Shown here in pieces: positions 1-34,084 of a stretch of DNA of 34,084 bases. A program made the translations under genes and the position numbers. Source of the stretch: Burkholderiales bacterium RIFCSPHIGHO2_12_FULL_69_20 (GTDB taxonomy: Bacteria; Pseudomonadota; Gammaproteobacteria; Burkholderiales; Burkholderiaceae_C); contig MESD01000038.1 in the NCBI GenBank assembly GCA_001770815.1, positions 1-34,084 on the forward strand, written 5' to 3'. Every line of letters begins with the position of its first letter. Position 1 is the first letter of the stretch. The notes below the pieces were generated by a model. It saw only the letters and a list, made by a program, of their open reading frames with translations, had not been told where the DNA came from and ran no database searches.

Positions 1-237
1 GCCGCCGGCATGAACGCCACCGAGAAAGTGGTGCTGCGCGCGCTGATCGACCGCATCCGCAACGACGGCCGCACCATCCTGCTGATCGAGCACGACGTCA
101 AGCTGGTGATGGGCCTGTGCGACCGCGTCACCGTGCTCGACTACGGCAAGCAGATCGCGGAGGGCACGCCCCACGACGTGCAGCGCAACGACAAGGTGAT
201 CGAGGCCTATCTGGGCGCCGGCCACAAGGCACATTGA
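1..237 (+). CDS. livG: Branched-chain amino acid ABC transporter ATP-binding protein LivG, 3' end (partial)
   Basis: Only the last 78 codons are inside the window; the reading frame is open from base 1. The visible part has the end of an ABC ATPase: the segment ILLIEHDVKLVMGLCDRVTVLDYG carries the H-loop histidine in the form typical of LivG (IEHDM/V-x-L-VMGLCDRI), followed by the C-terminal 'G-K-x-IAEGTP-x-x-V-x-x-x-x-x-VIEAYLG' tail that LivG proteins share. The ATPase would energise uptake of leucine/isoleucine/valine or related compounds together with LivF, LivH and LivM at the inner membrane. The stop codon is only two bases before the ATG of livF, so the two are one transcription unit. 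The Walker motifs lie outside the window, so this call rests on the tail and on the neighbour. Confidence 0.9.
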   Translation, partial: AAGMNATEKVVLRALIDRIRNDGRTILLIEHDVKLVMGLCDRVTVLDYGKQIAEGTPHDVQRNDKVIEAYLGAGHKAH

Positions 238-239
238 TC

Positions 240-962
240 ATGGCAAACAACAACGACGTATTGCTCGAAGTGAGCGGCCTGAAGGTGGCCTATGGCGGCA
301 TCCAGGCCGTCAAGGGCGCCAGCTTCCAGGTGCGCCAGGGTGAGCTGGTCTCGCTGATCGGCGCCAACGGCGCGGGCAAGACCACCACACTCAAGGCCAT
401 CACCGGCACCCAGCCGGCGGCCGACGGCGAGATCCGCTTCATGGGCCACAGCATCAAGGGCCAGGGCGCCTGGGATCTGGTCAAGCAGGGCCTGGTGATG
501 GTGCCCGAGGGGCGCGGCGTGTTCAGCCGCATGACCATCACCGAGAACCTGCTGATGGGCGCCTACATCCGCGACGACGACGAGGTGCAGGCCGACATCG
601 ACAAGGTGTTCGCCATCTTCCCGCGCCTGAAGGAACGCGCGCTGCAACTGGCCGGCACGATGAGCGGCGGCGAGCAGCAGATGCTGGCGATGGGCCGCGC
701 GCTGATGGCCCGCCCCAAGGTGCTGCTGCTCGACGAGCCGTCGATGGGGCTGTCGCCCATCATGGTCGACAAGATCTTCGAGGTGGTGGCCGACATCCAC
801 AGCCGCGGCACCACCATCCTGCTGGTCGAGCAGAACGCCAGCCGCGCGCTGGGCCTGGCCGACCGTGGCTACGTGATGGAATCCGGCCTGATCACCATGG
901 ATGGCGAGGCCAAGGCGCTGCTGAACGACCCCAAGGTGCGGGCGGCCTACCTGGGCGAATAG
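240..962 (+). CDS. livF: Branched-chain amino acid ABC transporter ATP-binding protein LivF
   Basis: 240 aa, the usual LivF length. It shows Walker A GANGAGKTT (residues 41-49), the Q-loop region near residue 84, the ABC signature MSGGEQQ (141-147), Walker B VLLLDEP (161-167) and, where most ABC ATPases have the H-loop histidine, the sequence LLVEQN, as is normal in LivF. The protein is the second cytoplasmic ATPase of the Liv/HAAT-type importer for branched-chain amino acids or similar substrates such as short amides or urea; the substrate cannot be told from this subunit. The ATG at 240 follows the livG stop by two bases. A longer in-frame reading upstream would overlap livG and has no support. 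A short perfect stem (GCGCCC/GGGCGC) starts at the stop codon and may mark the operon end. Confidence 0.96.
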   Translation: MANNNDVLLEVSGLKVAYGGIQAVKGASFQVRQGELVSLIGANGAGKTTTLKAITGTQPAADGEIRFMGHSIKGQGAWDLVKQGLVMVPEGRGVFSRMTITENLLMGAYIRDDDEVQADIDKVFAIFPRLKERALQLAGTMSGGEQQMLAMGRALMARPKVLLLDEPSMGLSPIMVDKIFEVVADIHSRGTTILLVEQNASRALGLADRGYVMESGLITMDGEAKALLNDPKVRAAYLGE

Positions 963-976
963 CGCCCGTTGGGCGC
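962..976 (+). terminator. Short hairpin at the livF stop codon
   Basis: A 6-bp perfect GC stem with a 3-nt loop (GCGCCC-gtt-GGGCGC) begins at the last base of the livF stop codon. There is no following T-run, so it is at best a pause or mRNA 3'-end stabilising structure, not a classical intrinsic terminator. The rest of 977-1117 shows no gene and no clear promoter. Confidence 0.3.
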
Positions 977-1117
977 CGCGCCCTGCGGCAACCTCGCCCT
1001 TCGGTTTCGACAGAGGCAACCCTCCGGGAATCGGAAGGCCGGTTGTCGGCTTGGCGACATCCCGGTTCACGGCCGGCGCGACAGCATGTGCCACCCTGCC
1101 ATCCTGGAGATTTGCCC

Positions 1118-2146
1118 ATGCCCTCGCTGAACACGCCCCTCGCTGCCGACACGCCGGCCGGACCCTCGCGCCGCCAACTGGTGCTGGGCGCTGCTGCCAC
1201 GGCCGCCGGCGCCATGCTGCCCGCTGCCAGCCAGGCCCAGGCGGCCTGGCCCAACAAGCCGGTGCGGGTGCTGGTGCCCTTCCCGCCGGGCGGCCTGACC
1301 GACGCCTATGCCCGCAGCTACTGCGAGTTCATGTCGCGCAAGTTCGGCCAGGCCTTCAACATCGAGAACAAGACCGGTGCCGGCGGCACGCTGGGTGCGG
1401 CTGAACTGGCCAAGTCGGCGCCCGACGGCCACACCCTGCTGATCAGCACCAGCACGGCGCTGTGGCAGGCCAAGGTGTTGTTCAAGAAGCTGCCCTACAC
1501 GCCGGTGAAGGATTTCGACCCGATCGCGCTGTTTCCCAGCGGCGCGCTGCTGGTGGCCGTCAATGCCAACGTGCCGGCCAAGACGCTGCGCGAGCTGATC
1601 ACCTTCGCCAAGGCCAACGCCACGGCCTGGGGCACCTACGGCGCCGGCTCCTGGGCCCACATGCTGGGTGACGTGCTGAACAAGAGCGAGAAGCTCAGCA
1701 TGGTGGTGGCGCACTACCGGGGCGAGGCACCGATGCTGACCGACCTGATCGGCGGCCAGATCCAGGTGGGCGTGGGCAGCGTGCAGGGTGTCATGCCGCA
1801 CATCCAGTCGGGCAAGCTGCGCGCCATCGGTGCCACCGGCAAGGTGCGCACGCCGCGCCTGCCCGATCAGACCACGCTGGTGGAGCAGGGCTTCACCGCG
1901 CCGGTGTTCGGCATGGAAGGCTTCTTGCCGTTTGCCGCACCGGCCGGCACGCCGCGCGACATCCTCGACAAGCTCTCGGCCGCCGTGCAAGAGGCTTCGG
2001 CCACGCCGCAGCTCAAGGCCCTGCGTGCGCAGTTCGGCATCCCCAATGTGCCGATGACCGACCCGGCCGAGGTGCGCAAGACCTGGGCCGCCGACTCGGC
2101 CGAATGGATCGCCCTGGCCACCGACCTGGGCATCACCCTCGACTGA
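1118..2146 (+). CDS. Bug/TctC-family periplasmic tricarboxylate-type solute-binding protein
   Basis: 342 aa. The N-terminus has a twin-arginine signal (SRRQLVLGAAATAAG, then a hydrophobic run ending in SQAQA-AW), so export by Tat with cleavage near residue 45 is predicted. The mature part opens with WPNKPVRVLVPFPPGG, the hallmark start of Bug receptors, and continues with the ENKTGAGGTLGA segment and the GMEGFLPFAAPAGTP region of the family. These proteins bind carboxylates such as citrate, terephthalate, nicotinate or dicarboxylates, and many are orphans without adjacent TctA/TctB, as here. The start is placed at the ATG at 1118 because CTGGAGA lies 7 bases upstream; a longer in-frame reading to 1043 has no ribosome binding site. 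It stands alone and converges on the P450 gene with 3 bases between the stops. The ligand is unknown. Confidence 0.92.
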   Translation: MPSLNTPLAADTPAGPSRRQLVLGAAATAAGAMLPAASQAQAAWPNKPVRVLVPFPPGGLTDAYARSYCEFMSRKFGQAFNIENKTGAGGTLGAAELAKSAPDGHTLLISTSTALWQAKVLFKKLPYTPVKDFDPIALFPSGALLVAVNANVPAKTLRELITFAKANATAWGTYGAGSWAHMLGDVLNKSEKLSMVVAHYRGEAPMLTDLIGGQIQVGVGSVQGVMPHIQSGKLRAIGATGKVRTPRLPDQTTLVEQGFTAPVFGMEGFLPFAAPAGTPRDILDKLSAAVQEASATPQLKALRAQFGIPNVPMTDPAEVRKTWAADSAEWIALATDLGITLD

Positions 2147-2149
2147 CGC

Positions 2150-3460
2150 TCACAGCCGCTGCAGCGTGATCGGCAGGCCGTCGCGCGGCTTGGCGATCGG
2201 CACCAGCTGGTAGGGCATGCGGTAGCCCTCGGGCACGCTGAAGCGGAACTGCCGCAGCACCTGGTGCATCACGCTCTTGACCTCCATGTCGGCAAAGTGC
2301 TGGCCGATGCACAGGTGCGCACCGCCGCCGAAGGGCAGGTAGGCGTAGGCATGCCGGCGGTGCTCGGCACGTTCGGGCGAGAAGCGCTCGGGGTCGAACG
2401 CGTGAGGCCGGGTCCACAGCGAAGGCATGTGGTGGGTGTGGATCGGCGAGATGCCCACCGGCGTGCCGCGCGGGATCTGGAAGCCGCCGAACTCGCAATC
2501 ACGCGCGGCCTTGCGCGGGATCGAGGTCAGCGGCGGATACAAACGCAGCGACTCCTTCATCACCCATTCGGTGCGCTGATGGCCGGCCAGGTCTTCGTAG
2601 CGCAGCTGCGCCTCGGGCAGCGCCCGCGCGTCCTGGCGCAGCCGCTCCTGCCAGTCGGGGTGGCGGGCCAGGCAATAGAACATCGTGGTCAGCGTGGAGG
2701 TGGTGGTGTCGTGCGCCGCCATCATCAGGAAGATCATGTGGTTGACGACCTCGTCGTCGCTGAAGCGCTCGCCGTCCTCGCCGCGTGCATGGCACAGCTG
2801 GCTGAACAGGTCGGGCCCCTCGGTGGCGCGCTTCTCGGCCAGCTTGGCGCGCATCAGCGCCGCCAGAAAGTGGCGCGAGCGCACCCCGCGCCACATGCCG
2901 AACGGCGGCACCGGCTTGCGGATCAGCGCCAGCGAGGCGTCCACCGTGTCGATGAAGGCCTGGTTCATGCGGTCGGCCTCGGGCCCCAGCGCCATGCCCA
3001 TGAACACCCGGGCGGCGATGTTCAGCGTCAGCGCCTTGATCTGCGGAAACACCTTCATGCCCCCGCTGGGCCAGCCGGCCACCACACGCTCGATCACCGG
3101 CCCCATGTCGGCCACGTAGCGCTCCATCGCCGCGCGCTTGAAGGCGCCCTGCATGATGCGGCGGTGGTGTTTGTGCGCCGGGTCGTCCATCGCCATGATG
3201 GCGCCCGGAAACACCGCGTCGATCCAGTAGGTCCAGCCGCCGCGGCTGCTGAAGTTGCCCTCGCGGTCATGCAGCACGAACTGGTTGGCCTCGGGGCCCA
3301 GCAGCGTGAGGGTCTCGAAGAAGGTGCGTGAGCGCACCACGTTGCCATGCACCTCCAGCGACTGGGCGTTGGCCAGCGGATCACGCAGAAACTTCGGCAG
3401 GTTGCCGACCAGCGGCAGGCCCTTGACCAGGGGAATGCTGTCGTAGGGGATGGCGCTCAT
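2150..3460 (-). CDS. Cytochrome P450
   Basis: 436 aa from the ATG at 3460 (GGAG 13 bases upstream; the longer frame to 3520 would run over the rlmJ start). All P450 landmarks are present: I-helix oxygen-activation segment AHDTTT (about 249-254), the K-helix ESLR (303-306), the PERF motif (357-360), and the heme-thiolate loop FGGGAHLCIG with Cys384. No N-terminal membrane anchor is evident, so a soluble bacterial enzyme fed by separate ferredoxin/reductase partners is likely. No redox partner gene is adjacent. The substrate is unknown; the C-terminal half resembles the sterol/fatty-acid or terpenoid hydroxylase-like bacterial P450s, but this is only an impression. It is divergent from rlmJ, with 58 bases between the two start codons. 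Confidence 0.95.
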   Translation of the reverse strand: MSAIPYDSIPLVKGLPLVGNLPKFLRDPLANAQSLEVHGNVVRSRTFFETLTLLGPEANQFVLHDREGNFSSRGGWTYWIDAVFPGAIMAMDDPAHKHHRRIMQGAFKRAAMERYVADMGPVIERVVAGWPSGGMKVFPQIKALTLNIAARVFMGMALGPEADRMNQAFIDTVDASLALIRKPVPPFGMWRGVRSRHFLAALMRAKLAEKRATEGPDLFSQLCHARGEDGERFSDDEVVNHMIFLMMAAHDTTTSTLTTMFYCLARHPDWQERLRQDARALPEAQLRYEDLAGHQRTEWVMKESLRLYPPLTSIPRKAARDCEFGGFQIPRGTPVGISPIHTHHMPSLWTRPHAFDPERFSPERAEHRRHAYAYLPFGGGAHLCIGQHFADMEVKSVMHQVLRQFRFSVPEGYRMPYQLVPIAKPRDGLPITLQRL

Positions 3461-3518
3461 TCGTCCGGGGACTCCAGCAGAGGGGTGAGGCAGCGTGCCG
3501 GCGTGGCACAGTGCGCCC

Positions 3519-4376
3519 ATGCTCGCCTACCGACACGCCTTCCATGCCGGCAACCATGCCGACGTGCTCAAGCATGCCACGCTCGTGGCGGTGCTGCGCC
3601 ACCTGAACGCCAAGGACAAGGCCTGGCGCCTGGTCGACACCCATGCCGGCGCCGGCGCCTATGCGCTGCATGCCGAGCAGGCGCAAAAGCACGCCGAATA
3701 CAAGCAGGGCATCGCCCGCCTGTGGCAGGCCCCGGATCTGCCGCCGCTGCTGGACGACTATGTGGCGCAGGTGCGGGCCTTCAATGCGCATGAGGAGCTG
3801 GTGCTGTACCCCGGCTCGCCACGCTTTGCCCGCGCGCTGATGCGCCCGCAAGACCAGTTGCGCCTGTTCGAGCTGCACCCCACCGACCATGCCTTGCTGG
3901 TCGAGAACTTTGCCGGTGATCGCCAGGTGATGGTGCAGCGCGGGGACGGATTCGCGGGGCTCAAGTCGCAGCTGCCACCGCCCAGCCGGCGCGGCGTGCT
4001 GCTGATGGACCCCAGCTACGAGATCAAGACCGACTATGCCGAGGTGGTGACCGCGGCGCGCGAGGCGCTGACCCGTTTTGCCGAGGGCATCGTGATGGTC
4101 TGGTACCCGCAGATCGACCTGCGCGAATCGGCCCAGCTGCCCCAACGCCTGAAGGCCGTGGCCGACACCCAGGCCAAGAAGGGCTGGCTGCACACCCGGC
4201 TGACGGTGGCCGAGCCCAACGACCGCGGCTTCGGCATGCTGGGCAGCGGGCTGTTCATCATCAACCCGCCGCACACGCTGAAGCCGGCGCTGGGCCAGGC
4301 GCTGCCGGTGCTGGTGAAGCTGTTGGGGCAGTTTGCCGGCGCGGGGCACCGGCTCGAGGTGTCGGCCGGGCTTTGA
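3519..4376 (+). CDS. rlmJ: 23S rRNA (adenine(2030)-N(6))-methyltransferase RlmJ
   Basis: 285 aa, close to the roughly 280 aa of E. coli RlmJ. The N-terminus LAYRHAFHAGNHADVLKH is the family signature, followed by the SAM-binding DTHAGAGAY (40-48), the YPGSP motif (97-101), the ELHP segment (118-121) and the catalytic motif IV region MDPSYEIKTDY (163-173). The enzyme methylates N6 of A2030 in 23S rRNA. One detail: motif IV reads DPSYE, where the classical N6-adenine methyltransferase motif is DPPY[E/F/W]. The ATG at 3519 is chosen because it gives the conserved N-terminus exactly; an in-frame reading 24 bases upstream adds nothing conserved. It converges on the lacI-type gene with a 13-base gap. 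Confidence 0.96.
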   Translation: MLAYRHAFHAGNHADVLKHATLVAVLRHLNAKDKAWRLVDTHAGAGAYALHAEQAQKHAEYKQGIARLWQAPDLPPLLDDYVAQVRAFNAHEELVLYPGSPRFARALMRPQDQLRLFELHPTDHALLVENFAGDRQVMVQRGDGFAGLKSQLPPPSRRGVLLMDPSYEIKTDYAEVVTAAREALTRFAEGIVMVWYPQIDLRESAQLPQRLKAVADTQAKKGWLHTRLTVAEPNDRGFGMLGSGLFIINPPHTLKPALGQALPVLVKLLGQFAGAGHRLEVSAGL

Positions 4377-4389
4377 TCCGCGTGCTGCG

Positions 4390-5448
4390 TCAGCGGGGGC
4401 GGGCGGTGTTCAAACGCCGCACCGCGCGTGGTTTTCCGCAGCTCGAGCGCACCACCAGACGCGGCTGCAGCACCAGGTGCTCGACCGCATGGTCGGGCGC
4501 GACGATGCGCTCGCTCAGCAGCCGGCTGGCGGCGCGGCCGATGCAGTCCAGGTCGAAGGCCATGGCGGTGAGCGGCGGGTGGCACAAGGCGGCCTCGGCC
4601 ACGTCGTCCAGCGCGATCACCGAGCAATCCCGGCCCGGCTCGATGCCCAGTTGGACCAGCCCCCGCAGCGCGCCGAAGGCGATCAGCGGGTCGACGCAGA
4701 CCAGCGCGGTGGGCGGGCGGGCCAGTGCATGCAGCGGGGCCATCGCCAGATAACCGGCCTCACGCGTGGCCGGGCCAGGCAGCACCAGATCGGCGTCGGG
4801 CGTCTGGCCGGCTTCGGCCAACGCCGTCAAGAATCCGGCGAAGCCTTCGCGTGCGGCGATCGACAGTGGATCGAGGCCGACGAAGGCGATGCGCTGATGG
4901 CCCAGGGCCAGCAGATGCCGCGTGGCCATCGCCGCGCCCAGCCGGTGGTCACCACCGACGAAGTCGGTCGGCGCACCGGGCACATAGCGCAGCACCTGGA
5001 CCACCGGCACGCGCCAGTCGCGCAGCCGCGCCACATGGGTCTTGGGCGTGCCCGCGGCGGGTGTCAGCAGCAGGCCTTCGACCTTGTACTCGCGCAGTTT
5101 TTCAAGAAAGCGCTGCTGGCGCGGCACCGATTCGGCGCAGTTGCCCAGGATCAGCAGGTGGCCCAGGTCCTGCATGGCCTGCTGCAGGCTGGCCGTCACC
5201 TCGGCCATGCAGGGGTTCACCAGGTTGCAGACCGCAACCCCGACCAGGTGCGAATGCTTGCTGCGCAACTGCCCCGCGCCGCGGTCGTAGACATAACCCA
5301 GATCACGGATGACATGCTGCACATGCGAGCGGGTGGCGTCGGCCACGCGCGGGCTGTCATTGAGCACCATCGACACCGTGCCGGTGGCCACGCCGGCCTC
5401 GCGGGCGATGTCCTTGAGCGTGATGCGTTTGGCGGGCGCGTGGATCAC
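4390..5448 (-). CDS. LacI-family transcriptional regulator
   Basis: 352 aa from a GTG at 5448. The N-terminal helix-turn-helix ITLKDIAREAGVATGTVSMVLN (about residues 8-29) followed by the hinge region is classical LacI/GalR; the rest is a periplasmic-binding-protein-like effector domain (LVGVAVCNLVNPCMAEV, FVGLDPLSIAAREGF, VICV-type core strands). Effector and operators are unknown. The start is uncertain: an ATG at 5562 would add 38 residues, mostly a Pro-Arg repeat read from a hexanucleotide repeat, and would overlap the upstream gene by 80 bases. The GTG just before the conserved domain gives a normal family length and no overlap, although neither start has a strong ribosome binding site. 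It lies 34 bases after the respiratory operon on the same strand, so read-through is possible. Confidence 0.9.
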   Translation of the reverse strand: MIHAPAKRITLKDIAREAGVATGTVSMVLNDSPRVADATRSHVQHVIRDLGYVYDRGAGQLRSKHSHLVGVAVCNLVNPCMAEVTASLQQAMQDLGHLLILGNCAESVPRQQRFLEKLREYKVEGLLLTPAAGTPKTHVARLRDWRVPVVQVLRYVPGAPTDFVGGDHRLGAAMATRHLLALGHQRIAFVGLDPLSIAAREGFAGFLTALAEAGQTPDADLVLPGPATREAGYLAMAPLHALARPPTALVCVDPLIAFGALRGLVQLGIEPGRDCSVIALDDVAEAALCHPPLTAMAFDLDCIGRAASRLLSERIVAPDHAVEHLVLQPRLVVRSSCGKPRAVRRLNTARPR

Positions 5449-5482
5449 GGTGCGCAGGCGATCGGTGGTCGGCGCGCGCACA

Positions 5483-7426
5483 TCACGCGGGCGGGACGGG
5501 CAGAGTGGCCGTGGCCGTGGCCGTGGCCGTGGCCGCGGTTGGCCGGGTGGGCACGAACGCATCCGAGAAACAGAACTGTTCGCCCAGGCCCTGCGCCATG
5601 AAGGCCGGCACCGCCGCCTCGACCATCTGCAGCGAGCCGCAGGCGTAGACCTCGTAGCCGCTCAGGTCGGGGTGGTCGGCCAGCATGGCCTCGTGCACGA
5701 AGCCGCGCCGCCCCGGCCAGGGGTCGTTGTCGGTGGCGGCCGACAGCACCGGGATGAAACTGAAGTTGGCATGCTCGCGCTGCCAGCGTTCGGGCAGCTC
5801 GCGCAGGTACAGGTCGCGGGCCTCGCGCACGCCCCAATACAGCTGCATCGGCCGGTTGATGCCGCGCCGGAAGGCGTCTTCGACGATGCTCTTGATCGGC
5901 GCAAAGCCGGTGGCGCCGGCGACGAACAGGATGGGCCGATCGCTCTCGCGCAACGTGAAGCGGCCCAGCGGCCCTTCGAACTCGATCGCATCGCCGACCC
6001 GCATGGTGGTGAACACCTGCGTGGTGAACAGGCCGCCGGGGATCAGCCGCACATGCAGCTCGATCAAGGCGTTGTCCTGCGGCTCGCTGGCGAACGAGAA
6101 CGCCCGGCGCTGGCCGTCGGGCAGCAGGATGTTGATGTACTGACCGGCGGCAAAGTTGATGCGCTCGCCGCCGGGCAGTGCGATGTGCAGGCGCATCAGG
6201 TCGTCGGCCAGCTTGTCCATGGCCTCGATGCGGCCGCTCCAGCGGCGCAGCGTGGCCTCGGCGCCCAGGCTGGGCACGTCGACCTCGAGCTCGACGTCGT
6301 CCAGCGCCACGGCGCAGCACATCAGCGCCTGGCCGCGTGCGCGCATCGCCGCGGTCAGTGCCGCGCCCTGGTAGGGGCCGGGGTCGAAGCGGCCGTTGAG
6401 CACGGTGCACACGCACAAGCCGCAGCCGCCGGCACGGCAGTCGTAGGGCAGGGTCAGGCCGGCGCGCAGGCCGGCTTCCAGCACCGTCTCGCCGGCGCGT
6501 GCGCTGATCTGCACCGCACCGGGGTGCAGCGTCAGGTGCATCTGCTGGCGCGCGCCGCGCTGCGGTGGCAGCCAGGGCATCGCCAGCAGCAGCAGCGTAC
6601 CGCCGCCCACCAGGCCCCACACGGCGCCCAGCGGCCAGAGGTAGATCAGCGGGTACAGCGCCAGCAGGATCCAGTCGAGCGCCAGCGTGGCCGGCGCCAC
6701 CGCCAGGTTGGCCGCGCCGCCCTGGCTGGCCACCGGCAGCAGCAGGGCCAGGGCCAGCAGCATCACCGTCACGCCCAGCGTGATCGGCCGCGGTGGCAGC
6801 GTCTGGGCCTTGGGCACGCGCTGCACATGCACCCACATCAGCAGCAGGGTGACCAGCGGCACGCCGATGTGGATGAAGACCAGCAGCGAGAACAGCCGGT
6901 CGCTGACGCTGGCGGGGTAGATGAAGTTGCGGATCAGCGAGCCACCGAAGCCGGGCAGCCAGTCCATCCACTCGAAGCTGGCCTGGGTGACGAACTGCGC
7001 CAGGCTGTCCCAGGGCAGCATGTAGCCGTTGACGCCGGCCACGAAGACCAGCCAGATCAGCAGCACGCCGGTGAACCACGAGAACCAGCGGAAGCCACGC
7101 AGCCGGTCGAACGCGAAGTGGCGCAGCGCGTGCACCGTCATCGTGGCCACCAGCGCATCGGACGCATAGCGGTGCACGCTGCGCAGCACACCGCCGGCGA
7201 ACCATTGCCCCTCGGTGAGGGCCTGCACCGAGCGGTAGGCGCCTTCGACGCTGGTGTCGAAGAAGGCGAACAGGTACAGCCCGGTGCCGCAGACCACCCA
7301 GAACAGGAAAAAGACCGTGGCGCCCAGGTGGTACAGCGGGTTCAGCGGGTCGCCGAAGGCGCGGTTGAACAGCGCCTCGGTGGCCATGAAGCCCGCCCGC
7401 AGGGCGCGCTGCAGGGCCCGCATCAT
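5483..7426 (-). CDS. Cytochrome b fused to [2Fe-2S] ferredoxin and FAD/NAD(P)H reductase
   Basis: 647 aa. Residues 1-235 are a cytochrome b/b6 N-terminal domain with the two heme pairs His85/His99 and His186/His200 and a cd-loop (GYMLPWDS, near 134-141). More membrane helices follow to about 285. Residues 295-385 are a plant-type [2Fe-2S] ferredoxin (C330-RAGG-C335-GL-C338 and a Cys near 370). Residues 390-625 are a ferredoxin-NADP reductase-type module: flavin motif RAFSFAS (441-447), nucleotide motif GATGFAP (504-510) and YACGSLQM (594-601). The natural reading is electron transfer from NAD(P)H through FAD and 2Fe-2S to membrane b hemes and on to quinone or a partner, with the soluble modules on the cytoplasmic side. 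No Rieske or cytochrome c1 gene accompanies it. ATG at 7426 overlaps the upstream stop (ATGA). The C-terminal tail is a Thr-Ala repeat. Confidence 0.9.
   Translation of the reverse strand: MMRALQRALRAGFMATEALFNRAFGDPLNPLYHLGATVFFLFWVVCGTGLYLFAFFDTSVEGAYRSVQALTEGQWFAGGVLRSVHRYASDALVATMTVHALRHFAFDRLRGFRWFSWFTGVLLIWLVFVAGVNGYMLPWDSLAQFVTQASFEWMDWLPGFGGSLIRNFIYPASVSDRLFSLLVFIHIGVPLVTLLLMWVHVQRVPKAQTLPPRPITLGVTVMLLALALLLPVASQGGAANLAVAPATLALDWILLALYPLIYLWPLGAVWGLVGGGTLLLLAMPWLPPQRGARQQMHLTLHPGAVQISARAGETVLEAGLRAGLTLPYDCRAGGCGLCVCTVLNGRFDPGPYQGAALTAAMRARGQALMCCAVALDDVELEVDVPSLGAEATLRRWSGRIEAMDKLADDLMRLHIALPGGERINFAAGQYINILLPDGQRRAFSFASEPQDNALIELHVRLIPGGLFTTQVFTTMRVGDAIEFEGPLGRFTLRESDRPILFVAGATGFAPIKSIVEDAFRRGINRPMQLYWGVREARDLYLRELPERWQREHANFSFIPVLSAATDNDPWPGRRGFVHEAMLADHPDLSGYEVYACGSLQMVEAAVPAFMAQGLGEQFCFSDAFVPTRPTAATATATATATLPVPPA
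5506..5535. repeat. Five tandem copies of the hexamer TGGCCG
   Basis: The hexanucleotide TGGCCG is repeated five times without error. It lies at the 3' end of the cytochrome b-reductase gene, where it encodes the (Thr-Ala)n tail on the minus strand. In the frame of an alternative upstream start of the LacI-type gene it would encode Pro-Arg repeats. A hexamer cannot shift the frame, so copy-number change would only alter tail length. Confidence 0.9.
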
Positions 7427-8829
7427 CGGGGGGGCCGCATCGCTTTGATCACCACCACCACGAACAGCAGCCCGCCGACGATGGCCACCGCGCCGCCCAG
7501 CCCCATCAGGCCCATGCCGGCGATCTCGCCCGTGCTGCGCAGCACCTGCTCGCTGCCGGCCACCTTGCGCTGTACGCCGTAACCGCCCGACCAGACCAGG
7601 CCGACGATGTGCAGCAACTGGCCGGCGCCGTAGAGGAGGGGCTGCGTCACCGCCAGCCGGCCCTGCGGCGTGCCGTAGCCCAACTGCGGCAGCAGCAGGT
7701 AGACCAGGCCCATCAGCGCCAGCGTCACGCCGACGATGCAGCCGTGGTAATGCGCCGGGATCGTGACGTTGCTGCCGCCGATCATCAGCCCGATCAACCC
7801 GCCGGCGGCGAACAGCGCCATCGACGACCACAGCGCCGCGCGCAGCGGCCGGGCTGCTGCTGCCAGCTGGCGCATCGGCAGCATTGCCAGCAACACCGCC
7901 AGCGCCACCGGGAAGATGGCGATGCCGCCGCCCAGGCGCATCGCCCAGGTGTGCAGCGCCCGGTGCTCGACGCTGGCCACGTCGTGCGCCAGGTAGGCAT
8001 AGGGCGTGATGAACACGCTGGCCAGCGCCAGCGCAAACAGCATCAGCACCACCCGCGGGCTCAGCGCGATGCGCGCGCCGCAGGCCTGCGCCAGCCACAG
8101 CCACGCCACCAGCATCGCCAGTGTCCAGGTGAACTGCAACGCATGGCCGACACCCCAGAACAGGATCTCGTAGTAGGCCTTGCCGTCGAGCTGGGTCGGC
8201 ACCGTGGCCAGCGACCACAGCAGCGCCAGCAGCGCCACTGCGCTGGACACCACGCTGGCGTTGAGGCCGAAGCGCAGCGCTGCGGCGCCGTCGGGCGCGG
8301 GGCCGATGGCGCGGGCGGCCCACAGGCTGCGCAGCACCTGCAGCGCCGCGCCGGCGCCGAAGATCACCAGCCCGGCCTGGAACCAGGGGCTGGTGAGCAC
8401 CGGGATGTAGTTGGCCATGATCGCGGTGCCGGGCTGCACGAAGGCGGCCACCGACATCAGCAGCGTGCCCCCCGCGCAAAGGCCCAGCGCGATCCAGCTG
8501 GCCGTGGCGCCGCGCGCCGAGCTGTTCAGGCTCCACAGCGCGCCGACGATGGCGGCAAACCACACCAGCACCGACAGGTCGACATGCACCACCAGCGCGA
8601 TGCGGAAGAAATCCGCCGCCGGCAGCCAGGCGTTGATGCCCGGCGTGCGCGCCAGCACCAGCAGCACCGAGAACAGGCCCGAGACGATCAGCGCCAGCAG
8701 GCCCAGCCCCAGCCAGGCCCGGCCCAGCGCGCGTTGCTCGTCGCCGGCAATCGGCAGGCTGAAGTCGGCCGATGAGGCGGCCTGTTGGGCGGGCGCATTG
8801 GCGCCGGCAGCGTGCGACAAGGTGTTCAT
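7423..8829 (-). CDS. Non-canonical heme-copper oxidase subunit I-like protein (His-Asp at the CuB site)
   Basis: 468 aa, about 12 hydrophobic segments, similar in layout to heme-copper subunit I. Visible ligand positions: low-spin heme His82 (VVHVDLS, helix II), CuB His229 in WGVGHALQF (helix VI), and the helix X pair His360/His362 in IPAHYHG. Two departures stand out. The cross-linked Tyr expected four residues after the helix VI His is Phe233. The helix VII His-His pair is read as His282-Asp283 in LAHDVAS, which lies 53 residues after His229 (about 49-50 in ordinary members). It is therefore unlikely to be a normal O2 reductase. A gNOR-like nitric oxide reductase is one possibility. No separate subunit II accompanies it. 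The ATG at 8829 overlaps the upstream stop (ATGA) and the stop overlaps the next ATG in the same way. The alternative is a structural paralogue without CuB. Confidence 0.82.
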   Translation of the reverse strand: MNTLSHAAGANAPAQQAASSADFSLPIAGDEQRALGRAWLGLGLLALIVSGLFSVLLVLARTPGINAWLPAADFFRIALVVHVDLSVLVWFAAIVGALWSLNSSARGATASWIALGLCAGGTLLMSVAAFVQPGTAIMANYIPVLTSPWFQAGLVIFGAGAALQVLRSLWAARAIGPAPDGAAALRFGLNASVVSSAVALLALLWSLATVPTQLDGKAYYEILFWGVGHALQFTWTLAMLVAWLWLAQACGARIALSPRVVLMLFALALASVFITPYAYLAHDVASVEHRALHTWAMRLGGGIAIFPVALAVLLAMLPMRQLAAAARPLRAALWSSMALFAAGGLIGLMIGGSNVTIPAHYHGCIVGVTLALMGLVYLLLPQLGYGTPQGRLAVTQPLLYGAGQLLHIVGLVWSGGYGVQRKVAGSEQVLRSTGEIAGMGLMGLGGAVAIVGGLLFVVVVIKAMRPPR

Positions 8830-9356
8830 TGCAAGGTGATGCCACCGCGGGTGGCGTCGAAGTCGATGACCAGAACCTGCGCGGGTGCCAGCGTCACCGT
8901 GGCCTCGCGCTGGTAGGCGAAACCGGTGCCGCGTGCGTCGTCGTTGAGCCGCACGGCGATGCGTTGCTCACCGGCGGGCACCACCAGCCGCTGGTACACC
9001 GCCGATGCGCCATCGCGTGACAGCCCCGACGGCGCAGACGTGCGGCGCAGCGCCGGCTGGCCGCCGATGTCGACCTCCACCGTCACGGGCGAGCGTTCAC
9101 GCGGGCAGCTGATCGGCGCGCGCATGTTGGGCGGCAGCTTGGCCAACTCGGCCTCACTGAGGCGGCGGCATTCGCCCAGCGGCTTGCCGGTGTGGCTGAA
9201 GCTGACCTTGATCAGCGCCTGGTCGGTGGCCAGGTGCCGGTAGGTGGGCCATTGCGAGAACACGCCGATCACCACGGCAAACAGCGCATAGAGCAAGCCC
9301 TGCGCGACCCACGCACCGGCCGACAGCGCCTTGGGCGGGCGGGTGGTTTCAGACAT
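8826..9356 (-). CDS. Membrane-anchored periplasmic protein of unknown function in the heme-copper operon
   Basis: 176 aa. I do not recognise the family. One N-terminal transmembrane helix (about residues 14-33) is followed by an approximately 140-residue domain that should face the periplasm. That domain is predicted beta-rich from its alternating pattern and has two cysteines (ECRRLS and ISCPRER) about 20 residues apart that could form a disulfide. There is no CxxCH or other metal-binding motif. The position resembles that of FixH-like accessory proteins in other oxidase clusters, but I see no convincing FixH motif. The ATG at 9356 is inside the end of the upstream gene (8-base overlap) and the stop overlaps the start of the subunit I-like gene, so translation is coupled to both neighbours. 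An assembly or structural role is inferred from position only. Confidence 0.75.
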   Translation of the reverse strand: MSETTRPPKALSAGAWVAQGLLYALFAVVIGVFSQWPTYRHLATDQALIKVSFSHTGKPLGECRRLSEAELAKLPPNMRAPISCPRERSPVTVEVDIGGQPALRRTSAPSGLSRDGASAVYQRLVVPAGEQRIAVRLNDDARGTGFAYQREATVTLAPAQVLVIDFDATRGGITLQ

Positions 9357-10917
9357 GGTGGACTTTCGGCAGCGGGTCGGTCGAGGGCTCGAGCTGGCTG
9401 ACGCGCTGGCGCAGGCGGCGCAAGGCCGCTTGCAGCGGGCCGGCCTCACCGGATTCGCCCGCGTCGGCCCAGGCCACTTCAAGCCGATGCTGCGGCACCT
9501 CGGCGCGCAGATGGGGTTCACGCTCGCCGCGCAGCCGTTGTTCGGTCCACTGCTGGCCCAGGCGGTATTCGCAGCCGCCCGGGCGGCAGGTGCTGACCAG
9601 CACGCCGGCAGCGCCGTCGCGCAAGGCGTATTCGACGAACGAGGGCGGCAGCATGCCGGTGCATTCGAGGCTGAAGCGGGCGATATCGTCGCCGGCCAAT
9701 GGGGCCAGCGCCGCGCCCTGGGCGCAGCCGAACACCACGATGGGTCGTGGCGCCTTCAACGTGGCCAACTGCTGCTGCAGATCGCGGCGCAGGGCACCGA
9801 TGGGCGCCGCCGGCAGGTCGATGCCGGTGACCAGATCGGCGGCGCTGCGAAACGGCGTCGACGATGGGCAGGCGCCGACGCAGATGCCGCAGGCGGTGCA
9901 CAGGTCGGCATCGACCACCGCGATCTGCTTGCCGGCCTTGCCGTTGGGGTGCGGCGCCATCGTCACCGCGGCAAACGGGCAATCGACGAAACAGCGTCGG
10001 CAGCCGTTGCAGTTGGCCGGGTCGACCACCGCCACCGGCGCCGGGGCCGGCTGCGGCAGGAAGGGCAGCACCGACAGCAGCGCCAGCAGCGCGGCCACCA
10101 GGGCCCAGGCGGCGGCCGGCGAGGTGGCCTCGGCCAGCGGATGGATGAACAGCAGCGCCCAGTCCAGCCGCAAGGCCTGCGGCACGGTGGCCAGGTTGGC
10201 CGGCGCATGGCTGCTGACCGGCTGCAGCAGGGCCAGTGCCAGCAGCGTGACCAGCAGGCCCAGGCTGAGCGCACGCGGCGGCCAGACGGCGGCGCGGGTC
10301 AGGCGCTGGATGTGGAACCACAGCGTGAACAGCAGCAGCAGCGGTGCCCCCAGGTGCACGAAGACGAACAGCGAGAACAGCCGGTCGCTGACCGCGCCCT
10401 CGGTGAGAAAGTTGCGCGCCAGCGGCGTGGCCAGCAGCGGCAGTGCGTCCAGCCACTCGGCGGTGGCGATGGCCGAGTACTGGGCGAGCTGATCCCAATG
10501 CAGCCAGAAACCGCCGATCGCGCTGATGAACACCAGCGCGATGGTCGGCACGCCGGTCAGCCAGGCATGGCGGCGCGCGCCGCGGTAGTGCCGCAGCAGC
10601 CACTCACGCCCCAGGTGCGCAGCCAGCAGGATGACGAAGGCATCGGCCGCATAGCGGTGCAGGCTGCGCAGCACGCCGCCGGCCCAGGGCTGGTGGCGAC
10701 CCAGGTCGACGATCGACGCATAAGCACCGGCCACCGAGGTGTCGATCACGGCATAGACGTAGATGCCGCTGACGGCCAGCAGCCAGAACACCAGGAAGCC
10801 GAGTGAACCCAGATGGCGCAGCGGGCTCAGCGCCGCGCCGAAGGCGGCATCGAAGCCATGCTCCAGATGGCGCCATGCGGCCAGGGCCGGCGGCGGTGGT
10901 TCACGGTCTTGCCACAT
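9349..10917 (-). CDS. Cytochrome b fused to two [4Fe-4S] clusters and an MvhD/FlpD-like domain
   Basis: 522 aa. Residues 1-235 form a cytochrome b N-terminal domain with His87/His101 and His188/His202 as two bis-His heme sites. Further hydrophobic helices reach about residue 290. Residues 300-352 are a bacterial 2x[4Fe-4S] ferredoxin (C303-x2-C306-x2-C309-x3-C313 and C340-x2-C343-x2-C346-x3-C350). Residues 392-475 match the methyl-viologen-reducing hydrogenase delta (MvhD/FlpD) domain: VFGCAQG, LECTGMLPP, STCRPGGCEYRLG with Cys398, 419, 444 and 449. In methanogens and sulfate reducers MvhD passes electrons between hydrogenase or formate dehydrogenase and heterodisulfide reductase-type proteins; here no such partners are nearby. 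The gene is parallel in design to the other cytochrome b fusion in the operon. Start ATG at 10917 overlaps the sco gene by 17 bases. Confidence 0.9.
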   Translation of the reverse strand: MWQDREPPPPALAAWRHLEHGFDAAFGAALSPLRHLGSLGFLVFWLLAVSGIYVYAVIDTSVAGAYASIVDLGRHQPWAGGVLRSLHRYAADAFVILLAAHLGREWLLRHYRGARRHAWLTGVPTIALVFISAIGGFWLHWDQLAQYSAIATAEWLDALPLLATPLARNFLTEGAVSDRLFSLFVFVHLGAPLLLLFTLWFHIQRLTRAAVWPPRALSLGLLVTLLALALLQPVSSHAPANLATVPQALRLDWALLFIHPLAEATSPAAAWALVAALLALLSVLPFLPQPAPAPVAVVDPANCNGCRRCFVDCPFAAVTMAPHPNGKAGKQIAVVDADLCTACGICVGACPSSTPFRSAADLVTGIDLPAAPIGALRRDLQQQLATLKAPRPIVVFGCAQGAALAPLAGDDIARFSLECTGMLPPSFVEYALRDGAAGVLVSTCRPGGCEYRLGQQWTEQRLRGEREPHLRAEVPQHRLEVAWADAGESGEAGPLQAALRRLRQRVSQLEPSTDPLPKVHHV

Positions 10918-11749
10918 GGAGCCGGGTGCCGCGGCGCTGTCGCCAGCGGTCGAGCAGCAGGTAGGTGAGCACGGTGATGAAGAAGCCCAGGCCGCCGACC
11001 ACCTCGAGGATCAGCTTGTAGTCGTAGCGGTAGGCGCCGGTCTCGGGGTCGTACACGGTGCACAGGATGCGCACGCGCTCGATCAGTGTTTCGATCGCCC
11101 GGCCAGGCGCTGCCGGCGCTGCATTCAGCAACTGGCGCAGCGGCTCGCCCAGCGCGGCGGCGTTGAGGCGGTCGCCATACACCTGGCTGTGGATGCGGCC
11201 ACGGGCGTCGACGATGGTCACGCCCAGCAGGTGGTCGAAGCCCGCGGGCGTGGCCTGGTAGCTGAAGCCGAAGTTCTGCGTCAGCGCATCCACCGCGGCG
11301 CCGGGCGGGCTGAGGAAGGCCCAGTTCGGGTAGACGATGCGCTGCTGCGCGGCAAAGGCGCGCAGCGCGGTGGGGGAGTCGAAGGGCTGGTTGAAGCCGA
11401 TGCTGACCACGTTGAACTGGTGCGGGCCGAACACCTTGTCCAGGCCCTTCACCGCCTCGTGCAGCGCCCGCGTCTGGGTCGGGCAGATCTGGAAGCAGCC
11501 GGTGTAGATGAAACTGACCAGCAGCGGCTTGCCGCGAAACTGCGACAGCCGCACCGGGCGCTCGGCGGTATCGAGCAGCGGCGCATCGATCACCGGGCGG
11601 CCGATGGCGGCCTGGCTGATGCGCAGGGCCAACGCCTCGTCCAGCTTCGAGGTCTGGTCCGCGAATGCGGCGCTGCCGGCCGTCAGCGCGGCGAGCATTG
11701 CTGCCGGCAACGCGGCCCGCAGCAGGGCCTGTTCAGCGCAGCGCGGCAT
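10901..11749 (-). CDS. SCO1/SenC-family copper chaperone with C-terminal membrane anchor
   Basis: 282 aa. A signal peptide (hydrophobic run about residues 9-28, probable cleavage after AFA) precedes a thioredoxin-like domain with the copper site Cys85-FQI-Cys89 and the distal His173 (FDHLLGV), as in Sco proteins that load CuA of oxidase subunit II. The usual segment SFIYTGCFQICP is intact. Unusually, about 100 further residues end in a transmembrane helix (about 246-266) and a basic tail, so the protein is tethered at its C-terminus rather than its N-terminus. Its natural client is the CuA-containing subunit II encoded in the same operon. The ATG at 11749 lies 17 bases inside the upstream gene. 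Confidence 0.93.
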   Translation of the reverse strand: MPRCAEQALLRAALPAAMLAALTAGSAAFADQTSKLDEALALRISQAAIGRPVIDAPLLDTAERPVRLSQFRGKPLLVSFIYTGCFQICPTQTRALHEAVKGLDKVFGPHQFNVVSIGFNQPFDSPTALRAFAAQQRIVYPNWAFLSPPGAAVDALTQNFGFSYQATPAGFDHLLGVTIVDARGRIHSQVYGDRLNAAALGEPLRQLLNAAPAAPGRAIETLIERVRILCTVYDPETGAYRYDYKLILEVVGGLGFFITVLTYLLLDRWRQRRGTRLHVARP

Positions 11750-12629
11750 CGACAGCCACTGCCGCGAGCAGTGCGCTCAACTGCACCATCGAGCCGAAGA
11801 AGGCCGCCATCGCGGTGGCGCGGCTGGGCGCGCGGGCCAGCCGCCAGGTGCGCAGCAGTAAGTAGCCCCCCCCGGCCAGCGCCCCGACCAGCACCACCGG
11901 GCCGGCGCCGAACAGCACCGGCAGCAGCGACACCGCCACCAGCACGATGGCGTTGGCATGCACGATGCGCGCCGCGCGTGGCACGCCCACCACCACCGGC
12001 AGCATCGGCACGCCGGCGGCGGCGTAGTCGTCCTTGCAGGCGATGGCCAGGCTCCAGAAGTGCGGGGGCGTCCACAGCAACAGCGCCAGCGCCAGCAGCC
12101 AGGGCAGGGGCCCCAGCGTGGGGTCGACCGCTGCGGCACCGGCCAGCACCGCAAAGCTGCCCGACAAACCGCCCACGACGATGTTCAGCCAGGTGCGGCG
12201 CTTGAGCCACAGCGTGTAGACGACGCCGTAGGTGAACGCGCCGAGGAAGATGAAGAACGCTGCCAGCGGGTTGATCACCCACGCCGTGGCGCCCACCGAC
12301 AGCGCCAGCATCAGCGCGATCAGCAGCAGCCAGCCCGGCGAGGTTTTCAGCGCTCCGCTGGCAAACGCACGCTTGCGCGTGCGCGCCATCTGCCGGTCAC
12401 TGTCGGCTTCGACGAACTGATTGAACGCGCCCGCGGCCGCCGAGGCCACCAGCACCGACAAGGCCAGCACCAGCACCTGCCAGAGGCTCAAGCCACGACC
12501 GGGCGTGATGGCCAGCCCGGCCAGCGCGCTGATCATGATCAGCACGCCGATGCGCAGCTTGAAGATGCCGATCACCGTGCGGGCGATCCCGGGGGCGGCG
12601 CGCGGCGCCGTGACGACGGTTGTGTTCAT
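11733..12629 (-). CDS. cyoE: Protoheme IX farnesyltransferase (heme O synthase)-like UbiA protein
   Basis: 298 aa, about nine transmembrane helices. The UbiA prenyltransferase motif 1 is NQFVEADSDRQMARTRKR (70-87); heme O synthases usually have N-x3-D-x3-D with two Asp, whereas here the first acidic residue is Glu74, with Asp76 and Asp78 following. The second region TPPHFWSLAI...DDYAAAGVPMLP is typical of CyoE/CtaB and separates it from quinone-pathway UbiA proteins. It would farnesylate protoheme to heme O, which the divergent ctaA-like product could oxidise to heme A for the heme-copper subunits of this operon. The ATG at 12629 has GGGGAG about 8 bases upstream and follows subunit I by 18 bases. 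Confidence 0.92.
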   Translation of the reverse strand: MNTTVVTAPRAAPGIARTVIGIFKLRIGVLIMISALAGLAITPGRGLSLWQVLVLALSVLVASAAAGAFNQFVEADSDRQMARTRKRAFASGALKTSPGWLLLIALMLALSVGATAWVINPLAAFFIFLGAFTYGVVYTLWLKRRTWLNIVVGGLSGSFAVLAGAAAVDPTLGPLPWLLALALLLWTPPHFWSLAIACKDDYAAAGVPMLPVVVGVPRAARIVHANAIVLVAVSLLPVLFGAGPVVLVGALAGGGYLLLRTWRLARAPSRATAMAAFFGSMVQLSALLAAVAVDAALR

Positions 12630-12647
12630 CGCGGTTCTCCCCGTGCA

Positions 12648-14345
12648 TCAACTCAGGCCCCACAGCGTGGACAGGTACTTCCAGTTGATGAAGTAGTAGA
12701 GGATGAAGGCCAGCAGGAACACCATCGCCAGCGAGAAGGTGCCGGGTGCGGCAAAGCCCATCGAGCCGGTGGTCTGCACCGCCACCGTGGGTGCGGTGCG
12801 CGGGATCGGCGTGAACTTCGGGCTGACGTTGCCGGTGTCCAGCCGCTTGCCGAACAGCAGCGAGCCGACGGTGATCAGGATGTAGAAGCCACCGCTGACG
12901 ATCGCCGCGATGCCCGCGATGCCCACCAGGCCCATCATCAGGTAGGCCGCGCCGGGCCATTCATAGGCCAGTGCGTGGCCCTGGAAGGCCATGTCCCAGT
13001 GCCGCCGCGAGACCCCCAGCGTGCCCGCCCCCATCATCACCAGGCAGAAGAAGTACATCGAGAAGCCGAACAGGTAGGGCTGCCACTGCGCCAGCTTGGG
13101 CAGGATCATCTCGCGGCGGAACAGCACCGGGATCAGGTAGTAGGTCAGCGCCATGAAGGTCAGCGTGGTGCCCACCACCACCGTGGCATGGAAGTGCCCC
13201 GGCACGTAGATGGTGTTGTGGATGATCATGTTGAGCTGCTCGGTGCCCATCATCACGCCCGAGATGCCACCCAGGAAGCCGAAGCCGATGATCGAGATGA
13301 ACACCCCGGAGAAGGTCGGGTTGCTCCACGGTGCCTTGCGCAGCCACTCGAACAAGCCCTTGGTGAAGCCCTTCTGGCGCTGCGCCACTTCCATCGCGCC
13401 GGGGATGGTCAGGCCGTGGATCATCGAGGCCAGCACCGCGAAGTACATGAAGTAGCTGGTGTTGACGACCTTCCAGCCGGTGGACAGCCCCGGGTCGGCC
13501 AGCAGGTGGTGCGCGCTGGCCAGTTGCAGGAACAGGATGTAGAGCAGGAAGGCCGAGCGGCTGACACGCTCGCTCATCGGCTTGGCACCGAAGGCCACCG
13601 CCGCCACCAGGTACCACACCGAGATGTGCGCCGCCACGTTGATCTGCTGCGACGAGTGGCCGAAGGCCCACCAGATCGTGCGGTAGATCAGCGGGTCGAC
13701 CTCCTTGACCCAGCCGATGGCCATCAGGTAGGTGGGGATCAGGATGATCGCGCCCGAGGCGATGGTGAACACCGCGATGATCGCCGCCGTGATGGCGCCG
13801 AAGGTGACCAGCGGCACCGAGCCCTGGTAAGTCTTGTCGCGCTTGGCGATCACCAGCGTGCCGAAGAAGACAAAGCAGGCGATCAGCGCGCCGACGGCGA
13901 ACAGGATCAGCCCGGCGTAGAACGACGGTGCGGCCATCATTGGCACGTACGAGGTCATCATCACGCTGGAGCCGCCGTCGAACACGGCCAGGTTGTTCAT
14001 CACCGCGCCGATCAGCATCAGCGCAAACGCGGCCCAGGCGATGTTGGGCGTGGCGATGCGACATCGCAGCAGCGTGGAGGAACAGAAATAGAGGATCGCG
14101 ATCTCGAAGAAGATGATCCAGAAGATCAACATGTCGATGCCGTGGGCCGTGAGCACCATGTAGAAGGTGTCGGCCTGCAGCCAGTGGATGGCCGGCCAGC
14201 GCGTCAGCGCGATGCCGATGGCCAGGATGCCGCCGATCAGCAGGAACACCACCGCCGTGACGGCGTTGGCGATCATCAGCTTCTCGGCATGCGCCTCGAA
14301 CTGCAGCCCTGAACGCGGGCAGGTGCGGTAGCTTGTGTTTGCCAT
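12648..14345 (-). CDS. Heme-copper oxidoreductase subunit I with Gln in place of the active-site Tyr (eNOR-like)
   Basis: 565 aa, about 12-14 membrane helices. All six metal-ligand histidines are visible: His68 (TAHGIDM, helix II), His230 (FGHSSQQ, helix VI), His279-His280 (SAHHLL, helix VII, 49 residues later as in A-type oxidases), and His384/His386 (PGHFHAT, helix X). The residue that should be the His-cross-linked Tyr (HPEVY in cytochrome c oxidase) is Gln234 and the preceding residue is also Gln. O2-reducing A- and B-type enzymes need this Tyr, so a different reaction is likely. The pattern fits the E-type family described as eNOR (nitric oxide reductase derived from oxidases), as far as I recall that description. 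With CuA subunit II upstream, cytochrome c is a plausible donor. ATG at 14345 has GGAGG 7 bases upstream. Confidence 0.9.
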   Translation of the reverse strand: MANTSYRTCPRSGLQFEAHAEKLMIANAVTAVVFLLIGGILAIGIALTRWPAIHWLQADTFYMVLTAHGIDMLIFWIIFFEIAILYFCSSTLLRCRIATPNIAWAAFALMLIGAVMNNLAVFDGGSSVMMTSYVPMMAAPSFYAGLILFAVGALIACFVFFGTLVIAKRDKTYQGSVPLVTFGAITAAIIAVFTIASGAIILIPTYLMAIGWVKEVDPLIYRTIWWAFGHSSQQINVAAHISVWYLVAAVAFGAKPMSERVSRSAFLLYILFLQLASAHHLLADPGLSTGWKVVNTSYFMYFAVLASMIHGLTIPGAMEVAQRQKGFTKGLFEWLRKAPWSNPTFSGVFISIIGFGFLGGISGVMMGTEQLNMIIHNTIYVPGHFHATVVVGTTLTFMALTYYLIPVLFRREMILPKLAQWQPYLFGFSMYFFCLVMMGAGTLGVSRRHWDMAFQGHALAYEWPGAAYLMMGLVGIAGIAAIVSGGFYILITVGSLLFGKRLDTGNVSPKFTPIPRTAPTVAVQTTGSMGFAAPGTFSLAMVFLLAFILYYFINWKYLSTLWGLS

Positions 14346-14358
14346 GGGTGCCTCCGGC

Positions 14359-14898
14359 CTACTTGACGTACAGGCGACCGACCATCGTGTGATGGTTGAT
14401 GCCGCAGAATTCGTTGCACACCACCGAGTAGGTGCCTGCCTGGTTGGGCGTCACGGTGATCACGTGCTCGAAGCCCGGCACGATCTGGATGTTGATGTTG
14501 GCGGGCTGCAGCGAGAAGCCGTGGTTGTAGTCCAGCGACGTGAGGTGCAGCTTGTAGGTCTTGCCCTTCTCCAGTTCGATGATGGGCCAGAAGCTCCACA
14601 GCCGCGCGATCATGTAGACGTCGCTGCCGGGCGGTGGCGCGACCACCGGCGTGTTGTCGGCCGTCTCGGTGCGCACGGTGTACTTGTCGACCACCGCCTG
14701 GGCCTTGGCGGTGAACTTCTCCGGCGTGGTGCGGTAGGTCTCGGTCGACAGGTTCTGTTTGCCCCAGACATGCCAGCCGACCATCATGGCGAACATCACC
14801 AGGCACCAGATCAGCGCAATCGCGATCCAGGTGCCTTCGACGCGGTCGATCGGGTGCCGGTACCAAAGTCGCTCGGCGGGCGGGAGGATGGCGCTCAT
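14359..14898 (-). CDS. Heme-copper oxidoreductase subunit II with CuA site
   Basis: 179 aa, short for a subunit II. A single N-terminal transmembrane helix (about 24-43) anchors a periplasmic cupredoxin domain. The dinuclear CuA ligands are complete: His126 (DYNHGFS), Cys161, Cys165, His169 and Met172 in CNEFCGINHHTM, with Glu163 as the backbone ligand. This makes the enzyme a probable cytochrome c or cupredoxin-accepting complex rather than a quinol-dependent one. B-type oxidases also have a one-helix subunit II, often with a separate one-helix subunit IIa, and the upstream 53-aa gene fits that role. The gene lies 13 bases before subunit I and 9 bases after the small gene. Confidence 0.94.
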   Translation of the reverse strand: MSAILPPAERLWYRHPIDRVEGTWIAIALIWCLVMFAMMVGWHVWGKQNLSTETYRTTPEKFTAKAQAVVDKYTVRTETADNTPVVAPPPGSDVYMIARLWSFWPIIELEKGKTYKLHLTSLDYNHGFSLQPANINIQIVPGFEHVITVTPNQAGTYSVVCNEFCGINHHTMVGRLYVK

Positions 14899-14907
14899 GG
14901 CGATCTC

Positions 14908-15069
14908 CTACTTGGCCACGGGCAGCGTGAGGATGTCGACCACCCCCCACAGCGTGTAGACCAGCATGGGCACCATCACCCCGATGAACAGCAGCAGGAA
15001 CGGGTTGTCCAGCAACTGCTGCATCCAGGGCACGGGGGCCGTGTCGTCGTCGTTGGGTAGCGGGCTCAT
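14908..15069 (-). CDS. 53-aa single-helix membrane protein, probable subunit IIa-like component
   Basis: First gene of the operon. It encodes 53 residues with one transmembrane helix (about residues 24-46, in the segment FLLLFIGVMVPMLVYTLWGVV) and an acidic, proline-containing N-terminus. The start at ATG 15069 is supported by AAGGAG at 5 bases' distance; a longer in-frame reading to 15141 has no ribosome binding site. Small one-helix subunits that complete the missing helix of subunit II are known from ba3-type oxidases (subunit IIa), and this gene directly precedes a one-helix subunit II, which makes the same role plausible. No sequence motif proves it. Confidence 0.8.
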   Translation of the reverse strand: MSPLPNDDDTAPVPWMQQLLDNPFLLLFIGVMVPMLVYTLWGVVDILTLPVAK

Positions 15070-15124
15070 GGAGTCTCCTTTTCTGGCTTTGTCGACAGCG
15101 GCCCGACAAGGACCACCCGGCGGC

Positions 15125-15130
15125 CATTCT
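15125..15130 (-). promoter_or_regulatory. Possible -10 element of the respiratory operon
   Basis: CAGAAT on the minus strand (4 of 6 matches to TATAAT). Its centre is 34 bases from the centre of the FNR-like box, close to the 32 expected for a class II FNR/CRP-type promoter. It would give a leader of about 50 bases to the first gene. The -35 region is not recognisable, as expected for an activator-dependent promoter. Confidence 0.35.
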
Positions 15131-15154
15131 GTTGAGCGCACCCCAAAGATGTAC

Positions 15155-15168
15155 TTGATCTACTTCAA
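15155..15168. promoter_or_regulatory. FNR/DNR-like box TTGAT-N4-TTCAA in the divergent promoter region
   Basis: TTGATCTACTTCAA matches the FNR/DNR/NNR consensus TTGAT-N4-ATCAA at 9 of 10 fixed positions (on the minus strand TTGAA-N4-ATCAA). It lies between the minus-strand operon and the plus-strand ctaA-like gene in an unusually AT-rich stretch, about 86 bases from the operon start codon. Regulators of this group respond to oxygen or nitric oxide. The regulator itself is not in the window. The remainder of 15070-15247 holds only an additional inverted repeat CTTG-N7-CAAG at 15181-15195. Confidence 0.55.
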
Positions 15169-15247
15169 TGATTGCGGGTTCTTGCAGTGCACAAGAAGGC
15201 CGCGGCCATAGCATCGGCGCACCCCATCCAGCCCCGAGGTTTTGACG

Positions 15248-16117
15248 ATGAAACACCTGCACCGCCTGGCCTGGATCAGCCTGCTGTCACTCGTGCTGGT
15301 GGTGGGGCTGAGCGCCTTCATGCGACACGTGGCGACGGGCCTCGGCTGCCAGCCCTGGCCGACCTGTCATGCCCAGTATTCGGGTATGTCCGGGGGCGCC
15401 AGCAGCCTGGCGGTCAGCGTCGCGCGCCTGCTGCACCGGGTGGTGGCCACCGGCACCTTGCTGCTGGCCATCACGATGCTGGTCATCGGCCTGCGGGCGG
15501 GCCCCCGTGGGCGGCGCGAGGCGGTGCTGGCGGCGCTGCTGCTGGTTCTGGCGCTGGGCCTGGCGGTGCTGGGCGTGTTCACCGCCGGGTCGCGCCTGCC
15601 GGCGGTGGCGCTGGGCAACCTGCTGGGTGGCTTCATGATGCTGGCCGTCGCCGCCAGGCTGGTGGGGCCGCCGGCGGCGCCGGGTTTGGGGGCGGCGGCG
15701 GCCGGTGTCGCGGTGCTGCTGGTGGCGCAGAGCGCGGGCGGCGCGCTGGTCAGCGCATCGCAGGCCGGGCTGGTCTGCAACGACCTGCGGGCCTGCGCCG
15801 AGTTGGCCCGCGCCGCGGGCTGGCCCTGGCAGGCGCTGAACCCGTGGTTCGCTGCCGGTCTGCCGCCCGTCGACGGCGCCTTGGTGCAGGGGCTTCATCG
15901 CCTTGCTGCCATCGTCGTCACGCTGGCGGTGGCGGCGCTCGGCTGGCGGGCGCTGCGCGCGGGACGTCGACCCGAGGGCTGGGCGCTGCTGTTGCTGCTG
16001 GCCTTGCAGGCGGTGCTGGGCCTGGTGGTCGGCAGCATCGGCCTGCCGCTGTGGGCGGTGCTGCTGCACAACCTGGCCAGTGCGTTGCTGCTGGCGCTGG
16101 TGGTCAGGCTGATCTAG
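15248..16117 (+). CDS. CtaA/COX15-family heme A synthase-like protein, divergent in its first half
   Basis: 289 aa with eight hydrophobic helices in two halves, as in CtaA. The extracytoplasmic Cys34/Cys40 pair in GLGCQPWPTC corresponds to the conserved disulfide loop. His63 (LLHR), His217 (GLHR) and His274 (LLHNL) match three of the four conserved heme-ligand histidines. The fourth, normally in an 'ALHL' context in the first half, is missing: the region reads VALGNLLG. The Glu normally three residues before the first His (E-x-x-H-R) is Arg60. Normal CtaA oxidises heme O to heme A; the changed half is the presumed catalytic one, so activity may be altered. ATG at 15248 has GAGG 9 bases upstream. 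It is divergent from the heme-copper operon and probably serves it. Confidence 0.85.
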   Translation: MKHLHRLAWISLLSLVLVVGLSAFMRHVATGLGCQPWPTCHAQYSGMSGGASSLAVSVARLLHRVVATGTLLLAITMLVIGLRAGPRGRREAVLAALLLVLALGLAVLGVFTAGSRLPAVALGNLLGGFMMLAVAARLVGPPAAPGLGAAAAGVAVLLVAQSAGGALVSASQAGLVCNDLRACAELARAAGWPWQALNPWFAAGLPPVDGALVQGLHRLAAIVVTLAVAALGWRALRAGRRPEGWALLLLLALQAVLGLVVGSIGLPLWAVLLHNLASALLLALVVRLI

Positions 16118-16175
16118 CTGCCACGCAGGGACCATGCGCCTCGGGCGTTGATCCGGCCGGGGGCGACCCAGCTTC

Positions 16176-16181
16176 TAGAAT
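16176..16181 (+). promoter_or_regulatory. Possible -10 element of dcd
   Basis: TAGAAT, 27 bases before the dcd start codon. The best upstream TTGATC is 22 bases away, too far for a standard -35, so the call is weak. Between ctaA and dcd (16118-16207) there is nothing else. Confidence 0.3.
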
Positions 16182-16207
16182 GCCGCACCGACCGAGGACA
16201 AATCCCG

Positions 16208-16777
16208 ATGAGCATCAAGAGCGACCGATGGATCCGCCGCATGGCCGAGCAGACCGGCATGATCGAGCCCTTCGAGCCGGGCCAGGTGCGCCAGTCGGCC
16301 GATGGCCACAAGATCGTCAGCTACGGCACCAGCAGCTACGGCTACGACGTGCGCTGCGCGCGTGAGTTCAAGGTCTTCACCAACGTCTACAGCACCGTGG
16401 TCGACCCGAAGAACTTCGACGAGAAGAGCTTCGTCGACATCGAGAGCGACGTCTGCATCATCCCGCCCAACAGCTTTGCGCTGGCGCGCACGGTCGAGTA
16501 CTTCCGCATCCCGCGCAACGTGCTGACCATCTGCCTGGGCAAGAGCACCTACGCGCGCTGCGGCATCATCGTCAACGTGACGCCGTTCGAGCCCGAATGG
16601 GAAGGCTTCGTGACGCTGGAGTTCAGCAACACCACGCCGCTGCCGGCCAAGATCTACGCCGGCGAGGGCTGCGCGCAGGTGCTGTTCTTCGAGAGCGACG
16701 AGGTCTGCGAGACCAGCTACAAGGACCGCGGCGGCAAATACCAGGGCCAGCGTGGTGTGACGCTGCCCAAGACCTGA
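16208..16777 (+). CDS. dcd: dCTP deaminase
   Basis: 189 aa, the normal length of the trimeric Dcd of proteobacteria. The start [15 protein letters not shown] is the conserved N-terminus; this fixes the ATG at 16208. Family motifs include SSYGYDVRC (42-50), the [10 protein letters not shown] substrate segment (111-120) with its Ser and Arg, [14 protein letters not shown] with the catalytic Glu, and a [13 protein letters not shown]-terminus. The enzyme deaminates dCTP to dUTP in the cytoplasm for dTMP synthesis. It lies 31 bases before the metallopeptidase gene and may be co-transcribed with it. Confidence 0.97.
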
Positions 16778-16808
16778 GGCGCCTGCCAGGCGCCCGCCGG
16801 AGACAACG

Positions 16809-17714
16809 ATGAAGTGGGAAGGCCAGCGCCAGAGCGACAACGTGGAAGACCGACGCGAGAGCGGCGGCGCAGGCCTGGGCGGGCTGGGTGGCGGCGGTGG
16901 CCGCCGGGTGGGTGGCCGTGGCATCGGCCTGGGCACCGTCGCCATTGCGCTGTTGGCGGGCTGGATCTTCGGCATCAACCCGCTCACGGTGCTGGGCCTG
17001 CTGGGCGGCGGTGGCCTGTCCGAGCCCGCGCCGCAGGTGCAGCAGGCGCCGGCGGACCGGGCATCGGTGCGCGACCCGATGGCGATGTTTGTCTCCACCG
17101 TGCTGGCCGACACTGAAGACGTGTGGGGCGAGTTGTTCAAGGCCCAGGGTGGCGCCTACCAGCAGCCCAAGCTGGTGCTGTTTCGCGGTGCCACGCCCAC
17201 CGCCTGCGGCACCGGCCAGTCGGCGATGGGGCCGTTCTACTGCCCGGGTGACCAGAAGGTCTACATCGACCTTGCCTTCTACCAGACGCTGCGCGACAAG
17301 CTGGGTGCGCCCGGCGATTTTGCGCAGGCCTATGTCATCGCCCACGAGGTGGGGCACCATGTGCAGAACCTGCTGGGCATCACCGAGAAGCTGGACGCCC
17401 AGCGCGGTCGCATCCCCGAGGTGCGCATGAACGCACTGTCGGTGCGGCTCGAACTGCAGGCCGATTGCCTGGCCGGTGTGTGGGCGCACCATGCGCAGCG
17501 CTCGCGGCAGGTGCTGGAGCAGGGCGATGTCGACGAGGCACTGAACGCCGCCGCACAGATCGGCGACGACAAGCTGCAACGCCAGTCATCGGGTGCGATC
17601 CGGCCCGAGAGCTTCACCCACGGCAGCAGCGCGCAGCGGGTGTCGTGGTTCAAGCGCGGGCTGAGTGGTGGCCGCATGGCCGACTGCAACACCTTCGACG
17701 CACGCCAGCTCTGA
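16809..17714 (+). CDS. ypfJ: YpfJ-family neutral zinc metallopeptidase
   Basis: 301 aa. The N-terminus MKWEGQRQSDNVEDRR is the family start; a Gly-rich linker (20-40) and one transmembrane helix (about 40-66) follow, so the C-terminal domain should be periplasmic. The zinc site is HEVGHH (179-184), and the LELQADCLAG segment provides the downstream acidic ligand. Cys133 and Cys145 (TACGTG, FYCPG) are conserved in the family and could form a disulfide. The physiological substrate of YpfJ proteins is not established. The stop codon TGA at 17712-17714 abuts the long palindrome that fills the following gap. Confidence 0.93.
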   Translation: MKWEGQRQSDNVEDRRESGGAGLGGLGGGGGRRVGGRGIGLGTVAIALLAGWIFGINPLTVLGLLGGGGLSEPAPQVQQAPADRASVRDPMAMFVSTVLADTEDVWGELFKAQGGAYQQPKLVLFRGATPTACGTGQSAMGPFYCPGDQKVYIDLAFYQTLRDKLGAPGDFAQAYVIAHEVGHHVQNLLGITEKLDAQRGRIPEVRMNALSVRLELQADCLAGVWAHHAQRSRQVLEQGDVDEALNAAAQIGDDKLQRQSSGAIRPESFTHGSSAQRVSWFKRGLSGGRMADCNTFDARQL

Positions 17715-17874
17715 GAAGCTGTGAACGAACCCGACATGCCCGCTCATCCCGGCCAAGCGACCCCACTCGTCGTTGCAAATGCTCGCCATAGCCCGAGCTA
17801 TGGCTGCGCTTTGCGCCTAGATTGGGGCCGCCTGGCCGGTCTGCTCGGTCACGCCAGGTTCATTCACCGCTTCT
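17714..17874. repeat. Long imperfect palindrome (MITE- or REP-like extragenic element)
   Basis: The two arms, 17714-17793 and 17795-17874, are inverted repeats. Aligned by eye, about 58 of 80 positions match with one gap. The centre is a perfect 7-bp hairpin CCATAGC-ccga-GCTATGG (17786-17803). The outer ends read AGAAGC-n-GTGAA and its complement. It begins at the last base of the ypfJ stop codon and contains no convincing gene; a short minus-strand reading frame through it is an artefact. The form (about 160 bp, terminal and internal inverted symmetry, no coding capacity) suggests a non-autonomous mobile or folded-RNA element. The rest of the gap to 17959 is unremarkable. Confidence 0.75.
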
Positions 17875-17959
17875 GAGCTTGCGCCGACAGGCCCGTCGCC
17901 CGTCGAGAGCGGGGTAAAAACGGGGCTGTGCCGCTGCTTCAGGCGGCTGGAGGTGAAGC

Positions 17960-19912
17960 ATGACCGTCCCGTCCCACGCCCATGAACGCATGCTGGCGCT
18001 GCGCAGCGCCGGCAAGGGCAAGGTGGTCAGCGCCGCCGAGGCGGTGGCGCTGCTGGCCGATGGCGACATGCTGGCCACCGGCGGTTTTGTCGGCATCGGC
18101 TTTGCCGAGAACCTGGCGGTGGCGCTGGAAGCGCGTTTCCTGGCCAGCGGCGCGCCGCGCCACCTGGGCCTGGTGTATGCCGCCGGCCAGGGCGACGGTG
18201 CGCACCGCGGCCTCAACCACCTCGGCCATGCCGGGCTGGTGGGCCGGGTGATCGGCGGCCACTGGGGCCTGGTGCCGGCGCTGCAGAAGCTGGCGGTGGC
18301 CAATGAGATCGAGGCCTGGAACCTGCCGCAGGGCGTGATCTCGCACCTCTTCCGCGACATCGCCGCGGGCAAGCCCGGCCACCTCAGCAAGGTGGGGCTG
18401 GGCACCTTCGTCGACCCGCGCCACGGCGGTGGCGCCGTCAATCATCGCAGCACCACCGAGCGGGTGCGGCTGATGCCCATCGATGGCGAGGACTACCTGT
18501 TCTACAAGGCCTTCCCGATCGACGTGGCCTTCATCCGCGGCACCACCGCCGACACCGACGGCAACATCACGATGGAGCGCGAGGCGCTGACGCTGGAGGC
18601 GCTGGCCATCGCGATGGCGGCACGCAACTCGGGCGGCATCGTCATCGTGCAGGTTGAGCGGCTGGCCGAGGCGCATTCGCTGAACCCGCGGCAGGTCAAG
18701 ATCCCCGGCGTGCTGGTGGATTGCGTGGTGGTGGCCGAGAAGCCCGAGTACCACCCGCAGACCTTTGCCGAGCCCTACAGCGCCGCCTTCGCCGGCGAGG
18801 TGCGTGTGCCCGCGAGCGAGGTGCTGCCGATGGCACCGGGCCCGCGCAAGGTGATTGCGCGCCGCGCCGCGCTGGAGCTGCGCCCCAACCAGGTGGTGAA
18901 CCTGGGCATCGGCATGCCCGAGGGCGTGGCCGCGGTGGCGGCCGAAGAGCGGGTGATCGACCTGATCACGCTGACCGCCGAGCCGGGTGTGATCGGCGGC
19001 ATCCCGGCGGGCGGGCTGAACTTCGGCGCCGCGGTCAACACCCAGGCCATCATCGACCAGCCCTACCAGTTCGACTTCTACGACGGCGGCGGGCTGGACA
19101 TCGCCTTCCTCGGGCTGGCGCAGGCCGATGCCGAGGGCAATGTCAACGTCAGCAAGTTCGGCAAGCGGCTGGCGGGGGCGGGCGGCTTCATCAACATCAG
19201 CCAGAACGCACGCACGGTGGTTTTCGTCGGCAGCTTCGCCGCCGACGACAAGGCGGGCGGCAAGGGCCACCGCAAGTTCGTGCCTGAGGTGGAACACCGC
19301 ACCTTCTCGGGCCGCGAGGCGCTGCGCCGTGGCCAACGGGTGTTGTACGTCACCGAACGCTGCGTTTTCGGCCTGCACGCGCGTGGCCTGGCGCTGCTGG
19401 AGGTGGCGCCGGGCGTCGATCTGCAGCGCGACATCCTCGACGCGATGGCCTTTGCGCCGGTGATAGCGGCGCCGCTGCCGTTGATGGACGCGGCGATCTT
19501 CCGCGACGAGGCCATGGGCCTGCGCGCGCGCTTGCTGCTGCTGCCGCTGGCCGATCGCTTTCACTTCGACGCCGCGCAGAACACGATGTTCATCAACTTC
19601 GAGCACCTGTCCATCAAGAACCGCTTCGACGTGGAGGCGGTGCGTGGCGCCATCGAGCGGCAACTGGCGCCGCTGGGGCAGAAGGTCTATGCCGTCGTCA
19701 ACTACGACCACTTCTCGCTCGATCCCGACGTGGCCGACGACTGGGCGGCGATGGTGCGTGTGCTGGTCGACCGCCACTACCTGGCCGTGACGCGCTACAC
19801 CACTTCGGGCTTCCTGCGCGCCAAGCTGGGCCCGGCGCTGGCCGCGCGCGGCGTGGCGCCGCACATCTTCGAGAGCGCTGGCGAAGCGCGCGCCGGGCTG
19901 CCCAACAGCTGA
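17960..19912 (+). CDS. Family I CoA-transferase (YdiF/propionate CoA-transferase type) with C-terminal extension
   Basis: 650 aa. Two CoA-transferase halves are visible: residues 20-270 ([50 protein letters not shown]) and 295-525 ([27 protein letters not shown] with the catalytic Glu341; [18 protein letters not shown]). The Glu forms the acyl-glutamyl/CoA-thioester intermediate. Family members such as YdiF or propionate CoA-transferase are about 520-530 aa, so about 115 residues at the C-terminus ([19 protein letters not shown] to the end) are extra and not recognised. Likely reaction: CoA exchange between short-chain acyl-CoA and acetate or similar acids; the exact substrate is open. GGAGG lies 7 bases before ATG 17960. 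It converges on ppc. Confidence 0.9.
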
Positions 19913-19925
19913 GCAGCGCGCGGCG

Positions 19926-22799
19926 TCATCCCGTATTTCGAAGGCCTGCCGCCACGCCGTTGATCGAGATGTGGATGCCGCGCTGCAGCCGCTCGTTGGC
20001 CGGGTCGCCTTCCTTGCGGTTGCGGTAGCGCCGCATCAGTTCCACCTGCAGGTGGTTCAGCGGGTCGAGGTACGGAAAACGGTGCTCGATCGAGCGCGCC
20101 AGCGCCGGGTTGCTCTGCAGCCGCCCGGGTTCGCCGGTGATCAGCGACAGCGTATCGTGGGTGCGCTGCCACTCGGCCTTGATCGCGCCGAAGATGCGCT
20201 TGCCCAGCCGCTTGTCCTCGACCAGTTCCACATAACGCGCGGCGATGCGCAAATCGCTCTTGGCCAGCACCATGTCCAGGTTGGACAACAGGGTGCGGAA
20301 GAAGGGCCACTGCTTGTGCATCTTCTGCAGCAGCTTCAGGCGCTCGTCGCGTCCGTCGGATGAGGCCCCGCTGCCCAGAAAGGTCTCGATCGCCGAGCCG
20401 AAGCCGCACCAGCCCGGCAGCGCCACCCGGCACTGGCCCCAGCTGAAGCCCCAGGGGATGGCGCGCAGGTCTTCGATCGCGCGCGTGGCCTTGCGGCTGG
20501 CCGGGCGCGAGCCGATGTTCAGCTCGGCGATCTCGCGGATCGGCGTGGCCGAGAAGAAGTAATCGGTGAAGCCGGGTGTCTCGTAGACCAGCCGACGGTA
20601 GGCGGCGTAGCTGGCCGCGCTGATGGCCGCGGCCGCATCGAGAAAGGCCTTGGGCGCACCCGACTTGCCGCCGGTCTGGCTGTGCAGCAGCGTGGCCTCC
20701 AGCGTGGCGGCCACCAGGGTCTCGAGGTTGCGCCGGCCGATCTCGGGGTTGGCGTACTTGCTGCCGATCACCTCGCCCTGCTCGGTCAGCCGGATCTGGC
20801 CGTTCACCGTGCCTGGCGGCTGCGCCAGGATGGCCTGGTAGCTGGGGCCGCCGCCACGCCCCACCGTGCCGCCACGGCCGTGGAACAGCCGCAGCGTGAT
20901 GCCCCGCCCACCCTCGGCATCCCGCCGCAACGGACCGAACAGGCCCACCAGCGCCAGCTCGGCGCGGTACAGCTCCCAGTTGCTGGTGAAGAAGCCACCG
21001 TCCTTGTTGCTGTCGCTGTAGCCCAGCATGATGTCCTGCTCGCCGCCGCTGCGGATCACCAGCTCGGTGATGCCGGGCAGGGCGTAGAACGTGCGCATGA
21101 TGGGCTCGGCCTGGCGCAGGTCGTCGATGGTCTCGAACAGCGGCACGACGATCAGCGCACTCACGGCGCCATCGTCCAACGTGCCAGTGACCAGGCCACA
21201 CTCCTTCATCAGCAGCAGCACCTCCAGCAGGTCGCTCACGCTCTCGGTGTGGCTGATGATGTAGTGGCGCAGCGCCTCGCGGCCGTAGCGCGCCAGCATC
21301 AGCCGCGCGGTCTCGAAGATCGCCAGCTCACTTTGCGCCAGCTCGCTGTAGGCCGCGCCGTGCACCCGCAGCGCCCGGGCATCGTCGAGCAGGCCCAGCA
21401 GCAGCGCCCGCTTGGCGGCTTCGTCCAGCGACGCGTAGTCGCCGTGCAGGCGCGCGGTCTTCAGCAGCTCGGCCACCACGGCCTCGTGCTTGTCGCTGCT
21501 CTGGCGCAGGTCGACGGTGGCCAGGTGGAAGCCGAACACCTGCACCGCGCGCTTCAACGGCGCCAGCCGCGGCGCCACCAGCGCCTGGGCGTGGTGCGAC
21601 TGCAGGCTGGCCTCGATCACCGCCAGGTCCGCCAGGAACTGCGCCGGGTTGGTGTACGGGTCTTGCGGCGTCACCGCGTGGCGCAGCGCCTCGGTGCCGG
21701 TCAGCGCCTGCAGCGTGGCGGCCAGCCGGGCGTAGACGCCGATCAGCGCGCGGCGGTAGGGCTCGTCCTCGCGGTGCGGGTTGCGGTCGGGCGAGGCATC
21801 GGCCAGCGCCTGCATCGCCGGTGTCACGCCGGCCAGCATCTGGCTGATCGACAGCTCGGCGCCCAGCTCGTGCACCTCCGTCAGGTAGAAACGCAGCGCC
21901 ACCTCGCTCTGCCGGGCCAGCGCCATGCGCAGCGTGTCGGCGCTGACGTTGGGGTTGCCGTCGCGGTCGCCGCCGATCCACTGGCCCATGCGCAGAAAGC
22001 TGGGCACGGCAAAGCCGGCCAGGTGCTCTTCGATCTCGCCATACAGCTTGGGGATCTGGCGCAGGAAGGTGCTCTGGTAGTACGACAGCGCGTTCTCGAT
22101 CTCGTCGGCCACCGTCAGCTTGGTGTAGCGCAGCATGCGCGTCTGCCACAGCTGGGTGATGCGTGCGCGCATCAGCGCCTCGTTGTCGCGGCGCTCGCGC
22201 TCGACATGCAGTTCGTCGCGCACGCCGATCAGCTCGGCGATCGCGCGCTCGGCGTCGAGGATGCTCTTGCGCTGCACCTCGGTGGGGTGGGCGGTGAGCA
22301 CCGGCGAGATGTAGGCCTGCGTCAGCATGTGCGCCACGTCGGCCGAGCGCACGTCAGCCTGGTGCAGCCGCTCGAAGCTCAGCGCCAGCGAGCCTTCCTG
22401 CTGGTGGCCTTGGGCGGAGTGGTGCAGCCGGCGGCGCACATGGTGGCGGTCTTCGGCGATGTTGGCCAGGTGCGAGAAGTAGCTGAAGGCGCGGATCACG
22501 CTCACCGTCTGGTCGGCCGACAGGTTCTTCAGCAGCCGGTCGAGCACCCGGCCGGCCGAGGCGTCTTTTTTCAGCCGGTAGCCCACGCTCAGCTGCCGCA
22601 CCCGCTCGATCAGCTCGAAGGCCTCCTTGCCCTCTTGCTCGCGGATCACGTCGCCCAGCAGCCGGCCCAGTAACCGGATGTCTTCCATCAACGGTTTGTT
22701 CTTGGCCGCGGCGTCGCCGGCGTCAACCATCTGCGCAGGTGATCTTGTCGGGCCGGCGGCACGCGCGGTGCGGCGTCTGGCGGTGGGGGTGGATGACAT
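19926..22799 (-). CDS. ppc: Phosphoenolpyruvate carboxylase
   Basis: 957 aa, a normal bacterial length. Catalytic signatures are complete: the His in [13 protein letters not shown] (about residue 171), [14 protein letters not shown] (the mobile Gly/Arg loop), [10 protein letters not shown], and the C-terminal RNTG that closes the active site. It makes oxaloacetate from PEP and bicarbonate, refilling the TCA cycle. Start: the ATG at 22799 has GGGAGC about 7 bases upstream; an ATG at 22832 in the same frame would place extra residues in the promoter region and lacks such a site. It is divergent from hemC; 125 bases separate the start codons and contain an AT-rich patch (22816-22835) that probably carries promoter elements. 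Confidence 0.97.
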
Positions 22800-22909
22800 C
22801 GAATCGCTCCCGTCGTGTAACCAAATTACCAATTGGCGATGATGGTCGGCATCGTAGCAGCCCGCGTGCGCGCCGGCGAGGGCGGGGGCGGTGGGCCCAG
22901 TGTCCTAGC

Positions 22910-22915
22910 GATAAT
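22910..22915 (+). promoter_or_regulatory. GATAAT, possible -10 element just before hemC
   Basis: GATAAT (5 of 6 matches to TATAAT) ends 9 bases before the hemC ATG. Transcription from it would start at or next to the start codon. No clear -35 is visible. No purine-rich ribosome binding site precedes the ATG, which fits a leaderless or nearly leaderless message. Confidence 0.35.
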
Positions 22916-22924
22916 CGGGCCACC

Positions 22925-23902
22925 ATGACGTCATCCACCGCCCAGGCCAGCGCGCCCACCACCCTGATCGCCACCCGCGAGAGCCGCCTCGCGCTGTGGC
23001 AGGCCGAGTACGTGCGCGATCTCCTTCATGCGCGCTTCGGCCTGTCGGTCGGCCTGCTGGGCATGACCACCCGCGGCGACCAGATCCTCGACCGCGCGCT
23101 CAGCAAGGTGGGCGGCAAGGGCCTGTTCGTCAAGGAGCTGGAAGTGGCGCTGGAAGAAGGCCGCGCCCATCTGGCGGTGCATTCGCTGAAAGACGTGCCG
23201 ATGGAGTTGCCCGAGGGTTTCGTGCTGGCCGCCGTGCTGGAGCGCGAAGACCCGCGCGACGCTTTCGTCTCTGGCCGTTATGCCTCGGTGGCCGAGCTGC
23301 CGCAAGGCGCGGTGGTCGGCACCAGCAGCCTGCGCCGCGTGGTGCAGCTGATGAACCTGCGGCCCGACCTGCACATAGCGCCGCTGCGCGGCAACCTCGA
23401 CACCCGGCTGCGCAAGCTCGATGAAGGTGGTTACGACGCCATCGTGCTGGCGGCGGCCGGCCTCATGCGGTTGGGTCTGGCCGAGCGCATCCGCGCGCGT
23501 TTTGACGAGGTGGCGATGATCCCGGCCGCCGGCCAGGGCGCGTTGGGCATCGAGGTGCGCAGCGACGCCACCGCGCTGCGTGCGCAGCTTGGTCAACTGG
23601 TGCATGCGCCCACCTGGCTGGCTGTGCATGCCGAGCGCGCGGTGTCGCGCTCGCTGGGCGGCAGCTGCAGCATGCCGCTGGCCGCGCATGCGGTGTGGCA
23701 GGGCGATCAGTTGGTGATGAGCGCCGCGCTGGGCCATGCAGAAGACACCGCCCGCCCGCTGCTGCGCACCCAGGCCCAGGCCCGGGTGCCGATGGCCAGC
23801 GACGCGGCCGCCACCGCCGCGGCCAATGCGCTGGGCGAACTGGCCGCCGCGCAGTTGCGCGCGCTGGGCGCCGACGCTTACCTGGCCGCCGCGCCGGGCT
23901 GA
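22925..23902 (+). CDS. hemC: Hydroxymethylbilane synthase (porphobilinogen deaminase)
   Basis: 325 aa. It joins four porphobilinogens into hydroxymethylbilane in heme biosynthesis. The catalytic Asp is in HSLKDVP (Asp90), the phosphate-binding arginines in GTSSLRR (132-138) and [10 protein letters not shown] (155-164), and the dipyrromethane cofactor is attached to Cys248 in GGSCSMPL. Members are usually about 310 aa; the extra residues are at the N-terminus. The ATG at 22925 is the most probable start although no ribosome binding site precedes it. First gene of hemC-hemD-hemX-hemY, divergent from ppc. Confidence 0.96.
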
Positions 23903-23941
23903 GCAGGCCTGGCGGCGCCACGTCGCCAGCGCGCTTCAACG

Positions 23942-24772
23942 ATGTCTGTGATGTCTGAATCCAAGGCGCCCAACCGCTCCGCTCTGCCGCTGGTGCTGGT
24001 CACCCGGCCGCAGCCGCAGGCCGACGAATGGGTGGCCCGCCTGCAGGCGCTGGGGGTGCCGGCCGTGGCCTTGCCGCTGATGGGCATCGCTGCGCCGGCC
24101 GACGAGGCGCCCGTGCACGCGGCGTGGCGGTCGATCCTGCAACGCGGCCTGGCCGGCGCGTCGCTGGCGCTGGTGATGTTCGTCAGCCCCAATGCGGTGG
24201 CGCGTTTCTTTGCGCTGCGGCCGGCTGATGCGGCCTGGCCCGCTGGCCTGCTGGCGGGTGGCGTCGGGCCCGGCACCCGCGTGGCCTTGCTGCAGGCTGG
24301 CGTGCCCGAGGCGGCCGTGCGCACACCGCCCGAGGCCGGCGGCCAGTTCGACTCAGAGGCGTTGTGGGCGCTGCTGCAGCCGCAGATCGACTGGGCGGGC
24401 CGCAGCGTGCTGATCGTGCGCGGCGAGGGCGGCCGCGACTGGCTGGCCGACACGCTGCGCCAGCACGGTGCCACGGTGCGCTATGTCGAGGCCTATCGCC
24501 GCACCGTGCCGGTGCCCGATGTGGTGGGCCGCGCCGCGCTGCAGCAGGCGTTGGCCCATCCGGAAGCCTGCTGCTGGCTGTTTTCCAGCAGCGAGGCGGT
24601 GGGCCACCTGCCGGCGCTGGCGCCTCTGGCTGATTGGTCGCTGGCACGCGCACTGGCCACCCACCCGCGCATTGCCGAGGCGGCACAGCGGCTGGGCATC
24701 CTCAAGGTGGACCGGGTGGCACCCTCGCCGCAGGCCGTTGCCGAGGCCCTGCACGCCGGGTTGGCGCCCTGA
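23942..24772 (+). CDS. hemD: Uroporphyrinogen-III synthase
   Basis: 276 aa. HemD proteins are poorly conserved, but this one shows the N-terminal strand LVLVTRPQPQADEWVARL, the FVSPNAVARF segment (normally 'TSxNAV'), the VLIVRGEGGRDWLADTLR middle motif and VRYVEAYRRTVP. The enzyme closes hydroxymethylbilane to uroporphyrinogen III with inversion of ring D. It follows hemC by 39 bases. An in-frame ATG nine bases downstream (23951) is an alternative start. The position in the operon makes the assignment firm. Confidence 0.93.
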   Translation: MSVMSESKAPNRSALPLVLVTRPQPQADEWVARLQALGVPAVALPLMGIAAPADEAPVHAAWRSILQRGLAGASLALVMFVSPNAVARFFALRPADAAWPAGLLAGGVGPGTRVALLQAGVPEAAVRTPPEAGGQFDSEALWALLQPQIDWAGRSVLIVRGEGGRDWLADTLRQHGATVRYVEAYRRTVPVPDVVGRAALQQALAHPEACCWLFSSSEAVGHLPALAPLADWSLARALATHPRIAEAAQRLGILKVDRVAPSPQAVAEALHAGLAP

Positions 24773-24818
24773 ACCACCCGGGCGCCAGCCGCCGGTCAAC
24801 GCAGGCCCCCTCGATACA

Positions 24819-25976
24819 ATGAGCTTCACTGTGACCGACAACGCCGTTCCCGCCGTCGAACCCGCTGCGCCCACCGCTTCCGCCGCGGCTGCCGCTCCTG
24901 CCGCGCCTGCCAGCAACACCCCCGCGGCGATCACCCTGCCCAGCAGCTGGCTGATCGCTGGTGCCGTGACAGGTGCGTTCAGCGTGGCCGCGATCACGCT
25001 GGCGCTGCTGGGCCAGCAGCGCATCAAGTCGCTGGAGCAGGAGCTGGTGCGCCGCCAGCAAGACAGCCAGGGCCAGGCCATCGAGGCCCGCGCGATGGCC
25101 CAGCAGGCGCAGGAGGTGGCCCGCGCGGCCGAAACCAAGCTCACCCTGCTCGACGGCCGCGTGGCCGAAACCGCCCTGCAGCGCAGCCAGCTCGAAGAGC
25201 TGATCCAGCAGCTGTCGCGCTCGCGCGACGAGAACGTGCTGGCCGACGTGGATGCCGCGATCCGCGTGGCCGTGCAGCAGAGCGCCATCACCGGCAGCGC
25301 CGAGCCGCTGGCCGCGGCGCTGCGCCAGTCCGAAGAGCGGCTGGCCCGCATGAACCAGCCGCGCATCGAGCGGGTGCGCCGGGCGCTGTCACGCGACCTG
25401 GACCGGGTGCGCGCGGTGGCCGTCTCCGACATCGCCAGCCTCACCATCAAGCTCGACGAGGCAGTGCGCAGCGTCGATGAACTGCCGCTGCTGGCGCAGC
25501 CCGAGCGCAAGCCAGTGGCAGCGGTGCGCCCGGGTGCCCGCGCGGCCTCGGTGCCGGCGTCGGCCGCATCGGCGCCCGGCCTGTCGGTCAGCGGTTGGCT
25601 GGCCTGGCTGCAGACGCAAGGCGCCTGGATCGGCGACCGCGTGTGGGGCGAAGTCAAGAGCCTGGTGCGCGTCACCCGCATCGACAACCCCGAGGCCATG
25701 CTGGTGGCGCCCGAGCAGGCCTGGTTCCTGCGGGAGAACCTCAAGCTGCGGCTGCTCAACGCCCGGCTGGCGCTGCTGTCGCGGCAGTTCGACACCGCGC
25801 AATCCGATCTGCGCGATGCGCAATCGTCGCTGGATCGTTACTTCGACCGCAGCGCGCGGCGGGTGGTGGTCACCGCCGATCTGGTGCGCCAGGTGGCCGG
25901 CCAGGCACGCCAGATCAGCCTGCCGCGGCCCGACGAGACGCTGGCCGCATTGGCGGCCGCGCAGGCAGGCCGTTAG
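24819..25976 (+). CDS. hemX: HemX-like membrane protein of the hemCD operon
   Basis: 385 aa. An Ala/Pro-rich cytoplasmic N-terminus (1-40) leads into one transmembrane helix (about 43-65) and a long coiled-coil segment (about 68-150), followed by a helical periplasmic domain. This is the architecture of proteobacterial HemX. HemX is often labelled uroporphyrinogen-III C-methyltransferase, but this protein lacks any SAM-methyltransferase motif and that label should not be used. Role unknown. The start is uncertain: the ATG at 24819 overlaps a TACAAT hexamer, and a GTG at 24831 would give a slightly shorter protein. Gap to hemD 46 bases, to hemY 17 bases. Confidence 0.85.
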   Translation: MSFTVTDNAVPAVEPAAPTASAAAAAPAAPASNTPAAITLPSSWLIAGAVTGAFSVAAITLALLGQQRIKSLEQELVRRQQDSQGQAIEARAMAQQAQEVARAAETKLTLLDGRVAETALQRSQLEELIQQLSRSRDENVLADVDAAIRVAVQQSAITGSAEPLAAALRQSEERLARMNQPRIERVRRALSRDLDRVRAVAVSDIASLTIKLDEAVRSVDELPLLAQPERKPVAAVRPGARAASVPASAASAPGLSVSGWLAWLQTQGAWIGDRVWGEVKSLVRVTRIDNPEAMLVAPEQAWFLRENLKLRLLNARLALLSRQFDTAQSDLRDAQSSLDRYFDRSARRVVVTADLVRQVAGQARQISLPRPDETLAALAAAQAGR

Positions 25977-25993
25977 GCCGCACGGGATTCGGC

Positions 25994-27238
25994 ATGCGCA
26001 ACGTCGTCTGGCTGGTGCTGCTGTTCGCGGTGGCGGTGGTGGCCGCGCTCACGCTGGGCGACAACGCCGGCATGGCTTCGTTCTACTGGGAGGGCTGGCG
26101 GCTCGACCTGTCGCTGAACTTCTTCATCGTGGCCGCGCTGGCCACCGGCTTTGCGGTGGTGACAGCGGTGCAGGCGGTCAACGCGCTGATCGGCCTGCCC
26201 GAGCGCGCCCGCGAATGGCGCTTGCTGCGGCTGGAGCGCGCCGCGCAGGCCGCCCTGCGCGAAGCCCTGGCCGAGTACTTCAGCGGCCGTTACAGCCGCG
26301 CGCACAAGGCCGCGCAGCGGGCGCTGACGATCCGCGACGACGCACCCGCGCCAGACCAGGACCATGAGTTCCGCACGCTGGCGCTGCTGCTGGCCGCCGG
26401 CAGCCTGCACCGGCTGCAGGACCGCGGCCGCCGCGACGAGTTGCTGCGCCGCGCGCTGCGCCCGGCACGTGGCGCCGCGTCATCCGCGGTGGACGACGGC
26501 GCGCGCCTGCTGGCTGCCGAATGGGCGCTGGACGACCGCGACGGCCCACGCGCCGAAGGCCTGCTGGCCGAGCTGCAGCCGGGTGTCGCCCGTCGCACCC
26601 AGGCCCTGCGGCTGAAGCTGCAGGCCGCGCGGCTGGATCGCCGGCCCATCGATGCGCTGCACACCGCGCGCCTGCTGGCCAATCACCAGGCTTTCTCCAG
26701 CACCGCCGCCCAGGGCCTGCTGCGATCGCTGGCCACCGAGGCGCTGGATTCGGCGCACGATGCCGACCAGCTGCGCCGGGCCTGGCAGCAGTTCGACGCG
26801 GCCGATCACCGTGATCCCTTCGTGGCGGCCCGCGCCGCGCGCCGCGCCGCGCAGCTGGCCGTGCCCGACGAAGGCCGTGCCTGGCTGCGCCCGCTGTGGG
26901 ATCGGCTGGAGACGCTGGGCGCTGATGGCCGTGCCGAGGTGGCGCTGGCGCTGGTCGACGTGGCCGCGGGGCTGGGCAGCGATTGGCTGCCGCGCATCGA
27001 AGCCGCGCAGCGCGCCTATCCCACCGAGGCGGCCGTGCAGGCGGCCGTGGGCGCGGTGCTGGTCGAGCAGCAGCTGTGGGGCATGGCCCGCCGGCCACTG
27101 GAGATGGCCGCGTCTGACCGGCAGCTGGTTGCGCGTGCGCGTCGGCAAGCCTGGCGCGCGCTGTCGCGCCTGGCCAGCGAAGAGGGCGACGACGCCCGTG
27201 CGCTGGAAGGCCTGCGCCAGGCCGCAGCGCTCGATTGA
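25994..27238 (+). CDS. hemY: HemY-family inner-membrane protein with TPR-like domain
   Basis: 414 aa. Two N-terminal transmembrane helices (about 1-20 and 38-62) with the segment ASFYWEGWRLDLSLNFF between them are the HemY_N signature. A long Ala/Leu/Arg-rich helical region with TPR-like repeats follows to the C-terminus, expected in the cytoplasm or periplasm depending on orientation. Despite its name this is not protoporphyrinogen oxidase of the Bacillus HemY type. In beta- and gammaproteobacteria it is encoded after hemX, as here, with a function tied to late heme synthesis that is not settled. ATG at 25994, 17 bases after hemX. Confidence 0.9.
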   Translation: MRNVVWLVLLFAVAVVAALTLGDNAGMASFYWEGWRLDLSLNFFIVAALATGFAVVTAVQAVNALIGLPERAREWRLLRLERAAQAALREALAEYFSGRYSRAHKAAQRALTIRDDAPAPDQDHEFRTLALLLAAGSLHRLQDRGRRDELLRRALRPARGAASSAVDDGARLLAAEWALDDRDGPRAEGLLAELQPGVARRTQALRLKLQAARLDRRPIDALHTARLLANHQAFSSTAAQGLLRSLATEALDSAHDADQLRRAWQQFDAADHRDPFVAARAARRAAQLAVPDEGRAWLRPLWDRLETLGADGRAEVALALVDVAAGLGSDWLPRIEAAQRAYPTEAAVQAAVGAVLVEQQLWGMARRPLEMAASDRQLVARARRQAWRALSRLASEEGDDARALEGLRQAAALD

Positions 27239-27303
27239 CGGTGGCCGGCGCAGGGTGATGCCGTTCGATTTTCAGCACATGGCCAAAACCGGAAAATGCG
27301 GTG

Positions 27304-27309
27304 TATACT
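27304..27309 (+). promoter_or_regulatory. -10 element of the tRNA-Arg gene
   Basis: TATACT (5 of 6 matches) 10 bases before the first tRNA nucleotide. A weak -35 candidate TGGCCA (27280-27285, 4 of 6) lies 18 bases upstream. The interval from the hemY stop (27239) to here contains no gene. Confidence 0.6.
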
Positions 27310-27319
27310 GCGAGGCTTC

Positions 27320-27396
27320 GCGGCTGTAGCTCAGCTGGATAGAGTACTTGGCTACGAACCAAGGGGTCGTGGGTTCGATTCCTGCCAGCCGCACCA
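27320..27396 (+). tRNA. tRNA-Arg (anticodon ACG), CCA encoded
   Basis: 77 nt including the encoded 3' CCA. The acceptor arm GCGGCTG pairs perfectly with CAGCCGC. The D arm (AGCTCAGCTGGATAGAGT), anticodon arm CTTGG-CTACGAA-CCAAG and the T arm (GTGGGTTCGATTCCTGC) are canonical. The anticodon ACG reads CGU/CGC/CGA after A34 is changed to inosine, which is the reaction of TadA encoded next door. Confidence 0.97.
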
Positions 27397-27403
27397 ATGA
27401 AAT

Positions 27404-27437
27404 CAACGGGTTAGTTCCGCAAGGGGCTAGCCCGTTG
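27404..27437 (+). terminator. Hairpin terminator after tRNA-Arg
   Basis: An 11-bp stem (CAACGGGTTAG / CTAGCCCGTTG, one G-T type mismatch) with a 12-nt loop begins 8 bases after the tRNA, followed by ACCTTTG. The T-run is short, so termination may be partial and read-through into tadA is possible. Confidence 0.6.
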
Positions 27438-27503
27438 ACCTTTGTGGACCGCCGCTTCCGAAACTTCCGGTCGTTGTGGCCCTGCCGGTGTGGCAGGGCC
27501 TGA

Positions 27504-28135
<632 letters not shown>

Positions 28136-28136
<1 letters not shown>

Positions 28137-29047
28137 TGACCGACCTGCATGTGTTCGCCCCTTCGGGCGTGGAGTTGCGCACTGCCGCGCTGAAGCTGGC
28201 CGCCAAGCGGCTGGGCGCGATGGGCTTCGAGATAACGCTGGACGCCGGCGTGCGTGGCCGCCACCAGCGCTTTGCCGGCGACGACGAGGCGCGGCTCGCC
28301 GCGATCCACCGCGTGGCCCAGGCCGCGCCGTCGGTGGCGCTGGCCTGCCGCGGTGGCTACGGCCTCACGCGCCTGCTCGACCGCATCGACTGGCCGCTGC
28401 TGGCGCGTGCGGTTGAGCGCGGCACGCGCTGGGTGGGCCACAGTGACTTCACCGCGCTGCAGTTGGGCCTGCTGGCGCACACCGGCGTCGGCCCCGCTGC
28501 GATCACTTGGCAAGGGCCGATGGCCTGCGACGACTTCGGCCGTGCCGACGACGCGGGCGGTGTCGACGAGATCACCCGCGACTGCTTTGCCGAGGCCATG
28601 TCGGGCGAACTGGAGGCGGTGGGCTTTCGCACCGAGCCGGGCTTCGATGGGCTGGAGGCGAAGGGCCTGCTCTGGGGCGGTAACCTGTCCATGCTGCAGT
28701 CGCTGCTGGGCACGCCGCACTGGCCCAAGGTGAAGGGCGGCATTCTGTTCCTGGAAGACGTCAACGAGCATCCCTACCGCGTCGAGCGCACGCTGCTGCA
28801 ACTGCACCAGGCGGGGGTGCTGGCGCGCCAGAAGGCGGTGCTGCTGGGTGATTTCAGCGGCTGGCGCAAGAGCCCGCTCGACCGCGGCTACAGCTTCAAG
28901 GCGATGGTGGCGCATCTGCGCAGCGTGTGCAGCACGCCCATCCTCACCGGCCTGCCCTTCGGCCATGTGCCCACCAAGGTGACGCTGCCGGTGGGCGCGC
29001 AGGTGCAATTGGTGGTGCAGGGGCGTGATGTGCTGATCGGCTGGTAG
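28136..29047 (+). CDS. ldcA: Muramoyltetrapeptide LD-carboxypeptidase
   Basis: 303 aa, S66 peptidase family. The catalytic Ser103 is in GHSDFTAL, Glu208 in FLEDVNEH and His278 in GLPFGHVPTK, and the CRGGYGLTRLLD motif (71-82) is typical. It removes the terminal D-Ala from murein tetrapeptides during cell-wall recycling in the cytoplasm. It is translationally coupled to tadA through a one-base overlap; this pairing of unrelated functions is probably just a shared transcript. Confidence 0.95.
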
Positions 29048-29109
29048 CCTCTGTTCCTTTCCGGGCCCGCCCGGGCCGATTGACCTGCAATGCCCCCGGA
29101 GCTGTCCGC

Positions 29110-31392
29110 ATGCGCGGCGTCACCCTTGCCCCTTCACTGCATCGCCGCGGCCCGCGCCGCTGGCCGGCGGCGTGGTGCACGCTGCTGGCGCTGTTGGGCA
29201 TGTTGGGGATGTTGCTGACCGGCTGCAACAACAACCCCTACCCGCTGGGCGCCGAGCGCGAGAACACGCTGTTCTACTCGTTCGACGAGCGCTCGCCGCG
29301 GTACCTGGACCCGACCGCGTCGTATTCCAACCCCGAGTCGGCCTACACCATGCAGGTGTACGAGCCGCCCTATGGCTACCACTACCTGAAGCGCCCCTAC
29401 GAGCTGATCCCGAAGGCGGCCGCGCAGGTGGTCAAGCCGCGCTACCTCGACCGCAACGGCCAGCCGCTGGCCGACGATGCACCGGCCGAGGCCATCGCCG
29501 AGAGCGTGTACGACATCCCCATCCGCCCCGGCATGCGCTACCAGCCGCACCCCGCCTTTGCGGTCGATGAACAGGGCCGCCACCGCTACCACAGCGAGCA
29601 ACCGCTCGGCGCCGCGCAACTGGGCCAGAAGCGCAGCCCGTTCGAGTTCGCGCACCTGGGCACGCGCGAGGTGGTGGCCGAGGACTTCGTCTACGCGCTC
29701 AAGCGCCACGCCACCACGCGCATCGAGACGCCGGTGTTCGCGGTGTTCTCCGAGTACGTGATCGGGCTGAAGGCCTATGCCGACCTGATCAAGCGCGAGG
29801 ATGCCAAGCTGCTGGCCGGCCTGCCCGAGGATCTGCGCGACAAGCCCTTCCTCGACTTCCGCCGCTGGCCGCTGGCCGGCGCCACCGCGCCGGGCAAGCA
29901 CCTGCTGCGCATTCGGCTGAAGGGGAAATACCCGCAGTGGAACTACTGGCTGGCCTTGCCCTTCACCGCGCCGATGCCCTGGGAGGCCGATGCCTTCTAC
30001 GCCCAGCCGGGCATGAGCGAGATGGGCCTGTCGCTCAACCAGTGGCCGGTGGGGTCGGGCCCCTACATGATGGCCGAGTTCATCCGCGACCGCCGTCATG
30101 TGCTGGTGCGCAACCCCGAGTTCCACGGCGAGACCTACCCCTGCGACGGCATGCCCGGCGACCGCGAGGCCGGCCTGCTCGACGACTGCGGCAAGCCCAT
30201 GCCCTTCATCGACAAGCTCTACGTCACCATCGAGAAAGAGAAGGTGGCGCGCAAGGAGAAGTTCAAGCAGGGCTACCTCGACGTGCCCGAGATCGAGCGG
30301 CCCGAGTGGGGCGTCGACTTCCGCAACGATGCCGATGATTCCGAGGCGGTGGCGGCGCTGTTCAAGCAGCGTGGCTTCCAGTTCCCGGTGATGACCGACA
30401 TCAGCAACTGGTACCTCGGCTTCAACATGCTCGACCCGGTGGTGGGCAAGGGCGCCACGCCCGAAGAAGACGCCCGGCACCGCAAGCTGCGCCAGGCGAT
30501 CGCCATTGCGGTGGATTGGGAAGAAGGCTACGGCCGCATCTTCAAGCACAAGGGCGGCGAGGCCGCGCACGGCCCGCTGCCGCCGGGGTTGTTCGGCTCG
30601 CGCGAGGGGCAAGGCAACTTCCACAACCCGGTGACCCATCGCTGGATCGATGGCAAGGCGGTGCGCCGCTCCATAGCCGAGGCCAGGCAGTTGCTGGTCG
30701 AGGCCGGTTACCCCGGCGGGCGCGAGGCGGTCAGCGGCAAGCCGCTGGTGCTGAACTACGACTTCCAGCGCGCGGTGACGCCCGAGTTCAAGAGCGAGAA
30801 CGACTGGATGGCCAAGCAGTTTGCCAAGCTCGGCATCCAGCTCGAGATCCGCGCCACCGACTTCAACCAGTACCAGGACAAGACGCTGCGTGGCAAGCAC
30901 CAGATCTTCTGGGGCGGCTGGCTGGCCGACTACCCCGACGCCGAGAATTTTCTCTACCTGCTCTATGGCCCGATCGGGCGCAGCAAGAGCCAGGGCGACA
31001 ACTACACCAATTACGAGAACGCCGAGTTCGATGCGCTCTACCGTCAGTTGCAGGCGCAGGACGACGGCCCGGTCAAGCAGGCGCTGATCGACAAGATGGT
31101 GGCCATCGTGCAGCAGGATTCACCCTGGTGCTTCGGCTACTTTCCGTGGGGCGGGCTGGCCTTCCAGCAATGGGTGCACAACGGCAAGCCCAGCATCCTG
31201 ATCCGCGACATGGCCAAGTACTACCGGGTGGATGCCAACACCCGCGCCGCCAGGCAGGCCGAATGGAACGCGCCGGTACGCTGGCCTTTGGCGTTAGGTG
31301 CACTGGCGCTGCTGGCGGCCGTGTGGCTGGCGCGGCGCAGCTTCAAGGCCCGCGAGACCGCCACCGCGCGCCGCGCCGCGCCACAGGCCTGA
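29110..31392 (+). CDS. Family 5 extracellular solute-binding lipoprotein with C-terminal membrane helix
   Basis: 760 aa, long for an oligopeptide-type receptor (usually 500-600). The signal peptide ends in the lipobox LLTGC with Cys39 as the lipidated residue. The body carries SBP family 5 features (VVAEDFVYALKR; PVGSGPYMMAEF; LRQAIAIAVDWE; FWGGWLADYPDAENFLYLLYG). At the C-terminus a hydrophobic segment (about 723-742) followed by a basic tail forms a second membrane anchor, which is unusual for a lipoprotein. The start ATG 29110 has GGAG 8 bases upstream; an earlier TTG at 29080 is less likely. Ligands of the wider family include peptides, nickel complexes and microcin-like molecules; this one is unknown. 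First gene of an ABC operon. Confidence 0.9.
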   Translation: MRGVTLAPSLHRRGPRRWPAAWCTLLALLGMLGMLLTGCNNNPYPLGAERENTLFYSFDERSPRYLDPTASYSNPESAYTMQVYEPPYGYHYLKRPYELIPKAAAQVVKPRYLDRNGQPLADDAPAEAIAESVYDIPIRPGMRYQPHPAFAVDEQGRHRYHSEQPLGAAQLGQKRSPFEFAHLGTREVVAEDFVYALKRHATTRIETPVFAVFSEYVIGLKAYADLIKREDAKLLAGLPEDLRDKPFLDFRRWPLAGATAPGKHLLRIRLKGKYPQWNYWLALPFTAPMPWEADAFYAQPGMSEMGLSLNQWPVGSGPYMMAEFIRDRRHVLVRNPEFHGETYPCDGMPGDREAGLLDDCGKPMPFIDKLYVTIEKEKVARKEKFKQGYLDVPEIERPEWGVDFRNDADDSEAVAALFKQRGFQFPVMTDISNWYLGFNMLDPVVGKGATPEEDARHRKLRQAIAIAVDWEEGYGRIFKHKGGEAAHGPLPPGLFGSREGQGNFHNPVTHRWIDGKAVRRSIAEARQLLVEAGYPGGREAVSGKPLVLNYDFQRAVTPEFKSENDWMAKQFAKLGIQLEIRATDFNQYQDKTLRGKHQIFWGGWLADYPDAENFLYLLYGPIGRSKSQGDNYTNYENAEFDALYRQLQAQDDGPVKQALIDKMVAIVQQDSPWCFGYFPWGGLAFQQWVHNGKPSILIRDMAKYYRVDANTRAARQAEWNAPVRWPLALGALALLAAVWLARRSFKARETATARRAAPQA

Positions 31393-31411
31393 GGCCACAG
31401 GACCCGACACG

Positions 31412-32395
31412 ATGTTTCGCTACATGCTGCGCCGCCTCGGTTATGGCCTGCTGATCCTGATCGGCGTCAACCTGCTGACCTTCTTCCTGTTCTTCACCGT
31501 CAACACGCCCGACGACATGGCGCGGCTGAACATCGGCGGCAAGCGCATCACGCAGGAGCAGATCGACAAGTGGAAGGCCGAGCGCGGCTACGACCGCCCG
31601 CTGTACTTCAACCCCGCCGAGCAGGGCGCGGCGCAGATCACCCGCACGGTGCTGTGGGAGCGCTCGGTCTCGCTGATGCTGATGGACTTCGGCCGCAGCG
31701 ATTCGGCCCGCTCCACCGACATCGGCCACGAGGTGGCCACGCGCATGGGCGTGAGCCTGCAACTGGCGCTGCCGCTGTTTTTGCTGCAACTGGTGGTCAG
31801 CATCAGCTTCTCGCTGCTGCTGGTGTTCTTCCGCCACTCGCGCATCGATTTCTGGGGCGTGGTGCTCTGTGTGCTGATGCTGTCGATTTCCAGCCTGTTC
31901 TACATCATCGTCGGCCAGTTCTTCTTCTCGCGCGTGCTGCGGCTGGTGCCGATCTCGGGATTCGAGCCAGGGCTGGATGCGGTGCGTTTCCTGATCCTGC
32001 CGGTGTTCTTGAGCCTGCTGGCGCGTCTGGGCGGCGAGGCGCGCTTGTACCGCGCAATGTTCCTGGAAGAAATCGGCCGCGACTACGTGCGCACCGCGCG
32101 CGCCAAGGGCCTGAGCGAGGCGGTGGTGCTGTTCCGCCATGTGCTGAAGAACGCGCTGATCCCCATCATCACCAGCGCCGGCGCTTACTTGCCCTATGTC
32201 TTCATGGGCAGCCTGGTGTTCGAGAGTTTCTTCGGCATCCCCGGGCTGGGCGCCTTCGTCATCGAGGCCATCGCCGGCCAGGATTTCGCCATCGTGCGCA
32301 CCATGGTGTTCCTGGGCGCGGCGCTCTACATCGCCAGCAACGTGCTGATCGACATCGCCTACACCTGGGTCGACCCGCGGGTGCGGTTGTCATGA
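31412..32395 (+). CDS. Oligopeptide-type ABC transporter permease (OppB/DppB-like)
   Basis: 327 aa with about six transmembrane helices. The N-terminal YMLRRLGYGLLILIGVNLLTFFLF is the typical OppB opening helix. The EAA loop (about 219-250: EEIGRDYVRTARAKGLSEAVVLFRHVLKN) contacts the ATPase. A charged periplasmic segment (about 35-75) between helices 1 and 2 is longer than in DppB. The gene follows the receptor by 19 bases. The stop overlaps an ATG (ATGA), but that frame only runs into the structured repeat and is not a real gene. Confidence 0.93.
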   Translation: MFRYMLRRLGYGLLILIGVNLLTFFLFFTVNTPDDMARLNIGGKRITQEQIDKWKAERGYDRPLYFNPAEQGAAQITRTVLWERSVSLMLMDFGRSDSARSTDIGHEVATRMGVSLQLALPLFLLQLVVSISFSLLLVFFRHSRIDFWGVVLCVLMLSISSLFYIIVGQFFFSRVLRLVPISGFEPGLDAVRFLILPVFLSLLARLGGEARLYRAMFLEEIGRDYVRTARAKGLSEAVVLFRHVLKNALIPIITSAGAYLPYVFMGSLVFESFFGIPGLGAFVIEAIAGQDFAIVRTMVFLGAALYIASNVLIDIAYTWVDPRVRLS

Positions 32396-32518
32396 GCCCC
32401 CCCCCGAAGCGCCTTCGGCGCCTCCCCCCCAGGGGGGCGACGCCAGTGGCCCGGCAGAGCCGGTTCCACGGCGTCCACTTGGCGTGTCCGTGGCTTGCCA
32501 CATGCTGTGCGCAGCGAC
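32396..32518 (+). repeat. Structured extragenic repeat between the two permease genes
   Basis: Non-coding insert with several potential stems: GCGCC-ttc-GGCGC (32409-32421 region), CCCCCC-a-GGGGGG (near 32425-32437), GACGCC...GGCGTC (near 32438-32475) enclosing CCGGC-aga-GCCGG, and GTGGC-tt-GCCAC (near 32489-32500). It begins directly after the OppB stop with a run of nine C. From memory the same C-rich 'GAAGCGC...GGGGGGCGACGCCAG' pattern recurs between genes in related Burkholderiales, so it is probably a dispersed repeat; this needs a search. It separates two genes that are normally adjacent. Confidence 0.6.
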
Positions 32519-32533
32519 ATGGAGCTGTCTGAG

Positions 32534-34015
32534 ATGGGTTTCAAGTTCGTCGTGTTGTGGACCGACGTGGCGCTGTGGCTGCTGTTCGCGGCGATGCTGG
32601 GCTACGGCGTCCGCGTGGCACGCCACGACACGCTGCGCGCCAGCTGGCGGCGGGTGCTGCGTGATGCGCCCGCGCTGTGCTCGGCGCTGGTGCTGCTGAT
32701 GTTCGTGGCGGTCACGGCGCTCGACAGCGTGCACTTTCGTCGGATGCTGCCCGCCGCCGCGGGCCAGGCCGCCGACCGCAGCTTCTACGACACCCGCACC
32801 GAATCGCTGCTCGACCTGGTGCTGTCGCGCCAGATCGCCATGCGCGAGACCACCTACTCGGCACCGCTGGGCTACCTCGCCATCACCAAGCAGACGGTCA
32901 CCCGCGATGGCCAGACGCTGCGCGAACTGCCGCGCCTGTTGTTCGGCGGTGCGCACCTGCAGGCCCCCGCGGCCGATTTGGTGGCTGAATGGCAGGCCGA
33001 CCTGTGGCGGCGCGGTTTGCTGGGCGCTGTGGGCGGGCTGGGCCTGGCACTGCTGGCCAGCCTGGGCCTGGCCGCCGGGCTGGCACGCCGGTATCGCACG
33101 CAGAGCGGGAAAGGCGGCCTGATGGCCGCTTGGCGCGACATCGCCACCGACCACACCCACTACCCGCTGCGCGCGCTGCTGCTCACCTTCACGGTGATCT
33201 GCCTGGTGGCCGGCCCGGTCATCGCGCTGATGGGCCACTACCACGTCTTCGGCACCGACCGCACCGGCAACGACGTGTTGGTGCAGACGCTCAAGAGCAT
33301 CCGCACCGCCTTCGTCATCGGCCTGCTCAGCACGCTGGCCACGCTGCCGATCGCGGTGGTGCTGGGCATCCTGGCGGGCTGGTTCCGCGGCTGGGTCGAC
33401 GAGGTGGTGCAGTACCTCTACACCACGCTGTCGAGTGTGCCCAACGTGCTGCTGATCGCCGCCTGCGTGCTGATGGTGCAGGTGGCACTCGACCAGCACC
33501 CCGAGTGGTTCGAGACCGGCGCCGAGCGGGCCGACCTGAAGGTCTTTCTGCTGTGCGTGATCCTGGGCGTCACCGGCTGGGCCACGCTGTGCCGGCTGGT
33601 GCGCGCCGAGACGCTGAAGCTGCGCGAGCTGGAGTTCGTGCAGGCCGCCACCGCCTTCGGCGTGCCGCAAGTGCGCATCATGGCGCGCCACATCCTGCCC
33701 AACGTGATGCACCTGGTGCTGATCACCACGGTGCTGAACTTCAGCGACCTGATCCTCTACGAGGCGGTGCTCACCTACGTGGGCGTGGGCGTCGACCCCA
33801 GCACCAGCAGCTTCGGCGGCATGATCAACCTGGCGCGTAGCGAGATGAGCCGCGACCCGGTGGTGTGGTGGAGCTTTGCCGCCGCCTTCGGCTTCATGGT
33901 GGCGCTGGTGCTGGCGGCCAACCTGTTTGCCGACGGCGTGCGCGACGCCTTCGATCCGCGCTCGCGGGCGCTGCGGCCCCGGTTGGCGCGGCGCCCGCCG
34001 TCGACCGGAGCCTGA
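32534..34015 (+). CDS. Oligopeptide-type ABC transporter permease (OppC/DppC-like) with long N-terminal extension
   Basis: 493 aa; ordinary OppC is about 300. The family part starts near residue 205 and shows GTDRTGNDVLVQ (240-251), the EAA loop (about 367-390: EFVQAATAFGVPQVRIMARHILPN) and TYVGVGVDP near the last helices. The first 200 residues hold extra transmembrane segments (about 7-26, 47-64, 161-185) and a roughly 95-residue extracytoplasmic portion (65-160) of unknown role. The ATG at 32534 is chosen because GGAG at 32521-32524 is well placed; ATG 32519 and TTG 32495 are in frame but lie in or next to the repeat element. The stop is two bases before the ATPase ATG. Confidence 0.88.
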   Translation: MGFKFVVLWTDVALWLLFAAMLGYGVRVARHDTLRASWRRVLRDAPALCSALVLLMFVAVTALDSVHFRRMLPAAAGQAADRSFYDTRTESLLDLVLSRQIAMRETTYSAPLGYLAITKQTVTRDGQTLRELPRLLFGGAHLQAPAADLVAEWQADLWRRGLLGAVGGLGLALLASLGLAAGLARRYRTQSGKGGLMAAWRDIATDHTHYPLRALLLTFTVICLVAGPVIALMGHYHVFGTDRTGNDVLVQTLKSIRTAFVIGLLSTLATLPIAVVLGILAGWFRGWVDEVVQYLYTTLSSVPNVLLIAACVLMVQVALDQHPEWFETGAERADLKVFLLCVILGVTGWATLCRLVRAETLKLRELEFVQAATAFGVPQVRIMARHILPNVMHLVLITTVLNFSDLILYEAVLTYVGVGVDPSTSSFGGMINLARSEMSRDPVVWWSFAAAFGFMVALVLAANLFADGVRDAFDPRSRALRPRLARRPPSTGA

Positions 34016-34017
34016 GC

Positions 34018-34084
34018 ATGCTGCGCATCGATCAGCTGCAAGTCGAACTCGACGCCGAGGCCGGCATCGTGCGCGCCATCGACG
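34018..34084 (+). CDS. ABC transporter ATP-binding protein, 5' end (partial)
   Basis: Only 22 codons are inside the window (MLRIDQLQVELDAEAGIVRAID). This opening, a short hydrophobic strand followed by 'x-x-G-x-VRAID/VDG', is how DppD/OppD-type ATPases start, and the gene follows the OppC-like gene by two bases. Walker motifs lie beyond the window. Confidence 0.75.
   Translation, partial: MLRIDQLQVELDAEAGIVRAID

Follow-up and report, generated by a model that had tools for sequence, protein, structure and literature searches.

Among described heme-copper enzymes, the closest to the locus analyzed here is the eNOR family of nitric oxide reductases, a name credited in PMC8756737 to Hemp and Gennis 2008; its signature, as tabulated there (Table A4), is a Gln replacing Tyr in subunit I. 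The operon lies in a window of 34,084 nucleotides (the whole stretch of DNA analyzed) from Burkholderiales bacterium RIFCSPHIGHO2_12_FULL_69_20. It has in common with known eNOR the Gln in place of Tyr and a CuA-type subunit II encoded beside subunit I, which we denote SU1a, but adds two fusions of cytochrome b with reductase domains (bFe and bFd), a membrane-anchored protein and a second subunit I-like protein (SU1b). No description of these extra genes for eNOR was found in the available part of PMC8756737, and a literature search at the level of titles and abstract openings found nothing on this accessory set. The original statement that no described enzyme is known to have the full set of genes agrees with these searches for the accessory part, whereas the catalytic part belongs to a described family.

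Open reading frames and domain searches recovered all nine minus-strand genes predicted at 5483-15069, and the predicted end coordinate was exact, given that the gene for a 53-aa membrane protein occupies 14908-15069. Of the eight junctions, five are overlaps of 4 to 17 bases, and the remaining three leave 9, 13 and 18 bases between the genes; the claim that most of the genes overlap is therefore true by a narrow margin. The predicted contents (CuA subunit, a pair of COX1 proteins, heme O synthase, Sco and the cytochrome b fusions) were confirmed by Pfam and NCBIfam domain matches. The operon and one possible partner gene are as follows:

14908-15069, minus strand: small one-helix membrane protein, 53 aa, in the position of a small oxidase subunit (from the sequence; in 64 of the 80 named loci)
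14359-14898, minus strand: CuA subunit II of eNOR (PF00116; conserved ligand residues)
12648-14345, minus strand: SU1a, eNOR-type subunit I with Gln-Gln replacing Val-Tyr (PF00115; motifs; trees)
11733-12629, minus strand: heme O synthase, CtaB/CyoE (TIGR01473 above cut-off)
10901-11749, minus strand: Sco-type copper chaperone with CxxxC (PF02630; conserved C85, C89 and H173)
9349-10917, minus strand: bFe, cytochrome b with four heme His fused to 2x[4Fe-4S] and MvhD/FlpD domains (domain matches; ligands)
8826-9356, minus strand: membrane-anchored protein, one helix and a beta domain (alignment of 74; model pLDDT 95.6)
7423-8829, minus strand: SU1b, copper-less subunit I paralogue (101 of 101 sequences; model pLDDT 91.5)
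5483-7426, minus strand: bFd, cytochrome b with four heme His fused to [2Fe-2S], FAD and NAD(P)H reductase domains (domain matches; ligands)
15242-16117, plus strand: divergent CtaA-family gene resembling heme A synthase, a possible partner (PF02628, E 8e-23)

The CtaA-like gene was missing from the gene list of the original prediction; genes of a CtaA-family cluster, which also takes in ordinary copies, lie in the flanking DNA of 52 of the 80 loci. For the heme O synthase, the TIGR01473 score was 248.7 bits (cut-off 210.3). Metal-ligand residues of the other maturation and electron-entry proteins are conserved: H126, C161, C165, H169 and M172 of the CuA subunit are present in all 86 aligned rows and E163 in 84 of them, and C85, C89 and H173 of the Sco protein in 81 of 81. 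The 53-aa protein had no match in Pfam (searched with a query carrying two extra residues) or PHROGs.

SU1a matches the COX1 family (PF00115, 212.8 bits; cut-off 34.8) and retains the three CuB His and the heme His. The Gln-Gln motif and the CuB His-His pair are present in all 88 sequences compared, that of the window included, so that Gln stands at the position of the cross-linked Tyr throughout; the second His of the HxH motif is replaced by Lys in 2 of the 88, the two Thermus rows. The tree neighbors of SU1a are proteins of Thermus, Thermomicrobium and Defluviimonas with the same GHxxQQ motif. Judged by motif, ligands and the adjoining gene for a CuA-bearing cupredoxin subunit II, SU1a is of the eNOR type. 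Assignment to the sNOR/CuANOR class was rejected because Asn would be expected there (PMC8756737, Table A4) and Gln was found. The Tyr of the His-Tyr cross-link, which marks oxygen-reducing heme-copper oxidases, is replaced by Gln in 88 of 88. The prediction that both subunits I would lack this Tyr was borne out, with Gln in SU1a and Phe in SU1b.

SU1a might nonetheless be a modified B-family oxygen reductase that has lost the Tyr and does not use NO, given that its closest solved relatives in a PDB sequence search are B-family oxygen reductases (the top matches being the Thermus ba3 enzyme, PDB 1xme, and 7deg, from which it differs by the replaced Tyr) and that public annotation labels its relatives cytochrome (c) oxidase subunit I. 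We regard this as very improbable, considering the invariance of Gln-Gln (88 of 88), the presence of nirS and nnrS as neighbors, and the lack of any cNOR or qNOR match at E 1e-20 in 11 of the 19 genomes that encode eNOR. In the other 8, the genome of origin among them, a cNOR or qNOR is also encoded, so eNOR is not the sole nitric oxide reductase there. Among 144 fetched stretches, 23 contain a match to the NirS query at no less than 50% identity; 10 of 33 stretches with a match had 23-45% identity and were not counted as NirS. NnrS is encoded in 8 of the 80 named loci and Crp-type regulators in 26. The genome of origin encodes NirS besides cNOR, and the SU1a relative on a plasmid of Thermus thermophilus TTHNAR1 adjoins genes for a nitrite reductase, Rrf2 and DUF542. 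The eNOR signature and these denitrification neighbors support NO reduction, as predicted, as the likely function.

The search for conserved gene neighborhoods gave a strongly positive result: all nine gene types occur in 49 of the 80 named loci, with the exact order kept in 38, so the arrangement does not reflect chance. Across 229 genomes of the class, with genome lists compiled by hand from search results and 6 of 25 candidate genomes left out of the eNOR count (E 1e-46 or weaker), bFe was found in 19 of 19 eNOR genomes and 1 of 210 others, and the anchored protein in 19 of 19 and 2 of 210. A plasmid from an alphaproteobacterium likewise carries both in its operon. Chance adjacency of the operon genes was accordingly rejected on locus conservation and co-occurrence. 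The occurrences outside eNOR genomes, one of bFe and two of the anchored protein, are both incomplete. Neither fusion nor the anchored protein was matched in the Thermus and Thermomicrobium stretches, which cover about 8 kb on each side; catalysis in itself therefore does not require the fusions.

The cytochrome b part of both fusions carries the four heme His found in bc1/b6f cytochrome b (93 of 93 rows for bFe, 71 of 71 for bFd). The eight cluster Cys and four MvhD Cys of bFe are each present in 89 to 93 of the 93 rows, and the four cluster Cys of bFd in 70 or 71 of the 71. The reductase part of bFd was detected in 71 of the 80 named loci. The [4Fe-4S] part and MvhD domain of bFe resemble the C-terminal part of HdrA2 (E 1e-21, well short of the curated cut-off), but are fused to cytochrome b and come without the flavin part of HdrA. 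Residues 307-626 of bFd match BenC (E 3e-62, below the curated cut-off), a reductase of the BenC/AntC/MmoC type that here sits behind a bis-heme cytochrome b. The reductase attached to this scaffold varies: 93 of 169 cytochrome b frames carry the FeS-MvhD type, 73 the [2Fe-2S]-FAD type and one a flavodoxin-FAD-NAD (diflavin-type) reductase, as expected if the cytochrome b takes electrons from varied cytoplasmic donors. A related published architecture is a Chloroflexi ORF (RME88945.1) described in Table A3 of PMC8756737 as combining cytochrome b6, DMSO-reductase-beta-like and FlpD domains; by that description it has an additional cytochrome (C1) domain.

The anchored protein contains two invariant Cys, C63 and C84 (alignment of 74), and its structure was predicted with high confidence (pLDDT 95.6). 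Searches of Pfam, NCBIfam and PHROGs gave no match for it; a fold search gave no match at E 0.001, with weak ones alone, and a profile search of the PDB was unproductive. In locus L043 this protein and bFe form one gene.

The data establish sequence family, metal ligands, conservation, co-occurrence and gene neighbors; from these we infer activity, membrane topology, complex formation, the direction and targets of electron flow and the role of SU1b. Our favored explanation, to which we assign an about even chance, is that the operon equips an eNOR with dedicated maturation factors and with two membrane-spanning cytochrome b reductases that supply cytoplasmic electrons. SU1a, the CuA subunit and the small subunit would constitute the nitric oxide reductase, whose heme-CuB site in SU1a would convert NO to N2O. 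CtaB, the divergent CtaA-like protein and Sco would make heme O/A and the CuA site; CtaA is present in 19 of 19 eNOR genomes. A periplasmic cytochrome c or cupredoxin would deliver electrons to CuA, and the bis-heme cytochrome b domains would carry electrons from the cytoplasm across the membrane, in bFd from NAD(P)H through FAD and [2Fe-2S], and in bFe from ferredoxin or an MvhD-type carrier through the [4Fe-4S] clusters. Both fusions would pass electrons to the enzyme at the periplasmic side, the anchored protein being probably their docking or assembly partner, and NO could be removed without obligatory passage through the quinone pool and bc1. The predicted use of both cytochrome c and a soluble reductant survives as two routes by which electrons could be taken, via CuA and via the fusions; a membrane complex of all operon products may likewise form.

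The electron target of the fusions could instead be quinone. Their cytochrome b domains belong to the quinone-reacting superfamily PF00033, and a small cytochrome c gene flanks 12 of the 80 loci; both facts would fit NAD(P)H- or ferredoxin:quinone reductases that merely share the operon with an eNOR fed by bc1 and cytochrome c. The C-terminal half of bc1/b6f cytochrome b contains the PEWY motif of the Qo site. This half was not found in either fusion, where the N-terminal four-histidine domain families alone match, and quinone reduction by itself leaves the strict coupling to eNOR unexplained. We consider this reading quite unlikely.

SU1b is a weaker COX1 match (PF00115, 48.7 bits; cut-off 34.8), and 7deg is its sole PDB sequence match. 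The first CuB His is kept, and the adjacent CuB His-His pair is gone in all 101 sequences, that of the window included, which distinguishes SU1b from the ba3 oxygen reductase and 7deg. The heme ligands remain (the HxH pair in all 101 sequences, the TM2 His in 100 of them), and the predicted structure (pLDDT 91.5; alignment A2 and the prediction used 79 of the 101 sequences) shows the 12-helix fold of heme-copper subunit I, with ba3 oxidase as the best PDB fold match (TM up to 0.74). SU1b is probably a copper-free, two-heme relative of SU1a. The original prediction of two heme-copper reductase subunits I therefore failed for the second, and two catalytic subunits were ruled out by the missing CuB ligands. 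SU1a and SU1b were placed as sisters in trees built from 24 of 88 and 24 of 101 rows, respectively; one tree was built without the long-branch rows L055, L057 and L060 and the outgroup rows CcoN and NorB of the genome of origin. Because the program warned of long branches, this placing is tentative, as is the order in which SU1a, SU1b and the B family branch. A Gln three residues past the CuB His, common to SU1a (88 of 88) and SU1b (101 of 101), argues for the sister relationship; among B-family rows the motif string was located in five, all with Val at this position, and was not found in the others.

SU1b occurs in 58 of 398 genomes of a phylum sample; within the class, 4 of the 19 eNOR genomes lack it and 9 of the 210 without eNOR encode it (5 of 29 genomes were left out of the SU1b count, four matched via SU1a alone and one via another long frame). 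It was not found in plasmid or viral collections. In 28 of 40 SU1b stretches, neither SU1a, bFe nor the anchored protein is encoded beside it; 16 of these 28 contain a gene for CtaA, CtaB or aa3 subunit I, and 12 contain none. This frequent proximity to heme A and aa3 oxidase genes, which also speaks against a reductase subunit, suggests that SU1b may be a maturation factor. Extended to the fusions, it would have them and SU1b form a maturation system, with electrons going to CtaA and heme being carried to, or inserted into, eNOR. CtaA is present in 23 of the 24 SU1b genomes; in L043 it is encoded between the anchored domain and SU1b, and L168 has a cytochrome b that lacks a reductase domain, with a frame after it that appears CtaA-like by eye. 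In yeast, ferredoxin acts with Cox15 in heme O hydroxylation, according to a title cited in PMC12808453. An apparent fusion of SU1b with cytochrome b in L168 proved to be an overlapping frame. However, bFe and the anchored protein track eNOR (19 of 19) and not CtaA (146 of 229 genomes, compared with 20 for bFe), and 12 of the 28 stretches are devoid of such genes. A maturation role for the fusions together with SU1b thus appears unlikely, if less so than quinone reduction. With the fusions as electron suppliers of eNOR, SU1b might be a heme carrier, an assembly factor or a heme relay.

In its boldest form, the proposal is an NO reductase fed directly by cytoplasmic NAD(P)H and ferredoxin or MvhD-type carriers through cytochrome b reductases that bypass quinone and bc1, with a copper-free paralogue, a protein class of its own, as heme relay or chaperone. 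We put this forward tentatively, as possible but doubtful. If the fusions do feed eNOR from the cytoplasm, NO reduction would be independent of the bc1 branch, with consequences for NO tolerance and for the energy gained. In the SU1b family, the heme-copper fold would be put to use without copper, and the family may be relevant to the entry of heme A into subunit I, which PMC9145763 lists as an open question. Bacteria carrying eNOR might release N2O and yet be overlooked in gene surveys, because the relatives of their subunit I carry the cytochrome c oxidase label.

The operon lies on the minus strand of the window between a CtaA-family gene (heme A synthase family) and a LacI-type regulator.

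Features of the locus
5483-15069, minus strand: nine-gene operon, from gene calls and domain matches
15242-16117, plus strand: divergent and shortened CtaA-family gene adjoining the operon
4390-5562, minus strand: LacI-type regulator, after the operon end

In order, the operon encodes a small membrane protein, CuA subunit II, SU1a (an eNOR-type subunit I), haem O synthase, Sco, bFe (a fusion of cytochrome b with two [4Fe-4S] clusters and MvhD), anch (a membrane-anchored protein), SU1b (a copper-less paralogue of subunit I), and bFd (a fusion of cytochrome b with [2Fe-2S], FAD, and NAD(P)H domains). At five of the eight junctions, neighbouring genes share 4-17 bases; at the other three, they are separated by 9-18 bases. 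The longest frame of the LacI-type regulator runs 80 bases into the operon end; the regulator probably begins further inside this frame. One or two CtaA-family genes occupy the equivalent position in several related loci.

SU1a can be aligned to B-family oxygen reductases but carries GHSSQQIN at the position of their GHPxVYFW motif; both Gln residues and the His-His pair are invariant in 88 of 88 SU1a sequences, that of the window included. Gln at this position is described as a mark of eNOR, a family listed for Archaea, Chloroflexi, and Proteobacteria (PMC8756737) and counted among seven NOR classes (PMC12569097). In the phylogenetic tree, SU1a groups with proteins from Defluviimonas, Thermus, and Thermomicrobium (bootstrap 93, SH-aLRT 77), and the CuA ligands are retained in 84 to 86 of 86 subunit II rows. 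Considering the Gln/His-His signature, the eNOR criterion, the tree grouping, and the CuA ligands, the catalytic part of the operon is assigned by sequence to a known family, eNOR. An eNOR of Rhodothermus marinus has reportedly been demonstrated to reduce NO. On Thermus plasmids (L101, L102), an eNOR-like subunit I has Lys in place of the expected second His of HxH, a low-spin haem ligand.

Co-occurrence was analyzed in 229 genomes of the class Gammaproteobacteria, with cut-offs of E <1e-200 for SU1a and E <1e-40 for SU1b; 19 genomes were positive for SU1a, 24 for SU1b, 20 for bFe, and 21 for anch. Both bFe and anch were present in all 19 eNOR genomes. The single genome in this sample with bFe and without eNOR is 77% complete, and the two with anch and without eNOR are this same genome and another that is 73% complete. 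SU1b accompanied eNOR in 15 of the 19 genomes and occurred without it in 9 of the 210 others. Fisher values for bFe and anch with eNOR are <1e-25, which overstates independence because the genomes are related. By these counts, within the class, bFe and anch thus belong to eNOR and SU1b is a looser partner. CtaA was present in 19/19 eNOR genomes (146/229 overall), and a cNOR or qNOR match (E 1e-20) in 8/19 eNOR genomes and 4/9 SU1b-only genomes. Outside the class, the eNOR operon of a Defluviimonas plasmid includes bFe and anch; in the fetched stretch of this plasmid, the SU1b query matched SU1a only. Neither fusion nor anch was found in the Thermus and Thermomicrobium stretches.

The two cytochrome b scaffolds of the window share 46% identity. 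Among 169 cytochrome b frames, 93 carry FeS-MvhD, 73 carry [2Fe-2S]-FAD, and three carry neither, these being a flavodoxin-FAD-NAD diflavin reductase, a frame cut by the contig end, and one ending after cytochrome b. The haem His residues are present in all fusion rows, and the cluster Cys residues in at least 89 of 93 FeS-MvhD and at least 70 of 71 [2Fe-2S]-FAD rows. A simple hydropathy count missed the His-rich helix B and included one false segment; after correction by eye, the count agrees with six helices and places the reductase domains on the same membrane side as the N-terminus. From homology to cytochrome b, this side would be the cytoplasm. In one related locus (L043 6387-8432, plus strand), bFe and anch form a single natural fusion protein of 682 residues. 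Adjoining another eNOR operon (L040 2175-4655, minus strand) is a cytochrome b-flavodoxin-FAD-NAD fusion (diflavin reductase), an alternative to the [2Fe-2S]-FAD fusion of the window. A bFd-type cytochrome b in L168 (1588-2529, plus strand) stops ahead of any reductase domain, and the frame that follows appears CtaA-like by eye.

The scan of named genomes used the best 80 of at least 579 confirmed SU1b matches and thus covers the nearest relatives; judging by title, most hosts belong to the Burkholderiales or other betaproteobacteria, and some to the Lysobacterales and Steroidobacteraceae. Among these best 80, where part of the gene absences are contig ends, all nine gene types occur in 49 loci, bFe in 72, bFd in 71, both fusions in 65, and anch in 78; the exact gene order of the window recurs in 38, and the fusions are swapped in seven. 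In more distant genomes bFd is often absent, and none of the matches listed in stretches L037-L069 was to its reductase part. L164 (1-6250) encodes both fusions, anch, and SU1b, with 6 kb of upstream sequence lacking SU1a.

The flanks of the same best 80 of at least 579 contain a CtaA-family cluster in 52 loci (ordinary copies included), Crp-type regulators in 26, cytochrome c in 12, SCP2-domain genes in 11, U32-peptidase genes in 11, UbiD-type genes in nine, and NnrS in eight. The SCP2-domain and U32-peptidase genes resemble UbiT and UbiU/UbiV, which act in the anaerobic synthesis of ubiquinone. A NirS query matched 23 of 144 stretches at 50% identity or more, with some stretches sharing a genome; in L243, nirS is divergent to the eNOR genes. 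The genome that contains the window (GCA_001770815.1) carries nirS together with a gene for cNOR on a single contig, and also encodes CcoN and pieces of an aa3 oxidase; no Cu-type nitrite reductase was found in it at the cut-off.

The SU1b model adopts the subunit I fold (pLDDT 91.5), with ba3 as the best PDB match. SU1b shares 28% identity with SU1a (alignment score 166 versus a maximum of 25 among 100 shuffles). The HxH haem pair is retained in 101/101 SU1b sequences and the helix-2 His in 100/101; in all 101, the first CuB His is followed three residues later by Gln, a feature common to SU1b and SU1a, and the adjacent His-His pair is substituted. SU1b is interpreted here as a copper-free protein that descends from the eNOR line; because of long branches, the tree alone cannot settle this descent. 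In the phylum sample, SU1b was found in 58 of 398 genomes (profile search, E 1e-40). An open frame of about 900 codons in L060 (8090-10810, minus strand) ends in a domain that weakly resembles SU1b.

Among 40 SU1b stretches, eight contain SU1a, four more contain bFe and/or anch, and 28 contain none of these. Sixteen of the 28 include a gene for CtaA, CtaB (haem O synthase), or aa3 subunit I; the remaining 12 lack such a gene, and four of these come from a divergent group (31-33% identity). The occurrence of SU1b away from eNOR, often by such genes, argues against SU1b being no more than a member of an NO-reducing complex and provides the chief support for an alternative role in maturation, in which the fusions and SU1b would supply electrons to heme A synthase and carry or insert haem into eNOR.

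The open-licence literature searched (titles and abstract starts) yielded no paper on this gene set, which does not imply its absence from print. Most likely, eNOR would receive electrons at CuA from periplasmic carriers and further electrons from the cytoplasm via bFe and bFd, a model that goes beyond the sequence evidence. SU1b is the component that could prove to be more than a variant of a known system.
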